This document shows, piece by piece, positions 1 through 64,000 of a stretch of DNA of 64,000 nucleotides. Position 1 is the first letter of the stretch; each line of letters starts with the position of its first letter. Source of the DNA: Thiothrix subterranea (GTDB lineage Bacteria > Pseudomonadota > Gammaproteobacteria > Thiotrichales > Thiotrichaceae); NCBI RefSeq assembly GCF_016772315.1, contig NZ_CP053482.1:2480001-2544000 (forward strand). The letters are read 5' to 3'. Under the pieces are notes generated by a model. That model was not told the origin of the DNA, did not search any database, and saw only the letters and a program-made list of their open reading frames with translations. The translations under genes were made by a program, and so were the position numbers.

Positions 1-2172
1 GCGTCCGGCGGCTTGGCGGTCAATTTCGGCACGCAGGTATTGCACCCCCGCGTTTTTCTGGGTGTAAACGTCGGATGCACCGGGGATTTTCTCCAAAATC
101 GTGACAATTTGTTGTGCCAGATCGCCCAATACCGCCAGATCCGTGCCGAAAATTTTGATGGCAACATCGCCACGACTGCCGGTCAGCATTTCGGAGACGC
201 GCATATCAATCGGTTGGGTGAAGTTGTAACCCACACCGGGGAATTTTTCCAACACTTGACGGATTTCTTCTTGCAGCCATTCTTTATCCGGCGTTCGCCA
301 CGTTTCGCGGGGTTTTAATACCAGAAAGCTGTCTGTTTCATTCAGGCTCATCGGGTCAAGACCGAGTTCGTCCGAGCCGACCCGTGCGACGATGCGCTCA
401 ATTTCTGGGATGCTATCCAACAAGGCTTGTTGCACTCGCAAGTCGGTTGCGACGCTTTGATCCAGACTGATCGAGGGCAGTTTTTCCAATTGCACCAGCA
501 AGTCGCCTTCATCCATCGTCGGCATGAAGGTTTTACCAATCAAGGGGTAAGTAGCGCCTGCGCCTAACATCACCGCGATGGTCAGGATGTAAACCAAGCT
601 AGGGCGTTTTAACGCGGCATCTAACACCGGCAAGTACACGCGGCGCGATACACGCAATAGCCACGGATCATTGTGCGCAGCCTGTTTCAGCAACCACGAA
701 GCCAGTACCGGAATCACCGTCAATGCCAATAGCAAGGAAATGGACAGGGCGAAAACAATCGTCAGCGCGACCGGCGAAAACAGCTTGCCTTCCAGCCCTT
801 CCAATGTCAGCAGCGGGAGGAACACCAAGGCAATAATGACAATGCCGATACTGACGGGGGAGGAGACTTCTTGCACCGCCCACAGGACTTTTTGCCGTTG
901 CGGGGTTTTGGCTTTTTCATCGTCATGCGCCAGATGTGCCACGATATTTTCGACAATCACCACCGCCGCATCCACCAGCAAGCCGATCGCAATGGCTAAA
1001 CCGCCCAGACTCATTAAGTTGGCGGATAAACCAAATTGGCGCATCAAAATGAACGTGCCTAACACCGACAGCGGCAAAATCAATGCCACCACGAACGCCG
1101 CCCGTAAATTACCCAAGAACGCGAACAAAATAATGCCGACCAATACAAACGCTTCCAGCAAGGCTTTGCTGACGGTGTGAATGGCTTTGTCGACGAGGGT
1201 GGAACGGTCGTAAAACGGCTCAATGGTGACACCGGGCGGCAAGGTTTGGCTGATTTCCGCGAGTTTGGTTTTAATGTTGGTGGTGAGTTGCCCTGCATTT
1301 GCGCCGCGCAAGCTCAGTACCAAGCCTTCGACCGCTTCGCCCTTGCCATTTTGGGTGACTGCGCCGTAACGGGTGAGTTCGCCGAGGGTGACTTGCGCGA
1401 CTTGCCCGACGGTGACGGGTACGCCGTCCACGCTTTTGATGACAATGTGGCGCAAGTCGTCCAGCCCGTTGATGCCACTTTCGATACGCACCACCCACGT
1501 TTCTTCGCCTTCATTGACGCGCCCCGCGCCATCGTTGCGGATATTGGTGTTCAGCGCGGTACGCAAATCGTCCAAGGTTAAGTGACGAGCGTTGAGGGCG
1601 GCTAAATCGGGGGTGATTTCAAAGGTGGTGGCACGTCCGCCAAGGGCGTTGACATCGGCAACACCGGGCAGGGCGCGAAGTTGGGGGCGAATGGTCCAGT
1701 CCAACAAGGTGCGTTTGTCTTGCAGCGGCAAGTCGCCTTCCACGGTGAACATGAAAATTTCGGAGAGCGGGGTGGAAATCGGGGCTAAACCGCCAGTCAC
1801 ATTGTCAGGCAAATCGTTTTTGACGTTGGCAAAGCGTTCCGCGACTTGGCTACGCGCCCAGTAAATATCCGTGCCTTCGGCAAAGTCGAGGGTGATGTCG
1901 GTGAGGGCGTATTTGGAGACACTGCGCAACACGACTTGGTTGGGTATCCCCAGCAATTCGGTTTCGACGGGTTGGGCGATTCGCGCTTCGACTTCTTCGG
2001 GGGTCATGCCTGGGGCTTTGAGGATCAGCTTGACTTGCGTGGTGGATACGTCGGGAAACGCATCAATCGGCAGTTCCTGAAAGGTGCGGACACCAAACAC
2101 GGTCAGCAGCACGGTCAGACCAAGGATCAGCCAGCGTTGTGCGAGGGAAAATTCAGTGAGCCAATTCAGCAT
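1..2172 (-). CDS. Heavy-metal efflux RND permease, CusA/CzcA type (partial, runs off left edge)
   Basis: Inner-membrane proton-driven pump subunit that exports metal cations through a three-part envelope complex. The first 724 codons are present and the C-terminal end lies outside the window. The N-terminus reads MLNWLTEFSLAQRWLILGL, a typical first RND helix, followed by the porter domain and transmembrane helices 2-6. The fourth-helix region contains GLLVDAAVVIVEN, the Asp/Glu proton-relay pattern of the heavy-metal (HME) subgroup; HAE1 drug pumps have a double Asp there. The start follows the adaptor stop by 3 bp, so the two genes are translated together. The metal cannot be read from this part alone. 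Confidence 0.93.
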   Translation of the reverse strand, partial: MLNWLTEFSLAQRWLILGLTVLLTVFGVRTFQELPIDAFPDVSTTQVKLILKAPGMTPEEVEARIAQPVETELLGIPNQVVLRSVSKYALTDITLDFAEGTDIYWARSQVAERFANVKNDLPDNVTGGLAPISTPLSEIFMFTVEGDLPLQDKRTLLDWTIRPQLRALPGVADVNALGGRATTFEITPDLAALNARHLTLDDLRTALNTNIRNDGAGRVNEGEETWVVRIESGINGLDDLRHIVIKSVDGVPVTVGQVAQVTLGELTRYGAVTQNGKGEAVEGLVLSLRGANAGQLTTNIKTKLAEISQTLPPGVTIEPFYDRSTLVDKAIHTVSKALLEAFVLVGIILFAFLGNLRAAFVVALILPLSVLGTFILMRQFGLSANLMSLGGLAIAIGLLVDAAVVIVENIVAHLAHDDEKAKTPQRQKVLWAVQEVSSPVSIGIVIIALVFLPLLTLEGLEGKLFSPVALTIVFALSISLLLALTVIPVLASWLLKQAAHNDPWLLRVSRRVYLPVLDAALKRPSLVYILTIAVMLGAGATYPLIGKTFMPTMDEGDLLVQLEKLPSISLDQSVATDLRVQQALLDSIPEIERIVARVGSDELGLDPMSLNETDSFLVLKPRETWRTPDKEWLQEEIRQVLEKFPGVGYNFTQPIDMRVSEMLTGSRGDVAIKIFGTDLAVLGDLAQQIVTILEKIPGASDVYTQKNAGVQYLRAEIDRQAAGR

Positions 2173-2175
2173 GGG

Positions 2176-3255
2176 TTATTCCTCCGCCTCTTGCCACTTG
2201 GCTTTGAGGGCAGCAACGCCTTTGGTGGCAATGCGGCTGTCGGCTGGCAAGCCGCTGATGGTGGCTTGGCTGTCGTTTTGTTGCACAATTTTGACGGCGG
2301 TTGGGGTGAAACCTTCGGTGCTTTCGGTGAATACATAGGCTTGATCACCCGCCCAGACCAAGCCGCTGGTGGGGATGCTGGCGGCGGCGGCATCGGTATT
2401 GCTGCTGCTTTGCAAGGTGACTTTGACGGTTTGCCCCGGATGTAGCGTGGTGCTGTCTTCCTGCGTTATATCCGCTCGCACGATGACGTTTTGGGCATTA
2501 TCCAAAGCGGGTTGCAAGGCGCGAACCGTGCCGCTGAGTTGGCTGTCGCGAATGGTGACGGTTTGCCCCGCTTGCACGTCTTTGGCTTGGGCGGGAGTGA
2601 GGGGAATTTCTAAACTGAGTTGGCGCAAATTGCCGATTTTGACCAGCGCGGCGGGGGCTTCGACCCGTTGCCCCGGTTCGACCATGGTTTCCAGTATCCA
2701 GCCGCTGATGGGGGCGGTTAGGGTGATTTCAGCGCTGTCGCTGCCGGGTTTAACGCCTAGCAAGCGTAAGGTGGCAATCGCGGCTTCCTGATCGGCTTGC
2801 GCTAACTTTACGTCGTTTTGGGTCAGCAGCCAGGTATTTTTGGCGATTAACCCTTGATCTGCCAGCCGTTGGTCGCGGGCGGCATTGTCGGCGGCGAGTT
2901 GGTATTTGAGGCGGGCTTGCAGGTATTGGCGTTGCGCTTCCACCACGTCGGGGGAGGAAAGCGAGGCTACTTTGTCACCAGCCTTCACGGTTTCACCGGC
3001 TTGATGCAGTAAGGTGGTGATTAGCCCATCGGCGGGTGCGGCGACCACGCGCACACTGGAGGGCGGTAACATCACTTGCGCATTCACTTCCAGCGCGGTG
3101 TTGGCGCTGGCGCTGCTGGTGAGTGGCGTGACCTCGATGCCGAGCGCACTGCGTTGTTCCGCTGGCATGGGAATAATGACGGCGGCGGTGGCGATGCTGG
3201 GAAGCAGCAAGGCTAAGCTCAATAGGCTAGGCGTTATTTTATGGAACACGGGCAT
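2176..3255 (-). CDS. RND efflux periplasmic adaptor, CusB/CzcB type
   Basis: Membrane-fusion protein of 359 residues linking the RND permease to an outer-membrane channel. It begins with a signal peptide (hydrophobic LLSLALLLPSIATAA, cleavage near residue 24). After that come a barrel-sandwich/lipoyl half-motif (GETVKAGDKVASL), a short alpha-hairpin with YLQARLKYQLAADNAARDQR, and a beta-barrel domain (SLEIPLTPAQAKDVQAGQTV). No His/Met-rich metal-binding N-terminus like that of E. coli CusB is visible. The gene lies directly upstream of the CusA-like permease. No CusC/TolC-like channel gene precedes it, so that partner must be elsewhere or past the left edge. Confidence 0.9.
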   Translation of the reverse strand: MPVFHKITPSLLSLALLLPSIATAAVIIPMPAEQRSALGIEVTPLTSSASANTALEVNAQVMLPPSSVRVVAAPADGLITTLLHQAGETVKAGDKVASLSSPDVVEAQRQYLQARLKYQLAADNAARDQRLADQGLIAKNTWLLTQNDVKLAQADQEAAIATLRLLGVKPGSDSAEITLTAPISGWILETMVEPGQRVEAPAALVKIGNLRQLSLEIPLTPAQAKDVQAGQTVTIRDSQLSGTVRALQPALDNAQNVIVRADITQEDSTTLHPGQTVKVTLQSSSNTDAAAASIPTSGLVWAGDQAYVFTESTEGFTPTAVKIVQQNDSQATISGLPADSRIATKGVAALKAKWQEAEE

Positions 3256-3359
3256 TCACTCTGGTTGGGTCTTGATCAGAGTATATTAGCCTATATTAAT
3301 CTTTGGCAGGCGGCAAAGGGTCAGCCGGAGGCGTTTTAGGGCATTTGCCCTACTGTTGA

Positions 3360-3878
3360 TCAGTTCAAAAAGTCTTCAAAGAACCACGCGGCGAATTCGT
3401 GTCGCCCGTTCAGCCCCGATTTGCGGTAGAGGGCAATGGCTTGCTGGCGCACGGTTTTTTCCTTGGTGTTGCGGATGGCAGCAATTTCTTCAAAGCTCAA
3501 ACCTTTCAGCAACAATAGCGCAACGGCTTTTTCGGTCGGGCTAAGTTCCCAAGCGTCGAGTTGTTCGTGGATGACCACGATGTAGCCTTTGCCCGCTTGT
3601 TGCAGTTTTTTGTGCAGGTCGGAAATACGGGTGTGGGAATGGTGTAACTGGTGGTTAAGGGCTTCGATTTCCTGATGTTTGCGGTAGTTTTCCCAGAGCA
3701 AATAGCCTACGCCCGCGAAGGAGATGACCACAACGATGGCATCAACGCTCATGTGCAAAGCATGGCGATCCGCTTTTTGCACATCAAGGGTAAAACCGTA
3801 AGTGTGAAGCACGGCAACGACAAACAGTAGGCCGATAATGAATAAATCTCTTGCACGAAACATGTTGGTATAGGCCAT
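3360..3878 (-). CDS. Membrane-anchored LuxR-type helix-turn-helix regulator
   Basis: 172-residue protein with two N-terminal membrane helices (about residues 12-30 and 43-62), a short coiled coil (KHQEIEALNHQLHHSHTRIS) and a C-terminal LuxR/GerE-type DNA-binding domain. The domain shows LSPTEKAVALLLLKGLSFEEIA followed by KTVRQQAIALYRKSGL, the recognition-helix region. There is no receiver domain, so the input probably comes through the membrane part. It lies 104 bp upstream of the CusB/CusA genes on the same strand and could control them, but this is inference from position. It is divergent from the lipoprotein gene at 4024. Confidence 0.75.
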   Translation of the reverse strand: MAYTNMFRARDLFIIGLLFVVAVLHTYGFTLDVQKADRHALHMSVDAIVVVISFAGVGYLLWENYRKHQEIEALNHQLHHSHTRISDLHKKLQQAGKGYIVVIHEQLDAWELSPTEKAVALLLLKGLSFEEIAAIRNTKEKTVRQQAIALYRKSGLNGRHEFAAWFFEDFLN

Positions 3879-4023
3879 TGGGCTGTGAAGGGAAGAGCGG
3901 TGATTTTAGGGGATGCGCTGGCATCTGCAAAGTAAGGAATAGATTTTCAGCTTCATTTCAGGTTGAACCGTTACAGTCCCGCGCTTTTCGTAATACAGAT
4001 AACAGAGAATGGGATTGTTCAGC

Positions 4024-4680
4024 ATGAAAATGAAAAAGAGTACGGCGGCAGGGTATGTGGTCACGTTGTGTTCCTTATTGGCACTTGCCGGTTGTGGCGG
4101 TGGTGGCGGCAATGGTAACAGCGCGAGCAATGCGACGGGCGGTAATGGCGATGGCGGCGCACCCACCGAGTCTTACATTGATTACCTTGCCAGCCATCAT
4201 GCGGCTTACACCAATACGGGCACGGCGGAAAATCCGAGCGCTCGTTTTGAGGATACCAGCTATTCCCTATCATGGCTGATTGCCACGCAAACGGCAGAAC
4301 AAGCCGAAAACCTCCAGAAACACATCGAGTTCATGGGAACGTCTATGGCGAATGGCGGCAATCCCCGCGAGTGGGATAAGCTGTTCTTAGCCGATGCCTA
4401 CATGAAAACCGAACACCGTTATGAAACGCGGGTGTCGGTTTCTGGGTATAATGTTTTGGTTGAAAAAGTCGCTACCGATGCGTGCGCTTATCAGCTCTTA
4501 AAAGCCCATGCGACGGGCATCAGTGGCAAGTTTTTTGAAGGCAATATCAAAGTGGATTTCAGCCCACTCGCCGAAGCGGTCATTGCCAGCGAAGCGTGCG
4601 CGATCGACCGCAGTGCGATCGAGACGTATATTGCGGCACGGTTGAAACCCGTTCCCAAAGGTATCCAGAAAAACACGTAA
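4024..4680 (+). CDS. Hypothetical lipoprotein
   Basis: Exported lipoprotein of unknown function, 218 residues from this start. The N-terminus MKMKKSTAAGYVVTLCSLLA carries a lipobox LAGC at about residues 22-25, followed by a Gly-rich linker (GGGGGNGNSASN), which implies lipid attachment at that Cys. An in-frame ATG at 4009 would add five residues (MGLFS) before the basic n-region. The later start gives the more usual signal peptide, but neither has a strong ribosome site. Four Cys occur in or near the lipobox and the C-terminal half. The gene precedes the response regulator/kinase pair by 16 bp, so it may be a periplasmic part of that signalling unit. I recognise no family. Confidence 0.7.
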   Translation: MKMKKSTAAGYVVTLCSLLALAGCGGGGGNGNSASNATGGNGDGGAPTESYIDYLASHHAAYTNTGTAENPSARFEDTSYSLSWLIATQTAEQAENLQKHIEFMGTSMANGGNPREWDKLFLADAYMKTEHRYETRVSVSGYNVLVEKVATDACAYQLLKAHATGISGKFFEGNIKVDFSPLAEAVIASEACAIDRSAIETYIAARLKPVPKGIQKNT

Positions 4681-4696
4681 CGTTAACAGGAAAGCC

Positions 4697-5386
4697 ATGC
4701 GCCTATTATTGGTCGAAGACGACACCGAACTCAGCAGCAGTTTGCACACGCGCTTGAAACGTGAAGGCTTCGCGGTGGACATTGCCAACAATGGCGTGGA
4801 TGGTGAATTCATGGGCGACGAAACGCCTTACGATGCGGTGATTCTCGACCTCGGTTTGCCGCAACGCAGCGGGCTGGAGGTCTTGCAACACTGGCGGCAG
4901 CGCGGCAATCGTGTGCCGGTGATTATCCTCACCGCACGCGATGCCTGGCACGAACGGGTGGACGGTTTCAAAGCCGGGGCAGACGATTACCTCGGCAAGC
5001 CGTTTCATTTTGAGGAATTGTTGGTGCGGGTGCAGGCGTTGATTCGTCGTAATTTGCAAGCGGCAGTTCCCGACCAAAAGCTGCATTGCTGCGGGCTGCA
5101 ATTGGATGAGGCACACCAGCAAGTTACCACGCCAGCCGGTGAGGTTTTCGAGTTGACGGGGACAGAGTTTCGTTTGTTACGCTATTTCATGTTGCACCCC
5201 GGTCGGATTCTCACCAAATCACGTTTAACCGAACACGTTTACGAGCAAGATTTTGACCGTGATAGCAATGTGATCGAAGTCTACGTGCGCCATTTGCGCC
5301 GCAAGTTGGGGGATTGGCGTATTCAAACGCGCCGTGGGCAGGGGTATATTTTTATTGATCCTGACAAGCCGGAGCTACCCGTATGA
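4697..5386 (+). CDS. OmpR/PhoP-type response regulator
   Basis: Two-component response regulator, 229 residues. The receiver domain (1-115) has the acidic pair D8-D9, phospho-acceptor D51 in VILDLGLP, T79 in ILTARD and K101 in GKPF. The C-terminal winged helix (about 130-222) has TGTEFRLLRYFMLHPGRIL and the recognition region DSNVIEVYVRHLRRKL. It closely follows the QseB/PhoP/TctD pattern. A good ribosome site (AGGAAAG) precedes the ATG. The stop overlaps the kinase start by 4 bp (ATGA), which indicates translational coupling. Target genes cannot be told from the sequence; the divergent CusBA/LuxR block is close by. Confidence 0.93.
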   Translation: MRLLLVEDDTELSSSLHTRLKREGFAVDIANNGVDGEFMGDETPYDAVILDLGLPQRSGLEVLQHWRQRGNRVPVIILTARDAWHERVDGFKAGADDYLGKPFHFEELLVRVQALIRRNLQAAVPDQKLHCCGLQLDEAHQQVTTPAGEVFELTGTEFRLLRYFMLHPGRILTKSRLTEHVYEQDFDRDSNVIEVYVRHLRRKLGDWRIQTRRGQGYIFIDPDKPELPV

Positions 5387-6405
5387 AGTCGTTGGAACGT
5401 CAGTTGCAGGTCAATCTTGCAATTATTTTGGTGTTGGTGATGGCGTTGATTTGGGGGGTAGGGCTGGCGTTGCCCTGGTTTTTTGAAGGAACAACGCAAA
5501 ATGTGCATTCGGCGGGGGTGGTGTTTGTGCCAGACGCGACGCAACACCGTCCGCAGCGTTTCAAGTGGTTATTTCCGTTATTGGCGGCAGCGGGTATTGC
5601 ATTGATTTTGGTGATTCAGGGTATTGTTATCCGCCGAACTTTTCGACGTTTGGATTACATTCGTGCGGAATTACAACAGCTTGATGCGGGCAATATCAAT
5701 AAGCTCAATGAGGCCGTGCCTGCGGAAATTTACCCGATTATCAAGGAATTCAACCATCTGTTAAGCTTGATGCAGGAGCGTTTGGAACGTTCCCGCAATG
5801 CGTTAGGCAATCTGGCGCACGCGCTGAAAACCCCGCTCAATTTACTCACGCAACACCTTGATGCTGACATATCAGCGACCAGCCATCAGCAGGCGCAATT
5901 GCAAGCCGAACGCATCCGCCAATTGACCGAGCGTGAACTTAAACGTGCGCGTATGGCAGGTCTTGGTAATACCACGCAACGCTTTGACCCGCGTGTGGAA
6001 TTGCCCGTGCTGGTGGAGGTGTTGGCACAGGTACACCACAAATCCCCGCGCTGCATTACGCTGGAGATTGCCCCGACGATTACCCGTTTCGGCGACCGCG
6101 AAGACATGCTGGAATTGCTGGGAAATTTGCTGGATAACGCCTGCAAATGGGCGCAGCAACAGGTGTGTTGCCAAATCAGCCGTGTCGCGGGCAAAGTGCA
6201 GATTAGCGTGGAAGACGATGGCAACGGGCGCACCGAGGCTGAATTACAGCAAATGGCGGCACGCGGGGTGCGGCTGGATGAAAGCGTCGAAGGCCACGGG
6301 TTGGGGCTGTCGATTTGCAAAGACATTACCAAATTGTACGGTGGCACGTTGGTGTTTGCGCGTTCCACGCAACTGGGCGGCTTGCGCGTAACGGTTACGT
6401 TTTAA
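5383..6405 (+). CDS. Two-component sensor histidine kinase (PhoQ/QseC-like)
   Basis: 340-residue inner-membrane kinase paired with the regulator upstream. Two membrane helices (about 12-34 and 62-83) enclose a very short periplasmic loop of about 28 residues, too small for a PAS or Cache domain. A HAMP-like linker follows. The dimerisation/phospho-acceptor box is LGNLAHALKTPL with H146, the PhoQ/QseC style with Ala-Leu-Lys in place of Glu-Ile-Arg. The ATP-binding domain has LLGNLLDNACKWA (N box), EDDGNG (G1) and GHGLGLSICKDI (G2). The short sensor loop suggests it senses within the membrane or through a partner such as the upstream lipoprotein; that is inference. Confidence 0.92.
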   Translation: MKSLERQLQVNLAIILVLVMALIWGVGLALPWFFEGTTQNVHSAGVVFVPDATQHRPQRFKWLFPLLAAAGIALILVIQGIVIRRTFRRLDYIRAELQQLDAGNINKLNEAVPAEIYPIIKEFNHLLSLMQERLERSRNALGNLAHALKTPLNLLTQHLDADISATSHQQAQLQAERIRQLTERELKRARMAGLGNTTQRFDPRVELPVLVEVLAQVHHKSPRCITLEIAPTITRFGDREDMLELLGNLLDNACKWAQQQVCCQISRVAGKVQISVEDDGNGRTEAELQQMAARGVRLDESVEGHGLGLSICKDITKLYGGTLVFARSTQLGGLRVTVTF

Positions 6406-6416
6406 ACCAGTATCTT

Positions 6417-6740
6417 TTAAACGGCTTGTTGCAATGCTTGTAAGGTGGCGGGATACAAGGTTTCCAGTTCCGTGACCAAGGCATTAACGCCGCTGGCATC
6501 GCCACTTTCGCCTTTGTGTTGCAAGGTTTTGCAAAGGTCGCTCATTTGCACCGCGCCGAGGCTGACGCACGAACCTTTGAGTTTGTGGGCAGCTTTGCCG
6601 AGTTCGATGAGGTTGCCGCTGTCGGCGTGTTGGCGAATATTGGTGAGCATCGCCGGGGTGGTGCTGCCAAACAGTTGAATGAGGCGCGGTAAAATAGCGG
6701 CCGGGAGCTGTTGGAGTGCTTCAGTAGCTACTAATGGCAT
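6417..6740 (-). CDS. Stand-alone histidine phosphotransfer (Hpt) protein
   Basis: 107-residue Hpt-domain protein that would accept phosphate from the adjacent hybrid kinase and pass it to a response regulator. The phospho-accepting His is in KAAHKLKGSCVSLGA, the classical AHxLKGS motif. The start chosen at 6740 has a good ribosome site (GAGGAAG, 7 bp away) and lies inside the last 20 bp of the kinase gene, giving overlapping, coupled reading frames. A longer in-frame start at 6842 would read antisense-like sequence inside the kinase and is unlikely. The gene ends 11 bp from the convergent kinase at 5383-6405. Confidence 0.88.
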   Translation of the reverse strand: MPLVATEALQQLPAAILPRLIQLFGSTTPAMLTNIRQHADSGNLIELGKAAHKLKGSCVSLGAVQMSDLCKTLQHKGESGDASGVNALVTELETLYPATLQALQQAV

Positions 6741-9063
6741 GATTGGCTTCCTCGCGAGGCTGATAGCGGTTGTTGGGTGTGCACCAGTATTGCAGGGCGA
6801 TTTCGACAGCTTCGGGCAATACGGGTTTGCTAATGTAATCATTCATCCCTGCTTGCAGGCATTCTTGCCGGTCGCCTTCCATGGCATTCGCGGTCATGGC
6901 AATGATGATCGGTTGTTGATCCAGCGGGAAATCCGCGCGAATGCGGCGGGTGGCTTCGAGGCCGTCCATATCCGGCATTTGCATGTCCATGAAAATCACG
7001 TCGTAGGCTTTTTTGCGCAGGGCTTGCAGGGCTTCGAGGCCGCTTTCGGCAAGGTCAACTTTGTAAGCCATTTCATCCAAGATGGACGAGGCGACAATTT
7101 GGTTGATGGGGTTGTCTTCTGCTAACAGAATGCTGAGTGGCAAACGTTCGCCCAATTTGAGGGGGGATTTTTCTGGGCGATTGCTGACCAGATTGAGTTC
7201 TCCCAATACCGTCATGAGGCTGTCAAATAAACGGCTGCGGGTCAGCGGCTTGGTAAGGTACAGGTTGTAGAGTTCGCGCACCGTTTCTTTGGGGTGGCGG
7301 TCATTGGGGGGCGCAATCAGAATCAGCGGCAATTCTTGCTTGCTGAAGCGTTGGCGAATGTATTTTGCTAATTCCAGTGGGGCATCGCCGGGCAAGTTGC
7401 TTTCGATGAGGGCAATGTCATAAGGCTTGCCGATGGCGAGGCGGCTGATGGCATCGGCAGCGGTGCTGGCAGTGTCTACGCTCGCACCCCAGCCATGGCA
7501 AACGTCTTGCATGGCTTGGCTGCTGGCGGGATTATTTTCTACCACTAACAGACGCTTGCCGATAATTTCAGGGATATTGGTGTGCAAAAACGGTTTGAGT
7601 TTGCCGTTGGCTTGGCGGGTTTTGATGGTGAAATGAAAACGGCTGCCGACGCCTACCGTGCTTTCTGCCCAGACTTTGCCGCCCATCATCTCGACAAGGT
7701 GGCGTGAAATCGCCAGCCCCAGCCCTGTGCCTTCGTGCCGACGGCTGAGGGTTTCATCAGCACGGCTGAATTGCTCGAAAATGTTTTCTAGCCTGTCGGC
7801 TGGAATGCCGGGGCCGGTGTCGTTGATCTGGAATTCGAGTTCGTAAGCGTCATTGTGATGGCTGCGCGGGATAACAAACACGGTGATTTCACCGCTGTCG
7901 GTAAACTTGATGGCGTTACCGATTAGATTGGTTAAAATTTGCCGCAAACGCACCATGTCGCCTTCGATGAACAGCGGAATAGACGGCCCCACGGCATAAG
8001 CCAGTTCCAGATTTTTTTCGAGGGCTTTGGCATTGAGCAGGTTGAGAATTTCTTCAATACACGCACGTAATTCAAACGGTTCGCGCTTGAGATCGAGTTT
8101 GCCCGCTTCAATCTTGGAAAAATCCAACACGTCATTGATGACGGTGAGCAAGTGTTCGCCGCTGAGGTGAATGCTGTCCACGAATTCGGTTTGCTTTTTG
8201 CTCATGGGCGTATTCATTAGCAAGCGCGTCATGCCGATCACGCCGTTCATCGGGGTGCGGATTTCGTGGCTCATGGTGGCGAGGAAGCGGGCTTTGGTTT
8301 TGACCGCATCTTCGGCGATTTTTTGCGCCGTTTGCGCCGTTTGGGTCATGTGTTGGAAGCGCGTCGAAAAATACAAGCGGCTAATAATCAGCAACACAAT
8401 AATGCCCAGTGTTCCCCACAAGGCGCGTTGTTTTAAATACGTGAGTTGTTCCGCCATCTGTGTGGTGCTGGCATCGGTACTTTGGATGGATTGCAGAATG
8501 GTATCGCCAATTTCTTGCCCTAATTGATTGTCGATTTTTTCAATTTCTGCCATCAAATCCTTCGCTTGATTGGCGGTATCGCGTGCATCCGCCGCGAGTT
8601 GCCGCCAATGCGGGGAGTTCAAGCCTTCTAGCTCGGTACTAAGGTTGGACATGATGCCAATGACTTCTTCGTAGTTGGCTTTCAGGTCTGGGCGGTCATC
8701 AATTGGCCAGACGGCTAAGAGTTGTTGACCTTGTTGTTGCAATGTTTGGCTAAGTTGGTGCAACAGCGGCAGATTATCCGGCGTACTGTCGGGGTTAAAC
8801 GCAAACTTGAAGAATTCATCGTTTAACTGGTCAAACGTTGCGCGTTGTTGATCAATGGCGGTTTCCAGTTCGAGCTGGCGCATGAATGAGGCATGGGATT
8901 GCTGCAACGAGGTATTCGACACCTGCATATTCTGGCGCACTTGGCTGGATATGTCGGTGAGATGAAACCACAGCAATACGGCAATAATTCCCAACAATGC
9001 GATAAGAAACGTACTGTCAATAATTTGCAGTATCCGTAAGTTATTGAAAACGCGCATAATCAA
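6721..9063 (-). CDS. Hybrid sensor histidine kinase with a degenerate and an intact receiver
   Basis: 780-residue BarA-like hybrid kinase. Membrane helices at about 14-33 and 214-231 bracket a largely helical periplasmic region of about 180 residues. The HisKA box FLATMSHEIRTPMNGVIG has H266. The HATPase domain spans about 365-480, with NLIGNAIKFTDSGEI and GTGLGLAISRHL. The first receiver-like domain (504-620) has lost its acidic pair (E509-N510) and has Glu (E554, ALIES) where the phospho-acceptor Asp should be, so it is probably a pseudo-receiver. The second receiver (645-765) is intact: E649-D650, D693 in FMDMQMPDMDG, and Lys in ISKPV. The Hpt gene overlaps its 3' end, completing a phosphorelay. 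The heme-type protein gene lies 22 bp upstream. Confidence 0.92.
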   Translation of the reverse strand: MIMRVFNNLRILQIIDSTFLIALLGIIAVLLWFHLTDISSQVRQNMQVSNTSLQQSHASFMRQLELETAIDQQRATFDQLNDEFFKFAFNPDSTPDNLPLLHQLSQTLQQQGQQLLAVWPIDDRPDLKANYEEVIGIMSNLSTELEGLNSPHWRQLAADARDTANQAKDLMAEIEKIDNQLGQEIGDTILQSIQSTDASTTQMAEQLTYLKQRALWGTLGIIVLLIISRLYFSTRFQHMTQTAQTAQKIAEDAVKTKARFLATMSHEIRTPMNGVIGMTRLLMNTPMSKKQTEFVDSIHLSGEHLLTVINDVLDFSKIEAGKLDLKREPFELRACIEEILNLLNAKALEKNLELAYAVGPSIPLFIEGDMVRLRQILTNLIGNAIKFTDSGEITVFVIPRSHHNDAYELEFQINDTGPGIPADRLENIFEQFSRADETLSRRHEGTGLGLAISRHLVEMMGGKVWAESTVGVGSRFHFTIKTRQANGKLKPFLHTNIPEIIGKRLLVVENNPASSQAMQDVCHGWGASVDTASTAADAISRLAIGKPYDIALIESNLPGDAPLELAKYIRQRFSKQELPLILIAPPNDRHPKETVRELYNLYLTKPLTRSRLFDSLMTVLGELNLVSNRPEKSPLKLGERLPLSILLAEDNPINQIVASSILDEMAYKVDLAESGLEALQALRKKAYDVIFMDMQMPDMDGLEATRRIRADFPLDQQPIIIAMTANAMEGDRQECLQAGMNDYISKPVLPEAVEIALQYWCTPNNRYQPREEANHAISSY

Positions 9064-9085
9064 TTATTCGTTGTTATTGTGGGTG

Positions 9086-9931
9086 TTAAAACGCAAAAGT
9101 CAGTGTCTCTGAAATAAAGTGATGGGCACTGTCATCGTGGTCAAACACTGCCACTGCGCCTTTGACGGGATTGCCTACGGTGAATTGCACATCATCCTCA
9201 TGACCCGTATTGAGCTTGCGGCGTTGTTCCAAAGACCAGCGTCCGTCTTTCCATACGCCTTTTGCTTTGACGTCATCGGCTCCGGCAGGGAGTTTTTCCT
9301 GTGGAACGTATTTGGGCATTAAGTCTTGTTGTTTTTTAAAATAGCGTTTGGTTGCATAGGGTTCAACGCCCATGTCGGTAGGGCGATTGATGTATAAGTT
9401 TGAACCGTCTGGCAAGGTGGTTTTGTACGATTCAGCCATGGGCTGTTTGCTGATGACGGTGATTTTGTCATGGCTAATGCCGATGGGGTTGGTACGTGCC
9501 GCTTTCCAGTTCCACATATCAGAGGTGAATTCTTTGCCAGACAACCAATTGGCGTCGTAATCACCTTCCATGGCAAATTCCATGGCAAAGCGGTCTTCGA
9601 GTTGGGAGCCTTCGACGTATTTTTGTTGGGCTTCATCCCAAATGCTGGGTTTATGCTGAATGTCTTGGGTGCTGTCTTCCCATTCGGTGTGGAAAAAGAC
9701 TTCATCGCCGAAAACGCCCGCTTTCAATAAGACGGTTTTGGTGCGTTCAGGTTGACCGACATAGGTGAGCTTGATCGTACTGGCAGCAATGTCTTGCCAA
9801 TCCTCGGCTGAACCGTCGAGTTGGGGCGCGGCTTTGAGTGTATTGATCTTGATCGTTGGTGTTTCAGCATGAGCCAAGCTCAGTGTGCTGCATAAGATGT
9901 AAGCTGATGCCATCAGTAATGGGTGTTTCAT
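9086..9931 (-). CDS. Periplasmic ethylbenzene-dehydrogenase-type heme-binding protein
   Basis: 281-residue exported protein. The signal peptide is MKHPLLMASAYILCSTLSLA with cleavage after AHA. The mature part matches the fold shared by the gamma subunits of ethylbenzene/DMS dehydrogenases and related cytochromes (EB_dh family): a strand pattern LDGSAEDWQDI, then DRFAMEFAMEG, and the signature DMWNWKAARTNPIG. There is no CXXCH motif, so any heme would be b-type with side-chain ligands. It sits 22 bp upstream of the hybrid kinase on the same strand, which suggests a sensing or redox-input role; no dehydrogenase catalytic subunit is nearby. The sensing role is inference. Confidence 0.78.
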   Translation of the reverse strand: MKHPLLMASAYILCSTLSLAHAETPTIKINTLKAAPQLDGSAEDWQDIAASTIKLTYVGQPERTKTVLLKAGVFGDEVFFHTEWEDSTQDIQHKPSIWDEAQQKYVEGSQLEDRFAMEFAMEGDYDANWLSGKEFTSDMWNWKAARTNPIGISHDKITVISKQPMAESYKTTLPDGSNLYINRPTDMGVEPYATKRYFKKQQDLMPKYVPQEKLPAGADDVKAKGVWKDGRWSLEQRRKLNTGHEDDVQFTVGNPVKGAVAVFDHDDSAHHFISETLTFAF

Positions 9932-10042
9932 GCGCTGTATCCCCGCTTATTTTTGAATGTATTAGTAGCTGCGTGAACATTGTGTCTAGTATTTATCAGA
10001 ATGGTATCAATAAAACTATTTAATTGAAATAAGTTATTTTTG

Positions 10043-10085
10043 GTCAAAAAAAAGCCCCGTAAGTCATTGACTGTACGGGGCTTTT
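10043..10085 (-). terminator. Rho-independent terminator of tRNA-Ser
   Basis: A 12-bp stem (arms at 10050-10061 and 10074-10085, core AGCCCCGTA/TACGGGGCT) with a 12-nt loop. Read on the minus strand, it is followed by a run of eight T (complement of the A run at 10046-10053). It lies just after the 3' end of tRNA-Ser. Confidence 0.85.
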
Positions 10086-10091
10086 AAATAT

Positions 10092-10179
10092 TGGCGGAGA
10101 GAAAGGGATTCGAACCCTTGATACGTTGCCGTATACACACTTTCCAGGCGTGCTCCTTCGACCACTCGGACACCTCTCC
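10092..10179 (-). tRNA. tRNA-Ser (anticodon GGA)
   Basis: An 88-nt class II tRNA with the CCA end encoded (10092-10094). The acceptor stem GGAGAGG pairs with TCTCTCC, with discriminator G. The anticodon loop CTGGAAA gives GGA, reading UCC/UCU. The long variable arm GTATACGGCAACGTAT is typical of serine tRNA, and the T-loop is GTTCGAATCC. It is very close to the E. coli serine GGA tRNA in the D, anticodon and variable arms. The strong terminator at 10043-10085 follows. Confidence 0.97.
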
Positions 10180-10373
10180 GCGAGATTTTACACAAGGGCA
10201 AAATCAAGGGCGCAATCGTAACGCAGCAGCCGTGGCTTGTAAACCGTGGAACCGGATTTTCACGCGGCAGGGCGAAATATGCAGTTGGTCGGCTAAGGTT
10301 CGACAGCGTGGCGGGGATGCGCTAGAGTGAAATACGGGGTTCATAACAATAAATAAAAGCTAAATAAACAGCC

Positions 10374-11429
10374 ATGGCATTGATTCCAACATTTCAAACA
10401 TTCATACGCTGGTGGGGTGAAGGCTTATACAACGGTCTCCCTAACGCCGCTCGCAAACTGTTTCGCACCGCCTTGCCGCGCTTGGTCTTGCACACGCACG
10501 ACGGACACAGTGTCGATGTGCAGTGGTCGCAGGACGGCAAATCACAAATGCGCGGTCAATTTGCATTACAAGGTGGCAATACTCAACACAGCGATTTGCT
10601 GCCCGCTGCCGCTAACGGCAAGCCTTATGAGGTGGAATTGTGTTTGGGGAAAAGCCAAGTATTGGCGCTGCAACACCATTTCCCGGAAGCCGTTAAAGAA
10701 AATCTGCAACAAGTATTGAGTTATCAATTGGATCGCTTGACGCCGTTCACGGCTGACAGTGCGCTGTTTGATGCGCGTGTGGCGCAGCACGATAAAGGCC
10801 GCAAAGAAATCCTTGCGGACATTTTTGTAGTTCCCAAGCATGTGGTGGAACGCTTTAACCGCTTATTAGCCGATATTGGGGTAGAGCCGGTGCGGGTGGT
10901 GTCGGTCGCAGGGGCCGATAAAGGCATTAATCTCGCCGCTCGCCAAGATTCTAAGAATACACAAGGTTGGTCGCGGATTCCGCTGTACGCTTTTCTGGGG
11001 GCATTGGTGCTCTCGTTGGCGGTGCCATTGGGTTATAAATACCGCCGGGTGGATCAGATTGAAACCGCCTTAGCCGAAGTGCGCAGCAATTCAGCGGAAC
11101 AATTGGCGATTCGTGAAAAGCTGGTGGCTGCTGAAGAGGCACTAACCTTTATAGAGTCAAAGCGCAAAACCTCACCCATGGCGTTGGATGTGGTGGAAAC
11201 CCTGTCGGCAATGATTCCCGAACATACTTGGTTGGAACGTTTGGAAATGCAAGGCGATAAGCTGGAAATTCGTGGCGAATCGGGGATGGCATTGAGCCTC
11301 ATTGATACGTTGGAAGATGCGGCTGAGTTTACCGCAGTGCGTTTTAAATCGCCTGTGACCCGCAATAAAGACAATGGGCGTGACCGTTTCCATATCGAAG
11401 CGACCTTGGAGGTTCCTCATGCTGAATAA
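10374..11429 (+). CDS. gspL: Type II secretion protein GspL-like, with PilN domain
   Basis: 351-residue inner-membrane assembly-platform protein. The cytoplasmic N-terminal half (1-195) looks like a short, degenerate actin-like GspL/PilM module (YEVELCLGKSQVLALQHHFP, then VLSYQLDRLTPFTADS). One membrane helix follows at about 206-221 (YAFLGALVLSLAVPLGY), then a coiled coil and a PilN-like ferredoxin fold (ETLSAMIPEHTWLERLEMQ). It is the first gene of the L-M-C/N-D operon and overlaps gspM by 11 bp. No strong ribosome site precedes this ATG. The usual rest of the system (GspE, F, G-K) is not in the window, so the full machine must be encoded elsewhere. Confidence 0.83.
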   Translation: MALIPTFQTFIRWWGEGLYNGLPNAARKLFRTALPRLVLHTHDGHSVDVQWSQDGKSQMRGQFALQGGNTQHSDLLPAAANGKPYEVELCLGKSQVLALQHHFPEAVKENLQQVLSYQLDRLTPFTADSALFDARVAQHDKGRKEILADIFVVPKHVVERFNRLLADIGVEPVRVVSVAGADKGINLAARQDSKNTQGWSRIPLYAFLGALVLSLAVPLGYKYRRVDQIETALAEVRSNSAEQLAIREKLVAAEEALTFIESKRKTSPMALDVVETLSAMIPEHTWLERLEMQGDKLEIRGESGMALSLIDTLEDAAEFTAVRFKSPVTRNKDNGRDRFHIEATLEVPHAE

Positions 11430-12024
11430 GGCATTCTGGCAGCAGCATCAGGTGTTGCTGGCCTGGAGTTTATTGGCGTTGTTGCTGGTCATCGGGCTGT
11501 TTCTGGTGGTGATTCCTAGCGTGCAAAAGTCGTGGGAGTTGAGCGAACGCATTGAAACCGGCTATGAACAGCTTACCCGCTTTCGGCAAATGGCAGCCGC
11601 TACGCCGGAATTCATGGCGGAATACGAGCGCGTGCAGCAAAACGGTTTGGATAAATTGTTTTACCCCGCAGGCATGACCTCGGCGCAGGTGGCCAAAGAG
11701 TTGCAGAAGAATCTGGCAACCGTGATTACCCGTGACAACGGCGTATTGCTGAGTTCGGAAGTATTGGATGCGCAGCAAACCGAGGCAGAGCAAGCGAATA
11801 CCGCGTATCAACGGGTGATGGTGAAAGCGGTTTTTCAGAGCGAACCGGCGTTATTGCGTGAAGTCTTGCATCAGGCGTATCAAGCGCGTCCGCTCATGTT
11901 TGTGGAAAGCCTTGATGTTAAACCCATGGGTTCTGAGGACGAAAAAACGCAAATGGTGAAAGCCGAAGTGCAAATTTCAACCTATTGGCGCGGCGGGGAG
12001 GTGCAATATGAAGCGCTTGATTAA
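11419..12024 (+). CDS. gspM: Type II secretion protein GspM-like
   Basis: 201-residue bitopic inner-membrane protein. A short cytoplasmic tail and a single helix (LLAWSLLALLLVIGLFLVVI, about 13-32) are followed by a coiled-coil stretch and a periplasmic ferredoxin-like domain, as expected for GspM, the partner of GspL. The start at 11419 lies inside the last codons of gspL. An upstream in-frame start at 11374 would overlap gspL by 56 bp and begin with a non-membrane leader, so it was rejected. Its own stop overlaps the next gene by 17 bp. Confidence 0.82.
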   Translation: MLNKAFWQQHQVLLAWSLLALLLVIGLFLVVIPSVQKSWELSERIETGYEQLTRFRQMAAATPEFMAEYERVQQNGLDKLFYPAGMTSAQVAKELQKNLATVITRDNGVLLSSEVLDAQQTEAEQANTAYQRVMVKAVFQSEPALLREVLHQAYQARPLMFVESLDVKPMGSEDEKTQMVKAEVQISTYWRGGEVQYEALD

Positions 12025-12805
12025 ACCACCGATACAATCTTTATTGTGGTTGGGTGCGGCAGTATTGTTAGGTAGCACCGGCTGGAGTTTGGTGAGCCTG
12101 AAACTGTTGGAAGCCGAACAGTCGCAGCAATCCAGTGCTGTCAGTGTGAAAATCCCTGATGCCAGTGCGCTGGATGCGCCCGATTTAAACCGTTATGCGC
12201 AAATGGTGAGTGCTCCCTTGTTTTGGGAAAGCCGCAAAAAAATAGAACCCGAAAAGCTGGAAGCGCCGGTGATTGTGTCCACACCTGTCGATACCACGCT
12301 ACCGGAAGGGCGTTTGATCGGCATCGTGGATTTGGGCAATAGCTTGTTTGCCATGATGGAAAATGCAGCGGGCGGCACGGTGCAGCTACGCACCGGGGAT
12401 ACCTGGGGCGCTTGGGCGGTGAAGGGCATTGATCCTGACCGTGTGTTCTTAGCACTTGGCGATCAGCAGCAAGAAATTCCGTTAGTGGCGGATTTTTCCG
12501 CGCCGCAAGAAAACCCGCAAATGGCACAAGCCCGGATAGTGCGGCAGCAAGTGGTCGCGCAACAGCAGGCAGTGACGCAACCAGCCGCCGCCGCACCGTT
12601 ACCATCCACCTTGCCAACCGCGAATGCGGCGAATATAGCGAATATGGCGGCAGCGGTGGGGATGCCATTTCCGGCGGATGCGCAAAAGCAGCCGCCTGCG
12701 TTATCGGTACAAGATGCGTTGGAGGCACGGCAACGTTTGATGGCTTCACGTTGGGGCGGTTTAACCGGTGAGAACCCGGCGTCAGCACCGCCACCCTCAC
12801 AATAG
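12008..12805 (+). CDS. Type II secretion GspC/GspN-like inner-membrane protein
   Basis: 265-residue protein with an N-terminal helix (LLWLGAAVLLGSTGWSLVSL, about 14-33) and a periplasmic domain of the homology-region type. The domain shows APLFWESRKK, then LIGIVDLGNSLFAMME and WAVKGIDPDRVFLALGDQQQEIPL. This domain couples the inner-membrane platform to the secretin in GspC and is related to GspN/PilP. A long Ala/Pro/Gln-rich, low-complexity tail (about 180-265) has no PDZ domain. Position between gspM and gspD supports the call; C and N cannot be separated with confidence from sequence alone. Confidence 0.75.
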   Translation: MKRLIKPPIQSLLWLGAAVLLGSTGWSLVSLKLLEAEQSQQSSAVSVKIPDASALDAPDLNRYAQMVSAPLFWESRKKIEPEKLEAPVIVSTPVDTTLPEGRLIGIVDLGNSLFAMMENAAGGTVQLRTGDTWGAWAVKGIDPDRVFLALGDQQQEIPLVADFSAPQENPQMAQARIVRQQVVAQQQAVTQPAAAAPLPSTLPTANAANIANMAAAVGMPFPADAQKQPPALSVQDALEARQRLMASRWGGLTGENPASAPPPSQ

Positions 12806-12931
12806 GCATAAATTATCCGACAAACAGTACTTTTTATTAAATTTACAAACCATTAGTATAAGTAAAATCAAACCTGACGGCGTTAGTTAGATCGGGTCTT
12901 AGAATAAAAATAAAAAAATGGGGTTAGCTTT

Positions 12932-15202
12932 GTGAAACACAAGAGCAGCATTGTAGGGCTGGTCAGCGTAGCGGTACTCATGTCCGCTTGCACATCCATC
13001 AAAGGCAGTCCGGGTTATCGCAACAATATCAAAAGTGCCGGTTTCCAGCGCAGTAACGCAGTGAAAGAATTGGAACCCGCTGCCGTCGGTCTATCACGCC
13101 CGGTGTTGCGCCCAGCCGACACGGGCGGCATCAAAACAGTCGGCTATCAAGAAGACAATCATGTAACACCTGCTTGGGATTCGATGTCAGCGGGTAATGC
13201 CACCTCGCGCTCTGGAAAAGACGCAGATGTGGAATTGATCCTCGGTAGCCAAGATTATTACCGTACTGATGTGAAACGTCCCGCCGCCGCTGCCAGTAAA
13301 CGTGGCGATGAAGCGGGCATTGCCCTCAATTTCGAGCGTGCCAGTATCCGTGAAGTGGTGAAAGTGGTGTTAGGGGATATTCTCAAAGAAACCTACACCG
13401 TGGAGCCGGGGGTCGAGGGCGAAGTGACCATCAATTCCACTGATCCGATTGATCGCAGTGCCTTAATTCCTACCTTAGAATCCTTGCTGCAAAGCCAAGG
13501 GGCGGTGCTTTATAAAGACGATACCGGCAATTATCGGGTCGCGGCGCGTGCCAATCTGAAGGGGCGTGGTTTTATGCCATCCACCGGTCAGATTAAGCCT
13601 GGTTACAGTATGCAGGTGGTAACGTTGCGCTATATCCCGGTGGCGGAAATGCAAAAAATACTGGAACCACTGGCCAGCCCAGACGCCTTTGTGCGGGTTG
13701 ACCCAAACCGCAATATGTTGGTATTGGCGGGAACTAGCTCCGAACTGGCGAATTTAATGGCGACGATTAAGACCTTTGACGTGGATGTGCTGAAAGGCAT
13801 GTCCGTCGGTTTGTACCGTGTCAAAAACGTCGAAGCGGGCGTGGTGGCGAAAAATCTGGATGCGCTGTTTGGGGAAAGCGGCAATAGCCCGATGGCAGGC
13901 ATGATTAAAATCATGCCGATTGAGCACATGAACAGCATTATGATTATTTCTGCCAACGCCGATTACTTGAAGGATATGAAAGACTGGGTAGACCGTTTCG
14001 ATCAGGCCAGCCAAACGGCGGGTCAACAATTGTTCGTTTACCACGTGCAAAACGGTAACGCTGAGCACTTGGCGGATATGCTGAATCAAATCTTTGGCGG
14101 CAAGAAAAGCAGCAGTGGCAAAAGCGCTTTACCGGGGAACAATGCATCCAGCCTTGCGCCGGGCTTAGAGCCAGCCACCGTGGGGGCTGATGGTCAGCCG
14201 GTGGCGGCTGAACCTTTGAAAACCATGTTGGGTGATTCCGGCAGTGGCGGGGTGAGCATTAACCCGGATGCGGAAGTACGCATCGTGGCAGACAAGACCA
14301 ACAACTCGTTGATGATTATGTCGACCGAAGATGCTTATCGCCAGATTCAGGAATCGCTCAAGCGGCTGGATGTGATGCCGATGCAGGTGCAAGTGGAAGC
14401 CTCCATTATGGAAGTGACCTTGACCGATGGCTTGGAATACGGTTTGCAGTGGTATTTCAAGAATGACGGCAACGCCTTTGGTTCTAATGGTGTTGGTGGG
14501 CTGGCTTCGGGTAGCAATGGTTATATGACACCGGGTGGCTTCTCGTTCTCGGCAACCTTGGGCGCGGAACGGGTGATGGGGGCGCTGAATGCCTTGGCAC
14601 GGGAATCGAAAGTACGGGTCTTGTCATCGCCGTCGATTTTGGTGCTGGATAATCAGACCGCTTCGATTAAAGTGGGGGATCAGCAGCCGGTGTTTACGGG
14701 CAGCCTTTCTTCGCCGAATGGCAATGGCACGAGCTTGACCACGGCGACCACGGTGCAATACAAAGACACCGGGGTTTCTTTGCAAGTGACGCCGCAGGTG
14801 AACAGCAACGGTTTGGTGAAAATGGACATTCAGCAAGACATTACGGACGTGGGCGAAATTGATTCCGCCACCGGCAACCGCAGTTTCTTGCAGCGTAATA
14901 TTAAAAGTACGGTCGCGGTTAAAAGCGGTGAAACCATTGTGTTGGGCGGTTTGATTCGCGATAACAATACCCAAGGGCGCAACGGCGTGCCGGGTTTGAG
15001 CAAGGTGCCGGTGGTGGGTAATTTGTTCAGCGCGAATAGCAGCGGCGGCAAACGCACCGAATTACTGGTGTTGATTACCCCCACGGCGATCAAGAGCCAG
15101 CGCGATTTGGTCAAAACCGGCGAGGAAATGCGCGAACGTATGCAGGGTTTGATGGATGGCGATAAGTTTTTACCGCAATTGAAGGGGCAATATGTTGATT
15201 AA
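12932..15202 (+). CDS. gspD: Type II secretion secretin GspD
   Basis: 756-residue outer-membrane secretin, the exit channel of type II secretion. It uses a GTG start. The signal sequence KSSIVGLVSVAVLMSACTS has a lipobox (LMSAC, Cys about 20), so the protein is probably a lipoprotein with its own pilotin function. N-terminal modules follow: an N0-like domain (IALNFERASIREVVKVVLGD) and N1-N3 repeats (MQVVTLRYIPVAEMQKILEP; MSVGLYRVKNVEAGVVAKNL; QLFVYHVQNGNAEHLADMLN). The C-terminal secretin domain has VEASIMEVTLTDGLEYGLQW, VRVLSSPSILVLDNQTASI and GETIVLGGLIRDN. A 126-bp gap precedes it, so it may have its own promoter. Confidence 0.93.
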   Translation: MKHKSSIVGLVSVAVLMSACTSIKGSPGYRNNIKSAGFQRSNAVKELEPAAVGLSRPVLRPADTGGIKTVGYQEDNHVTPAWDSMSAGNATSRSGKDADVELILGSQDYYRTDVKRPAAAASKRGDEAGIALNFERASIREVVKVVLGDILKETYTVEPGVEGEVTINSTDPIDRSALIPTLESLLQSQGAVLYKDDTGNYRVAARANLKGRGFMPSTGQIKPGYSMQVVTLRYIPVAEMQKILEPLASPDAFVRVDPNRNMLVLAGTSSELANLMATIKTFDVDVLKGMSVGLYRVKNVEAGVVAKNLDALFGESGNSPMAGMIKIMPIEHMNSIMIISANADYLKDMKDWVDRFDQASQTAGQQLFVYHVQNGNAEHLADMLNQIFGGKKSSSGKSALPGNNASSLAPGLEPATVGADGQPVAAEPLKTMLGDSGSGGVSINPDAEVRIVADKTNNSLMIMSTEDAYRQIQESLKRLDVMPMQVQVEASIMEVTLTDGLEYGLQWYFKNDGNAFGSNGVGGLASGSNGYMTPGGFSFSATLGAERVMGALNALARESKVRVLSSPSILVLDNQTASIKVGDQQPVFTGSLSSPNGNGTSLTTATTVQYKDTGVSLQVTPQVNSNGLVKMDIQQDITDVGEIDSATGNRSFLQRNIKSTVAVKSGETIVLGGLIRDNNTQGRNGVPGLSKVPVVGNLFSANSSGGKRTELLVLITPTAIKSQRDLVKTGEEMRERMQGLMDGDKFLPQLKGQYVD

Positions 15203-15590
15203 AAATACAGTCTCTGTGTTGCTGGCAAGTGCATTGCTGGCAGCGTGCAGCCCAGCAGAGTCGGTGCTGACTGGGTACGCAGAACAACGTTGGGATGCAT
15301 TGATCAAGGGTAATCTTGAGCAGGCATACGGGTACTACACCGAGGCGTTTCAAGCCACGACGCCGTTTGATGTGTTCCAGCGGAATACGCCGAGCACCGG
15401 GTTGTGGAGCAAAGCGCAGGTGCAAAAAGTCGAGTGTGAAGCATCCGGCAAGCGCTGTTCGGTTGATGTTAAGGTCACGGTGTCGTTGAAAATGCGTGGG
15501 CTAAGTCAGCCCGTGGATACCAGCGATATTGTGAAAGAAACATGGATCAAGGACAGTTGGTTTTCAGACTGGCGGTACGTGAAAAAGTAA
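15192..15590 (+). CDS. Small lipoprotein of the secretin operon
   Basis: 132-residue lipoprotein of unknown function. The signal peptide MLIKNTVSVLLASALLAACS has the lipobox LAAC (Cys19). The mature part (LTGYAEQRWDALIKGNLEQA and FDVFQRNTPSTGLWSKAQVQ) looks like a small NTF2-like/DUF4878-type cup domain, and two Cys (VECEASGKRC) may form a disulfide. It overlaps gspD by 11 bp, so it is made with the secretin. A pilotin or accessory role is possible but not shown. Confidence 0.72.
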   Translation: MLIKNTVSVLLASALLAACSPAESVLTGYAEQRWDALIKGNLEQAYGYYTEAFQATTPFDVFQRNTPSTGLWSKAQVQKVECEASGKRCSVDVKVTVSLKMRGLSQPVDTSDIVKETWIKDSWFSDWRYVKK

Positions 15591-15621
15591 AGGTATTCAT
15601 TAAAAATATTGATTAATAACG

Positions 15622-15627
15622 TATAAT
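15622..15627 (+). promoter_or_regulatory. Possible -10 element upstream of the large exported protein
   Basis: A perfect TATAAT hexamer in the 146-bp gap between the lipoprotein stop and the GTG start at 15737. The -35 region is weak. The next gene has a strong ribosome site (AAGGAGG, 8 bp before GTG), which together suggest separate, high expression. Confidence 0.35.
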
Positions 15628-15736
15628 GATTGAGTCGTTTTCAGGAATGTGTGAGTCTGAAAATCCGTAAATTTAAACAACAAATCTTTCAATACTCCGT
15701 CAACAATATATAAAGATAGAACAAGGAGGCACGTAA

Positions 15737-17698
15737 GTGTTCAAGAAAAATAAAGTCGCCATCAGTGTCGCAACTGGCATTCTTGGCATTGTGGGGGGCA
15801 TCACGAGCGTTCAGGCAGTGCATGTTAATCCAGAAGGCACGGGACAGGTTCTGCTATTCCCTTATTTTAATGCGCAGGAAGGGTATGTCACCAATATTAA
15901 TCTGGTGAACTCCACTGATCAAACCAAAGCCGTCCGTATTCGCTTTAATGAAGGGAAAACCAGTAAAGACGTATTGGACTTCAACATTTATATGTCGCCT
16001 CAAGACGTTTGGACTGGCAGCATTCAAAAAGACGCTAACGGTGTTGGTTCGATTTCCACGACTGACCGTAGCTGTACTTACCCAGAGGAAATGGCTGCTA
16101 CTTGTGCGGATCCGGGTTGTGAATCAGAGCAAGCCTTCAAAGGCTATCAGATGTTCACTAACGTGACCGCTGAAGATACGTTGGAAGGCTATGTCGAAGT
16201 CATCGAAATGGGTGAAGTCAAGGATGGCGCAATCGCAGCCGGTGCATTACACAATGCTGGCAAACCGTCTAACTGTAGCGCTGTAGCCAACGGCGCAGTA
16301 AAATTATCCAGAACTGGTTTGAACCCACCGGCTGGTGGTTTGTTTGGTTCCTCCGCAATTATTGACGTTGCCAACGGTACGGCTAATGCGATTGACCCGG
16401 TAGCGTTGGACAATTACAGCAAAAGTTCACAGCATACATTGCCTGATGATCCACTGAACTTTGATATTCCATCGTTGGCTTCCGGTGATGTCATGACCAG
16501 TGAAGTATTGGTTCCCGGTGCGAATAACAGTAATCCAACGTGGGTTACAACGCTGTGGAATAAACTGGAAAATGACCCTTGTTTAAATGATGGGGATCCG
16601 ATTACACCGGCTTGCGGTTTGAACCCGTATCCAGTGGCTCATGCCTTATTGTCTCGCAATATTATGAATGAGTACTTTGTTGATCCATCAACGGGTTATG
16701 ATGGTCATACTGACTGGGTAGTGACATTCCCAATGAAAAAATTGGGTATCTTCAACCGTCACAGCGAAGAACAGTTGACCAAAGTTAAGGTTCTGGATTC
16801 CAGCAATAAGCCGACTGGCGAATACGTGTGTGAAGACGCCCACGGTGCACAAATCAAACCGCAAGATTTAGGCAATAACGATTGCAAACGTTATCCTGAT
16901 GTGCGGGCTTCATTCGACCGTGATATTTATGACCGTGAAGAAACCCGTATTAAAGATGCAAACTTCTCACCTAACGTCTTTATCCCGCGTGTCTTAGAAC
17001 GTGAGGTCAATGTATTGACCTTTACCAGCAAAGACAAAGACTATAATTCCACTAAAACCGCCTTAGTGAGCAATCACATGTTGCCTGCGGGTAAAACACG
17101 TACTGCGAATGAGAAGGGCGTGTTGGATCCGGCTGGCAAGTATGACTTAGACGATTTCGTCAACGTTAATAACTTCGTCAGTGGTTGGTCGCGCATGACG
17201 TATGCGAATGACTATTGGCTGAGCATGTGGTGGCCGCATACTGAAACTCGCGTATGTAAAGTGGATTACAAAACTGGGTTGATCCTAAATACCGCACCCA
17301 TTAACCCGTACAAAACATTAATGACGCAAGATAATAGCGCACATTATTTGGCATTGGATGGCACGGTATTGGTGGACAATGGAATGCGCCCATTGGTTGA
17401 TCCTAAAACAGGTAATGAGCTGGTCGATAAAGATGACAAAGCCACGACTTGGTTGGGTTCTACCAGCGAACGTTCCAATACCAATGACACCTTGCCGTCT
17501 TGCCCGTGGGAATCGGCAGATAACGGGTTTGGTATCACCAACGGTATTTACAATGGTGTGCCTAGCACTGGTTTTGCCTTGATTCAAGGCAATGTGAAAA
17601 GCGGCGCGACTAGCTTGTTTGGTGACGTATTGCCACACAAGAAGACACAAGGCACTGATACTTATATCCGTGTACACAGTGAAAGCGATGCGAAGTAA
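15737..17698 (+). CDS. Large exported protein of unknown function, candidate type II secretion substrate
   Basis: 653-residue protein with a signal peptide (KKNKVAISVATGILGIVGGI, cleavage after VQA near residue 27). The mature N-terminus VHVNPEGTGQVLLFPYFNAQ is followed by NINLVNSTDQTKAVRIRFNE and DFNIYMSPQDVWTGSIQ. I recall this as a widespread uncharacterised family in gammaproteobacteria; no enzyme motif is visible. It has several Cys suited to disulfides (CTYPEEMAATCADPGCE) and is rich in Asn, Asp and Thr. The start is GTG with a very strong ribosome site. It lies right after the secretin operon and before a foldase, and has its own terminator. The cargo role is inference. Confidence 0.8.
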   Translation: MFKKNKVAISVATGILGIVGGITSVQAVHVNPEGTGQVLLFPYFNAQEGYVTNINLVNSTDQTKAVRIRFNEGKTSKDVLDFNIYMSPQDVWTGSIQKDANGVGSISTTDRSCTYPEEMAATCADPGCESEQAFKGYQMFTNVTAEDTLEGYVEVIEMGEVKDGAIAAGALHNAGKPSNCSAVANGAVKLSRTGLNPPAGGLFGSSAIIDVANGTANAIDPVALDNYSKSSQHTLPDDPLNFDIPSLASGDVMTSEVLVPGANNSNPTWVTTLWNKLENDPCLNDGDPITPACGLNPYPVAHALLSRNIMNEYFVDPSTGYDGHTDWVVTFPMKKLGIFNRHSEEQLTKVKVLDSSNKPTGEYVCEDAHGAQIKPQDLGNNDCKRYPDVRASFDRDIYDREETRIKDANFSPNVFIPRVLEREVNVLTFTSKDKDYNSTKTALVSNHMLPAGKTRTANEKGVLDPAGKYDLDDFVNVNNFVSGWSRMTYANDYWLSMWWPHTETRVCKVDYKTGLILNTAPINPYKTLMTQDNSAHYLALDGTVLVDNGMRPLVDPKTGNELVDKDDKATTWLGSTSERSNTNDTLPSCPWESADNGFGITNGIYNGVPSTGFALIQGNVKSGATSLFGDVLPHKKTQGTDTYIRVHSESDAK

Positions 17699-17748
17699 TG
17701 TTTACTGTTAAGTAATGATTTCTTGGTTCGATTAGGTTGAGACAATGG

Positions 17749-17780
17749 CTTCCCTTTAATTTATTAGAGGGAAGTTTTTT
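17749..17780 (+). terminator. Rho-independent terminator after the large exported protein
   Basis: Stem CTTCCCT (17749-17755) pairs with AGGGAAG (17768-17774) around a 12-nt AT-rich loop, followed by six T at 17775-17780. Confidence 0.8.
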
Positions 17781-17802
17781 CGGTTTTGCTTGCTGAATAA
17801 CT

Positions 17803-18687
17803 ATGATGAAACACCAATATCTCGTATTGTTGTGGTGTGCTGTTGCACCCTTAATTTGGGCAGATGATACTGCATCTGTATCGCCATGGGTTTTTAAAGA
17901 CTCACAAATGACTTTTTCAGAGGATTTGTTAAAGCCTGCCTTGGCATTCCAATCTTTGGATTTGCAGGATATGGATATTGCAACCCGTCAAACCACCCTC
18001 CAAGATCTGTACATTCGTGAAATGTTGATCAAACAAGGGATTGATCAAGATGCCGCGCGGCAGGCAGAGTTAGACGAGCGCGTCAATGAGTTTCGTAAAG
18101 CGGAACTGTCGCGTTTAGCACTCGAAAAAGCCAGCGAAGCCGGTATGCCGGATTTCACCAGTCGTGCGCAAGAATTGTATTTAGCGCATCAACACGACAA
18201 GTATCAATTGCCATTGCGTTTGCGCGTGCGCACCGTGGAAATGCCGATCGTGGGAGACAATCTGGATGCCGTTAAGCAGAAATTAGCTGAAATTCGCACT
18301 CAGGTATTAGCCGGTACGTTGGATTTTAAAGCCGCTGCCATTGCCAATTCACCTAGCGCTTCGCATAAAATGCGCGAAGGCGATTCATTTTGGTTTCGGC
18401 GCGGTGAAGTACCGGATGCTCTTTATGATGAAGCTACTAAACTTGGTAAAAAAGATCCGTTAAGCAGTGTATTGGTGTTAGGCAATACCGCTTACTTATT
18501 GCAATATTTGGATCGCAAAGAGCCAGAAACACTAACGTTCGAGCAAGTCAAACCCAATATTATTGCAGAGTTACAACGTGAATACCGCACGGACAAAGTG
18601 AAACAGTTAACCCAGCAATTGCGTGAACAATTTAAACGTGATGTCACCGTTAATCCAGTTTTTTTAAAGCCGCAAGCTGATGAATAA
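17803..18687 (+). CDS. Periplasmic parvulin-like peptidyl-prolyl isomerase
   Basis: 294-residue exported foldase-like protein. The signal peptide MKHQYLVLLWCAVAPLIWA is followed by a SurA/PrsA-like helical region (about 40-125). A parvulin-type domain then spans about 135-245 (LRVRTVEMPIVGDNLDAVKQ, FKAAAIANSPSASHKMREGD, SFWFRRGEVPDALYDEATKL, PLSSVLVLGNTAYLLQYLDR). The order matches PpiC/SurA rotamases, though the catalytic set is diverged, so chaperone activity may dominate. The stop overlaps the Wzm-like permease by 8 bp, tying it to the polysaccharide cluster, while the T2SS cargo candidate is just upstream. Confidence 0.78.
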   Translation: MMKHQYLVLLWCAVAPLIWADDTASVSPWVFKDSQMTFSEDLLKPALAFQSLDLQDMDIATRQTTLQDLYIREMLIKQGIDQDAARQAELDERVNEFRKAELSRLALEKASEAGMPDFTSRAQELYLAHQHDKYQLPLRLRVRTVEMPIVGDNLDAVKQKLAEIRTQVLAGTLDFKAAAIANSPSASHKMREGDSFWFRRGEVPDALYDEATKLGKKDPLSSVLVLGNTAYLLQYLDRKEPETLTFEQVKPNIIAELQREYRTDKVKQLTQQLREQFKRDVTVNPVFLKPQADE

Positions 18688-19456
18688 AACCATTGCCCCA
18701 GCATTGCTTTGGCAGTTGTTTCGTCAGGAATTGCGTGAGCGTTATGTTGGCACAGCATTGGGGGTGTTTTGGTTATTAATACCGCCGTTGTTTATGTTGG
18801 TGATTTACGCATGGGTATTCGGTGAGATTTTGCAAATGCGCCTAGGGACAAACACCGATTCAGCACAGTTTGCGGCATGGTTATTGGCGGGTTTAACCGC
18901 GTTTAATGCCTTGGCAGAGGTGTTAACCCGTGCGCCTGCGCTTCTGATTGAACGGCGGGATTTATTGTTGAATTCGCCGTTGCCGCCTGCGGTGTTGCCG
19001 CTGTTGCCGGTGGGCGTTTCGTTGGTATTGGAAGGGTTGTCGGTGGGCTTGTTGTTACTGTGGTTGCTGGTGCAGGGGCGTTTGGAGTCATTGAGTGTGG
19101 TGTTTTACCTGCCATTTTTGGGGGTGCGGCTGCTGTTTTCGCTGGCATTTGCGTATGGTTTGGCGGTGTTGGGGGTGTTTTTGCGCGATTTACGGCAGAT
19201 GATGCCGCCGTTGTTGACGGTTTTGTTGCTGGTTTCACCGATTGTGTACCCGTTGAACGTCGTACCAGAGGGTTTTCAGGCGTGGTTTGCGTGGAATCCG
19301 TTGGCGCAATTGGTGGAGGGCTACCGTGCGGCGTTGCTGGAAGGGCGGTTTTTGTGGGAAGCCTTTTTGGGGTTACTGCTACTGGCAAGCGCTAATCTGG
19401 CATTGGGTTGGTGGCTGTTCCAGCACTTGCTATTGCGGGCGAGGTATGTGCTGTGA
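18680..19456 (+). CDS. wzm: ABC-2 type polysaccharide export permease (Wzm-like)
   Basis: 258-residue inner-membrane permease for export of a lipid-linked O-antigen or similar glycan. It has six membrane helices and the family N-terminus LLWQLFRQELRERYVGTALG, with VFWLLIPPLFMLVIYAWVFG after it. Near the C-terminus it has PIVYPLNVVPEGFQAWFAWN and PLAQLVEGYRAALLEG, both typical of KpsM/Wzm permeases. It overlaps the foldase gene by 8 bp and the ATPase gene by 4 bp (GTGA). Confidence 0.9.
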   Translation: MNKTIAPALLWQLFRQELRERYVGTALGVFWLLIPPLFMLVIYAWVFGEILQMRLGTNTDSAQFAAWLLAGLTAFNALAEVLTRAPALLIERRDLLLNSPLPPAVLPLLPVGVSLVLEGLSVGLLLLWLLVQGRLESLSVVFYLPFLGVRLLFSLAFAYGLAVLGVFLRDLRQMMPPLLTVLLLVSPIVYPLNVVPEGFQAWFAWNPLAQLVEGYRAALLEGRFLWEAFLGLLLLASANLALGWWLFQHLLLRARYVL

Positions 19457-20652
19457 GTACCGATTGGGCGATTCGGTTGACGGTGGCGGGGGTGGCGTAT
19501 CGGCGTTATGCGCATCCGCGTGATGCCTTGTTGGAATGGGTGTTGCGGCGTCCACGTCATGTGCCGTTTTATGCCTTGCAAGGGGTGAGTTTGCAGGTGC
19601 AAGCGGGCGATTCACTGGGGGTTGTGGGCGATAATGGCGCGGGCAAAAGCACGTTTCTGAAAATGCTGGCGGGTAATTTGCCGCCGACGGAAGGTCAGTG
19701 TGAAATTCGCGGCAGGCGTTCGGCGTTGCTGGAGTTGGGTACAGGTTTGCAGCCAGAGTTTAGCGGGGTGGACAATGCGCGGTTGGGTTTGGCATTGCGT
19801 GGGCTGAGTCAGGCGGAGATTGCGGCGAAATTGCCAGAAGTCTTGGCATTTGCGGAATTGGGTGAGTTTGCGCAGCAGCCGGTGAAAACGTATTCGAGCG
19901 GCATGGTGGTGCGCTTGGTGTTTGCGGTAGCGGCGGTGATTGAGCCAGCAGTATTGATCGTGGATGAAGCGTTGTCAGTGGGTGATCAATACTTCCAGAA
20001 GAAATCCTTGGATCGGATGCGGGCGATTTTGGGGAAGGGCGCGACCTTGGTGTTCTGTTCGCACAATCTGTATCAGGTGCGCGAAATGTGCCGTCAGGCG
20101 GTGTGGTTGGAGCAGGGCAGGGTGCGGATGCTGGGGGATGCGCAAACGGTGGTGGATGCGTATCAGGATAGTGTGAGAGGAAGAAACCCCTCCCAATCTT
20201 GTCCCTCCCCTGACAAGGGGAGGTTAGGAGGGGTTTCTTTACTCGCCGTCACACTGAACCAAGACACTTTTCAAACCCACGATCCGTTCCGCCTCAGCAT
20301 CCAAGCCAGCCAAGGCGATCGTCCGCTTGCTGATGTTCACGTTGGGATTGTGATTCGCCGTAACGATGATGTGCAATGTTATGGCATCAGTACCTTGCAC
20401 GATGGGGTGCAAATGCAGCCGCTGGCGGATGGTATCGTCGCGGCAGAATTTGTGATTGAGCGTTTGCCATTGTTGTCGGGTGATTATTGTTTGGAAGTGT
20501 GGCTGATTGATGGCAGTGGGGTGCATGTTTACGATTCGCGGGAACGTTGCTGCTATTTTCGGGTGCAACAAGCGGGGCAACATCAAGGCGTAGGCATAGT
20601 GGTGTTGCCGCACCGTTGGGAAAAGGTGGGCTATGCGCTGGCGAGCGGATGA
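19453..20652 (+). CDS. wzt: ABC polysaccharide export ATPase with C-terminal carbohydrate-binding domain (Wzt-like)
   Basis: 399-residue ATPase partner of Wzm. The GTG start at 19453 overlaps the permease stop. The nucleotide-binding domain (about 30-235) has Walker A VGDNGAGKST, the signature TYSSGMVVRLVF, Walker B VLIVDEALSVGDQ and the switch His in VFCSHNLYQ. The C-terminal domain (about 265-399) is of the Wzt type that recognises the glycan end group (PFRLSIQASQGDRPLADVHV, LSGDYCLEVWLIDGSG). Between the two domains, residues 243-263 are encoded by a 59-bp palindromic repeat (20181-20239), an in-frame insertion in the linker. Confidence 0.9.
   Translation: MSTDWAIRLTVAGVAYRRYAHPRDALLEWVLRRPRHVPFYALQGVSLQVQAGDSLGVVGDNGAGKSTFLKMLAGNLPPTEGQCEIRGRRSALLELGTGLQPEFSGVDNARLGLALRGLSQAEIAAKLPEVLAFAELGEFAQQPVKTYSSGMVVRLVFAVAAVIEPAVLIVDEALSVGDQYFQKKSLDRMRAILGKGATLVFCSHNLYQVREMCRQAVWLEQGRVRMLGDAQTVVDAYQDSVRGRNPSQSCPSPDKGRLGGVSLLAVTLNQDTFQTHDPFRLSIQASQGDRPLADVHVGIVIRRNDDVQCYGISTLHDGVQMQPLADGIVAAEFVIERLPLLSGDYCLEVWLIDGSGVHVYDSRERCCYFRVQQAGQHQGVGIVVLPHRWEKVGYALASG
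20181..20239. repeat. Palindromic element A, in frame inside wzt
   Basis: 59-bp element with perfect 13-bp terminal inverted repeats (AAGAAACCCCTCC at 20181-20193; GGAGGGGTTTCTT at 20227-20239). A second, inner hairpin CCTCCCC/GGGGAGG (20204-20210 and 20217-20223) has a 6-nt loop. It keeps the reading frame of wzt open and encodes a Ser/Pro/Gly-rich linker. A related copy of the right two-thirds occurs at 23211-23247. Confidence 0.85.
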
Positions 20653-21562
20653 TTTTTCCTTGCGTTATCAGGTGTTATTGCCGCTGTATGCGCACTTGCC
20701 GCCCGTGTTAGGTTATGGATTGGCGGCGCAACAGGCGACGATTTTTCGGCGTAACAAGGCAGATGAGGCGGCGTCGATTCGCGCCCAAATGCGCAGCGCA
20801 TTGCCTGAAGCGAGTGACGCACAACTCGCGGGTTGGCTTGATGATTATTACCGCATGGTGGAGCAAGAAGCGCTGGATACCTGGTATTTGCAACACCAGC
20901 CGATTCAGCAAATTGTGGAGCTGGAAGGCTTTGCAGCCATTGCAGCGGCGCGGCGACAGGGGAGGCGGGTGCTGTTGACGGGTGGGCATTTCGGACGGTT
21001 CTGGATGGCAGGGCCTGCGATGCGAGCGCACGGTTTTACCACGGGGACAATTACCCGCGACGGGGGTAATACCAATAGCCACGGCTTGCACCCTGCGGAA
21101 TACCGTTACCGTTTGTTTAAGTTGCAGCGTTTGCAGCAAGCCTTGGGCGGCACGTTTTTGGTGGAGGGGGACGAGTTGCGTCCGCTCTATCGGGCATTGA
21201 ACGATCACTTAATTGCATTGATTTTTGATGTTCCATACACAGAAGCGCATAAAGGAAGAGTGACAGTTAATTTTATAAGCGGTACTATTGACCTGCCTGC
21301 CGGTATTTATCGAATTGCAAAAAAAACCAAGGCAGTGATCGCGCCATTCTTTATGCGTGATTTGGGCGGGGGTCGGGTGAGAGCAGAATTTTCTGCGTTA
21401 CTGGATCCGTATGATTATGACGAAACAGTATTGATGCAACAGCTTGCCAGTCAACTGGAACAGCGGATTCGGGAAAGCCCCGGTCACTGGTGGTTATGGC
21501 CTGCACTGCCTCTGCTACGGAGCAATAATAATGACTCAGGTGATAGCTCACTCGCTGGATGA
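20633..21562 (+). CDS. LpxL/HtrB-type lysophospholipid acyltransferase family protein
   Basis: 309-residue protein of the lipid A late-acyltransferase fold. It has the N-terminal pattern RAQMRSALPEASDAQLAGWL, the block VLLTGGHFGRFWMAGPAMRA, and the later blocks LVEGDELRPLYRALNDHLIA and GTIDLPAGIYRIAKKTKAVI. In LpxL/HtrB the catalytic motif is H-x4-D/E; here the fifth residue after His is Trp (HFGRFW), so the usual acidic residue is missing and transferase activity is uncertain. It lies in the O-antigen export cluster, starts 20 bp inside the wzt end and overlaps the methyltransferase by 32 bp. It could acylate a glycolipid or be a non-catalytic relative. Confidence 0.75.
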   Translation: MRWRADDFSLRYQVLLPLYAHLPPVLGYGLAAQQATIFRRNKADEAASIRAQMRSALPEASDAQLAGWLDDYYRMVEQEALDTWYLQHQPIQQIVELEGFAAIAAARRQGRRVLLTGGHFGRFWMAGPAMRAHGFTTGTITRDGGNTNSHGLHPAEYRYRLFKLQRLQQALGGTFLVEGDELRPLYRALNDHLIALIFDVPYTEAHKGRVTVNFISGTIDLPAGIYRIAKKTKAVIAPFFMRDLGGGRVRAEFSALLDPYDYDETVLMQQLASQLEQRIRESPGHWWLWPALPLLRSNNNDSGDSSLAG

Positions 21563-22418
21563 CAACCATTCCCATAGCCAAATTGTGCGGCGCGTGCCGC
21601 GTTATGCCCAAGTGCTGGAGCTGGGGTGTGGCGATGGCAGTATGTCACGTTTGCTGCGTGAACGCTGCGAAGCGCACATTATCGGCATTGATCATAACCC
21701 CGATATTGTCTGGCAAGCCCAGCGCTATTGTGATTATGTATTCACCGAAGATTTGGATGACCCGCACAGCCTCGATGCGCTCGAAGGCGAAAAATTTGAC
21801 GTGATTACTTTGGTGGATGTGTTGGAGCATCTGCAACACCCCGAAGCCTTGTTGCAACGGCTCAAACCCTTGTTGTTGGATGAGGGGCAAATATTGATTT
21901 CAATCCCCAATATTGCGCATTCCTCGGTACGCTTGGAATTATTGAACGGGCGCTTTGATTACGAAACGGCCGGTATTTTGGATGCCACCCACCTGAAGTT
22001 TTTCACCGCCGAAAGCGTGCAAGCGTTGTTGGAAGATGCCGATTTTGTGGTGAATGATATTGACTATACTTGGCATGATTTGCCGGATGAAGTGATCACG
22101 CGCTACCTGAAAGCCGCAGGCTTGGAACCGACTCCGGCGGCGTTGGCAAAGTTTCATGAGCCGGATGCCATTGCGTACCAGTTCATTATTTCCAGCAGCC
22201 CTTTGGCTTCGGAAACCGCACGTATCGCGGAAAGAAGCAGTCAGGCGCAGCACTTAAAACCGATTGATGCGTCTTGGCAAACGTGGGGGCGGATGCATTC
22301 GGAATTGGCATTGGCTCACGCTGAATTGGAGCGGGTGTATTCGACCCGCAGTTGGCAGATGCTACGCCGTGGGGCAACGGCGTGGCGCAGTATTCAGTCA
22401 CGATTCACGCTGGAATGA
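21531..22418 (+). CDS. Class I SAM-dependent methyltransferase
   Basis: 295-residue soluble methyltransferase, probably acting on a sugar or glycan terminus. SAM motif I is VLELGCGDGSMSRLL; the acidic end of strand 2 is IIGIDHNPD; motif II is FDVITLVDVLEHLQHPEALL; and the post motif is GQILISIPNIAHSS. The C-terminus (TRSWQMLRRGATAWRS) resembles the coiled tail seen in O-antigen chain-length and terminator methyltransferases. The start at 21531 has GGAG 8 bp upstream; an earlier in-frame start at 21444 would overlap the acyltransferase by 119 bp. Confidence 0.85.
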   Translation: MTQVIAHSLDDNHSHSQIVRRVPRYAQVLELGCGDGSMSRLLRERCEAHIIGIDHNPDIVWQAQRYCDYVFTEDLDDPHSLDALEGEKFDVITLVDVLEHLQHPEALLQRLKPLLLDEGQILISIPNIAHSSVRLELLNGRFDYETAGILDATHLKFFTAESVQALLEDADFVVNDIDYTWHDLPDEVITRYLKAAGLEPTPAALAKFHEPDAIAYQFIISSSPLASETARIAERSSQAQHLKPIDASWQTWGRMHSELALAHAELERVYSTRSWQMLRRGATAWRSIQSRFTLE

Positions 22419-22469
22419 TACAGTGATGGTTGATTAAACCGTAATAATTATAACAAGTTGGGGTATGTT

Positions 22470-23831
22470 GTGGTTAAGGTCAGTGTGATCCTGCCAGTAT
22501 ACAATCATGCTCGGTGGGTACAGCAAGCGCTGGATTCGGTTTTGGCGCAAACGTTTAGCGCGTTCGAGCTGATTGTGATTGATGATGCTTCAACCGACGA
22601 CTCTTGGGCAGTGATTCAGGCCGCGTGTGCCACACAGCCGGATGCGCGGGTACGTTGCTTTCGGCATGAGCATAATCAGGGCGCACCGGCAACGTTAAAT
22701 GAAGGGTTGCGGCTGGCACAAGGCGACTACCTCGCAATTCTGAATTCCGATGATGTGTGGGATGTCACGCGGCTGCAACGGTTGGTGACGCTGGCGCAAA
22801 GCCAGTCGCTGGATTTTATTAGCACCGATGTCGCGGTGCTGGATGCCGATTCCCAACCGAAAGAAGCCGCCGAGCCGCATTGGGTAGCGTGGTTTGAGGG
22901 CTTGAAACAACACTACGCTACACACGCCGATACTCAGGCAACTTTATTGCGCGGTAATTTTCTGATTACGACTTCCAATTTCTTTTTCCATCAGCGGGTG
23001 TATGCGCAATTAGGGGGCTTTTCCGAGTTGCGTTATGTGCACGATTACGAGTATGCCTTGCGGGTGCTGGAAGCGGGGTTTACGGTGCGTTTTCTGCACG
23101 GTGAGAAGTTATTGGGCTACCGTTTGCATGAGAGCAATACCATTCGGGAAAAGCCGTTGGCGGCGATTGAAGAAAACATGCAATTGCTGTTGCGTTGGTT
23201 GCCGCATTGTTCCTCCCTTGATAAGGGGAAGCTAGAAGGGGTTTCTTCCCAACTTCAGGATTTGTACCGTTATACCCGCGAAGAATGGCTGACGCTGGTG
23301 CATCAGCGGTTGCAGGCGCGTGAGCAGGAATTATTGCCATTGATTCACGACCGTGATGGCTGGATTGCGGAACGCGACCACATTATTAGCGCGTTACAGC
23401 AGCAGTTGGCACAACACCGGCAATGGCTGATGGAACGTGATATTTGGGTGGCACAGCGAGATGGTTGGATTACTGAGCGTGATACCTTGATTCAGCAACA
23501 AGCGGCTGAATTAGCATTGCGTGAACGTTTATTGGTCGAGCGGGATGCTTGGGTGGCGGAGCGCGATGGCTGGATTGCGGAACGCGATACTTTGATTCAG
23601 CAACAGGCGGCGATATTGGGGAATCAAGCACGGTGGATGACGGACAGAGAGCAATGGATCGCTGATCGTGATGGCTGGATACGCGAACGTGACACTTTGA
23701 TTCAACACTTGCAACACCAACAACAGGTGTTGCGCAACAGTCGGGCATTCCGTTTAGGCGAGGCGTTGTTAAGCCCCTTACGGCGTTGCAAGCAATGGTG
23801 GAGCGGAGGTGATGTATGCCTGAAAAGCTGA
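22470..23831 (+). CDS. Family 2 glycosyltransferase with a C-terminal RD-W-ERD repeat coiled coil
   Basis: About 453 residues from a GTG at 22470, which has GGGG 6 bp before it; a TTG at 22458 is the alternative. The GT-A domain begins VKVSVILPVYNHARWVQQAL and contains DDASTDDSW and NSDDVWD (the DxD-type motif). Around residues 248-260 a partial palindromic repeat contributes PHCSSLDKGKLEGVSS. The last 170 residues are a repeated pattern, RDGWIAERDTLIQQQA and variants (five or six copies), predicted to be coiled coil, ending in SRAFRLGEALLSPLRR. It probably adds a sugar to the exported glycan. It overlaps the next gene by 16 bp. Confidence 0.85.
   Translation: MVKVSVILPVYNHARWVQQALDSVLAQTFSAFELIVIDDASTDDSWAVIQAACATQPDARVRCFRHEHNQGAPATLNEGLRLAQGDYLAILNSDDVWDVTRLQRLVTLAQSQSLDFISTDVAVLDADSQPKEAAEPHWVAWFEGLKQHYATHADTQATLLRGNFLITTSNFFFHQRVYAQLGGFSELRYVHDYEYALRVLEAGFTVRFLHGEKLLGYRLHESNTIREKPLAAIEENMQLLLRWLPHCSSLDKGKLEGVSSQLQDLYRYTREEWLTLVHQRLQAREQELLPLIHDRDGWIAERDHIISALQQQLAQHRQWLMERDIWVAQRDGWITERDTLIQQQAAELALRERLLVERDAWVAERDGWIAERDTLIQQQAAILGNQARWMTDREQWIADRDGWIRERDTLIQHLQHQQQVLRNSRAFRLGEALLSPLRRCKQWWSGGDVCLKS
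23211..23247. repeat. Partial palindromic element (A-type), in frame inside a glycosyltransferase
   Basis: 37-bp stretch matching the right part of element A: CCTCCC, TGATAAGGGGAAGCTAGAAG and GGGTTTCTT, with a few transitions. The left terminal arm is missing or diverged. It lies in the coding region and keeps the frame open. Confidence 0.65.
23335..23725 (+). repeat. Internal tandem repeat encoding a coiled coil
   Basis: Imperfect repeats of about 48-99 bp, each encoding variants of RDGWIAERDTLIQQQAA, near 23347, 23461, 23563 and 23665. This is a within-gene expansion typical of coiled-coil tails of large glycosyltransferases. Confidence 0.75.
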
Positions 23832-25879
23832 TTGTACGCGATTGGCGGCACGTTCGGACCTGGCTGGAACCGCGTCTCCACGGTATTCGGATGATTTCCT
23901 TGGATATTTTTGACACCGTGCTGGGGCGTTACGTAGGCGACCCCGTTGAAGTGCAACACGCTGTCTGTCGCGCAGTGAGTGCGCGTACTGGATTTGCGGC
24001 GGAAACGGTGTGGCAAGCGCGGCAGCAAGCGGAGCAGGCATTGCGAGCGGAAGCGGTGCAAGCGGGTTTTGACCATGAATGTTGTTACAGCGATATGCTT
24101 ACCCGTTGGGTGGAGGCGCTGGGGTTGGAGGCGGATGCGACGTTAGCGCCGTTTATCCGTCAAACCGAATTGGATTTGGAAGCCGCTACCTTGCACGTCA
24201 AACGCGATGCGCAGGTATTCATGGATTGGGTGCGCGAACAAGGCATTGAAATTATCGCCATCTCCGATATGTATTTGGATGGCGAGATGTTGCACGAATT
24301 GCTGCTACGCCTTGGCATTGTCGATTATTTTACCGCTGTGTATGTCTCGGCGGATTTTAAGCTGGGGAAATACAGCGGGCGATTGTTCGAGAAAATGTTG
24401 CAAGTCAAAGGTTTGGCGGCGCAACAGGTGGTGCATATCGGTGACAATCCGATTTCCGATCGGCGCATGGCGTGTCGCACTGGCATTCAAGGCATTTGGC
24501 TGTATGAGAAAGCCGAATTGCGTCGCCGCGAACGTCAAACCTTGTCCGCACAAATGGCGCAACGTGGCGGCATCTGGCAGGGGCGGCATTTTTTTGAATG
24601 CGTGGAAACCCGTAGCCATCAGCGAGACAGTTTGAAACCGCGTGATTTCTTTTTTCGCTACGGGCGTGATGTGTTAGGGCCAGCGTTCAGTGTGTTTATG
24701 CAGGGCTTGCAGGAACGTTTGCAACAGCAAGCGAATGCAGGCAAGCCGTTGGAAAAGCTGCTGTTTGTGGCGCGTGATGGGTTTTTGTTTGAGCGTTTGT
24801 ATCGCACCACCGGGATGACGATTCCTGCTGAATACGTGTATTTGTCGCGCCGCGTGATTACCGCCGCAGCAACGGCTGACGGTTTGACGCGCGAACAGGC
24901 GGTGGTGGCGTTTTATAACCCGAAACAACAGGGCTTAGCATCGGTTTGCAAGGTATACGGTTTGCCGGAAGCGGCGTTGCAACCTTTGGCAACACGGCAC
25001 GGTTTTGTGGATTTCAGTGCGCCGCTTCACGATTGGGATGACGTGCGCTTGCAGCATTTTCTGCAAGATCAGGATGTGCAGGCGATTATTCGTGCCACGG
25101 GTCAGCAGCACCGGGCGTTATTGCAGCGCTATTTGGAGCAAGTGGGTTTCTTTGACCATCGGCACATCGCCTTGGTGGATATTGGTTGGAATGGCACGGT
25201 GCAGAAATTCCTCAAGCAGGCGTTTGGGGCGCGTGCGGATTTTCCGCAACTGCATGGCTATTACTTTGCGTTTGTGCCGAAGTTGTACGCGGATTTTGGT
25301 GAGAATAATACCTGCGAAGGCATTGTGCACGATTCACGGCGTGGCAATGCGTGTGAGCGGATTCCGGCAGAGTTTGAGGAGATTTTTGAGCAAGGGGCGC
25401 GTTCGCACGAGGCCACCACGATTGCGTATGCCGAACAGGATGGGCGGGTTGTGCCGGTGTTGAAAGCGGATACTGCCCCGGATCGGCACGCGGAAATATT
25501 GTGTAACCCCTTGGTGGCGCAAATGCAGCAAGGCATCTTGCACCATTGGGAGCATTTTCGCGCTGTTCAGCAACTGACGGGGTACGCTAGTCAACAATTG
25601 TTGCCTTATGTGCATGGTTTACTGGAGCGTGCGGTGGTGTACCCAACGACAGAAGAAATCCGGGAGTTGACGAAGTTGGTGCATACCGAAGATTTTGGGC
25701 ATGACCATGTGTTGGTGCTGGCGAATCAGGCGGTGGGTTGGGGCGATTTATTACGCCCGCGTCGTTTGTGGCAGCGCTTGGAAATCAGTGCTTGGCGTTA
25801 TGCGCTGTTTGAAAAAATTCCTACCGGCATGGCGAATTTCGCGTTTCGTGTCGCGTATTTGCACGCCGTAAAAAAATAA
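23816..25879 (+). CDS. HAD-superfamily hydrolase-domain protein of the polysaccharide cluster
   Basis: 687-residue protein with an N-terminal HAD domain (about 22-235). HAD motif I is SLDIFDTVL with nucleophile D30 and Phe in the +2 place; motif II is IISDMYLDG (AIISDMYL context); motif III Lys is in KLGKYSGRLFE; motif IV is HIGDNPISDRRMA. The remaining 450 residues (LLFVARDGFLFERLYRTTGM, IALVDIGWNGTVQKFLKQAF, HGYYFAFVPKLYADFGENNT) form a second large domain that I recognise only as typical of such proteins in polysaccharide loci. A phosphatase or phosphotransferase role on a sugar phosphate is plausible but unproven. Confidence 0.75.
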   Translation: MPEKLIVRDWRHVRTWLEPRLHGIRMISLDIFDTVLGRYVGDPVEVQHAVCRAVSARTGFAAETVWQARQQAEQALRAEAVQAGFDHECCYSDMLTRWVEALGLEADATLAPFIRQTELDLEAATLHVKRDAQVFMDWVREQGIEIIAISDMYLDGEMLHELLLRLGIVDYFTAVYVSADFKLGKYSGRLFEKMLQVKGLAAQQVVHIGDNPISDRRMACRTGIQGIWLYEKAELRRRERQTLSAQMAQRGGIWQGRHFFECVETRSHQRDSLKPRDFFFRYGRDVLGPAFSVFMQGLQERLQQQANAGKPLEKLLFVARDGFLFERLYRTTGMTIPAEYVYLSRRVITAAATADGLTREQAVVAFYNPKQQGLASVCKVYGLPEAALQPLATRHGFVDFSAPLHDWDDVRLQHFLQDQDVQAIIRATGQQHRALLQRYLEQVGFFDHRHIALVDIGWNGTVQKFLKQAFGARADFPQLHGYYFAFVPKLYADFGENNTCEGIVHDSRRGNACERIPAEFEEIFEQGARSHEATTIAYAEQDGRVVPVLKADTAPDRHAEILCNPLVAQMQQGILHHWEHFRAVQQLTGYASQQLLPYVHGLLERAVVYPTTEEIRELTKLVHTEDFGHDHVLVLANQAVGWGDLLRPRRLWQRLEISAWRYALFEKIPTGMANFAFRVAYLHAVKK

Positions 25880-25892
25880 TAAAGGGGCTGTT

Positions 25893-26075
25893 ATGGTCGT
25901 GAGTCCATTGAAATTGTTCGCGTATGCGTTGGCGTTTCGGTTTTCATCGGGGCGGGGGCGCTGTTTTAGTCCGGGGATTAAAGCCATGCTGATTTGGTAT
26001 GGCACGCGCTTGCGTTTGGCAGTGCTGGATCGGGCGGCTGCTAAATGGTGGCGCGGGTGGCTTGAGTCGGTGTGA
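25893..26075 (+). CDS. Small hypothetical protein between glycan genes
   Basis: 60-residue basic protein (MVVSPLKLFAYALAFRFSSG) with a strong ribosome site (AAAGGGG, 6 bp before ATG), 13 bp after the HAD gene. Its stop overlaps the next glycosyltransferase start. It has one possible amphipathic or membrane helix and many Arg/Trp. The tight spacing favours a real gene. No family recognised. Confidence 0.5.
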   Translation: MVVSPLKLFAYALAFRFSSGRGRCFSPGIKAMLIWYGTRLRLAVLDRAAAKWWRGWLESV

Positions 26076-26980
26076 TGATGGATAACGCACGGGTACAGAT
26101 TTTACTGTCCACCTGGAACGGTGAGCGTTGGCTGCCGGAGTTATTGGCTTCGCTGGAAAAACAGACGTTTCAAGATTGGCAATTGCTGGTTCGGGATGAT
26201 GGCTCGACCGACCAAACGTTGCGCATTTTATTGAAATGGCAAGCAGCACACCCCGATAAGTTGGCGGGTTTGTTGCTGGATGGCAGTCATTTGGGGTGCA
26301 AGCTGAGTTTTAGCCGTTTGGTGGAAGCCAGCACCGCGCCGTGTCTGATGTTTTGTGATCAGGATGATGTGTGGTTTCCCGAAAAAGTGGAACTGCAATA
26401 CACCGCGTTGCGGCGTTTGGAAGGGCAGTACGGTGAGGCAACGCCGCTGTTGGTGCATTCGGATTTGGTGGTGGTGGATGAGGCACGCGCCATACAAGCG
26501 GTATCGTTTTGGGATTACCGCGATTTTGAGGTGGCGCAGCGCAAGCAGGCGTATTTGCTGAACAATGTAGTGACAGGGTGCGCCACGGCATTTAATCGCG
26601 CCGCAGCAGAGTTGGCGTTTCCAGTGCCATTGTATGCGCTGGAGCATGATCGCTGGTTGGCGTTGGTGTGTGCGTGGTTTGGGCAAATACAGGCATTGCC
26701 GCACCCTTTATTGCTGTATCGCCAGCATGATGAGAATGCGATCGGGGCGGAACCTGCCACTGTCAATGGCTTAAGTGCACGGGTGGATGGTTGGAGTCAG
26801 CAAGCGGAAGTGTTCTTGCACCGTTTTGGCGAGCGGCTGAATGCCGAGGATTTCAAATTGGTGACGGCAGTGGCGGGGCTACGCTATTTGCACGGTTGGA
26901 AACGGCGGCAACACATTTTACACCATCGGCTGTTCAAACCGGGTGTATTGAATAATGTGGCGCTGCTGCTATTTGCATAA
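26072..26980 (+). CDS. Family 2 glycosyltransferase (rhamnosyltransferase-like)
   Basis: 302-residue GT-A glycosyltransferase. It begins VQILLSTWNGERWLPELLAS and has VRDDGSTDQT and CDQDDVWFPEKV (the CDQDD motif of the WcaA/RfbG-type subgroup), then YLLNNVVTGCATAFNRAAAE and the acid-base region YALEHDRWLALVCAWFG. No membrane helix is seen, so it should act at the cytoplasmic face. A GTG at 26072 and ATGs at 26075 and 26078 are all possible starts; the GTG overlaps the previous stop. Confidence 0.87.
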   Translation: MMMDNARVQILLSTWNGERWLPELLASLEKQTFQDWQLLVRDDGSTDQTLRILLKWQAAHPDKLAGLLLDGSHLGCKLSFSRLVEASTAPCLMFCDQDDVWFPEKVELQYTALRRLEGQYGEATPLLVHSDLVVVDEARAIQAVSFWDYRDFEVAQRKQAYLLNNVVTGCATAFNRAAAELAFPVPLYALEHDRWLALVCAWFGQIQALPHPLLLYRQHDENAIGAEPATVNGLSARVDGWSQQAEVFLHRFGERLNAEDFKLVTAVAGLRYLHGWKRRQHILHHRLFKPGVLNNVALLLFA

Positions 26981-26996
26981 CAACAGGGGAGATACC

Positions 26997-28079
26997 ATGA
27001 CAACAATAATTCAGCGCCCTGATGTGGCAGTGATCGTGTTAACTCGCAATGCGGGGCGTTTGTGGCCGGAATGGATTAAGGCGCTTCAGCACCAAACCGT
27101 GCAGGCCGGGCGTTATTTGGTGATTGATTCACTCTCAGAAGACCACACGGCTGAACTGGCTGCGGCAGCAGGTTTGGAAGTGCAGCGGATTCATCCGCGC
27201 GACTTTAGTCACGGTGGCACGCGCCAGTTGGCGACGGAATTGTGCCCTGATGCGGAATTTCTGGTGTATTTGACGCAAGACGCCATCCTCAAACAAGCGG
27301 ATTCGCTGGAACAATTGCTCAAGCACGCCGCTGACGATAGCCATGTGGGCATGGTGTACGGGCGGCATTTACCGCGTGCGGATGCGGATCATTTAGAACG
27401 TCATGCGCGTGGCTTCACTTACCCCGCTACGTCTTCGGTGCGTGACCGGGAAAGTTTTAAAACTTTGGGGTATCGGGCGGCGTTTGCCTCGGATGTATAC
27501 GCAGTGTATCGGGCGAGTGCGTTGCGCAGTATCGGTGGCTTTCCCGAACACATTATTGTGAGTGAAGACAGTTATGTGGCGGCGCGGTTGTTGCTGGCGG
27601 GGTGGAAAACGGTGTATTCGGCGGAAAGTACCGTGGAACATTCGCACCGTTATTCGTTGGTGCAGATTTTCCGGCGTTATTTTGACGTGGGAGTTTTCCA
27701 TGCGTCGGAACAGCCCTTGATGCAAGCGGTGGGTGCGCCCGATCGTGAGGCGGGTACGTATGTGCGTTCGCTGATTCAGTATTTATATGTGCGTCAGAAA
27801 GGGTTATTGCCGCTGGCGGCGTTGCAGACCTTCGTGAAATTGATGGGTTTCCGTTTGGGGCAGCGTTACCAGCAATTACCCGCCAGTATTTGCCGGATGA
27901 TTAGCGTGCAACGTGCGTATTGGAGGAGAGAAGAGGGCGTATGCAAGACGCCCCTACGGGTAGGAATGGGTAGGGGCGTCTTGCATACGCCCTCTTTGGG
28001 TGCGCTTAAGCACAAAAAGTGTGATAAAACAGCAAAAAGTTTGTTACAGAATCTTGACAGAGAACAGCTTGAATATTAG
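26997..28079 (+). CDS. Family 2 glycosyltransferase (rhamnosyltransferase-like) with an altered C-terminus
   Basis: 360 residues from ATG 26997, with ribosome site GGGGAGA. GT-A motifs: VAVIVLTRNAGRLWPEWIKA, VIDSLSEDHT, YLTQDAILKQADSL (acidic metal site in TQDA) and FASDVYAVYRASALRSIGGF with VSEDSYVAARLLLAGW. The family core ends near YQQLPASICRMISVQRAYWR. The last 49 residues include 22 encoded by a 66-bp palindrome (27931-27996) and then KKCDKTAKSLLQNLDREQLE. They look non-homologous, as if the repeat replaced or extended the original end. Last gene of the glycan cluster; a terminator follows at 28141. Confidence 0.86.
   Translation: MTTIIQRPDVAVIVLTRNAGRLWPEWIKALQHQTVQAGRYLVIDSLSEDHTAELAAAAGLEVQRIHPRDFSHGGTRQLATELCPDAEFLVYLTQDAILKQADSLEQLLKHAADDSHVGMVYGRHLPRADADHLERHARGFTYPATSSVRDRESFKTLGYRAAFASDVYAVYRASALRSIGGFPEHIIVSEDSYVAARLLLAGWKTVYSAESTVEHSHRYSLVQIFRRYFDVGVFHASEQPLMQAVGAPDREAGTYVRSLIQYLYVRQKGLLPLAALQTFVKLMGFRLGQRYQQLPASICRMISVQRAYWRREEGVCKTPLRVGMGRGVLHTPSLGALKHKKCDKTAKSLLQNLDREQLEY
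27931..27996. repeat. Palindromic element C, in frame near the end of a glycosyltransferase gene
   Basis: 66-bp element with perfect 27-bp inverted arms (27931-27957 and 27970-27996) and a 12-nt loop. Outer part GAGGGCG, variable 9-mer TATGCAAGA, inner part CGCCCCTACGGG; the right arm is the exact complement. Element D in argS shares the outer and inner parts but has a different, also self-matching, 9-mer. Confidence 0.92.
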
Positions 28080-28140
28080 TATATTCATATATTGTTCATT
28101 ACCGATTTAACACTCCTCCATCCTCCTTTGGTGGTAATTG

Positions 28141-28167
28141 CGCGGCTCACACGGGCCGCGTTTTTTT
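28141..28167 (+). terminator. Rho-independent terminator after the polysaccharide cluster
   Basis: Stem CGCGGC/GCCGCG (28141-28146 and 28155-28160) with an 8-nt loop followed by seven T. It separates the glycan cluster from the rplM leader. The rest of 28080-28385 holds no gene I can support; an L13-operon leader structure may lie there but I cannot define one. Confidence 0.85.
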
Positions 28168-28385
28168 ATTTTGAATACGGTAGTTTTGGTCGCTGGTTTT
28201 TTCATGTGCTTGTCTCTTTATTGTTGCCTCTCCCTTGGTGTGAGGCATTTTTTTGTCGAGAGTTAAGTGCTAAACACTTGAGAATTTCCAGCATTTCCCC
28301 TAGAATGCCGCGTTTCTTCGTTCCCCCACCTTCTCAAGGTTTGGGGCGGATCGGCAAAACAGATTTAAGAAGTGGATTGAGCAAG

Positions 28386-28814
28386 ATGAAAACATTCAGT
28401 GCAAAGCCAGCTGAGGTAAAACGCGATTGGTTCGTCGTTGATGCCGAAGGCAAGGCGCTAGGCCGTTTGGCCTCCGAAGTTGCCCGGCGTTTGCGTGGCA
28501 AGCACAAGCCAGAATATACCCCGCACGTTGATACTGGCGACTATATCGTTATTATCAATGCTGACAAAGTTGGTATCACTGGTAACAAAGCCAAAGACAA
28601 AACTTACTATCACCATACCGGCTATATCGGTAATATGCGTGCTTTCACCTTTGAAAAAATGCAACAGCGTGCACCGGGTCGAGTCATTGAACTCGCTGTC
28701 AAAGGCATGTTGCCAAAAAATCCATTGGGTCGCGCCATGTACCGTAAGATGAAAATTTACGCTGGCACAGAACATAACCACCAAGCACAGCAGCCACAAG
28801 CGCTGGACTTTTGA
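28386..28814 (+). CDS. rplM: 50S ribosomal protein L13
   Basis: 142-residue ribosomal protein at the usual length for the family. Characteristic blocks: [60 protein letters not shown], and [20 protein letters not shown]. The ATG at 28386 matches the normal L13 N-terminus. The open frame extends upstream to 28092, but that part translates as unrelated hydrophobic sequence over the terminator and was rejected. It is followed by rpsI after 17 bp in the conserved L13-S9 operon. Confidence 0.98.
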
Positions 28815-28831
28815 TCGGGCAGGAATGAGAA

Positions 28832-29224
28832 ATGGCTGAAACACAATATTACGGCACGGGTCGTCGCAAATCTTCATCGGCTCGCGTGTTTATGCGTGCA
28901 GGTAGCGGTACGATCACGGTTAACGGTAAAGCATTGGGTGACTTTTTCGGTCGCCAAACGGCCAGCATGGTCGTGCGTCAACCGCTGTACACCGTTAACA
29001 TGGCTGAGAAATTCGACATCAATGTCACGGTTGCGGGTGGTGGTATCACCGGTCAATCCGGCGCTATCCGCCTTGGCATTGCGCGTGCGTTGCTGCAATA
29101 CGACGAAACCCTGCGCGGCGAACTGAAGTCTGAAGGCTTCTTGACTCGTGATGCACGTAAAGTTGAACGTAAGAAAGTCGGCTTGCACAAAGCACGTCGC
29201 GCGACACAGTTCTCTAAGCGTTAA
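28832..29224 (+). CDS. rpsI: 30S ribosomal protein S9
   Basis: 130-residue ribosomal protein. It has [20 protein letters not shown] near the N-terminus, [20 protein letters not shown] in the middle and the basic end [14 protein letters not shown], whose last residues reach the P-site tRNA in known ribosomes. It is the second gene of the rplM-rpsI operon. Confidence 0.98.
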
Positions 29225-29268
29225 TGCGGTTGGGTTTTCAGTTTTTCTGAAAGCGTTAATGCGTGTAT

Positions 29269-29307
29269 CAACAAAGCCACAGCGCATCACTGCCTGTGGC
29301 TTTGTTG
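29269..29307. repeat. Perfect 14-bp hairpin downstream of rpsI
   Basis: Inverted arms CAACAAAGCCACAG (29269-29282) and CTGTGGCTTTGTTG (29294-29307) with an 11-nt loop. There is no T run on either side, so it is not a classical terminator. It may stabilise the operon transcript's 3' end or be a dispersed repeat. Confidence 0.6.
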
Positions 29308-29430
29308 CGTCTAACGTGTTGAAATTTTAATAGCTACCGTTTGTCGGTGAAGTGATGCTTTGATTAGCAAATCATGTGGCATTTTTGCAACATCTACAGT
29401 AAACTTTGTAGCGTATTTGCAAAAAAGCTG

Positions 29431-29459
29431 TTGCAAGACGCTGGCAAGGGATGTATAAA
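29431..29459 (+). promoter_or_regulatory. Probable sigma-70 promoter of the porin gene
   Basis: TTGCAA at 29431-29436, a 17-bp spacer and TATAAA at 29454-29459, about 75 bp before the porin ATG. The leader ends with ribosome site AGGAG. The remaining part of 29308-29430 shows nothing further. Confidence 0.55.
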
Positions 29460-29533
29460 TACTTCCGTCAGATTGAACAAATCGAAGATTAAATTTTAAA
29501 GACAGGACAAACCTTCTTAATAGGAGTCGACTC

Positions 29534-30544
29534 ATGAAAAACATTCTCGCAATCGCAGTTGCTACTGCACTGATCGCCCCAGCCGCTGCAATGGCTGAAA
29601 CTACTCTGTACGGCAAACTGCACGCTTCCGCAGGCGAAGTTAAAGATGCTGCTGGCACTAAAACTACTGCTGTTGAAAGCCACTCTTCACGCTTTGGTAT
29701 CAAAGGTTCTACCGAACTGAACGATGGCATGAGCGCTACTTACGGCCTGGAATACGGCTTGGATATAGATGGTGATAACGGCGGCGGCGCTGCTGCTGGC
29801 GGTAACGTAGGTACTGCTGGTACTACTGGTGCTCCTTTGAGTGCTCGTAATACTTTCGTTGGTTTGAAAGGTGGTTTCGGTGAGGTTCGTTTAGGTCGTC
29901 ATGACACACCAGCTAAATTGGCTACTGCTGGTTTGGATGTGTTTGCGGATACCTATGCTGATATGGCAAACATCATTAATGCCGATGCTCACCGTATCAA
30001 CAACGTCGTAGCTTATATCAACAAGTTTGGTCCTGTAGGTTTTGCTGCTGCAACTTCTACTGGTGCTGGTTTTGATGGTACTTCTGAAGCTAACAGCGTA
30101 ATGGCTAACTACAGCACTGGTCCTTTCTATGCTGGTTTGGGTTATACCGATGTTGATGGTGGTTCAGTTGCTGGCGCAGGTGTTTCTGCTGCTGAGCATG
30201 TGAACTTAGGTTTGGGTTACAAAGCTGAAGCTGGTCATGCTGTCAACTTCGTTATGGAAAATAGCTCAGGTGCTACTGCTGTAGAAGACGAAGCTATGAT
30301 GTTGTCTGGCGTTGCTAAGATGGGTGCAGTTTCCTTCAAAGCGGCGGTTGCTCAGAGCGAGCGTTCTGGCGCTGCGGCAGGCTCCAACGGCAAGGAAGAA
30401 ATGACTGCTATCGGTTTTGATTACGGTTTGGGTAAGAAAACCAGCGTATACATTCTCGGCACTGAGAACAAAAACACAGCTAAAGTTGAAGCAGGCGCTA
30501 CTAAGACCACTGCAACTGTACTGGGTGTTGTTACTGAATTCTAA
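29534..30544 (+). CDS. Gram-negative porin
   Basis: 336-residue outer-membrane beta-barrel. Signal peptide MKNILAIAVATALIAPAAAM with cleavage after AMA; then ETTLYGKLHASAGEV, the typical first strand of general porins (OmpC/Omp32 group). Further strands include FGIKGSTELNDGMSATYGLE, RNTFVGLKGGFGEVRLGRHD (the conserved GxFGxxxLGR block) and alternating barrel strands; it ends in Phe (VVTEF), the barrel-assembly signal. Codon use is rich in GCT/GGT and other highly expressed codons, unlike most neighbours. It is flanked by its own promoter and terminator, so it is monocistronic. Confidence 0.92.
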   Translation: MKNILAIAVATALIAPAAAMAETTLYGKLHASAGEVKDAAGTKTTAVESHSSRFGIKGSTELNDGMSATYGLEYGLDIDGDNGGGAAAGGNVGTAGTTGAPLSARNTFVGLKGGFGEVRLGRHDTPAKLATAGLDVFADTYADMANIINADAHRINNVVAYINKFGPVGFAAATSTGAGFDGTSEANSVMANYSTGPFYAGLGYTDVDGGSVAGAGVSAAEHVNLGLGYKAEAGHAVNFVMENSSGATAVEDEAMMLSGVAKMGAVSFKAAVAQSERSGAAAGSNGKEEMTAIGFDYGLGKKTSVYILGTENKNTAKVEAGATKTTATVLGVVTEF

Positions 30545-30571
30545 TCCTTCGGGTTTAGTTGACAGTTAAAG

Positions 30572-30595
30572 AAAAGGCTCCTTCGGGAGCCTTTT
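30572..30595 (+). terminator. Rho-independent terminator after the porin
   Basis: Stem AAAAGGCTCC (30572-30581) pairs with GGAGCCTTTT (30586-30595) around a TTCG tetraloop. Confidence 0.85.
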
Positions 30596-30614
30596 CGCGT
30601 TATAATTAAGCGCT

Positions 30615-31109
30615 ATGAAACACGCTATAAACCGTCAATGCCAGCCCTGTACCGCCTGTTGCGACGGCTGGGTACAAATGAATATCAAGGGGGCGGATGT
30701 CTACCCCGGTTGCCCTTGCCCGCACAGTACCGGCAAAGGTTGCAACGATTACGCCAATCGCCCGATTGACCCTTGTGACAATTTCAACTGCGGTTGGATT
30801 ATCCCCAACAGCCCGCTGCCGGATTGGATGAAACCCAATGAAGCTAAAGTCATGGTGCTGTTCAACAAATTCCAATGGCGCGGCGTGCCGGTCGATGTGG
30901 CGATTCCTGTTGGCAAACGCATTCCCCCGCGAGCCTTGAATTGGCTGAAACAGTTTGCCGAGCAACACGGTCGCCCCTTGGTCTATTTGGAACAAGAAAT
31001 TGTGAATGGCAAGTTTCAAAAAGATCAACAAGCGATTGCTTATGGCCCGCCAGACTTCCAGCGCGAGGTCATGGCACAGATTGCCCAAGGCAAGCGCTTG
31101 TGGGTATGA
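30615..31109 (+). CDS. Cys-rich hypothetical protein
   Basis: 164-residue soluble protein of unknown function. The N-terminal 70 residues carry a Cys pattern (CQPCTACCDGW, then CPCPHSTGKGC and CDNFNCGW) like that of small metal- or FeS-binding proteins of the YkgJ zinc/iron-chelating type. The C-terminal part (VMVLFNKFQWRGVPVDVAIP) is alpha/beta with no catalytic motif seen. It lies between the porin terminator and a Uma2 gene with a 30-bp gap, so it may be co-transcribed with the latter. Confidence 0.65.
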   Translation: MKHAINRQCQPCTACCDGWVQMNIKGADVYPGCPCPHSTGKGCNDYANRPIDPCDNFNCGWIIPNSPLPDWMKPNEAKVMVLFNKFQWRGVPVDVAIPVGKRIPPRALNWLKQFAEQHGRPLVYLEQEIVNGKFQKDQQAIAYGPPDFQREVMAQIAQGKRLWV

Positions 31110-31139
31110 TGAAGCAATAGATCGCAGAGGAGAGTACTC

Positions 31140-31718
31140 ATGGGTGCATTAAAACAGCCAGTTACCTATACCGCCGCTGAATATTTGGCACTGGAACAAA
31201 CAGCAGGTTTTAAAAGCGAATTTGTGGATGGTTATATTTACGCTATGTCGGGCGCGAGTGAAAACCATAATTTAGTGACGCTGAATATTGGTAGTTATTT
31301 GCGTAATATTTTGCGCGGTCAACAGTCCTGCCGTGTGTTTATGAGCGATATGCGTCTTGAGGTGAATGCAGGGCAGTTTTACTATTATCCCGATGTGATG
31401 TTGACCTGTGAGGGCAAGGGTGATGACCCTTACCATAAGCGCAATCCCTGTTTGCTGGTTGAGGTGACTTCACCCAGTACCAAGACGGTCGATTACCGCG
31501 AAAAGCTGCGTCATTATCTGGCAATTCCATCCTTGCGCTATTACCTGATTGCTGCACCGGATGTGCGTAAAGTGGAATATTTTCAACGCAATGCGAATGG
31601 CGAGTGGGAAAGCGGTATTCTTGAGGAAAATGAAATCCTGTTGATTGATTGCTCATCCTTACAGTGTGGTTTGCAATTGCGTGATGTCTACGCTGATATG
31701 GATGTCCCTGAGCGTTAA
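31140..31718 (+). CDS. Uma2-family (DUF820) putative restriction-like endonuclease
   Basis: 192-residue member of the Uma2 family with a PD-(D/E)XK-like fold. Marks: YTAAEYLALEQTAGFKSEFV, DGYIYAMSGASENHNLV, the core FYYYPDVMLTCEG with the acidic PDV, then PCLLVEVTSPSTKTVDYREK, giving the ExT/S-K pattern. Such genes are abundant in cyanobacteria and in filamentous sulfur bacteria, usually as solitary genes; their role is unsettled. GGAGAG ribosome site before the ATG. Confidence 0.85.
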   Translation: MGALKQPVTYTAAEYLALEQTAGFKSEFVDGYIYAMSGASENHNLVTLNIGSYLRNILRGQQSCRVFMSDMRLEVNAGQFYYYPDVMLTCEGKGDDPYHKRNPCLLVEVTSPSTKTVDYREKLRHYLAIPSLRYYLIAAPDVRKVEYFQRNANGEWESGILEENEILLIDCSSLQCGLQLRDVYADMDVPER

Positions 31719-31806
31719 TAGGCTGTTGCTGAATGACCTTCCGTTATAACAGGTTTTTTTCAATGGTGCAGCGCGGTACACTACGCCTCTTTGCAGCAGA
31801 GCATTC

Positions 31807-34800
31807 GTGAACGCCATGACAGCTACCCACCCGATTCGGGAAATTCCGTACAACTACACTTCATTCTCCGACAAAGAAATCGTGCAACGCTTGTTGGGCG
31901 CACGCGCGTGGGAGATTTTGCAGGCATTGCGTGAAAAGCGTGAAACCGGCATTTCGTCGCACATGTTGCTGGAAATCCTCGGTGATATGTGGGTGGTGCA
32001 GCGCAATCCTTACATCCACGATGATTTGCTGGAAAACCAGAAGCGGCGGCAATCGCTGTTTGACACCCTCAATGGGCGTGTGGAAAAGATTGAAGAACGT
32101 GCCAACGGTAATGCTTTAACGCTGGAATTGATGCAGATTGCCCGCAGTGCCTTGGCACAGTTTGCGGAAATGTTCCGGGCGGAATACGATTTGCGCGAAA
32201 AAACCCGCAAGCGCCTGCAAAAAATTACCCGTAAAGACAATATTCAGTTTGACGGCTTGGCACGGGTGTCTCACGTCACCGATGCGACCGACTGGCGGGT
32301 AGAATTGCCCTTTGTGGTACTGACACCGGATACCGAAGAAGAAATGGCGGCGTTGGTTGGCGAATGCATTGAGCTGGGGTTGACCGTGATTCCGCGAGGG
32401 GGTGGCACGGGTTATACCGGCGGTGCAGTGCCGTTGGATGCGCGTAGCGCGGTGATCAATACCGAAAAGCTCGAATCCCTCAGTGAAGTGCAATACCGCA
32501 ACGATTTGCCGGGTGTGGATAAAACCGTGGCGGTCGTGCGCACGGGGGCAGGGGTCATTACCCGTCGCGTGTCGGATTTGGCAGGCAAGCACGGTTTGGT
32601 GTTTGCGGTTGACCCGACGTCACAAGATGCTTCTACCATTGGCGGCAATATCGCCATGAATGCCGGTGGCAAAAAAGCGGTCTTGTGGGGAACCAGTCTC
32701 GACAATCTGCTCTCTTGGCGCATGGTCACGCCGGATGCGGATTGGCTGGAAGTCACGCGCCTGAATCACAATCTCGGCAAAATCCACGATCAGCAAACCG
32801 TGCAATTCTCGGTGCAACGCTTCCTCGCCGATGGCAAAACCCGCAAAGGTGAGCCGGAAATTCTCACCTTTGAAGGGCGCTATTTCCGCAAAGAAGGGCT
32901 GGGCAAGGATGTCACCAATAAATTCCTTGGCGGTTTGCCCGGTATTCAGAAAGAAGGTTGTGACGGTTTAATCACCTCCGGCGAATTCATTTTGCACCGG
33001 ATGCCCGACCAAATTCGTACCGTCTGTCTGGAATTCTACGGCACGGATTTGCACGAAGCCGTCCCCGCGATTGTGGAGGTGAAAAATTACCTCGACGGGC
33101 GCAATGACGTGCTGCTTTCCGGCTTGGAGCATCTCGACGAACGCTACGTCAAAGCGGTGAAATATACCCCGAAAGGCGCTCGCGGCATGTTGCCAAAAAT
33201 GGTGTTGATTGCCGACATTGTGAGCGATGACGAAAAGGCTGTTGCCGAGTCGGCTGCCGAAGTGGTGCGTTTGGCGAATGCGCGGAATGCCGAAGGTTTC
33301 ATCGCGATTAGCCCGGAAGCGCGTCGTCAGTTTTGGGCAGACCGTTCGCGCACGGCGGCGATTGCGGCGCACACCAATGCTTTTAAAATCAACGAAGACG
33401 TGGTGATTCCGCTGCACAATTTGGCGCGTTACACCGAAGGCATCGAAACCCTCAATATCCGCCAGTCGATGCAAAATAAGTTGCGCATGATTGACGGCTT
33501 GCTGGAACATTTGGCTGGCGATTTGCCGGAATTGCGGGCCGTGGCGGATTACGAAGCCAGTGCTGAACGCAGTTCCATTTGGGCAAACAAGCTGACACAC
33601 GCAGTGGATTACCTTCAGCAACGCAAAGTGCGTTGGGAACAAATTCTCGCGCATTTCGATGCACCGGCCGCCGCGCATCAGGATTTGCTGGATGATACCG
33701 CGAAAGCTGCGCAACGTCCGCACGATCGGGTGATTGATTTGTTGTTGCGGCGCGATTTGCGCATCTCTTACCGCAAGGAAATTATTCGACCGTTGCAGGA
33801 AATGTTTGCCGGGCGTGAATTAGAGCCGTTGATGCAGGCGATGGAAAAAATCCACCGCAAGATTCGCACCAGCCGTTTGTTCGTGGCGCTGCACATGCAC
33901 GCGGGCGATGGAAATGTGCACACCAATATTCCGGTGAATTCCAACGATTACGGCATGTTGCACGAAGCTGAGCGCATGGTGGATGCGATTATGGTGCTGG
34001 CGCGGGAATTGGATGGGGTGATTTCTGGCGAACACGGCATCGGCATTACCAAATTCCAGTATTTGGATGCGCGTGAAATCAACGAGTTTGCCGCGTATAA
34101 GCAAGACGTTGACCCACAAGGGCATTTCAACAAAGGTAAATTGCTGCCGGGGTCGGGCTTGCAGAATGCTTACACGCCGTCGTTACGCTTGGTCGAGCGC
34201 GAGGCTTTGTTGTTGGAACACAATGAGTTAGGTGCGCTCAACAACGACATTAAGGATTGTTTACGCTGCGGTAAGTGCAAGCCGGTGTGCAATACGCACA
34301 TTCCGCGTGCCAATTTGTTGTATTCGCCGCGCAATAAAATTCTGGCAACGGGCTTGATGATTGAGGCGTTTTTGTACGAAGAGCAAACGCGCCGTGGCGT
34401 TTCGATTCGGCATTTCGATGAAATGAACGATGTCGCTGACCATTGCACGGTGTGCCACAAGTGTTTCAACCCTTGTCCGGTGAATATCGACTTCGGCGAA
34501 GTCAGTGTGCGGATGCGCAGTATTTTGCGCGAACGTGGCAAGAAAAAGACCAGTCCGGTGACGTGGGCGTCGATGCAATTCCTGAATCTGAAAGACCCGA
34601 CGCAAATCAATATTATGCGTACCGGGATGATCAAGTTCGGTTACAAAGCGCAGCGTTTCGCGTATTCCTTGGCGAAAGCGGCGAATTTGTTAGGCGCTGA
34701 TAAACGTCCGGCCTCAACCTTGGGTAAACCGGCGATCAAAGAACAGGTGATTCAGTTCATTAAAAAGCCGTTACCGAAAGGACTGCCCGCGAAAACTACC

Positions 34801-35670
34801 CGTGCGATGCTGGGTTTGGAAGACGATAGCGTGATTCCGATCTTGCGTGATCCGGTGAAAACAGCGGATAAACGTGGCGATGCGGTGTTCTATTTCCCCG
34901 GTTGCGGCTCGGAACGTTTGTTCAGTCAGGTGGGCTTGGCAACGATGGCGATGCTGTACGAAACCGGCGCGACCACGGTATTGCCACCGGGGTATTTGTG
35001 CTGTGGCTACCCGCAAAACGCGGGCGGCGATTTGAAAAAGGGGACACAAATTTCCACCGAAAATCGCGTTTTGTTCCACCGCGTGGCGAATGCCTTGAGC
35101 TACCTCGACATTAAAACCGTGCTGGTATCGTGCGGGACGTGCATGGATCAGTTGCTCAAATACGAGTTTGACAAGATTTTCCCCGGTTGCCGCTTGCTCG
35201 ATATTCACGAATATTTGTTGGAAAAGGGTGTGAAAATGAATGGGGTTAGCGGTATCCAATACGTATACCACGACCCTTGCCACACACCGATGAAGCAGGT
35301 TAACCCGTTGAAAGTCACGCAGGAATTAACGGGTTCTAACGTGGTCTTGAGCGAACGTTGCTGCGGGGAAGCGGGGACGTTTGCGATTAGCCGCCCGGAT
35401 ATTGCCAGCCAGTTACGTTTCCGCAAAGCCGAAAGCCTCAAAGCAGGTATCAAAGAGCTGACCGGCAGTGACATGGCGCAGGAGGGTAAGGTGAAAATCC
35501 TCACGTCCTGCCCGGCTTGTCAGCAAGGGTTGTCGCGTTACGCGGATGATACCGGCATGGAAACCGATTACATCGTGGTGGAAATGGCGAATTACTTGCT
35601 GGGCAATGATTGGCAGCAAGGGTTTGTCGGCAAGGCGACGCATGGCGGGATAGAGAAAGTGTTGCTTTAA
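31807..35670 (+). CDS. Giant FAD-linked oxidoreductase with 4Fe-4S and CCG domains (DUF3683)
   Basis: 1287-residue fused dehydrogenase of the D-lactate/glycolate dehydrogenase type. In order: an N-terminal DUF3683 helical region (1-170); an FAD-binding domain of the vanillyl-alcohol-oxidase fold (about 175-400, [17 protein letters not shown] and [19 protein letters not shown]); an FAD-oxidase C-terminal domain up to about 800 ([27 protein letters not shown]); two 4Fe-4S motifs ([11 protein letters not shown] about 818, [12 protein letters not shown] about 880); and two CCG heterodisulfide-reductase-like repeats (about 1031-1110 and 1155-1235). Electrons probably go to the respiratory chain. 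GTG at 31807 or ATG at 31816 may start it. The substrate is not deducible from sequence. Confidence 0.88.
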
Positions 35671-36059
35671 GGCGCGGAGATCGGCGGATGCTTTGCCTTC
35701 CGCCGTATCCAATTCAATGCCTGCAACACCCCTTTGCGGGTGACGATCCATTTTTCCAGCTCAAATTTGCCGGGAAAATTCATAATCCCCAAGCCAATCA
35801 TAATGGTGAGCAAGCCTTGCCCCGGTAACACCAGCATGGCAATCCCGGCTAATAGCACGGGTAAACCGAGCAAATTGCGGACGATAGCGCGGGGTTGCAA
35901 CAACACCTGCCAGCGATGCGGGTCACGCGGGCGGGTGAAATAGTCGCAGGGAATCCGTGCAACAAACCACGGCAAGAGCAGCAGCGACAATACAAACGTA
36001 ATGGCAGAAATTGCACCGAGCCAGATAAACAACGTTTCCAATAAAAACCCCAAGGTCAT
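35667..36059 (-). CDS. PGPGW-type small membrane protein
   Basis: 130-residue protein with two membrane regions: about 10-30 ([20 protein letters not shown]) and a hydrophobic pair around 62-95 ([20 protein letters not shown]). The second carries the LPGQG motif of the PGPGW family, followed by [14 protein letters not shown]. Function unknown. It converges on the giant oxidoreductase with a 4-bp overlap of stop regions and lies 22 bp downstream of amt, so it may be carried on the amt transcript. Confidence 0.7.
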
Positions 36060-36081
36060 GGACGATGGGGTTGATTATACG

Positions 36082-37275
36082 TTAGTTATCCGGGTTAGCC
36101 TTGATTTTGTGAATACTCAAATCAGCGCCGTTGTACTCTTCTTCTTGTGACAAGCGAATGCCCATTGTGGCTTTGAGGATGCCATACACCACAAAGCCGC
36201 CAGCGGTGGCAATCGCAATACCGATCAACGTACCGACAACTTGCGCCCCGAAGCTGACACCACCCACGCCGCCGAGTGCTTCTAACCCAAAGATGCCCGC
36301 CGCAATGCCGCCCCATGCGCCACACAACCCGTGCAATGGCCATACGCCCAATACGTCGTCGATTTTCAGTTTGTTTTGCGCCAAGGTGAATGTCCACACG
36401 AACAATGCCCCTGCCACCGCTCCGACCACTAATGCGCCTAAAGGATGCATTAAGTCCGAGCCTGCACACACCGCAACCAAACCGGCTAAGGGGCCGTTGT
36501 GGACGAAACCAGGGTCATTTTTGCCTGCAATTAACGCTGCAATAATGCCGCCGACCATCGCCATTAAGGAGTTAATCGCCACCAAACCGCTGAGACCTTC
36601 CACTTTTTGAGCAGACATAACGTTAAAGCCAAACCAGCCGACGGTCAGAATCCATGCGCCAATCGCTAAAAATGGAATGCTGGAAGGTGGATGTGCCGAC
36701 ATGGGTTTGCCGTCTTTGGTGTAACGCCCGTGCCGATGCCCTAATAAGATCACGGCGCCCAATGCAATCCAGCCGCCCATCGCATGAACGACGACGGAAC
36801 CCGCAAAGTCATGAAAAGCAACGCCGAATAAGCCGGTGATCCACGCTTGCACCCCGTACAAATTGTTCCAAATCATGCCTTCAAAGAAGGGATAAATCAG
36901 CGCCACGATAATAAAAGTGGCAATCAATTGCGGGTAAAAGCGGGCGCGTTCTGCAATGCCGCCGGAAATAATGGCGGGAATGGCTGCCGCAAAGGTGAGG
37001 AGGAAGAAGAATTTCACCAAATCATAGCCGTTCTTTTCCGCCAAAATGCTGGCGCTGTCAAAGAAACCGACTTGATAGGCGACGTAATAGCCAATGAAAA
37101 AATACGCTATTGTGGACACGGCAAAATCCACAATGATTTTTACCAGTGCATTCACTTGGTTTTTGTGACGGACTGTGCCGACTTCTAAAAAAGCGAAGCC
37201 CGCGTGCATTGCCAGTACCATGACAGCACCCATTAACACGAACAGGGTATTTAATGCGGAAACCAGTTGCTCCAT
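36082..37275 (-). CDS. amt: Ammonium transporter Amt
   Basis: 397-residue channel with 11 predicted helices. Family signatures are FAGSVVVHAMGGWIALGAVI (first pore His in VVHAMGG) and GVWPLHGLCGAWGGIAAGIF (second pore His). The start at 37275 gives MEQLVSALNTLFVLMGAVMV, placing the N-terminus outside without a long signal peptide, as in short Amt proteins. The C-terminal tail EEYNGADLSIHKIKANPDN keeps the conserved YGxD-like region used for GlnK/PII control. No glnK-type PII gene is adjacent; the PII-like genes at 49.3-50.0 kb are of a different type. Confidence 0.94.
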   Translation of the reverse strand: MEQLVSALNTLFVLMGAVMVLAMHAGFAFLEVGTVRHKNQVNALVKIIVDFAVSTIAYFFIGYYVAYQVGFFDSASILAEKNGYDLVKFFFLLTFAAAIPAIISGGIAERARFYPQLIATFIIVALIYPFFEGMIWNNLYGVQAWITGLFGVAFHDFAGSVVVHAMGGWIALGAVILLGHRHGRYTKDGKPMSAHPPSSIPFLAIGAWILTVGWFGFNVMSAQKVEGLSGLVAINSLMAMVGGIIAALIAGKNDPGFVHNGPLAGLVAVCAGSDLMHPLGALVVGAVAGALFVWTFTLAQNKLKIDDVLGVWPLHGLCGAWGGIAAGIFGLEALGGVGGVSFGAQVVGTLIGIAIATAGGFVVYGILKATMGIRLSQEEEYNGADLSIHKIKANPDN

Positions 37276-37339
37276 ACCTAACCTCTCACACCTGAAGAGC
37301 CAAAAGAGTTGCCATCATAACCGCTTGATAATCAATGAC

Positions 37340-37480
37340 TAGGGTGTGCTGCACAAAATGAGTGAAGTTGGTGCAGTTTTTTTGCTGGAGATTGCTTTGG
37401 AGTGCTAAATAATCACAGTTATTGTGCATTGTGATTTTATTGCATTTCTTTAGTGCATTATCTGCACCAAAATAGCATGA
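37340..37480 (-). promoter_or_regulatory. Upstream region of amt with repeated TGCAC/GTGCA motifs
   Basis: Within 200 bp before amt, on the minus strand, the motif TGCAC or GTGCA occurs at least five times. One pair forms a dyad GTGCA-N5-TGCAC near 37450-37470. NtrC sites are built from such half-sites in nitrogen-regulated promoters. I could not find a sigma-54 promoter with correct 10-bp spacing, so the assignment is weak. No protein gene is supported in 37276-37581. Confidence 0.3.
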
Positions 37481-37581
37481 ATGCACGCAAGAGATGTGAC
37501 GTATAGCCTTTGCTCAATAGGCTTGTCACTGACCGGTTTGCGTATATGATTACGGTGTATGGATACGTTTGGAAACTCAGG

Positions 37582-38031
37582 ATGAACACAGTGTCGCGCA
37601 TCATCAGATTCGATTTATTGTCATTACCCGGCTTGAGCTTGTTTTTAGGCGGCTTATTGTGGGTAATGTCATTTACCCAAGTGACGTTTTACACCAATCA
37701 TGGCGTGGTAATGGGCTATTGGGTTGCCGCGACAGGGTGGTTGGGGTTTGGGCTATTCCAGTTTGCATGGTATGCCAATTTGCTGGAATTGTTGGGGGTG
37801 TTACTGATGTCGCGCTACCCGAATCGGGCGATGGTCGTGGTGGTGTTAGGGGTGTTATTAGCCGGTCAAGCGTTCTGGTTTACCGAAATTCCGGGGCAAA
37901 AAGCCAATATGCAAATCGTTGATTTGGGCATGGGCTTTTGGATGTGGTACGCCAGTATCGTGTTGGTGACGCTGGGTGTAATCTTTGGACCGACGGAGGA
38001 AGAAACCATCACGACCCCCACTCCCAATTAA
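37582..38031 (+). CDS. Four-helix membrane protein of unknown function
   Basis: 149 residues from ATG 37582 (MNTVSRIIRFDLLSLPGLSL), which has GGA 8 bp upstream; an earlier in-frame start at 37510 would add 24 residues. Four membrane helices are predicted at about 15-36, 45-68, 84-104 and 116-136. There are no charged motifs that suggest transport. It stands alone, divergent from amt. A perfect palindrome follows 8 bp after the stop. Confidence 0.55.
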   Translation: MNTVSRIIRFDLLSLPGLSLFLGGLLWVMSFTQVTFYTNHGVVMGYWVAATGWLGFGLFQFAWYANLLELLGVLLMSRYPNRAMVVVVLGVLLAGQAFWFTEIPGQKANMQIVDLGMGFWMWYASIVLVTLGVIFGPTEEETITTPTPN

Positions 38032-38039
38032 TCCCCACC

Positions 38040-38067
38040 GTAGAGACGCAAAATTTTGCGTCTCTAC
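38040..38067. repeat. Perfect 28-bp palindrome E
   Basis: GTAGAGACGCAAAA followed directly by its reverse complement TTTTGCGTCTCTAC, with no loop. It lies between the stop at 38031 and the convergent gene ending at 38114. I recall this palindrome type from cyanobacterial genomes; it may double as a terminator. Confidence 0.9.
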
Positions 38068-38113
38068 CTTTGCACCCGTGAAAACTGATGGAACATTCAA
38101 TGCGTGTAGCGAA

Positions 38114-38737
38114 TTAGAAATCGCCTTCCGCGCCGCCTTTCATAATCGCGGTCATGATTTCTTGTACCCCAAGCGCTTCGGCATGAAGCTCTGGTGGCAG
38201 GGTTTTGCCGCCGTAAATCATCATGTCCATATTCAGGGAATACAGGTGATATTTGCCTTCTTTGTCTTCGATCATCGCAATGCGGCACGGCAGGTAAGCC
38301 GAGAATGCATCGCTGAAATCCACCATTTTCATTGCCGTTTGCGGGTTACAGAACTGGTAGATTTTCAGGAAGCGTTGTTCCTTGCCGGTTTCAAGCTGCA
38401 CTTGCTCGGATAATGGCAATTCACCAACGGCTTTAATATTGAGCTTGTTAGCAATGGATTTCATGGATTCTTCAGCATCTTGCCAAGTAACGCCGTCAGC
38501 CAATGAATATTTAACCACGGTAGCATCCGCCGAATTGCCGCTGGCTTTCAGCTTAGTCCACATTTCCATGTAAACATCTTTGGCCTTCGGGTCGAAACTG
38601 TCGAGCGCGGCTTTTTCAGCGCCAATGTCCATATCACCCATTTGCGCCATCATCGGGGCAAATTTGGTGTAAGCGAATGCGCCGCCAACAATGGCGACCA
38701 AGCCAATAATGGCGAGAATATTGCGAATAAAGTTCAT
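38114..38737 (-). CDS. DUF302-domain exported or membrane-anchored protein
   Basis: 207 residues from ATG 38737, ribosome site AGGAGA 6 bp upstream. An N-terminal hydrophobic helix (FIRNILAIIGLVAIVGGAFA) is a signal anchor. The C-terminal half matches DUF302/TT1751-like proteins: VTWQDAEESMKSIANKLNIK, IYQFCNPQTAMKMVDFSDAF, AYLPCRIAMIEDKEGKYHLY and LNMDMMIYGGKTLP. Function unknown; the fold binds small molecules or metals in some proposals. It lies 85 bp downstream of an SCP2-like gene on the same strand; the pair may form an operon. Confidence 0.8.
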   Translation of the reverse strand: MNFIRNILAIIGLVAIVGGAFAYTKFAPMMAQMGDMDIGAEKAALDSFDPKAKDVYMEMWTKLKASGNSADATVVKYSLADGVTWQDAEESMKSIANKLNIKAVGELPLSEQVQLETGKEQRFLKIYQFCNPQTAMKMVDFSDAFSAYLPCRIAMIEDKEGKYHLYSLNMDMMIYGGKTLPPELHAEALGVQEIMTAIMKGGAEGDF

Positions 38738-38822
38738 GAAATCTCCTAGCGTAAATATCGAGGGAAGCCATTGCATGATGACTTCCCTGGGGGTTTTATT
38801 CCCTAAACGGCGAATGTTTTAA

Positions 38823-39227
38823 TTATTGCGTGTCAATCTTCGCCATCAGTGCGAAAGATTTCACGAATGGCCCTGCCATCGCAGGATTTTTGAGCATTGA
38901 GCCGTAATCACCTGACAGGAATTTCAGCTTACCAAACGTGTAAGCCGTTCCCAAACCGACCATGCCCATGGGTTCTTTGGTCCATTTCATCCAATCTTTG
39001 CGATCTGCACGCATGTCCCAATCCAAGGTTTCGCCGTTGTAATCGCCCGCGCGAACACACTCGCCGTTTTCGACCACGAAAACCCCGATGGGCTTGGCTT
39101 CGCCTTTCAAGCCACACGCGATGGTGGAATTGAACCCAATGGCGGCAAGCTTGTCTTTAACATCAGGATCGCCGTTCCAGAGATCCTTGAGTTCGTTCAT
39201 CCAGTCGGCAGAAAAAAGTTGTGGCAT
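38823..39227 (-). CDS. SCP2 sterol/lipid-transfer domain protein
   Basis: 134-residue single-domain protein of the SCP2 fold, which binds hydrophobic ligands. Marks: FSADWMNELKDLWNGDPDVK, IACGLKGEAKPIGVFVVENG, DWDMRADRKDWMKWTKEPMG, and LKFLSGDYGSMLKNPAMAGP, the conserved L.G....L.....A..PF ending. No signal peptide, so cytoplasmic. A good ribosome site (AGGAG) precedes the ATG. It probably binds a lipid or acyl compound; the DUF302 gene lies downstream. Confidence 0.82.
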   Translation of the reverse strand: MPQLFSADWMNELKDLWNGDPDVKDKLAAIGFNSTIACGLKGEAKPIGVFVVENGECVRAGDYNGETLDWDMRADRKDWMKWTKEPMGMVGLGTAYTFGKLKFLSGDYGSMLKNPAMAGPFVKSFALMAKIDTQ

Positions 39228-39360
39228 GGTTCCTCTCCTAGTTTGTGTTGATAATAACGGTAACGTTGGTGTGTAATGCGACGTTATAAAACTGAAATTT
39301 ACAAAGCTTTATATATCTTGCATCCTTACGTTTCGCAACCTGTTAAAAGTGATAATACCG

Positions 39361-40398
39361 ATGCTGCGCCAATCTTTGCTCCTCCCGCTCCTCACGACGC
39401 TAGTCACGTTCTCTCTGACCGGTTTCAGCGTGGCTGATACCCCAGCGGACTCTCTAACGGTGACCGTGCGACCTTTGGGGGAGGTTTTGCAAGCATCTGA
39501 GCGTAGTGTAACAGCAACGCTGATCAGTTTGAACGATAGCACGCTCAGTGCTGAAATTTCTGCGAAAGTTATCCAATTGCGAGCGGATACCGGCGATACC
39601 GTGCAAGCCGGTCAGGTGTTGGCGGAATTGGACTGCCGCGATCATGTTTTCGCCTTGAGCCAAGCCAAAGCAGGCGTGGATGCGGCGAATGCGCGTTACC
39701 AATTAGCGAACACGCAACTTCAGCGCAATCAGCGTTTGCGTAACACGGGTGTCGTTCCCGCTGAAGTGTTGGATAAAGCTGCTGCCGATGCTGAAGCAGC
39801 CAAAGCAGAAGTGGCTGTCGCCAAATCGCAAACCGACACCGCCCAGCTTGCAGTTTCACGTTGCACCATCAAAGCGCCATTTGCCGGACAAATTACCCGC
39901 CGTGACGTGCAAGTCGGGCAACAAGCCACGCCCGGCACACCCGCGTTCCAACTGCTGCAAGACAAAGCCTTGGAAGTGAGCGCCAGTTTGTCGGTGGATG
40001 AAGTGCAGGATCAAACGCAAGGGGCGGAATTACGCTTTGTTGCCGATAGTGTGAGCATTCCACTGGAACGCCGTGCGGTGGTTGGGCAAATCGCCGGAAA
40101 TACCCGCACGCAAGAAGTGCGCTTTACTCTCAAAGGCGAACATTCCTTAGCCGTTGGACGCAGTGGACGGGTGGTGTGGCAAGGTAAATTACAGGCATTG
40201 CCCGCCAGTTGGGTGGTGCGCCGCGAAGGTGGTTTGGGGGTGATGCTGGAAGTGGATGGCATGGCAAAGTTTCACCCGCTTCCCGATGCGAAAGAAGGGC
40301 AGCCGGTGTTGATCGACTTGCCCACTTCGGTGCGCTTGATTGATCAAAACCGCTTGCGAGCAAGGGATGGGCAAGCCGTGACGGTGGAGAAACCCTGA
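39361..40398 (+). CDS. RND efflux periplasmic adaptor (AcrA/MexA-like)
   Basis: 345 residues from ATG 39361; a GTG at 39349 is an alternative. Signal sequence MLRQSLLLPLLTTLVTFSLT; then GDTVQAGQVLAELDCRDHVF (lipoyl half-motif), a coiled hairpin rich in Ala, Glu and Gln, the second half-motif SRCTIKAPFAGQITRRDVQV, and a beta-barrel. It forms the three-part pump with the RND permease starting at 40398, whose ATG overlaps this stop by 1 bp. It has only 2 Cys and no lipobox. Confidence 0.88.
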   Translation: MLRQSLLLPLLTTLVTFSLTGFSVADTPADSLTVTVRPLGEVLQASERSVTATLISLNDSTLSAEISAKVIQLRADTGDTVQAGQVLAELDCRDHVFALSQAKAGVDAANARYQLANTQLQRNQRLRNTGVVPAEVLDKAAADAEAAKAEVAVAKSQTDTAQLAVSRCTIKAPFAGQITRRDVQVGQQATPGTPAFQLLQDKALEVSASLSVDEVQDQTQGAELRFVADSVSIPLERRAVVGQIAGNTRTQEVRFTLKGEHSLAVGRSGRVVWQGKLQALPASWVVRREGGLGVMLEVDGMAKFHPLPDAKEGQPVLIDLPTSVRLIDQNRLRARDGQAVTVEKP

Positions 40399-43300
40399 TG
40401 TATCGCCGCCTCATACAAAATCATGTTCTCGCGAATCTCACTTTCGTGTTGGTGTTGTTCATCGGCTTCACCGCTTATAACGCGATGCCGCGCCAGCAAG
40501 ACCCCACGATTAATTTCAACTGGATTTCGATTATCACCGCGTTGCCGGGGGCGAGTGCGGAAGACGTGGAAAAGCGCGTTACCGACCCGCTAGAAGAGGC
40601 GATTCGTGGCATACCGGACATGAAATTTGTGTCGAGCAATAGCCGGGCGAATATTTCCAGCCTATTGGTGCGCTTTGAAGACATTGATGAGCGTACTTTC
40701 GACAAGCGCCTCGCCGATTTGCGCCGTGAAATTCAGAACGTCGAGAGCTTACTGCCAGCAGAAGCAATGGATTCGATTGTGCTGGAAATTACCACGGCGA
40801 ATGCGTTCCCCTCCGCGATGATTGCGGTGCAAAGCATTGCTGATGATGAAAATTTGCGCGTGCAAGCCAAAAATATCGAAAAAGCCTTGGAGCAGATTAA
40901 GGGCGTGGATCGGGTTGACCCGGTGGCGTTGGATGCTCCCGAACTGCAAGTGCGTTTTGATACCGTCGCCCTCGAATCCTTAGGGTTAACGCCGGGGCAA
41001 TTGAGCGATACGGTACGTGCGTGGTTTCGGGATTTATCCGCTGGCAGTTTGGATGTGGATAAGCAAAGTTGGTTGGTGCGCTTAAGCGGCAAAACCAGCG
41101 ACCCGCAAGCCTTGGGCGAATTGCCCGTTCCCGGTGTGCAGGGCGAAGTGTCGTTGTCACGGGTGGCGAGTGTGGAACGCGCCCGCGCCGAAGCCACCCA
41201 ACAAGTGCGTTTGGATGGCGAACCGGCGGTATTGTTTGCGGTGCTGAAGGAAGACAAAGCCAATGTGCTGGATTTGGTGGAGCGCCTGAAAACTTATATT
41301 GACGCGCGTAATCAGCAAATCGGTGCCAGCGGGGTGAAGCTGGTATTAGTCGATGACCAAACCATTCCCACCCGTGAAGCGATCGGCATTATGGAAAGCA
41401 ATGCCTTGCTGGGGTTTGTGCTGGTGTTATTCGTGACTTGGTTATTTCTGGGGTTCAGGATTGCCGCACTCACCACCATTGGGATTCCGTTTACGCTGGC
41501 GGCGACGTTTTGGGTGTTGTCTGGCATGGGTGAAACCCTGAATGTGACGGTGTTGCTGGGCATTGTGATTGTGTTGGGGATGTTGGTGGACGATGCGGTG
41601 GTGGTGGTCGAATCCATTTATTACCGCTTGCAACACGGCATGGATGCGGTCACGGCGGCGGTGGAATCCATGCGCGAGGTGGCGTTGCCGGTGACGACTG
41701 CCGTGTTGACCACGATTGCGGCGTTTTTGCCGCTGATGTTGTTACCGGGGATTTTGGGCAAATTCATGCAAGTGATTCCGATGGTGGTGACATTGGCGCT
41801 GGCAATTAGCTTGATTGAGGCGTTTTGGATGCTGCCCGCGCACGTTGCCAGCATGAAAATGCGCTTTGATAAGCCATCACGTATTCAGCAAATGCGCAAT
41901 CGTGGCACGCATTGGCTGCAAGTGAAATACGCACGTTTGCTGGTGAAAGTGTTGCGCTACCCGCGTTCGGCATTGAGTGCGGTGGCGTTAATGTTTGTGC
42001 TGGCGGTGGGGATTGTCGGGGCAGGGCTGATTCCGCTGAATTTCTTTGCGGCGGACAGTTTGCGGCTGTTTTATGTGAACGTGGAAATGCCGAGTTCCAC
42101 CGCGCTGGATGAAACCATGCAAAAAGTGCAACAAGTCGAGCAGCAGGTGAAAAAGCATTTGCAGCCGGAGGATGCGCGTTCGGTGGTGGCTTATGCGGGG
42201 ATGATGTTTACCGAAACTGAGCCGCTGTACGGGGCGCGTTACGGGCAAATGGTGGTGAGCCTCAAGCCAATCTCGGACGGTTCGCGGGAGGTGAAAGCCA
42301 TTATCGAGGGGATGCGTGCCGATGTGGTGAATGTGCCGGGGGCGGTGAATATTGCGTTTCTGGAATTGGCGGGCGGGCCACCTGCGGCTAAGCCAATCAG
42401 CGTGAAAGTGCGTGGCGATAATTACGCCGAAATTCAGGGTGCAACGGCTGCGCTCAAGCAAATTCTGAATGCGAATCCGGGTTTCAAAGACATTACCGAC
42501 GATGCCAGCCCCGGTCAGATGGAAATGACTTTGCGCTTGCGCCACGACAATATCCGCCGCGCCGGGGTGTCGCCGGATGAGGTCAGCCGTAGCTTGCGCT
42601 TGCTGGTGGATGGCGAAGTGGTCGCGGATATGCAGGATCAGGGCGAAAAACTAGAGGTGCGCGTCAAACGCCAAGAGGGGGATTTGCGCACGGTGGATCA
42701 GTTGCTGGATTTCCGCTTGCCGACTGCGGATGGTGGCAGCGTACCGTTGCGCGAATTGGTGGAGGAACAAAAAGGCGTGTCGTTGGGCAATATTCGCCAT
42801 TACAATTTCCGCCGCGCCATTACCTTGGAGGCGGATTTGGTGAAACGCCCGGATGAGCCATTTTACGAATGCCGCTTGCAACCGATGTTCAGCGGGGCAG
42901 CGCCGGATTATGCGCAGTGTGCGCTGGATGCGGTGCAGGCGAATCAGCTCTTGCTGGAGGGGTGGAAACCTTATCAGGCGCAATTCCCGAATATTGACTT
43001 GGATTTTGCGGGGCAACTCGATGATATTCAGGAAAGCATGGATGCTATCGGGATGTTATTCCTGTTTGGTATTGGCTTGATGTATTTGATTTTGGGGACG
43101 CAATTTGGCAGTTATTGGCAGCCATTGCTGATTTTGTCGACCGTGCCGATGGCGTTTACCGGGGTGGTGTATGGCTTGCTGGTGACGCAAAATCCGTTGA
43201 GTTTGTACACGCTGTACGGGGTGGTGGCGTTGGCGGGGATTGCGGTGAACTCGGCGATTGTGTTGATTTCTGCGGCGAATGACCGGCTTGAATTGGGGAT

Positions 43301-43538
43301 GAGTGTATTGCACGCCACGGTGTATGCAGCGCGGCGGCGGGTGATTCCGGTGTTGATTACGTCATTGACCACGATGGCGGGTTTGTTTTCACTCGCCACC
43401 GGGTTGGGGGGTAAGTCACTGATCTGGGGGCCAGTCGCGACGGCCATTGTGTGGGGGGTTGGGTTTTCAACCGTGCTGACGCTGTTTGCGATTCCGGTGT
43501 TGTATCGGGTGTCGAGTCGGTCGAAACTTAAACATTAA
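40398..43538 (+). CDS. RND efflux permease, HAE1/AcrB type
   Basis: 1046-residue inner-membrane pump with 12 helices and two large periplasmic loops. The fourth-helix block LGMLVDDAVVVVESIYYRLQ has the double Asp of hydrophobe/amphiphile pumps, in contrast to the HME-type pump at 1-2172. Other blocks: LTFVLVLFIGFTAYNAMPRQ near the start, LDEAIRGIPDMKF-like porter segment (EAIRGIPDMKFVSSNSRANI) and LYTLYGVVALAGIAVNSAIV in the second half. Substrate not predictable. No TolC gene follows. Confidence 0.92.
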   Translation: MYRRLIQNHVLANLTFVLVLFIGFTAYNAMPRQQDPTINFNWISIITALPGASAEDVEKRVTDPLEEAIRGIPDMKFVSSNSRANISSLLVRFEDIDERTFDKRLADLRREIQNVESLLPAEAMDSIVLEITTANAFPSAMIAVQSIADDENLRVQAKNIEKALEQIKGVDRVDPVALDAPELQVRFDTVALESLGLTPGQLSDTVRAWFRDLSAGSLDVDKQSWLVRLSGKTSDPQALGELPVPGVQGEVSLSRVASVERARAEATQQVRLDGEPAVLFAVLKEDKANVLDLVERLKTYIDARNQQIGASGVKLVLVDDQTIPTREAIGIMESNALLGFVLVLFVTWLFLGFRIAALTTIGIPFTLAATFWVLSGMGETLNVTVLLGIVIVLGMLVDDAVVVVESIYYRLQHGMDAVTAAVESMREVALPVTTAVLTTIAAFLPLMLLPGILGKFMQVIPMVVTLALAISLIEAFWMLPAHVASMKMRFDKPSRIQQMRNRGTHWLQVKYARLLVKVLRYPRSALSAVALMFVLAVGIVGAGLIPLNFFAADSLRLFYVNVEMPSSTALDETMQKVQQVEQQVKKHLQPEDARSVVAYAGMMFTETEPLYGARYGQMVVSLKPISDGSREVKAIIEGMRADVVNVPGAVNIAFLELAGGPPAAKPISVKVRGDNYAEIQGATAALKQILNANPGFKDITDDASPGQMEMTLRLRHDNIRRAGVSPDEVSRSLRLLVDGEVVADMQDQGEKLEVRVKRQEGDLRTVDQLLDFRLPTADGGSVPLRELVEEQKGVSLGNIRHYNFRRAITLEADLVKRPDEPFYECRLQPMFSGAAPDYAQCALDAVQANQLLLEGWKPYQAQFPNIDLDFAGQLDDIQESMDAIGMLFLFGIGLMYLILGTQFGSYWQPLLILSTVPMAFTGVVYGLLVTQNPLSLYTLYGVVALAGIAVNSAIVLISAANDRLELGMSVLHATVYAARRRVIPVLITSLTTMAGLFSLATGLGGKSLIWGPVATAIVWGVGFSTVLTLFAIPVLYRVSSRSKLKH

Positions 43539-43604
43539 CTGATGCTAACTAGCATTCCATCAGAATGCCCCAACAAACAGCCTATCCCCTGCTACACTTC
43601 TCGC

Positions 43605-44468
43605 ATGGGAAACAAAGACATCATCAGCAAATCCGTACTCGGTCATCTGGCAGCCGACATTGCCAACCTGTTGCTAGGCTTAGGCGTGGAGATGGACAGC
43701 GTAGAACTGCTCGACACCGCACAGCAGCGCGTTGAACAACGCCGTGCCGACCTCGTGGCGCGGATGCGCCGCCAAGCCGACGGTCAAGATTTCATCCTGC
43801 ACATCGAAATCCAAAACCAAAACGACAGCAGTATGCCGCTGCGGATGTTGCGCTACTTCACCGACATTCAACTGGCGCATCCTGGCTATTCCATTCACCA
43901 ACACCTGATTTACATCGGGCGTGACCGCTTAACCATGCCCGACCATTTCAATGCCCCAACGCTTGCCTACCATTACCCCATCCTCGATATGCACAACGTC
44001 GATTGCAGTCTGTTGTTGGAGCAAGACACACCCGATGCTTTGGTTCTGGCAATCCTGTGTGATTTCAAAGGGAAACCAACACAGGATATGGTAAACTACA
44101 TCGTATTGCGCCTACGTGAACTCATGGGCGAAGACGAACGTGGTTTCCGCAACTACTTCGAGATGCTCGAAACCCTCGCTGAAAACCGTGACCTGCAACC
44201 TAACATCAAAGAGGCTGAACAAATGCTAACACAAGTGGATGTAACCAAATTTGCCTCCTATAGCTGGGGCATGAGGGATGGTATCGAAAAGGGTATCGAG
44301 AAGGGCATTGAACAGGGTATCGAACGAGGTCGCAAAGAAGGCGAATTCAAAAAAGCTCAAGAAGTCGCCCGCAGTTTGCTACAACTGGGCGTAATCCCAG
44401 AAGCTGATATTGCCCGTATTGCAGGCTTATCACTGGAAGAAGTCCAAAAATTGCGGGTTCAACACTAA
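43605..44468 (+). CDS. Rpn-family recombination-promoting nuclease/putative transposase
   Basis: 287-residue protein of the Rpn/YhgA-like PD-(D/E)XK family. It begins GNKDIISKSVLGHLAADIAN, contains LVARMRRQADGQDFILHIEI and the acidic core with QNQNDSSMPLRMLRYFTDIQ, and ends in a run of repeats GIEKGIEKGIEQGIERGRKE, typical of the tail of such genes. The ATG at 43605 is chosen because upstream in-frame sequence (from 43542) has no family match. These genes are often multi-copy in filamentous sulfur bacteria; they promote RecA-independent recombination in E. coli. A bidirectional terminator follows. Confidence 0.85.
   Translation: MGNKDIISKSVLGHLAADIANLLLGLGVEMDSVELLDTAQQRVEQRRADLVARMRRQADGQDFILHIEIQNQNDSSMPLRMLRYFTDIQLAHPGYSIHQHLIYIGRDRLTMPDHFNAPTLAYHYPILDMHNVDCSLLLEQDTPDALVLAILCDFKGKPTQDMVNYIVLRLRELMGEDERGFRNYFEMLETLAENRDLQPNIKEAEQMLTQVDVTKFASYSWGMRDGIEKGIEKGIEQGIERGRKEGEFKKAQEVARSLLQLGVIPEADIARIAGLSLEEVQKLRVQH
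44280..44342 (+). repeat. Short in-gene repeats encoding GIEKG/GIEQG
   Basis: Four tandem 12-bp units of the kind GGTATCGAAAAG/GGCATTGAACAG, giving the four-residue repeat G-I-E-K/Q/R. Such runs are prone to slippage and vary in copy number among family members. Confidence 0.7.
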
Positions 44469-44524
44469 CATCGAATAATCAGAAAGCAGACCGTACCAAT
44501 AGGTGACTGCTTGCCCTGAGACGA

Positions 44525-44549
44525 AAAAGCCGGACATGTTCCGGCTTTT
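44525..44549. terminator. Bidirectional rho-independent terminator
   Basis: Arms AAAAGCCGGA (44525-44534) and TCCGGCTTTT (44540-44549) with a 5-nt loop. It lies between the convergent Rpn and Pro-rich protein genes and has A/T runs on both sides. Confidence 0.85.
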
Positions 44550-44558
44550 CATTAAGCG

Positions 44559-45014
44559 TTAACGGCAAGCTTGGCGTAGGTTCGCCGCTTCGCGGAACAA
44601 TCTGATGGATGTTTGCCGGTCGTTGCGTTTTGATGCAAGTACCGCTTGGCTTTCAATTTGCGCCGCACGATTCGCTGCATTTTGGCAGCTATTGACGGGT
44701 GCAGCGGGGGCGGGCGCAGGCACAGCCGTTGGACGTGGTGCAATCCGCATTTGCGGCACAGGCGCGGGTCGTGTGGCAATGCGCGGCGGCGTGGTGGTCG
44801 GGCGATTACGCAATGCCAATTGTGCTTGTTGGCGCTGTTGTACCACCCGTCGATTCGGCGGTGGAATGGGTGGCGGGCGAGGGGTGACTCGCACGACTGA
44901 ATTGGCGGTATTGCCATAGCAATAAAACGATGAGGTGCATTCGGCAGCCATCGCGGGGGTGGTAACGCTAATGCCCAACAAGAGGGATAGCAGCAGCGCA
45001 AGCTTGGTTTTCAT
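44559..45014 (-). CDS. Secreted Pro/Arg-rich hypothetical protein
   Basis: 151-residue exported protein. Signal peptide MKTKLALLLSLLLGISVTTP with cleavage AMA-AE. The mature part opens with ECTSSFYCYGNTANSVVRVT, then a low-complexity Pro/Arg/Thr linker (about 45-100: RPPPIPPPNRR and APAPAAP stretches). A short helical C-terminal domain follows (NSCQNAANRAAQIESQAVLA, then RQTSIRLFREAANLRQACR) with paired Cys. No known function. Confidence 0.7.
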   Translation of the reverse strand: MKTKLALLLSLLLGISVTTPAMAAECTSSFYCYGNTANSVVRVTPRPPPIPPPNRRVVQQRQQAQLALRNRPTTTPPRIATRPAPVPQMRIAPRPTAVPAPAPAAPVNSCQNAANRAAQIESQAVLASKRNDRQTSIRLFREAANLRQACR

Positions 45015-45087
45015 ATCAGTTCCTGCAATAAGGGGCTGATACGAGTCTAGTCAAGATTACGAATTTCTGCTGCTATCTGCTTGATAT

Positions 45088-45582
45088 TTATACTGCGGCG
45101 AGGGCTGCGTCGTAGTCCGGCTCTTGTGCGATTTCCGGCACTTGTTCTGTGTAAGTGACCATGCCGTCTTTAATGACCACGATAGCGCGGGAGAGCAAGC
45201 CAGCTAACACACCCGTGGTAATGGTTGCGCCGTAAGCGTTGCCAAAATCCTTGTTGCGGAAGTCGGAGAGGGACACCACATTGTCCAAGCCTTCTGCGCC
45301 ACAGAAACGGCTATGCGCAAACGGCAGGTCAGCCGACACGCACAATACCGCCACATCCGCTTTGCCGCTGGCGAGTTCGTTGAATTTGCGGGTGGATGCG
45401 GCACAAACGCCTGTGTCCACACTGGGGTAAATGTTGAGGATCACCGTTTTGCCTGCAAAGTCTTGCAGGGTAACGTCAGACAGGTCAGTTTTGGTCAGGG
45501 TAAACGCAGGGGCTGCGCTGCCCACGGCGGGCAGTTCGCCGCAGGTATCAATGGGGTTGCCTTGTAAGGTGATGGTTGCCAT
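45088..45582 (-). CDS. tpx: Thiol peroxidase Tpx (2-Cys peroxiredoxin)
   Basis: 164-residue atypical 2-Cys peroxiredoxin that reduces hydrogen and alkyl peroxides using thioredoxin. Peroxidatic C60 lies in [18 protein letters not shown] and resolving C94 in [13 protein letters not shown]; the order [12 protein letters not shown]-like start ([20 protein letters not shown]) is family typical. The ribosome site AAGGAG is 7 bp upstream. It lies 36 bp after metY on the same strand and is likely in one transcript, linking sulfur amino-acid synthesis and redox defence. Confidence 0.95.
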
Positions 45583-45618
45583 CTGAAATCTCCTTGAGTG
45601 ATTGATGTGAATCTGTAT

Positions 45619-46890
45619 TTATACGCTTGCAAACGCTTGTTCGAGGTCGGCAATAATGTCGTCAATGTGTTCAATGCCAACACTCAAACGGATGGTTTCG
45701 GGTTTGACACCTGCCCGCAATTGTTCCGCTTCGGTCAACTGGCGGTGCGTGGTGGAAGCGGGGTGGCAAGCCAGTGATTTTGCATCGCCGATATTCACCA
45801 GCCGTTTGATCATCTGTAACTGGTCGTAGAATTTCACCCCCGCATCAAACCCGCCTTTGATCCCAAACGTCATCAGTGACGCAGGTTTGCCGTTGAAATA
45901 TTTCAACGCCAATGCATGATACGGGTCATCGGGCAGTGCAGCAAAATTCACCCACTCGACCTTGGCATGATTTTTCAGGTAATGCGCAACGGCAATGGCG
46001 TTATCGCAGTGGCGTTCCATGCGCAGTGCCAGCGTTTCCAAGCCTTGCAGAATCAGGAAGGCGTTGAATGGCGAGAGTGCCGAGCCGGTATTGCGCAAGG
46101 GTACGGTGCGGGCGCGACCGATATAAGCGGCGGCACCGAGGGCTTCGGTGTATACCACACCGTGGTAAGACGGTTCGGGGCTATTAATGGCGGCGTAGCG
46201 TTCTTTGTTTTCTGCCCAAGGAAATTTGCCGGAATCGACAATAATGCCGCCGAGTGAATTGCCGTGACCGCCGATGTATTTGGTGAGGGCGTGAACCACG
46301 ATGTCCGCGCCGTAATCAATCGGGGTACACAAAATCGGGGTGGCGACAGTGTTATCCACAATCACCGCGACGCCGTGTTTGTGCGCGGCGCTGGCAATCG
46401 CTTCAATGTCGACGATATTGCCCGCCGGGTTGCCGATGGTTTCGCAGAAAACGGCTTTGGTTTTGGCATCAATCAGCTTTTCGATGGCTTCAGGGCTGTC
46501 GTTTTCGGCAAAGCGCACTTCAATGCCTTGCTTGGGGAGCATGTGTGCAAATAATGTATACGTGCCGCCGTACAATTGCGGAGTGGCGACGATATTATCG
46601 CCCGCTTCGGCGATATTGAGGATGGCGTAATTGATGGCTGCCATGCCGGAGCTGACGACTAAGCCGCCCACGCCGCCTTCGAGTGCAGCGACACGCTTTT
46701 CCAGCACGTCATTGGTGGGGTTCATCAGGCGGGTGTAAATATTGCCGGGTACTGCGAGATTGAATAAATCCGCGCCGTGTTGGGCATCGTCGAATTCGTA
46801 AGCCACGGTCTGGTAAATTGGCACGGCTACCGACTTGGTGGTCGGGTCGGTGGTATAGCCAGCGTGGATGGATAGTGTTTCTTTTTTCAT
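45619..46890 (-). CDS. metY: O-acetylhomoserine aminocarboxypropyltransferase (MetY)
   Basis: 423-residue PLP enzyme of the Cys/Met metabolism family that adds sulfide to O-acetylhomoserine to give homocysteine. The Schiff-base Lys is K204 in VVHALTKYIGGHGNSLGG. Other marks: YTRLMNPTNDVLEKRVAALE, SSGMAAINYAILNIAEAGDN and CHPASTTHRQL. The length and the insert FPWAENKERYAAINSPEPSY distinguish it from MetB/MetC. ATG at 46890 has an ideal ribosome site (AAGGAGGA). It is divergent from mutM with a 70-bp shared promoter region. Confidence 0.94.
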   Translation of the reverse strand: MKKETLSIHAGYTTDPTTKSVAVPIYQTVAYEFDDAQHGADLFNLAVPGNIYTRLMNPTNDVLEKRVAALEGGVGGLVVSSGMAAINYAILNIAEAGDNIVATPQLYGGTYTLFAHMLPKQGIEVRFAENDSPEAIEKLIDAKTKAVFCETIGNPAGNIVDIEAIASAAHKHGVAVIVDNTVATPILCTPIDYGADIVVHALTKYIGGHGNSLGGIIVDSGKFPWAENKERYAAINSPEPSYHGVVYTEALGAAAYIGRARTVPLRNTGSALSPFNAFLILQGLETLALRMERHCDNAIAVAHYLKNHAKVEWVNFAALPDDPYHALALKYFNGKPASLMTFGIKGGFDAGVKFYDQLQMIKRLVNIGDAKSLACHPASTTHRQLTEAEQLRAGVKPETIRLSVGIEHIDDIIADLEQAFASV

Positions 46891-46960
46891 GGGAGTCCTC
46901 CTTGGTGGAGTCATAAGGTATAACATACGTCCATAATATTGACCACAGAAAGGATATGCG

Positions 46961-47773
46961 ATGCCTGAATTGCCCGAAGTCGAAACCACCCGTCGTGGCA
47001 TTGAGCCTTGGTTAAAGGAGCATACGGTGAAGAACGTGTGCATCCGTCAGCCGCAATTACGCTGGCCTGTGCCGGATGCGGTTGGCGCATTGGCAGGGCA
47101 GGTGGTGCATGAGTTGACGCGGCGGGGCAAATACATTTTGCTGCATACCGATGCGGGCGTGGGGCTGATTCATTTGGGAATGTCCGGCAGTTTGCGGATT
47201 GTGGAGGCGGATTTAGCGCCGCGTAAGCATGACCATTTTGATTTGGTGTTAGACAGTGGCAAGGCGGTGCGTTACCACGACCCGCGCCGTTTCGGGGCGT
47301 TTTTGTGGGCAGAGGGCGACCCGCTGCAACACGCTTTATTGCGCGAATTGGGGCCGGAGCCGTTGGAAGACGGTTTCGATGGGGATTATTTGTTTGAACG
47401 TTCGCGTAACCGCAGTGTGAGCGTGAAAGCGTTCATTATGAATGCGCACATTGTCGTTGGCGTAGGCAATATCTACGCCAACGAAGCGCTGTTTCTAGCG
47501 GGGATAGACCCACGGCTGGCGGCGGGGGGCGTATCCCGCGAACGTTACGCTAAACTTGCGCAAACTATCCGCCAGATTCTGACCTATGCCATTGAATGCG
47601 GGGGAACAACCCTGCGTGATTTTGTACGTGAAGATGGGGCGCCGGGGTATTTTAAGCTGGAGCTGAAGGTTTACGACCGGGCTAAGTTGCCGTGCGTCGT
47701 GTGCCAGAATCCCATTGTTCAAATCACCCAAGGGCAGCGTTCCACTTGGTTCTGCCCCATCTGCCAAACTTGA
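46961..47773 (+). CDS. mutM: Formamidopyrimidine-DNA glycosylase MutM
   Basis: 270-residue base-excision repair enzyme removing 8-oxoguanine and formamidopyrimidines. The N-terminus PELPEVETTRRGIEPWL carries catalytic P2 and E3 after Met removal. The conserved RRGKYILLHT Lys, RYHDPRRFGAF, and HIVVGVGNIYANEALFLAGI (helix-two-turn-helix) are present. The C-terminal zinc finger is CVVCQNPIVQITQGQRST followed by WFCPICQ. The length is normal. Confidence 0.97.
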   Translation: MPELPEVETTRRGIEPWLKEHTVKNVCIRQPQLRWPVPDAVGALAGQVVHELTRRGKYILLHTDAGVGLIHLGMSGSLRIVEADLAPRKHDHFDLVLDSGKAVRYHDPRRFGAFLWAEGDPLQHALLRELGPEPLEDGFDGDYLFERSRNRSVSVKAFIMNAHIVVGVGNIYANEALFLAGIDPRLAAGGVSRERYAKLAQTIRQILTYAIECGGTTLRDFVREDGAPGYFKLELKVYDRAKLPCVVCQNPIVQITQGQRSTWFCPICQT

Positions 47774-47806
47774 TGAAGGGAAATCGCCTTGCGGCTTGCC
47801 GCTGAG

Positions 47807-48001
47807 TCAAGTATGGCGCGTACCCCTGATCGACATATCGGCTTCTTCCAGCACGCCATTCGCCATCAATTCGCGAATTAACTGCCTGCGGATGCCTTTG
47901 TTCACACCAATATCCATGCCAATGCGGTAGAAAAGGAAGGAGGGAATCCCGATAATGACCAACCCGATCATAAAATACATGATAACTTCTGTATCCAACA
48001 T
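47807..48001 (-). CDS. Small single-helix membrane protein
   Basis: 64-residue protein with one membrane helix (VIMYFMIGLVIIGIPSFLFY) and a charged C-terminal tail (IRRQLIRELMANGVLEEADM). AAGGGGC ribosome site 5 bp before ATG. It stands alone between the convergent mutM and the divergent dusA. Unknown function. Confidence 0.6.
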   Translation of the reverse strand: MLDTEVIMYFMIGLVIIGIPSFLFYRIGMDIGVNKGIRRQLIRELMANGVLEEADMSIRGTRHT

Positions 48002-48091
48002 AAAAGCCCCTTGCTTAATGTGCCGTTGTGCGATTGATTCGATTGTTTTTTAAGCGAAATAAACAGAGCCGCTCTTAAATAAGAATATTAT

Positions 48092-49060
48092 ATGACTAAG
48101 CTGAACAGGAAATTTACCGTTGCGCCAATGCTGGATTGGACTGACCGCCATTGCCGTTATTTTCACCGTTTATTGACCAAAAAATCGGTGCTGTACACCG
48201 AAATGGTGACGACCGGCGCACTCTTACATGGCGACCTTGAGCGTCATTTACGCTTCAATCAAGAAGAACACCCGGTGGCGTTGCAATTGGGTGGCAGTGA
48301 GCCGCAGGAAATGGCGGAATGTGCGCGTCTGGCGGAAAGTTACGGTTATGATGAAGTGAATATTAACGTCGGTTGCCCTAGCGAGAGGGTGCAAAAAGGC
48401 GCGTTTGGCGCTTGCTTGATGGCGGAACCGGATTTGATTGCGGAATGTGTCAGCGCCATGCAAGCCACCGTGAATATTCCAGTGACGGTCAAAAATCGGA
48501 TTGGGATTGATGATCAGGATGATTACGCGGGCTTGCATCACTTTGTTAGCACGGTGTCGCAAGCCGGTTGCCAGACGTTTATTATTCATGCGCGTAAGGC
48601 GTGGCTGAAGGGGCTGAGTCCTAAGGAAAACCGCGAGATTCCGCCTTTGCGTTACGACTTGGTGTATGAACTCAAGCAAGCGTTTCCGCATCTGGAGATT
48701 ATTATCAACGGTGGCATTACGACGCTGGAACAATGCCAGCAGCATTTGCAGCACGTCGATGGGGTAATGGTGGGGCGCGAGGCTTACCATAATCCGTGGT
48801 TGTTGGCGCAGGTGGATTCGGCGCTTTACGGGGTAGATGATGCGTTTCAGGATCGCAAAGCGGTGTTGGCAGCGTTTTTGGATTATGTGCAGGCGCAACA
48901 AGCAGCGGGTGTGGCATTGAACCACATGAGCCGTCACATTCTCGGTTTGTTTCAGGGGATGCCGGGAGCGCGGTCGTTTCGGCGGCTGATTAGCGAGAAT
49001 GCGCATAAGCAAAACGCGGGTGTTGAATTATTGTGTAATGCGGCTGAAAAAATTGCTTGA
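48092..49060 (+). CDS. dusA: tRNA-dihydrouridine(20/20a) synthase DusA
   Basis: 322-residue FMN enzyme reducing U20/U20a in tRNA D-loops. Marks: [38 protein letters not shown] (DusA type), the catalytic Cys in [60 protein letters not shown] and [17 protein letters not shown]. The length fits DusA rather than DusB/C. The tRNA-Asn promoter overlaps its last codons. Confidence 0.95.
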
Positions 49061-49085
49061 CCGATCTCTGTTTGCTCTATATTAT
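49057..49085 (+). promoter_or_regulatory. Sigma-70 promoter of tRNA-Asn
   Basis: TTGACC (49057-49062), exact 17-bp spacer and TATTAT (49080-49085), about 20 bp before the mature tRNA 5' end. The -35 element overlaps the end of dusA. Confidence 0.7.
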
Positions 49086-49105
49086 ATGCGCCTCAAACCG
49101 ACAGT

Positions 49106-49181
49106 TCCTCGATAGCTCAGTCGGTAGAGCAACGGACTGTTAATCCGTGGGTCACTGGTTCGAGTCCAGTTCGAGGAGCCA
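49106..49181 (+). tRNA. tRNA-Asn (anticodon GTT)
   Basis: 76-nt tRNA with CCA encoded (49179-49181). Acceptor TCCTCGA pairs with TCGAGGA; D-arm GCTCAGTCGGTAGAGC; anticodon stem-loop ACGGACTGTTAATCCGT giving GTT; T-arm CTGGTTCGAGTCCAG. It is near identical to bacterial asparagine tRNAs. Confidence 0.98.
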
Positions 49182-49190
49182 ACATTCTAT

Positions 49191-49208
49191 ATCATGGTGT
49201 ACCATGAT
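49191..49208. repeat. Short dyad after tRNA-Asn
   Basis: ATCATGGT-GT-ACCATGAT, 8-bp arms around a 2-bp centre, 9 bp past the tRNA. It may help 3' processing or be a protein site; nothing else supports a function. Confidence 0.4.
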
Positions 49209-49213
49209 GATTC

Positions 49214-49249
49214 AAAAGCCTTTGCAGGTCGCAATCTGCAAGGGCTTTT
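49214..49249 (+). terminator. Terminator downstream of tRNA-Asn
   Basis: Arms AAAAGCCTTTGCAG (49214-49227) and CTGCAAGGGCTTTT (49236-49249) with one T-G and an 8-nt loop. It also faces the convergent PII-like gene ending at 49269. Confidence 0.75.
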
Positions 49250-49268
49250 GTGCGTCAGCTTGTGACCA

Positions 49269-49640
49269 TTATGCCTCTTCTTCGGGCAATTCCGGCAAGG
49301 TGTAAGGCGTGGCGGCGAGTAAGCCGTGCATGTACATCAAGCCACCGTGCGGGCGATTGATCTCAGCTAGTTCGTAGATGTATGCAAACACCTCGTCCGC
49401 TTGTTCGGTGGGGACGGCGACCGTCAGCACTTCTTTTTCCGAGGTTTCGCCAATGCCGCGATAGCGTAGCGGGGTTAATCGCCCGTTGCCGCGTGCGTAA
49501 TGAATATCCACTGCGGTCAGCCCGCGTTCTTTGGTTAAGGCTTTGGCTACCTTCATGGCGCGGCCTTTGGGCAGGATGCAGGTAATGACTTTTTGTGAAA
49601 TGAGGGTGGGGGTAACGCTTAACATGTTGGGCGGACTCAT
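49269..49640 (-). CDS. PII-like regulatory protein 2
   Basis: 123 residues from ATG 49640 (MSPPNMLSVTPTLISQKVIT). The region VITCILPKGRAMKVAKALTK, then AVDIHYARGNG and EKEVLTVAVPTEQADEVFAY has the beta-alpha-beta layout and the late GIGETSEKEVLTVAVP strand of PII-family trimers, with a shortened T-loop that lacks the Tyr51-type uridylylation site. The start overlaps the stop of the first PII-like gene (ATGA). It is the third gene of the DUF1538 operon. It is probably a sensor that binds a nucleotide or metabolite and controls the membrane protein. GlnB identity is excluded by the loop. Confidence 0.72.
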   Translation of the reverse strand: MSPPNMLSVTPTLISQKVITCILPKGRAMKVAKALTKERGLTAVDIHYARGNGRLTPLRYRGIGETSEKEVLTVAVPTEQADEVFAYIYELAEINRPHGGLMYMHGLLAATPYTLPELPEEEA

Positions 49641-50014
49641 GAGCCTTGACGTGGGTAATCGGTGAGGCGTTCGACGATTTCGGGGGGAATGAAGGTGGCG
49701 GCTTTTTCCAGCGGCGTGACCCACATAAAGCCCATGCCGGGCGTATCCATTTTGCCTGCTAAATACATTTTTTCAAACACGCGGTCGAGCTGGTCGGTGG
49801 ACACCACAATATTGATGACTTCTTTTTCCGCTTCGATGGCTAAGCCCATAATGCCGAGGCGTTCGCGCACCCCGCGCCCGCGTGCGTAATGGATGCTTGC
49901 CCCTTGTGCGCCTGCTTCTTGGGCGGCTTTGACGATTTCATCCGCTAGACCGCGTTGCACAATCGCAGTGATCAGGGCGACATCGGTCAAGACAACAATT
50001 TCACGTTTGCTCAT
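49637..50014 (-). CDS. PII-like regulatory protein 1
   Basis: 125-residue PII-superfamily protein: REIVVLTDVALITAIVQRGL (strand 1 and helix 1), GAQGASIHYARGRGVRERLG (strand 2 and short T-loop) and EAEKEVINIVVSTDQLDRVF (strand 3 and helix 2). The C-terminal extension GMGFMWVTPLEKAATFIPPE is absent from GlnB. The start overlaps the DUF1538 gene stop by 4 bp (ATGA) and its stop overlaps the second PII-like gene. Two PII paralogues in tandem with one membrane protein suggest a hetero-oligomer or two-signal control; this is inference. Confidence 0.75.
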   Translation of the reverse strand: MSKREIVVLTDVALITAIVQRGLADEIVKAAQEAGAQGASIHYARGRGVRERLGIMGLAIEAEKEVINIVVSTDQLDRVFEKMYLAGKMDTPGMGFMWVTPLEKAATFIPPEIVERLTDYPRQGS

Positions 50015-51786
50015 GCGGGTTTACCTTGGGTTGAAGCGTGTTTGGGGGCTTGGTCATAGTAACGTTGCTTACGGCTGACTTTCCAGCGTATCCACAAGCC
50101 GGTGAGCATGACCGAGATAATCGGGCAAATCGACGCCATTGAAAGAATGCCAAAACCTTCAATTGCCTCGACCGCATTACCCACGCCCAGCCCCATCGCT
50201 AACACCAGTGGCACGGTCACGGGGCCGGTGGTGACTCCGGCGCTATCCCACGCGATATTGACGAATTCTTCGCTAGACAGGTAAGTGAGGATGACCGCGA
50301 ATAAATAACCCGGAATCAGCAACCAGGCCAGCGGGAGGTCGAAGATGATTTTCGCGACTCCCAAGGCAATGCCAAACGCTACGCCAAATGATACTGCATA
50401 CATGAGTAAGGATTTGCGGAATGCACCGTTGGTGAGCGTTTCAACCGTCAAACCGAGGGCATTGAGGGCGGGTTCTGCCAAGGTCGCCCCAAACCCCAGC
50501 AACCACGCAAACAACAATGCCAGCGATAAACCCAGTATGGCGCTGTACAGCGGGCTATGCGTCACCGCTTCAATCGCGGTGAAGGCGGCGGGAATCAGGC
50601 TGCCGGATTGCCCGCCCAGTTTCGCCAAGCCATAGCTTAAACCAAGGTTGAACATGATCATGCCGATCACCGCAAGGGCAATGCCGTAGGCGATTTGACC
50701 GGGTTCGGGGAGTTTTTCCTTTAGGATTAGCCACATGACCAGCAGCAAAAACAGCACCAGCGGCACAATGGCGCGTAAACCAGCGATGATTTCCAGCCAA
50801 GGGGTTTGGCTATACCATGCCGGTTCCAGTGCTTGCTGGGCGTTGGCGGCGGTGGCAATGATCTCGGCGGGCGTGGTGGTGAACGCGAGATACAGTGCGA
50901 GTAATTGCACACTGAGGATCGGGAATAGCGACGCTAAGGTGACAATGCCAAAGCCGGACAGTGACGATTGCCCTTTGCCCGCAGCGGCGGCAATGCCGAT
51001 CCCCAATGCCAGTACCAGCGGTACGGTGACAGGGCCGGTGGTGACAGCGCCGCTATCCCACGCCAGCCCCAAGGTTTTACTGAGTTCGGGGTCGAATTGC
51101 ATGAAAACGGTGAGGGCGATAATCGGGATGAGTGACAGGTAAATCAGCGGTTTTAAGCTCCAGCCATTGAGCAGGCGCAATGTGCCGAGGATGGCGGCAG
51201 CGCCCACGCCAATCCCGACCCCTAACACCAGCACTTCTGCCCATTCGTTGAGCATGGCGTAGAGGTAGGGGGCGGATTCGACTTGTACAATTTGCCCAGC
51301 GGCTTTCAATGCGCCAATGGCGGGTTCGGCAAAGGTGACACCAATACCCAGCAGAAAGACAATGCTGAGTACCACCGGCAAGGTGGCTTTGGCAGGAAGC
51401 GTATTGCCGAGCGCTTCGCCAAAGGGCATCAGGCCGACTTTTAAACCTTCCATGAAAAACATCAAGCCGAGAACCACCGCGACTAAGCCACCGGTAATCA
51501 AGCCAGCATCGGCAACGCCTTGTTGCAGCACAAAAATCTGGAACAGCACAAGGTAGAGCGCGAGTGGAACCACGGCTTGCACTTGTTCCATCAGGCGGCT
51601 GCTGATGTAGGGTTGAATCAGGCGATAAGCATCAATCCAGCGTAGGTGGATTTTGGGGGCGCGGTAGGGAATTTCGCTGCCATCAGCGGCGTGCCACACT
51701 TTTGGGGTGAGGTTGTTGTAGGATATTTGTTGCTGCTGAAGCGTAATTTCGCGCACAAATGCGCCAAAGCGGATTTCAGTTGGCAT
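50011..51786 (-). CDS. DUF1538 duplicated membrane protein, putative transporter
   Basis: 591-residue polytopic protein with about 12-14 helices made of two homologous halves. Repeat pairs: WDSGAVTTGPVTVPLVLALG and WDSAGVTTGPVTVPLVLAMG; TFAEPAIGALKAAG and TLAEPALNALGLTVE; GLMFFMEGLKVGLMPFGEAL and the matching GMIMFNLGLSYGLAKLGGQ. An internal inverted-pair design is common in ion and organic-acid carriers, but the substrate of DUF1538 is unknown. A 70-residue soluble N-terminus (FGAFVREITLQQQQISYNNL) precedes the first helix. Operon order: DUF1538, PII-like 1, PII-like 2, all with 4-bp overlaps. Confidence 0.85.
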   Translation of the reverse strand: MPTEIRFGAFVREITLQQQQISYNNLTPKVWHAADGSEIPYRAPKIHLRWIDAYRLIQPYISSRLMEQVQAVVPLALYLVLFQIFVLQQGVADAGLITGGLVAVVLGLMFFMEGLKVGLMPFGEALGNTLPAKATLPVVLSIVFLLGIGVTFAEPAIGALKAAGQIVQVESAPYLYAMLNEWAEVLVLGVGIGVGAAAILGTLRLLNGWSLKPLIYLSLIPIIALTVFMQFDPELSKTLGLAWDSGAVTTGPVTVPLVLALGIGIAAAAGKGQSSLSGFGIVTLASLFPILSVQLLALYLAFTTTPAEIIATAANAQQALEPAWYSQTPWLEIIAGLRAIVPLVLFLLLVMWLILKEKLPEPGQIAYGIALAVIGMIMFNLGLSYGLAKLGGQSGSLIPAAFTAIEAVTHSPLYSAILGLSLALLFAWLLGFGATLAEPALNALGLTVETLTNGAFRKSLLMYAVSFGVAFGIALGVAKIIFDLPLAWLLIPGYLFAVILTYLSSEEFVNIAWDSAGVTTGPVTVPLVLAMGLGVGNAVEAIEGFGILSMASICPIISVMLTGLWIRWKVSRKQRYYDQAPKHASTQGKPA

Positions 51787-52000
51787 AATTTCCCTGACGG
51801 CTGCTAGTCGTGTCTTGACAATACCATAAATAAACTCGTCATCTTAATAGATTTATTTAAATGGGTGGCGTGAGGGCATTATGTGCTGAGAAAATGGTAC
51901 GTTGCTGAATCAGGTGCTGGAGGAAGGTGGGCGCTACTGGGTTTTAACGGTATGATCAATCCTATCGAAAAATATACCATCTCCCTGTAAGGACTCGCCC

Positions 52001-52393
52001 ATGACCGCTAACACCCACCACCCACGCGGAACCCTGATCCTACGCACCCTCGCCATGCCCAAGGACACCAACCCCAACGGTGACATCTTCGGCGGCTGGA
52101 TTCTCTCGCAAATGGACATGGCAGGCGGCATCCTTGCCAAAGAAATTGCCAAAGGCAGAATAGTGACCGTCGCGGTCAACAGCATGAAATTCATCCGCCC
52201 GGTGAATGTCGGTGACGTGGTGTGCTGTTACGGCGATGTGGTGAAAATCGGCAAGACTTCCATCACCTTGCACCTGCAAGTGTGGGTCAAACCACTATGG
52301 CACGGCAGCGAAACCGAACTGCGCTGGCAAGTGACCGAAGCCGATTTCACCTACGTCGCCATCGACGCAGACGGCAACAAACGCCCGCTGTAA
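52001..52393 (+). CDS. Acyl-CoA thioesterase, hotdog fold (YciA-like)
   Basis: 130-residue thioesterase. Core RTLAMPKDTNPNGDIFGGWI with the catalytic Asp/Asn region, LSQMDMAGGILAKEIAKGRI and VTVAVNSMKFIRPVNVGDVV match YciA-type hexameric acyl-CoA hydrolases. A ribosome site (AAGGA) precedes the ATG. The 214 bp upstream (51787-52000), shared with the divergent DUF1538 operon, contains TTGACA at 51815 but no clear spacing match; no other gene is supported there. Confidence 0.9.
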   Translation: MTANTHHPRGTLILRTLAMPKDTNPNGDIFGGWILSQMDMAGGILAKEIAKGRIVTVAVNSMKFIRPVNVGDVVCCYGDVVKIGKTSITLHLQVWVKPLWHGSETELRWQVTEADFTYVAIDADGNKRPL

Positions 52394-52396
52394 GCC

Positions 52397-53131
52397 TCAG
52401 CCGCTCTTCGTCCACTCCGGCAGGCGTTGCATTGCGCCCTTCATCTCCGCATGGATCGCCTTGTAGTCCGGCGCAAACTTCGCCACCAGCGCCCAAAACC
52501 GCGTGGAATGGTTCATTTCCACCGTATGGCAAAGTTCATGAATCAGGGTGTAACGCACCCATTCCACCGGCAGCAGCACCAGCTTGTAGTTGAGGTTGAT
52601 ATTGCCACGGGTGGAACAGCTTCCCCAGCGCGTTTCTTGCCCCTTCACACTGTAACTGACGTAACCCAGACCGGTCTGCGTCGCCAGTTGTTGCAGCATC
52701 TGCCCCAGATGGTAGCGGGCGTAGTTTTTCGTCCACTCACGCAGCACGTAACGGCAATGTTCTGGGTTGCCAACCGCGCCGGAAAGGGTCAGCGTGCCAT
52801 CATCCCCAATATCCGCCGCAATATTGTGGCGCGAGGTGGGTGTATACACCAGCCGGAAACGTTCGCCCGTGACCGGAAACTCAAGGTATTCAGGCAGCGC
52901 AGGCGCATCCATCAGGGGTGCGGTATAACGTTCCACCTTGGGTAGGTTGTCCGTAATCCAGTCCAGTTTGCTATGAATCCAGTCACGTAACTGCTGCTCA
53001 CCTACCCCGATCGGCTGTGTCACCACCAGCCCCTTGTCAGCCGACAGGTTCATCCGCATGTATTTCGCCCGCGCCGATTGCCGCACCTCATAATCCAGCA
53101 CACGCCCATCCACCAAGGTCAACCGTCCCAT
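52397..53131 (-). CDS. YgjP/SprT-like zinc metallopeptidase (DUF45)
   Basis: 244-residue protein of the YgjP-like family. The zinc motif HELCHTVEMNHSTRFW has HExxH-type HELCH with a downstream His/Asp, preceded by the family blocks YSVKGQETRWGSCSTRGNIN and LNYKLVLLPVEWVRYTLIHE. N-terminal YEVRQSARAKYMRMNLSADK is typical. Cytoplasmic. Convergent with the thioesterase (3-bp gap) and divergent from argS. Confidence 0.88.
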   Translation of the reverse strand: MGRLTLVDGRVLDYEVRQSARAKYMRMNLSADKGLVVTQPIGVGEQQLRDWIHSKLDWITDNLPKVERYTAPLMDAPALPEYLEFPVTGERFRLVYTPTSRHNIAADIGDDGTLTLSGAVGNPEHCRYVLREWTKNYARYHLGQMLQQLATQTGLGYVSYSVKGQETRWGSCSTRGNINLNYKLVLLPVEWVRYTLIHELCHTVEMNHSTRFWALVAKFAPDYKAIHAEMKGAMQRLPEWTKSG

Positions 53132-53231
53132 CCTACTAATCCTTCAATCGTGAGAATCCTCTTGCAGAAAGTGGATTCTACCCCGCAACCCGCCTAAAAT
53201 CCCCCTTTTGCCCACACCCGAAAAGAGTCTG

Positions 53232-54992
53232 ATGAATATTCGCCAACTGCTTGATGACCGCATTACCGCCGCGCTGCACACACTCGGCGCACCTGACACC
53301 GTGACCGCCATTGTGAAACCTTCCGCCCGCCCCGAATTCGGCGACTACCAAGCCAACGGCGTAATGGCAGCCGCCAAGCAGTTGAAAACCAACCCGCGAG
53401 AACTCGCCACCCGATTGCTGGAAACGCTGGATTTGTCCGATCTCGCCGACAAACTCGAAGTCGCAGGCCCCGGTTTTATCAATATCTATTTGAAAAATAA
53501 GTGGTTATCAGAAGCATTGGGAGGGCGAATGCCATTCGCCCCTACGGGGGATGGTAGGGGCGAATGGCATTCGCCCTCTTCACAAACCATCGTGGTCGAT
53601 TATTCGGGGCCGAATCTCGCCAAGGAAATGCACGTCGGGCATTTGCGCTCCACCATCATCGGTGATGCTGTTGCCCGCGTCCTCGAATTCCAGGGACACA
53701 AGGTTATTCGCCAAAACCACGTCGGCGATTGGGGAACACAGTTCGGAATGCTGATCGCGCACATGGTCAGCCTTACCGACAAAACCCGTGGGGTGAGCGA
53801 AGTCGAACCCCAACTCGCCGACCTCGAAACCTTCTACCGCGAAGCCAAACAGCGTTTCGATGCCGAAACCGACTTTGCCAACACCGCCCGCGATTACGTG
53901 GTGAAACTGCAAGCCGGTGACGCAGAATGCCATGGCTTGTGGCAGCAATTCATCGACATTTCCTTGCACCATTGCGAAGAGGTTTATGAGCGTTTGGGCG
54001 TGTCCCTGAGCCGTGCGGATGTGATGCCGGAAAGTGCCTACAACGCTGATTTAGCCAATATTGTTAGCGAGTTGCAGGTGCAAGGCTTGCTGGTGGAAAA
54101 TCAGGGCGCACAATGCGCGTTTCTCGATGAATTCAAAAACAAAGACGGCAGCATTACGCCGATCATTGTGCAGAAAACCGGCGGCGGCTATTTGTATGCG
54201 ACCACTGACCTTGCGGCATTGCGTTACCGTAGCGGGGTGCTGAACATTGACCGTGCTTTGTATTTCACCGATGCCCGCCAAGCGTTGCATTTCCAGCAAG
54301 TGTTCCTGTTGGCACGTAAAGCCGGATTTGTGCGCGAAGGCGTGGCGCTCGAACACATGCCGTTCGGCAACATGCAGGGCGAAGATGGCAAACCGTTCAA
54401 AACCCGTACTGGCGGCACGGTCAAGTTGGTGGATTTGTTGGTGGAGGCGGAAGAACGGGCGTTCACCCTCGTCACCGAAAAGAACCCGGAATTGGGTGAG
54501 GCGGAACGCCATGAGATTGCGCGTACTGTTGGCATTGGCGCGGTCAAATACGCCGACCTGTCCAAAAACCGCAACTCGGATTATATTTTTAACTGGGAAA
54601 CTATGCTGAGTTTTGAGGGCAATACTGCGCCGTATTTGCAGTATGCGTATGCGCGGATTAAGAGCATTTTCCGTCGCTCAGGTGTGGATGCGGAGGCGAT
54701 TAGCTCCTCCATTTCGCTGCATGAAATCGCTGAACGTACCTTGGCGATGAAGTTGCTGCAATTCACTGAGGCGACGGATAGCGTGGCGAAAGAGGGTTTG
54801 CCGAACCATCTTTGCACGTATTTGTATGAGTTGGCGGGTAACTTCATGAGCTTCTATGAAGCTTGCCCGATCTTGAAAGACGGTGTGGCGGAGGACGTGC
54901 GTAACAGCCGTTTGCAGTTGGCGAATTTGACGGCGCAAACCCTGCAAACTGGCTTGGGTTTGCTGGGGATTGGGGTGTTGGAGCGGATGTGA
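53232..54992 (+). CDS. argS: Arginyl-tRNA synthetase with an in-frame palindromic insert
   Basis: 586-residue class I synthetase. N-terminal tRNA D-loop-binding (Add-1) domain (1-95), catalytic HIGH-type motif in [38 protein letters not shown], the arginine-specific KMSK substitute region [20 protein letters not shown], and the anticodon domain with [20 protein letters not shown]. Residues about 97-116 ([20 protein letters not shown]) are encoded by palindromic element D and lie where E. coli ArgRS has a short surface linker before QTIVVDYS. The product should still fold. Start ATG 53232 gives the family N-terminus [11 protein letters not shown]. Confidence 0.95.
53521..53578. repeat. Palindromic element D, in frame inside argS
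   Basis: 58-bp element with perfect 25-bp arms (53521-53545 and 53554-53578) and an 8-nt loop. Outer GAGGGCG, variable 9-mer AATGCCATT, inner CGCCCCTACGGG. The outer and inner parts are the same as in element C at 27931-27996. Confidence 0.92.
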
Positions 54993-54997
54993 GGTTA

Positions 54998-55131
54998 TCA
55001 GGCTGCCTTGTGCTGCGTGACATACTCGCGCAGCACAGCGTCCATGCGAGTTTGCCAGCCATCACCGGATGCTTTGAAAAACTCCACTACTTCCGCACTG
55101 TAACGGTTAGTTACTGGGTAGTGGGTCAGAC
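54998..55131 (-). pseudogene. 3' fragment of a BrnA-type antitoxin gene
   Basis: On the minus strand this stretch reads PVTNRYSAEVVEFFKASGDG then WQTRMDAVLREYVTQHKAA and a stop, which is the C-terminal ribbon-helix-helix end of BrnA-family antitoxins (VVE.FKA.G.GWQTRMNA.L). The 5' part of the gene and any BrnT toxin are missing; the upstream side joins the IS1 remnant. It begins 6 bp after the argS stop, on the opposite strand. Confidence 0.65.
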
Positions 55132-55405
55132 CTGAATTTTGGCATGAATATCAATCCCGAATTCCACTTTGTTGATGAGTAATCCAATTACCGTATCGAT
55201 CAGCTCATCTTTTGAAAAGGAGATGGTCTTACGCGCCAAATGCTTGACCCACGTCTTCAGATTGAGGTTTTTTCGCTCGATTTTCTGGGTATTACGCTTG
55301 CCAACTGCGTGCTGGTCAACGTTCAAGTGGCGTTCATAAGCACCCCAATCATCGGTGTAATAACGGGCAATCTCAAAGGGGTCGAGCAGTGCTTTTAAGT
55401 AACTA
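55126..55405 (-). pseudogene. C-terminal remnant of an IS1-family transposase
   Basis: The minus strand reads YLKALLDPFEIARYYTDDWG and AYERHLNVDQHAVGKRNTQK, then IERKNLNLKTWVKHLARKTI and IDTVIGLLINKVEFGID, the well-known end of IS1 InsB-like transposases (TDDW..Y, IGK.NTQ.IERKNL). About 93 codons remain; the N-terminal part is cut off near 55400, where a 25-bp repeat and IS630-like sequence start. Non-functional. Confidence 0.85.
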
Positions 55406-55418
55406 GCTAGAAGTTTTC
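55394..55418 (+). repeat. 25-bp direct repeat, copy 1 (possible IS630-type left end)
   Basis: TTTAAGTAACTAGCTAGAAG plus TTTTC. A second copy at 56947-56971 matches 21 of 25 positions in the same orientation. Both begin with a TA, the target of IS630/Tc1-type elements, so each may be the left end of such an element. Confidence 0.5.
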
Positions 55419-55464
55419 ACGCATACGACTCTGCTGATGTAAACTGGTAGCCTGTCACCCAAGA

Positions 55465-55953
55465 ATGTCCGTGTCGATGAAATTTGCTCAACCTATCCCT
55501 GAAGAAATCCGCATCACCTTGCAGGAGATGTATATGAATAACCCAACGTTCCGTTGCCGTCAACGCGCCCAAGCGATCCTGTTGAGTGTACGCGGTTTCA
55601 CACTCATTCAATTGTGGTCGATACTGGATGTGCGGCGTGATGCCATCAGTGAGTGGATAACGCGCTGGGAAGAAGGTCTAATCGGGCTTTACGACCGTCC
55701 CCGCTCTGGTTGCCCCCCGATATACACAGAAACCGAAGTAGAGTTGTTGAAAACCTTGGTGGACGAAGAACCACGCCAAATCAAGACTGCCCAAACCAAA
55801 CTGGCTGATATGACCCAGAAAGTAGCCAGTTACCTCTGGAAGCGGATGCGTAAGTCATTGAAAGATAAACGTGACCCAGTGGCTTTCAAGCGTGAGCAAG
55901 AAACTCAAGCATTCCTCCACCAGCAAGTGGCAGCAGGCAAGTTGCTTATTTAA
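55465..55953 (+). pseudogene. IS630-family transposase, N-terminal part only
   Basis: 162 residues with the helix-turn-helix module of IS630 transposases: RQRAQAILLSVRGFTLIQLW, WEEGLIGLYDRPRSGCPPIY (GL.GL.DRPRSG motif) and KRMRKSLKDKRDPVAFKREQ. The DDE domain that should begin soon after residue 160 is absent. The stop codon TAA spans the boundary with the IS982 insertion, but removal of that element would restore a stop too, so the truncation is older. It may still make a DNA-binding fragment. Confidence 0.75.
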
Positions 55954-56944
55954 CCTGAGTTCGGGATAAGGTAAGGCGCAGCCTTTCATGGGAGAATGTG
56001 AGTAACCACACACCACATTGACCCCACTAAAGGCTGCTACTGAGATGCTAACACGGTTATTCTGTGCCATTGACGATTTTTGTCAGGACTTTCATCCCGA
56101 ATGGAACAAAACGTTATTGACCCCGAAAGGCGGGCATCGTCGTCGCCACAGTGGTCTTGGCGATAGTGAAATTATGACGATTTTGGTGCATTACCACCAA
56201 GTGGGGTATCGTACTTTCAAGTGGTATTATGAGCGTCATGTCAAAGTATTTCTTAAGGGTTATTTCCCGCAACTCCCTAGTTATCAACGTTTTATTGAGT
56301 TAATGCCGCGTGTTCTTTTGCCACTAACCCTGTTTATGCAGCACCGCTGTGAAACGGGACGAGGTATTGCCTTCATAGACTCTACCCCCTTGAAAGTCTG
56401 TGAAAATTTGCGTATTCCACGTCATCACACCTTTCGCAAAGAGGCAGGGCGGGGTAAATCGTCAACAGGCTGGTTTTATGGGTTCAAACTTCATTTGGTC
56501 GTGGATGACTGCGGCAATATTTTATCGTTTGCCATTACTTCGGGTAATACCGATGACCGTAAGCCCGTTCCCACGTTGCTGAAAAAAGTGGTCGGCAAAG
56601 TCTTTGGTGATCGTGGCTACATTTCCAAGGCATTGACAGAATCGTTGGCAGAGCAAGGGGTTGAATGGATTACCTCGCTGAAGAAAAACATGAAACCCGT
56701 GGCGCGTGACACGTTCGATACACTGATGTTGCGTAAACGGAGCATCATCGAAACCATCAATGATCAGTTGAAAAATATTTCACAAATTGAGCATTCACGC
56801 CACCGTTCACTCACTAACTATATGATTAACATCATTGCTGGCTTGGTGGCATATGCCTATCAAGATAAAAAACCAGCACTGGATTTAAAAACATCAGCAC
56901 TGGTTGTGATCTAAATTGAGGGATGGCTTATCCCGAACTCAGGT
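55953..56944 (+). mobile_element. Complete IS982-family insertion sequence
   Basis: 992-bp element bounded by perfect 18-bp inverted repeats: ACCTGAGTTCGGGATAAG (55953-55970) and CTTATCCCGAACTCAGGT (56927-56944). A 6-bp direct repeat TATTTA flanks it on both sides (55947-55952 and 56945-56950), the expected target duplication. It carries one intact transposase gene, so it is probably a recent and active insertion. Confidence 0.93.
56018..56914 (+). CDS. IS982-family transposase
   Basis: 298-residue DDE transposase. N-terminal LTRLFCAIDDFCQDFHPEWN and LGDSEIMTILVHYHQVGYRT are typical of IS982. Catalytic residues: Asp in GIAFIDSTPLKVCENLRIPR, Asp in VVGKVFGDRGYISKALTESL, and Glu in KRSIIETINDQLKNISQIEH. 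All are present and the gene lies inside complete ends, so activity is likely. GTG/ATG choice near 56018 is uncertain; an in-frame ATG at 56045 (MLTRLFCAIDDF) is also plausible. Confidence 0.92.
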   Translation: MTPLKAATEMLTRLFCAIDDFCQDFHPEWNKTLLTPKGGHRRRHSGLGDSEIMTILVHYHQVGYRTFKWYYERHVKVFLKGYFPQLPSYQRFIELMPRVLLPLTLFMQHRCETGRGIAFIDSTPLKVCENLRIPRHHTFRKEAGRGKSSTGWFYGFKLHLVVDDCGNILSFAITSGNTDDRKPVPTLLKKVVGKVFGDRGYISKALTESLAEQGVEWITSLKKNMKPVARDTFDTLMLRKRSIIETINDQLKNISQIEHSRHRSLTNYMINIIAGLVAYAYQDKKPALDLKTSALVVI

Positions 56945-56946
56945 TA

Positions 56947-56971
56947 TTTAAGTAACTATCCAAAAGTTATC
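56947..56971 (+). repeat. 25-bp direct repeat, copy 2
   Basis: TTTAAGTAACTATCCAAAAG plus TTATC, matching copy 1 (55394-55418) at 21 of 25 positions in the same direction. It lies between the IS982 and IS30 elements and may be the only remnant of a second IS630-type element. Confidence 0.5.
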
Positions 56972-56977
56972 GTGGGT

Positions 56978-58093
56978 GAATTCAAGTAATAAGTGCATAA
57001 CCCACCAACTTTTCAGCCTCTATGCCGGATAGTTCTCGGAACACCTCGTAAGGTGTCTTGAACCCCAGGCACTTCCTTGGTCTGTTGTTGAGTTTATGTA
57101 CAGCCTCGACTACCTGTCGGGTTGTCACGTCTAATAGCCCCATTGCCTTGGGAAAGTATTGGCGTAACAGCCCATTGGCGTTCTCATTTTGCCCACGCTC
57201 CCACGAATGATAGGGCTTGGCGAAATACGTTTTGCACCCAAGGGCTTGGGCAACTTGCTCATGTTTGGCAAACTCTTTGCCGTTATTGAAGGTGAGCGTG
57301 TGCACCCAATCCTTGAAGCCGTCCAACAAGGTGATAATGCTGCTATTCACTGCTTCTGCGGTCTTGTTTGCCACTGGCAACGCTAGGCGTAGCTTGGATT
57401 TGCGTTCATCCAGTGTCACCAATGCGCCTTGGTGTCCCTTGCCGATCATGGTGTCGGCTTCCCAGTCACCGAGCCGTTCACGCTGATTGGCGACTTCCGG
57501 GCGTTCCTCAATGTCCACCCGGTTGGTGATGCCTTTGACGCTGCCCGTTTGACTGCCGTAACGCTGGCGGTATTGCTTCGTATGGCGGCGCAGGTTTAGG
57601 TACAGCTTGCCGTCTGCACGCTTGTCCCTGAGTACATGCTGGTAGATGGCTTCATGGCAAATAGTCGCTTTGCCTTCCGCTTTCAGTCGACCGCTGATCT
57701 GCTCAGGACTCCATTGCTGTTCCAGCAGCAACCCAATGCTGCCTGCCAATTCCGGGGTCAACTTGACCGCTTTGGGCTTGTCCGCATGGCGTTGTTGCGC
57801 TTTGGCGTGCGCTTGCTTGTGCCGATAGCCGCGTTGCCCTCGGTTGCGGGTCAGTTCACGACTGATCGTCGATTGGCTACGCACCAAGGTTAACGCGATT
57901 GTTGCCGTCGATTCCTTCATCTTGTGCCGTGTTTCGATATAATGCCTCTCCTCAGAGGTAAGGTGTGTGTAAGCCATGAAGCTCTCCCGTCAGTGGTTTT
58001 TCGGGATACTTTTTACCACATTTTGCCTCTGAACTTATGAGGAAAGCCGCATCCCGTCTCGATTAACGGGCTATGCACTTATGATACGAATTC
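56978..58093 (-). mobile_element. Complete IS30-family insertion sequence
   Basis: About 1116 bp. Imperfect 26-bp inverted ends: GAATTC..AAGTGCATAACCC on the left (56978-57003) and its counterpart on the right (58068-58093); 21 of 26 positions agree. The left end overlaps the transposase stop. Exact ends and target duplication are not certain because both outer edges read GAATTC. It interrupts IS982-type sequence on the right side. Confidence 0.8.
56982..57977 (-). CDS. IS30-family transposase with an Asp-to-Asn change at the second catalytic site
   Basis: 331-residue transposase. N-terminal helix-turn-helix: HLTSEERHYIETRHKMKEST and STISRELTRNRGQRGYRHKQ. DDE domain: first Asp in RLGDWEADTMIGKGHQGALV; the second should be Asp in the T-F-D-N-G-K-E-F block, but here the block reads LTFNNGKEFAKH with codon AAT (rc near 57282), so the Asp is Asn; the Glu is in SWERGQNENANGLLRQYFPK. 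All else is intact and full length. The single G-to-A type change probably makes the protein inactive in catalysis. Confidence 0.92.
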   Translation of the reverse strand: MAYTHLTSEERHYIETRHKMKESTATIALTLVRSQSTISRELTRNRGQRGYRHKQAHAKAQQRHADKPKAVKLTPELAGSIGLLLEQQWSPEQISGRLKAEGKATICHEAIYQHVLRDKRADGKLYLNLRRHTKQYRQRYGSQTGSVKGITNRVDIEERPEVANQRERLGDWEADTMIGKGHQGALVTLDERKSKLRLALPVANKTAEAVNSSIITLLDGFKDWVHTLTFNNGKEFAKHEQVAQALGCKTYFAKPYHSWERGQNENANGLLRQYFPKAMGLLDVTTRQVVEAVHKLNNRPRKCLGFKTPYEVFRELSGIEAEKLVGYALIT

Positions 58094-58562
58094 GCTCTGT
58101 TTAAAACGACATCTTTTCGCCTTCCAAACACATAGGCAAGCCAGCAAGAAACGGTATTTTTATGGTGTTAGGCTTCATTTCCTTGTGACAGGGAAAGGGA
58201 AACTCGTGGAGTTTTTTCTGACACTAGGTTCGGCGAACGATACCACTGCGCTGAAAATTTACCACCTGGACTTGGCTGAAGAAGTCAAAGTTATCGAGAA
58301 CAAGGCGTTTAACGACTATGGGTATGAATATTTGCTGAAAGAGGCGGACACTACCTTGTTGCCACTGCGTAAAGTCAATTCCAAACGTCCTTACTCACCT
58401 CGGCAAACTTATTGGCTGGAAGCCCAGCGCAAAGTAGTGGAAACAGCGGGAAGCCTGATTGAACGCTTGTTACCAAAACATATCCATGCCGTTACGTTTC
58501 GGGGATTTGAACTCAAAGTAGCACTCTTTGTGCTGGCGTCCAGCATTAGCTTGCTCTGCTGA
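58094..58562 (+). pseudogene. C-terminal fragment of a second IS982-family transposase
   Basis: The sequence reads THRQASKKRYFYGVRLHFLV, then GKLVEFFLTLGSANDTTALK, VIENKAFNDYGYEYLLKEAD, RKVNSKRPYSPRQTYWLEAQ and RKVVETAGSLIERLLPKHIH, ending AVTFRGFELKVALFVLASSI. This is the second half of an IS982 transposase of a subgroup different from the complete copy. The first half is gone; IS30 abuts its left side. The ATG-less upstream codons (58094-58184) belong to the same frame. A likely right end of the element (TGGCAACTTGGGT) is at 58566-58578. Confidence 0.85.
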
Positions 58563-58565
58563 GGG

Positions 58566-58578
58566 TGGCAACTTGGGT
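58566..58578 (+). repeat. Likely right terminal repeat of the IS982 fragment
   Basis: TGGCAACTTGGGT; read outward in reverse it starts ACCCAAGTTGCCA, similar in form to IS982 ends (ACC..AGTT). It touches the stop codon of the YafY-type gene. Confidence 0.5.
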
Positions 58579-59267
58579 TAATAGCACTCTGACTGCCGCA
58601 TCAGCCTGATGAAATCGCCCAACGTTTGCCCCGGCAATTCCTCAAAACTACGTTCCAGCGTATCCAGCCCGCCGATACGGTCGAGGCGGAAGGTGCGGAA
58701 ATCGTTACGCAATTCACACCACGCAGTCAGCGTCCACACATTTCCCCAGAAAAACAGCCCCAGCGGTTTGACGTCGCGCTGGCTGGATTCGTGGTCAGCC
58801 CGTTGGTAATCCAGTCGCAGGTAACGACGTTGTGCAATCGCATGGCGACAAGTGTCGAGGGTGGTTTCGAGATCTTCGCGCACCCCGAAACGCATCGCGT
58901 ACAGGCGGCTTTCTTCCAGATGACGATGCAATTCGGTGGGAATCACCGCATGAATCTTGTCGAGAACGGATTGCGCACTGCTGCCCAATTCGCTGCCGCC
59001 CCACGCTTTCAGCATTCGCGCCCCGACCACAAGGGCTTCGATTTCAGCGGCGGTAAACATCAGCGGCGGAATATCCAGCGAATAACGCAAGTGGTAGCCG
59101 ACACCCGCTTCGCCTTCCACCGGCACACCCGACAGGCTTAAATCCTGAATATCGCGGTAAATGGTGCGTTCGGAAACTTCCAATCGCTCGGCAAGTTCAC
59201 GCGCCGTGACCAAGCGCTTGTTACGCAGGATTTGCACAAGCTGGAACAAACGGTCAGCACGGCGCAT
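58578..59267 (-). CDS. YafY-type transcriptional regulator (HTH + WYL domain)
   Basis: 229-residue regulator. The winged helix at the N-terminus: RADRLFQLVQILRNKRLVTA, RELAERLEVSERTIYRDIQD. The WYL effector domain in the C-terminal half: AIAQRRYLRLDYQRADHESS and KPLGLFFWGNVWTLTAWCEL, then FRTFRLDRIGGLDTLE. The end (FIRLMRQSECY and stop) coincides with the edge of the IS982 fragment, so the last few residues may come from the insertion. It is 10 bp downstream of a VOC-protein gene on the same strand. Confidence 0.9.
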   Translation of the reverse strand: MRRADRLFQLVQILRNKRLVTARELAERLEVSERTIYRDIQDLSLSGVPVEGEAGVGYHLRYSLDIPPLMFTAAEIEALVVGARMLKAWGGSELGSSAQSVLDKIHAVIPTELHRHLEESRLYAMRFGVREDLETTLDTCRHAIAQRRYLRLDYQRADHESSQRDVKPLGLFFWGNVWTLTAWCELRNDFRTFRLDRIGGLDTLERSFEELPGQTLGDFIRLMRQSECY

Positions 59268-59277
59268 GGGGTCAGCC

Positions 59278-59655
59278 TTACGCCATCGAATGCAGGCCGA
59301 TCATATTGCCTTCGGTATCGAATACCAGTGCAATGAAACCGTGTTCGCCGATCGACATTTTTTCCTTGAAAATGCTGCCACCGTTGGCGGCGGCGCGGGC
59401 GGCTTCTACTGCGCAATCTTCACAACTGAAATACACCAGCGTACCCATACCACCCGATGGGCAGTCGGGCATTTTCACCAGTGCGCCAGTTGCACCGTAT
59501 TCCTCGGTCATGGGAAACAGCATCATGTCTATATCGGGCGTCTCCGGTTTGCGCATGGGTTCTAATGCGCCCTCAAACACGGCCTCGTAGAAGGCGGTGG
59601 CACGTGGCATGTCTTGCACGTAAATTTCAAACCAGCCGACTGGGTTTGCTTTCAT
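59278..59655 (-). CDS. VOC-family (glyoxalase-fold) protein
   Basis: 125 residues from ATG 59655 (MKANPVGWFEIYVQDMPRAT), ribosome site AAGGAG 7 bp upstream; an in-frame start at 59679 is less likely. The paired beta-alpha-beta-beta-beta units with FYEAVFEGALEPMRKPETPD and GTLVYFSCEDCAVEAARAAA, and the end FIALVFDTEGNMIGLHSMA, match the vicinal-oxygen-chelate family close to PhnB/glyoxalase-like proteins paired with YafY regulators. The product is likely a small-molecule enzyme or binding protein. Confidence 0.88.
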   Translation of the reverse strand: MKANPVGWFEIYVQDMPRATAFYEAVFEGALEPMRKPETPDIDMMLFPMTEEYGATGALVKMPDCPSGGMGTLVYFSCEDCAVEAARAAANGGSIFKEKMSIGEHGFIALVFDTEGNMIGLHSMA

Positions 59656-59743
59656 GGTATTACTCCTTTGGTGAGGCATTGTTGATTGGTTTTTGTAGTA
59701 TAGATGCCCCCTCCTGACAGCATCATGTCAGGAGACTTCCAAC

Positions 59744-59902
59744 TCAGTCTTTCATAATGAAATACATGCCAGCAGCAGCCAACCCCATCCATAAAATGAC
59801 CGCACCGATGCCCAACATTTCTGACAGTGTTCCCATAAAAATCAAGCTCAATAAAGCCAGTGCCAGTAAACCGTTGCCTAACCAGAAATTGTTACCTTTC
59901 AT
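59744..59902 (-). CDS. 52-residue two-helix membrane protein
   Basis: Short gene of 53 codons. Protein begins MKGNNFWLGNGLLALALLSL and ends AAAGMYFIMKD. Two hydrophobic segments (about 11-24 and 31-48). Ribosome site GGAG 8 bp before ATG. It starts 13 bp after the stop of the DegP-like protease gene on the same strand, so it is probably in one transcript and could be a membrane partner of it. No family recognised. Confidence 0.6.
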   Translation of the reverse strand: MKGNNFWLGNGLLALALLSLIFMGTLSEMLGIGAVILWMGLAAAGMYFIMKD

Positions 59903-59915
59903 TTGCGAACTCCGT

Positions 59916-61394
59916 CTATTGGCTGCGTTGCGCCAGCGTTTGATCCCAGCCGCTGACTTCTTTGGAGCGGTCTTTGTGAATGCTGTATTGCTCTAAAATT
60001 TCGGTGTGTTCACTGTCTGCGAGTTGGCGGTCAATCGCCACTTCGTAACCGGCATAATCTTCCAAAATCACAAACGGGTCGGTGGTGGCGCGTAAGCGTT
60101 GGTAGAATTCCTCGAAGGTGTTGAAGCGTTCACCGTTGATCTTTTCGACACTGAGTGAAGGCAGGTCATGAAACCCTAAATTGCCGGAAGCCGCCAATAC
60201 TTGGGTGACGCTGACATCATCTTTTTTCTCTTTGTCTTTGCGCTCATCGTAGTCTTCACGGGTTTGGCAGCCGTCGTAAGCTTCGGTGGCAACGAATACA
60301 AACCCGCCGTAAATGACGTAGCGCGGTTCTTTGTCATAGGTGTAAGTGTTTTCCACCGCTTTATCCAACGGTAATTTGATCTGTTGCGGTTTGCCATCGC
60401 GCACAATGTCGAGGTTGAGTGTGTCGCCAACTTGATGCAGATCGAGGTAATGCCGGAAGTTGATGGTTTTGCGTGCCGTCAGTGCGGTGGTGCCGTCATC
60501 GTCGATCTTTTTGCCGTCAATGTGGGTGATAACATCGTTTTCTTTCAAGACTTTTTCAGCGGCAGTGTTGGCACACACTTTGCTGATTAACACGCCACTT
60601 TGGTCTTCTTTCAATTGGTATTTTTGCTTTAGGCTGGGGCTGAGCAGGTTTTGTGTTTCCATGGAAAATGCGGGAAAACTGTCGTATTTGCCGTCAGCGA
60701 TGTCGGCGAGAAAGCGGTTAATCATCACGGTGGGGATGATATAACCGATGTTTTCAGCGCTTTCCCCCGATTTTTGCATGACCATGCCCGCGACTTTGCC
60801 GTTAATAATCGCCGGGCCGCCGCTGTTGCCGGGGTTGATGGCGGCATCAATTTGGATGCTTTGGTAAGACAAGCCGCTGTGTACATAGGGCATGTATTCG
60901 ATGCGTGACACAATGCCGCGTGTGGTGCTGAGTGTGTCGCCGCCAATCGGGAAGCCGTGTACCATGATTTCCTGATGAATGTCGGGCAATTCCCCCAGGG
61001 CGAGGGGTTTGCTCTTGGCAAAGAAGGTTTCGTCTTTGACTTTGAGCACGGCAATGTCCATTTCATGCGAGACGAATTCGACCTTGGCTTGGTAGCGCTT
61101 GGGCGTGCCGTCGCGTTGGATTTCAACGAAAATGTGATCAGCCACTACGTGCGCATTGGTGAGAATACGGTTATCCGCAATGATAAAGCCGGAGCCGCTG
61201 GAGGCGAAACTGTCGGCATTCCAAGGCGAGTAGCTGTTTTGTGATTTGCTGGTGACGTAAATTTTAACGATGGAATTTTCTAGCGTGTCTTGGGGGGCGA
61301 TTTCATCTGCCAAAGCAGGCAGTGAGAGCAGCAAAAATAAGCTGGTTAGCCAGTAAAAGCTGGTACGGCGGAGGGTGTTAAACAAGATTGGCAT
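59916..61394 (-). CDS. DegP/HtrA-like periplasmic serine protease
   Basis: 492-residue S1C protease. Signal peptide TSFYWLTSLFLLLSLPALAD. Catalytic triad: H82 in RILTNAHVVADH, D113 in HEMDIAVLKVK, S191 in DAAINPGNSGGPAIINGKVA. After a linker, a PDZ domain (about 265-330: DQSGVLISKVCANTAAEKVL, NDVITHIDGKKIDDDG) and a C-terminal domain of about 130 residues of the plant-DegP/PDZ-C type (YGGFVFVATEAY, LPSLSVEKINGERFNTFEEF, FVILEDYAGYEVAIDRQLAD). It is therefore closer to plant Deg-type than E. coli DegP. Function: protein quality control outside the membrane. Confidence 0.9.
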   Translation of the reverse strand: MPILFNTLRRTSFYWLTSLFLLLSLPALADEIAPQDTLENSIVKIYVTSKSQNSYSPWNADSFASSGSGFIIADNRILTNAHVVADHIFVEIQRDGTPKRYQAKVEFVSHEMDIAVLKVKDETFFAKSKPLALGELPDIHQEIMVHGFPIGGDTLSTTRGIVSRIEYMPYVHSGLSYQSIQIDAAINPGNSGGPAIINGKVAGMVMQKSGESAENIGYIIPTVMINRFLADIADGKYDSFPAFSMETQNLLSPSLKQKYQLKEDQSGVLISKVCANTAAEKVLKENDVITHIDGKKIDDDGTTALTARKTINFRHYLDLHQVGDTLNLDIVRDGKPQQIKLPLDKAVENTYTYDKEPRYVIYGGFVFVATEAYDGCQTREDYDERKDKEKKDDVSVTQVLAASGNLGFHDLPSLSVEKINGERFNTFEEFYQRLRATTDPFVILEDYAGYEVAIDRQLADSEHTEILEQYSIHKDRSKEVSGWDQTLAQRSQ

Positions 61395-61573
61395 AACAGT
61401 GACTCAAGCAGGCGAATAAATAACGCCGTATTGTAGTGTAAAATCAACACAATGGCGATTTTCCATGCATAAATAAACGATTTTGGCGTTTGCCATTATA
61501 CTTCTTGCGGGTCATTGTGCGGAGCGGAGGGATTGATTACCCTTTAGAGAATTACCCCTATTAGGATACCACG

Positions 61574-61969
61574 ATGACTCCACAAACCATGAACGAAGCC
61601 GAAGAGCTGCTAGTAAAAGCCTTAGCGGGCGAATTGGAGGGTGATACTTTCATTCAGCAATTGATGGAAGTCACGCTCTTTATGCCGATTTACGAAAAGC
61701 ACCAAATTGGCGGTTTGCAGCCGACGACCAGCGATCAGGCCGTGCCGCTGACACTGGATGATGACGCGGGCAATAAAGTCCTGATTTTGTTCACTAGCCC
61801 GGATCGTGCCAAGGTATTTGTACGCGATTTCCCCGGCTACGGTGGCGGTTTGCTGGCAGAATTTAAGTGGATTATTGAGAAAGTTGGCGTCGGTTACAGC
61901 ATTTCGATCAACCCCGATCATGAGATGGGGATTGATCTGGAAGTAGGAATGCTGCAAAACCTACACTAA
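61574..61969 (+). CDS. SseB-family protein
   Basis: 131-residue protein with the SseB N-terminal domain: AEELLVKALAGELEGDTFIQ, MEVTLFMPIYEKHQI, VLILFTSPDRAKVFVRDFPG, and ISINPDHEMGIDLEVGMLQN (the INP..E motif). Unknown biochemical role; serine-sensitivity enhancer in E. coli. It converges with cysQ with a 9-bp overlap. Upstream 61395-61573 holds the divergent promoter region with the protease gene. Confidence 0.82.
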   Translation: MTPQTMNEAEELLVKALAGELEGDTFIQQLMEVTLFMPIYEKHQIGGLQPTTSDQAVPLTLDDDAGNKVLILFTSPDRAKVFVRDFPGYGGGLLAEFKWIIEKVGVGYSISINPDHEMGIDLEVGMLQNLH

Positions 61970-62752
61970 ATATTGCGACCAGTCGTGGTAATCCTTGCCG
62001 AACACGAAGAAATGCGGGTTCAGCATGGATTCTTTGGTGTTGTAACGCAACGGTTGCATATCAGCACGAGTGAAGTGCCCACCGGCTTCTTCCACAATAA
62101 TTTGCGCAGCGGCGGTGTCCCATTCCGAGGTTAAGCCGAGGCGTGGGTAAATATCCGCAGAACCTTCAGCAACGCGGCAGGCTTTGAGAATGCTGCCCAT
62201 CACTGCGTATTCGTGTGCGCCAATGCGTTCTAAAAATTGCGGCATGATCGGGTCACGGTGCGATTTGCTGCCCATGACTTTGAGCGGCTTGCCGGTGGCA
62301 CGGGTGCTGATTGGGAAGGTTTCCCCGTGCATTTGCTTGAATGCGCCGCCACCTTGATGTGCAAACCAGGTTTCATTTAACGCGGGAGCGTGGACTACGC
62401 CGAGAATGGGGGCGTGGTTGTGTATCAGTGCAATCAGGGTGCTGAATTCGCCATTGCGTTTGACGAATTCGCGGGTTCCATCCAGCGGGTCAACCAGCCA
62501 GTAGGTTTGCCATTGGCTGCGCTCGCTGAAGGGCAGGCTGGCGGATTCTTCGGAAAGTACCGGGTATTGCGGGGTGAGTGCGGTAAGCGCATCCACAATA
62601 TGGTGGTGTGATGCCATATCCGCCGCTGTGAGCGGGGAATCGTCGGCTTTGTGTTCCACCGCAAAGTCTGGCGAATTATAGACCACCATGATTTTGTCGC
62701 CTGCGTCTTGGGCAATGCGCACGGTGGCGTGGAGGAGGTTTGGCAGGTCCAT
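61961..62752 (-). CDS. cysQ: 3'(2'),5'-bisphosphate nucleotidase CysQ
   Basis: 263-residue inositol-monophosphatase-fold enzyme removing the 3' phosphate of PAP/PAPS, part of sulfur assimilation. Metal sites: E-E pair in YPVLSEESASLPFSERSQWQ, DPLDGTREFVKRNGEFST (signature DPxDGT), and SEWDTAAAQIIVEEAGGHF (WDxxA). Start ATG 62752 chosen as MDLPNLLHATVRIAQDAGDK; a longer in-frame start at 62794 is unlikely. Normal length. Confidence 0.94.
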   Translation of the reverse strand: MDLPNLLHATVRIAQDAGDKIMVVYNSPDFAVEHKADDSPLTAADMASHHHIVDALTALTPQYPVLSEESASLPFSERSQWQTYWLVDPLDGTREFVKRNGEFSTLIALIHNHAPILGVVHAPALNETWFAHQGGGAFKQMHGETFPISTRATGKPLKVMGSKSHRDPIMPQFLERIGAHEYAVMGSILKACRVAEGSADIYPRLGLTSEWDTAAAQIIVEEAGGHFTRADMQPLRYNTKESMLNPHFFVFGKDYHDWSQYLV

Positions 62753-62822
62753 GTGGTTTCTCTGTTGATGTATTTCGCGTTGGGAGGCTATCATGCTCAG
62801 ATAGTCTTAAGCAAAAGTTGTC

Positions 62823-63767
62823 ATGTTAAAAGTTGCGTCATTTTTCGCTGGCATTGGTGGTTTTGATCTGGGCATGGAACGTGCGGGAATGCAGGTAGTT
62901 GTTCAGTGTGAAATTAGTACCTTCTGCCAGCAAGTGTTAAAAAAGCATTGGCCGGATGTGCCACTATTTGGCGATATTAACCAGATGACGGCTGATGATA
63001 TTCCAGCGGATACCGACGTATGGTGTGGCGGTTTTCCCTGCCAAGATTTATCGCTGGCCAACCAAGGTAAACGTAAAGGATTAGAAGGTGAACGCAGTGG
63101 ATTGTTCTTCCAATATGCAGCACTCATTGCCGCTCGAAAACCCCGTTGGGTCATTATCGAAAATGTCCCCGGTTTGCTTAACAGCCATGAAGGCAAAGAT
63201 TTCCGGGTTCTCCTCGAAAAGCTGGATGAACTCGGGTACGGCGTTTCGTGGCGAGTATTCGATGCAAAATATTTTGGAACACCCCAACGCCGTCGCCGTG
63301 TCTACCTTGTCGCAAGTCTTGGCAACCTCCGCTCCGCTGAAGTACTTTTTGAACGAGGGCCACTTGCAATCGCTCCTCGTGCGGGCATCGGTCAGAAAGA
63401 AGCCATTGCCGGAGAATTTGGAGATGGCGATCAGGAAACAGATTGCTACGCTATCCAGCACGCGGGTATTGGCAGAAAACCCAGTGCAGGCCCCCAAGCC
63501 AAAGGCTACCGCAACGATGGCGAATCCTACACCCTCGATAGCCGGGGAAGTGCCGATGCTGTCTGTCAGGCGCTTGATGCCTTCGGAGTGCGAGATACTT
63601 CAGGGATTTCCAGCGGGGTGGACAGCAATAGATACCGTGCCGTAGGCAACGCGGTGTGTGTGCATGTGGTGGAATGGATTGGGCGGCGCTTGCTGGCGGT
63701 GGATGCCGAATGGCAAGCCTCACTCCAAGGTGATGTAGGGTTCAGCAAACAGGCTGTTACAGGGTGA
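62823..63767 (+). CDS. DNA (cytosine-5) methyltransferase with an out-of-frame motif block
   Basis: 314-codon gene of a C5-cytosine methyltransferase. Motif I ASFFAGIGGFDLGMERAGMQ, motif IV GGFPCQDLSLANQGKRKGLE (catalytic Cys), motif VI WVIIENVPGLLN, motif VIII YFGTPQRRRRVYLVASLG, and motif X NRYRAVGNAVCVHVVEWIG are in this frame. The expected block before motif X, SVRRLMPSECEILQGFPAGW, is coded in the next frame (63562-63640). A tandem CTGTCTGT at 63559-63566 explains the first shift: removing one CTGT restores DAVRRLMP. A second shift is needed before NRYRAVGN. The present product probably lacks function. A possible restriction partner lies downstream, convergent. Confidence 0.8.
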   Translation: MLKVASFFAGIGGFDLGMERAGMQVVVQCEISTFCQQVLKKHWPDVPLFGDINQMTADDIPADTDVWCGGFPCQDLSLANQGKRKGLEGERSGLFFQYAALIAARKPRWVIIENVPGLLNSHEGKDFRVLLEKLDELGYGVSWRVFDAKYFGTPQRRRRVYLVASLGNLRSAEVLFERGPLAIAPRAGIGQKEAIAGEFGDGDQETDCYAIQHAGIGRKPSAGPQAKGYRNDGESYTLDSRGSADAVCQALDAFGVRDTSGISSGVDSNRYRAVGNAVCVHVVEWIGRRLLAVDAEWQASLQGDVGFSKQAVTG

Positions 63768-64000
63768 GCCTTGGTTGGTGATGGCTTGCACAAACGAGCT
63801 GTAGTTGGTGAATAGCGAGCGTTCCACGTCAATTTTTAAAGCTAAAGAATGTGGGGCGCAGTCGGGGCGTTGGGTTTCGCTGGGGTCTTCGATGAAGGTC
63901 AGTAATGCGAGTGTCCAATTGCTTTGGCGCAAATCCCTGAATTGTATGGTTTCGCGTAGGCGTGGCATCAGGTAACGCTCAATCATTGAGCCAATGCAGA
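63720..64000 (-). CDS. C-terminal end of an unknown gene (partial, runs off right edge)
   Basis: About 93 codons on the minus strand, open to the window edge: SMIERYLMPRLRETIQFRDL, RQSNWTLALLTFIEDPSETQ, IDVERSLFTNYSSFVQAITN and ending FAEPYITLE. I recognise no family. It converges on the C5-methyltransferase with a 48-bp overlap. Type II restriction enzymes often neighbour such methyltransferases, so it could be the nuclease partner, but the sequence seen does not show it. Confidence 0.45.
   Translation of the reverse strand, partial: CIGSMIERYLMPRLRETIQFRDLRQSNWTLALLTFIEDPSETQRPDCAPHSLALKIDVERSLFTNYSSFVQAITNQGSPCNSLFAEPYITLE

Follow-up and report, generated by a model that had tools for sequence, protein, structure and literature searches.

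The palindromic elements of Thiothrix described here resemble several known systems. GTAG-tagged REPs (Di Nocera et al. 2013, PMC3733652) likewise consist of a GTAG foot and a short palindrome. According to the available parts of that paper, they fall into subfamilies with complementary stem changes and form homo- and heterodimers, arranged tail-to-tail with the GTAG inside, as do the Thiothrix elements. Some of them lie within genes, tRNA synthetase genes included, as does one of our elements, which is present in argS. Thiothrix does not appear in the main text of that paper. In REPINs, as presented in the accessible text of Bertels and Rainey 2011 (PMC3116915), two inverted REPs and a spacer can together form one hairpin, an architecture also found here. 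Finally, the REP class of a syntenic RAYT can differ between related strains while new variants spread, a change named REP orthoswitch (Nunvar et al. 2013, PMC3686654), and this is shared by Thiothrix; on the mechanism of the type change, the available sections of that study can only speculate.

Two such elements are present in the window, the whole stretch of 64,000 nucleotides that was analysed (C1:2480001-2544000 of the 4.08 Mb genome G000). Element C occupies window positions 27931-27996 (66 nt; perfect arms of 27 bp, loop of 12 nt), and element D positions 53521-53578 (58 nt; perfect arms of 25 bp, loop of 8 nt); in the predicted RNA fold of 53520-53579, D has 26 pairs, the outermost being G-T. 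Both are near-perfect inverted repeats with a predicted folding energy of about -56 kcal/mol for C, and likewise for D. Each consists of two inverted 23-nt units, GTAG-GGGCG-N9-CGCCC, whose GTAG feet face a short spacer. The left arm of C (27931-27957, minus strand, core 27935-27957) is a REP unit reading GTAG-GGGCG-TCTTGCATA-CGCCCTCTT, the right arm (27970-27996, plus strand, core 27970-27992) is a REP unit with the same stem TCTTGCATA, and the spacer between them (27958-27969) is GGGTAGGAATGG, identical in G013 and 0.83 identical in G014. In D, the left arm (53520-53545, minus strand, core 53523-53545) reads GTAG-GGGCG-AATGGCATT-CGCCCTC and is followed by the spacer GGGGGATG (53546-53553; GGAAGATG in G002 and GGAGGATG in G011) and by the right REP unit (53554-53579, plus strand, core 53554-53576).

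The initial annotation of this DNA had pointed out that C and D have the GAGGGCG and CGCCCCTACGGG parts in common and that their 9-mers, TATGCAAGA and AATGCCATT respectively, have the exact complement on the opposite arm, and both observations are borne out. It omitted that a single arm forms a small hairpin by itself, composed of the GTAG foot and GGGCG-N9-CGCCC. The complementarity therefore exists at two levels, within a unit and between the two units. An Rfam scan of positions 27500-28500, around element C, yielded sub-threshold matches only (the best, mir-641, at 36.9 bits against a gathering threshold of 100), which we rejected as matches of shape. C and D are GTAG-tagged REP dimers of Thiothrix, REPIN/BIME-like and arranged tail-to-tail.

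Facing feet (CGCCCCTAC-N2..30-GTAGGGGCG) are found at 27 places in G000, against 0 for a control pattern, and the single unit GTAGGGGCG-N3..14-CGCCC has 94 matches (49+45) across the chromosome, against 1 for its control; four fully palindromic places are counted on both strands among these 94. Together with the folding energies, these counts rule out that C and D are chance occurrences. They are the only two dimers in the window but not in the genome, contrary to a possibility that the initial annotation had allowed for. The family thus combines the tetranucleotide and short palindrome of GTAG REPs with high copy number and dispersal, although 94 copies are at the low end for REPs, which usually number more than 100 per genome in the available text of PMC2817692. 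The C/D-type dimers have the two inverted REPs, the spacer and the potential to form one hairpin that characterize REPINs. Exact facing feet pairs are present in 12 of 16 Thiothrix genomes; in an order-wide draw of 60 genomes they were found in 12, and in none of the 44 non-Thiothrix genomes (listed as the same family). Of the 398 genomes in a phylum sample, 2 contain the exact hairpin core GGGCGTATTGCATACGCCC, G000 being one of them. A text search of the literature for the letters GTAGGGGCG gave unrelated papers among the matches listed. Two further observations concern G000. Stems like GGTTCGCGAACC form full palindromes there, terminated by GTAG on either side (GGTTCATGAACC and GGTTCACGAACC). 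Locus L046 (G000:C1:2213653-2221690) has three REP dimers at intervals of about 4 kb, and two of these are close to the 3' end of a large ORF (1058 aa in one case, 941 aa in the other), an arrangement suggestive of tandemly repeated genes.

Both elements of the window are coding. A glycosyltransferase-like ORF of 374 aa (26955-28079, plus strand) runs in frame through element C, which is near the gene's end, and continues to a C-terminal tail that is conserved in seven genomes, its own and six relatives; this ORF gives a weak MftF-like match (51 bits against a cut-off of 280). Element D is located in frame in argS, encoding arginine--tRNA ligase (53232-54992, plus strand; the listed ORF is 53208-54992, with an ATG at 53232), in the linker that follows the N-terminal part of ArgS, and the TIGR00456 match (568 bits) extends in one stretch across it. 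Among the best 80 of at least 590 candidates, the named sequences closest to this argS belong to Thiothrix. Neither element contains a stop in this frame, and the frame is kept in the compared orthologs. Therefore, the protein does constrain both elements, and the earlier view that selection acts on the hairpin "rather than on the protein" is not supported. GTAG REPs are typically extragenic for the most part. According to a mechanical rule by which some frames may be spurious, 31 of 56 G000 elements are inside an open frame with a minimum length of 120 codons; the 56 also include elements with related stems, ATTCATGAAT being one. When 17 of the proteins, containing 18 of the 31 elements, were scanned, a single NCBIfam stretch was found to span nine elements, in mfd (two), xdhC, polA, nadE, maf, pgl, cobB and argS. 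The two elements of mfd are GTAG hairpins, one of the ATTCATGAAT stem type (loci L003, L025, L043 and L056 are G000 loci of the in-frame set). Repair and replication genes are among the REP-carrying genes in other species too, as reported in the accessible part of PMC3733652.

The ArgS linker (window 53480-53600; loci L177-L193) is a hotspot, at which the same in-frame spot holds different palindrome families depending on the species: the C/D REP family, GTAGGTCGGGCTTCAGCCCGAC, CCTCCCCT..AGGGGAGG and the CTTCGGCTCCGCTCAG type. In a survey of 16 Thiothrix genomes, with the two G010 copies outside the parsed set, dimers of the C/D family, with three stem types among them, were found in G000, G013, G002 and G011, and a single unit in G014, G005 and G006. 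The linkers of G004 and G009 contain the other GTAG hairpin, GTAGGTCGGGCTTCAGCCCGAC, which is also the type found beside a G004 RAYT; those of G012, G007 and G008 the CCTCCCCT..AGGGGAGG palindrome; and those of G001 and G015 another palindrome, while none was evident in G003. Hence, at least three other palindrome families fill the linker of this essential gene in sister species. G001 and G010 have two argS copies each; over the argS segments from which the tree was built, one G010 copy equals that of Ca. T. singaporensis, whose linker is of the CCTCCC type. In G000, locus L194 (G000:C1:1451387-1451914) is a second, partial argS-like stretch, 88% identical and corresponding to residues 418-586.

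With relaxed criteria, 157 dimers were counted in the fetched loci; they come from 11 genomes, G000 contributing 34. Removal of 8 rows with poor feet or boxes left a clean set of 149 (32 in G000). As the loci were fetched around exact matches (for most relatives, the pattern required exact feet and left the stems free), decayed dimers elsewhere are missed, and part of the 39 exact dimers of G011 is included. The arms are identical in 123 of the 149 clean dimers, and in 23 of the 32 of G000. Hence, the expectation that N9 pairs are always complementary fails for 9 clean G000 dimers. Among the 26 clean dimers with unequal arms, both unit hairpins are intact in 14, one in 9 and none in 3. We then compared these numbers with shuffles in which arms were permuted among the dimers of one genome. 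For G000, 23 of 34 dimers have equal arms compared to 5.1 expected (maximum 11 in 5000 shuffles), and equal arms are likewise above shuffling in G013 (26/37) and G011 (20/20). The excess is weak in G002, G008 and G014, where about 4, 1 and 5% of the shuffles, respectively, reach the observed value, and there is little or none in G005 (10 observed, 10.0 expected) and G006 (13 and 12.1); the stems of the latter two genomes are nearly all alike, so equal arms prove nothing there. Where stems vary, N9 pairs are thus equal far above chance, though not always. The regularity within the unit is stronger: of 308 arms, 285 have palindromic bases at all three inner pairs. Element C is the sole equal-armed clean dimer (1 of 123) with a non-palindromic unit; selection on units therefore cannot account for its matching arms.

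To compare orthologous loci, flanks on both sides were used in BLAST searches, which gave 158 pairs in 40 groups (group 3 includes one spurious G004 row). The orthologs of element C (group 9) form a series. G002, G006, G008 and G009 have TATTGCATA in both units; in G013 and G014 the left unit has TATTGCATA and the right one TCTTGCATA, with further foot mutations; and in G000 both units have TCTTGCATA. The arms of C are thus unequal in these two sister genomes and equal in the genome of the window. Between G000 and G013 the flanks align and the spacer is identical. The TCTTGCATA mutation breaks the unit hairpin. Judged from these sequences, the simplest history would be a mutation in the right arm that was then copied to the left arm in G000. 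Besides selection on the hairpin, the initial annotation had considered a process that copies the middle and thereby rewrites the two arms; the comparison of G013 and G014 with G000 supports this second option. Other loci show single-base changes in both arms with a spacer that is kept or similar: TATTGTATA in G000 versus TATTGCATA in G013 at L001, and ACCGGCTGGT versus ACCGGCGGGT at L054; at each of the two loci, one of two sister genomes is changed. In the argS tree, G002, G009, G000, G013 and G014 form one clade (100/98), the order within which is without support. As the tree does not resolve G000, G013 and G014, the direction of change is given by parsimony. Copying is slow, since 9 of the 32 clean G000 dimers are unequal, several of them common to G000 and G013.

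Spacers can also be inverted: in 5 of the 40 groups, orthologs whose flanks have the same orientation carry spacers that are reverse complements of each other. The identity of the inverted spacer is 1.0 over 13 nt in groups 5 and 28, over 10 nt in group 11 (G013 versus G014) and over 9 nt in group 36 (G005 versus G006), and 0.93 over 14 nt in group 24. Template switching at inverted repeats has reportedly been described by Ripley and by Lovett. Arm homogenization and spacer inversion are its signature in the available portions of PMC8604942 and PMC8794818. This quasi-palindrome signature is found in the C series, at L001 and L054, and in the five groups with an inverted spacer, and polymerase template switching would account for both the copying of arms and the inversion of spacers. 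Inter-arm copying gives the pattern of matched arms without selection, and the earlier proposal of selection on the hairpin as its cause is therefore not supported.

Larger changes are also seen. In 13 rows both arms are of the ACCGG, ACTGG or AATGG kind in G000 (or G013), and TATTGCATA is present twice in at least one ortholog. These rows represent 12 or 13 loci, because L046:5653 of G000 and L241:2822 of G013 share their spacer and are either one locus or paralogs. The mean spacer identity over the 13 rows is 0.70, compared to 0.49 when spacers are shuffled among loci, and none of 20000 shuffles was as high; we relied on this locus-level permutation and not on a rank test on the 37 switched pairs, since these pairs are non-independent. 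Seven loci have at least one switched ortholog at a spacer identity of 0.75 or more, and in 7 of the 13 rows the mean identity is 0.66 or less. For example, the spacer GAAGACCGTCCCCT is identical in L009 and G014 across the stem change, and CGGG..AATATTC is kept in L012 and G005/G006, while the L012 spacer differs in G013 and G014. Recombination through the flanks was weighed as another possible source of the change; flank identity at the switched loci is 77-98%, except for one flank at 68%. Half-changed dimers exist too: L290 of G014 has ACCGGCGGT / TATTGCATA where G000 and G013 have ACCGGCGGT / ACCGGCTGT, and L253 of G013 has AATGGCATT / TATTGCATA where G000 has AATGGCATT / AATGGCGTT and G014 TATTGCATA twice. 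Many ortholog differences exchange the greater part of the 9-mer, and for this reason we reject single-step compensation under selection as the main cause. A stepwise TAT-AAT-ACT-ACC walk, by mutation and copying, may also give a stem change, and units of these kinds exist.

The initial annotation had suggested looking for an associated nuclease or transposase. A probable RAYT gene with REPs of this family on either side is indeed present about 82 kb outside the window, as an ORF of 190 aa (G000:C1:2626042-2626614, minus strand). Its match to NF047646, the profile for the REP-associated tyrosine transposase, is split in two by a REP in the frame and reaches 69.5 bits (E 2.7e-19), less than the cut-off of 80; PF01797 matches with 21.7 bits (cut-off 23), and the best PDB match is TnpA-REP 4er8 (E 0.0047). 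The protein contains PNHFHAI, which we take to be the HUH motif. Starting about 28 bp 5' of its start there are three tandem ACCGGCTGGT REPs and one inverted ACCGGTTGGT, and beyond its stop there is a dimer, so that ACCGGCTGGT REPs are located on both sides of the gene, the arrangement of a REP-RAYT (REPtron) system. The degenerate REP within the RAYT frame (L047:5288-5312; G000:C1:2626287-2626311) lies between the PNHFH motif and the C-terminal part, and syntenic RAYT copies differ at this position. With scores below both curated cut-offs and a REP in its own frame, the G000 RAYT may be inactive. A PF01797 profile search of G000 had no matches, and among the 30 loci of a genus-wide PF01797 search, GTAGGGGC or GCCCCTAC words were present only in L154 and L171; L154 is a G004 RAYT locus with REPs of another stem (L325). 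The notion of an orphan family without transposase was dropped when the RAYT was found through the translated ORFs around the elements and NF047646.

NF047646 matches are present in 13 of the 16 Thiothrix genomes, in three relatives over the cut-off, and some are IS200-like. GTAG hairpins surround 10 of the 18 RAYT or IS200-like loci scanned, mostly with one stem type per locus: ACCGGCTGGT in G000, G013 and G015, ACCGGCGGT at G011 C101, TATTGCATA in G005, CGGTTCGCGAACCG at the second G013 copy, CAATTCATGAATTG at G011 C30, GTCGGGCTTCAGCCCGAC at G004 C5:413955 (with CAGACC-type hairpins farther out), and the CAGACC type at the second G004 locus; two stem types are present at one RAYT locus in G003 (L332) and in G004 (L325). 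At the second G013 RAYT (L331, G013:C2:3783910), a stretch of about 2.2 kb contains about eight REPs of the GGTTCGCGAACC type. The RAYTs of G000, G013, G015 and G011 C101 are syntenic and 72-96% identical; that of G005 is 53-57% identical to this set, and within the stretch compared its flanks do not resemble those of the G000 locus. Arms of the ACCGG type make up 41 of 64 in G000, 41 of 68 in G013, 3 of 22 in G014, 2 of 22 in G002, 0 of 24 in G005 and 6 of 40 in G011. G014 and G002 have no NF047646 match, or a weak IS200-like one only. The G011 RAYT is flanked by ACCGGCGGT, and yet only 6 of its 40 fetched arms are of the ACCGG type, so a resident RAYT does not dictate the stem. Stem type therefore follows the resident RAYT in part only. 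The stems of D (AATGGCATT) and C (TCTTGCATA) flank none of the 18 RAYT loci scanned.

Our preferred reading, to which we assign a probability of about 0.72, is that REP dimers were spread by a RAYT, that their arms are equalized by template switching, and that their stems change type in place. The C/D family would first have been spread by the RAYT, a single-strand HUH/tyrosine transposase, with C and D landing in frame in genes. When one arm mutates, template switching at the hairpin, or quasi-palindrome correction, would transfer the mutation to the second arm, and the same process would invert spacers. Whole stems would change type in place, the two arms in succession; other REP copies would be the source of the new type, and the RAYT would probably assist. 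If there is selection, its targets would be the reading frame and the 23-nt unit hairpin, the latter in its role as RAYT substrate, but not the long hairpin. That the long hairpin is itself selected as an RNA or DNA structure, such that its stem of 25-27 bp matters and mutations in one arm are compensated in the other, seems to us very improbable. Such selection would explain the far more than random equality of arms in G000, G013 and G011 and the very stable predicted folds of C and D, but unequal arms are present in 26 of all 149 clean dimers (9 of 32 in G000), 14 of which keep both unit hairpins, and partnerless single units persist at argS in G014, G005 and G006. Moreover, many ortholog differences span most of the 9-mer (TATTGCATA versus ACCGGCGGT), unlike single compensations, and the 9-mer length can change (9 versus 10) between orthologs.

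Alternatively, different dimers might have inserted independently at the same preferred sites in each species, with arms already equal upon arrival as a unit. Spacers that are on the whole kept across the stem change, as between L009 and G014, half-changed dimers at the same loci, and the change in C with aligned flanks and an identical spacer between G000 and G013 make this unlikely, even though the different palindrome families in the ArgS linker demonstrate that sites are reusable, 7 of the 13 rows have rather dissimilar spacers, and REP doublets have been proposed as the replicative unit in the available text of PMC3116915. The transposase itself might instead exchange cassettes, cutting at both feet and swapping in its cognate REP arm by arm; equal arms and spacer inversions would then result from its strand-transfer chemistry and not from polymerase template switching. 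In vitro, TnpA-REP proteins do cleave REP DNA on either side when it is single-stranded (accessible part of PMC8266576), most of the 10 of 18 RAYT or IS200-like loci with GTAG hairpins have one stem type each, and ACCGG-type arms are common in the ACCGGCTGGT-RAYT carriers G000 and G013 and rare in G014 and G002. However, G011 has such a RAYT while its stems are mostly other, AATGGCATT and TCTTGCATA match none of the RAYTs scanned, and the stem copied between the arms of C breaks the unit hairpin. We consider such an exchange rather doubtful. As the most novel interpretation, we tentatively raise the possibility, somewhat short of an even chance, that an active RAYT of another specificity causes resident dimers to be overwritten arm by arm. 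This might include dimers in essential genes such as argS, and the spacer and flanks would stay while the repeat population changes type unmoved; if true, this would supply the step that the orthoswitch has so far lacked.

The kind of element reported here is known, and its evolutionary behaviour is new. The element class, the dimers, the compensated subfamilies, the intragenic copies and the RAYT link are already in print, as the available parts of PMC3733652, PMC3116915, PMC3686654 and PMC8266576 show. In-place rewriting of resident dimers and inversion of REP-dimer spacers were not found among the matches listed from the open-access literature, with most subscription journals outside it, nor was a paper joining template switching to REP dimers. 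The new part is the in-place stem replacement, which follows the resident RAYT only partly and for which the mechanism given above is a putative one. Paired changes in hairpins are often read as structural selection; the C ortholog series points to inter-arm copying, and covariation in such repeats should be taken with caution as proof of function. The 40 orthologous dimer groups of Thiothrix, some with intermediates, are a resource with which the question of how REP populations change type becomes testable.

Compared with the known systems, the Thiothrix elements differ from the GTAG-tagged REPs in the accessible text of PMC3733652 in the apparently large share present in ORFs and in the stem replacement and spacer inversion at orthologous loci, which are absent there. 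REPINs are read as favouring hairpin capacity in the text of PMC3116915 available, whereas the C series reflects arm-to-arm copying; the Pseudomonas REPINs reported there are extragenic, whereas C and D are intragenic. Rickettsia palindromic elements are palindromic repeats in protein genes, and the Thiothrix elements are likewise in frame; however, those of R. conorii have a CGTC end (available part of PMC3733652), which is not found in the Thiothrix elements, with their GTAG end and RAYT. Template switching, as covered in the accessible portions of PMC8604942 and PMC8794818, also combines arm homogenization with spacer inversion, coding DNA included, but was reported for yeast genes and RNA genes, whereas the Thiothrix case concerns REP dimers. 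Finally, in the orthoswitch model, as far as the available sections of PMC3686654 go, old REPs stay and decay, with partial replacement allowed, whereas the Thiothrix dimers, with spacer and flanks retained, appear to be rewritten in place.
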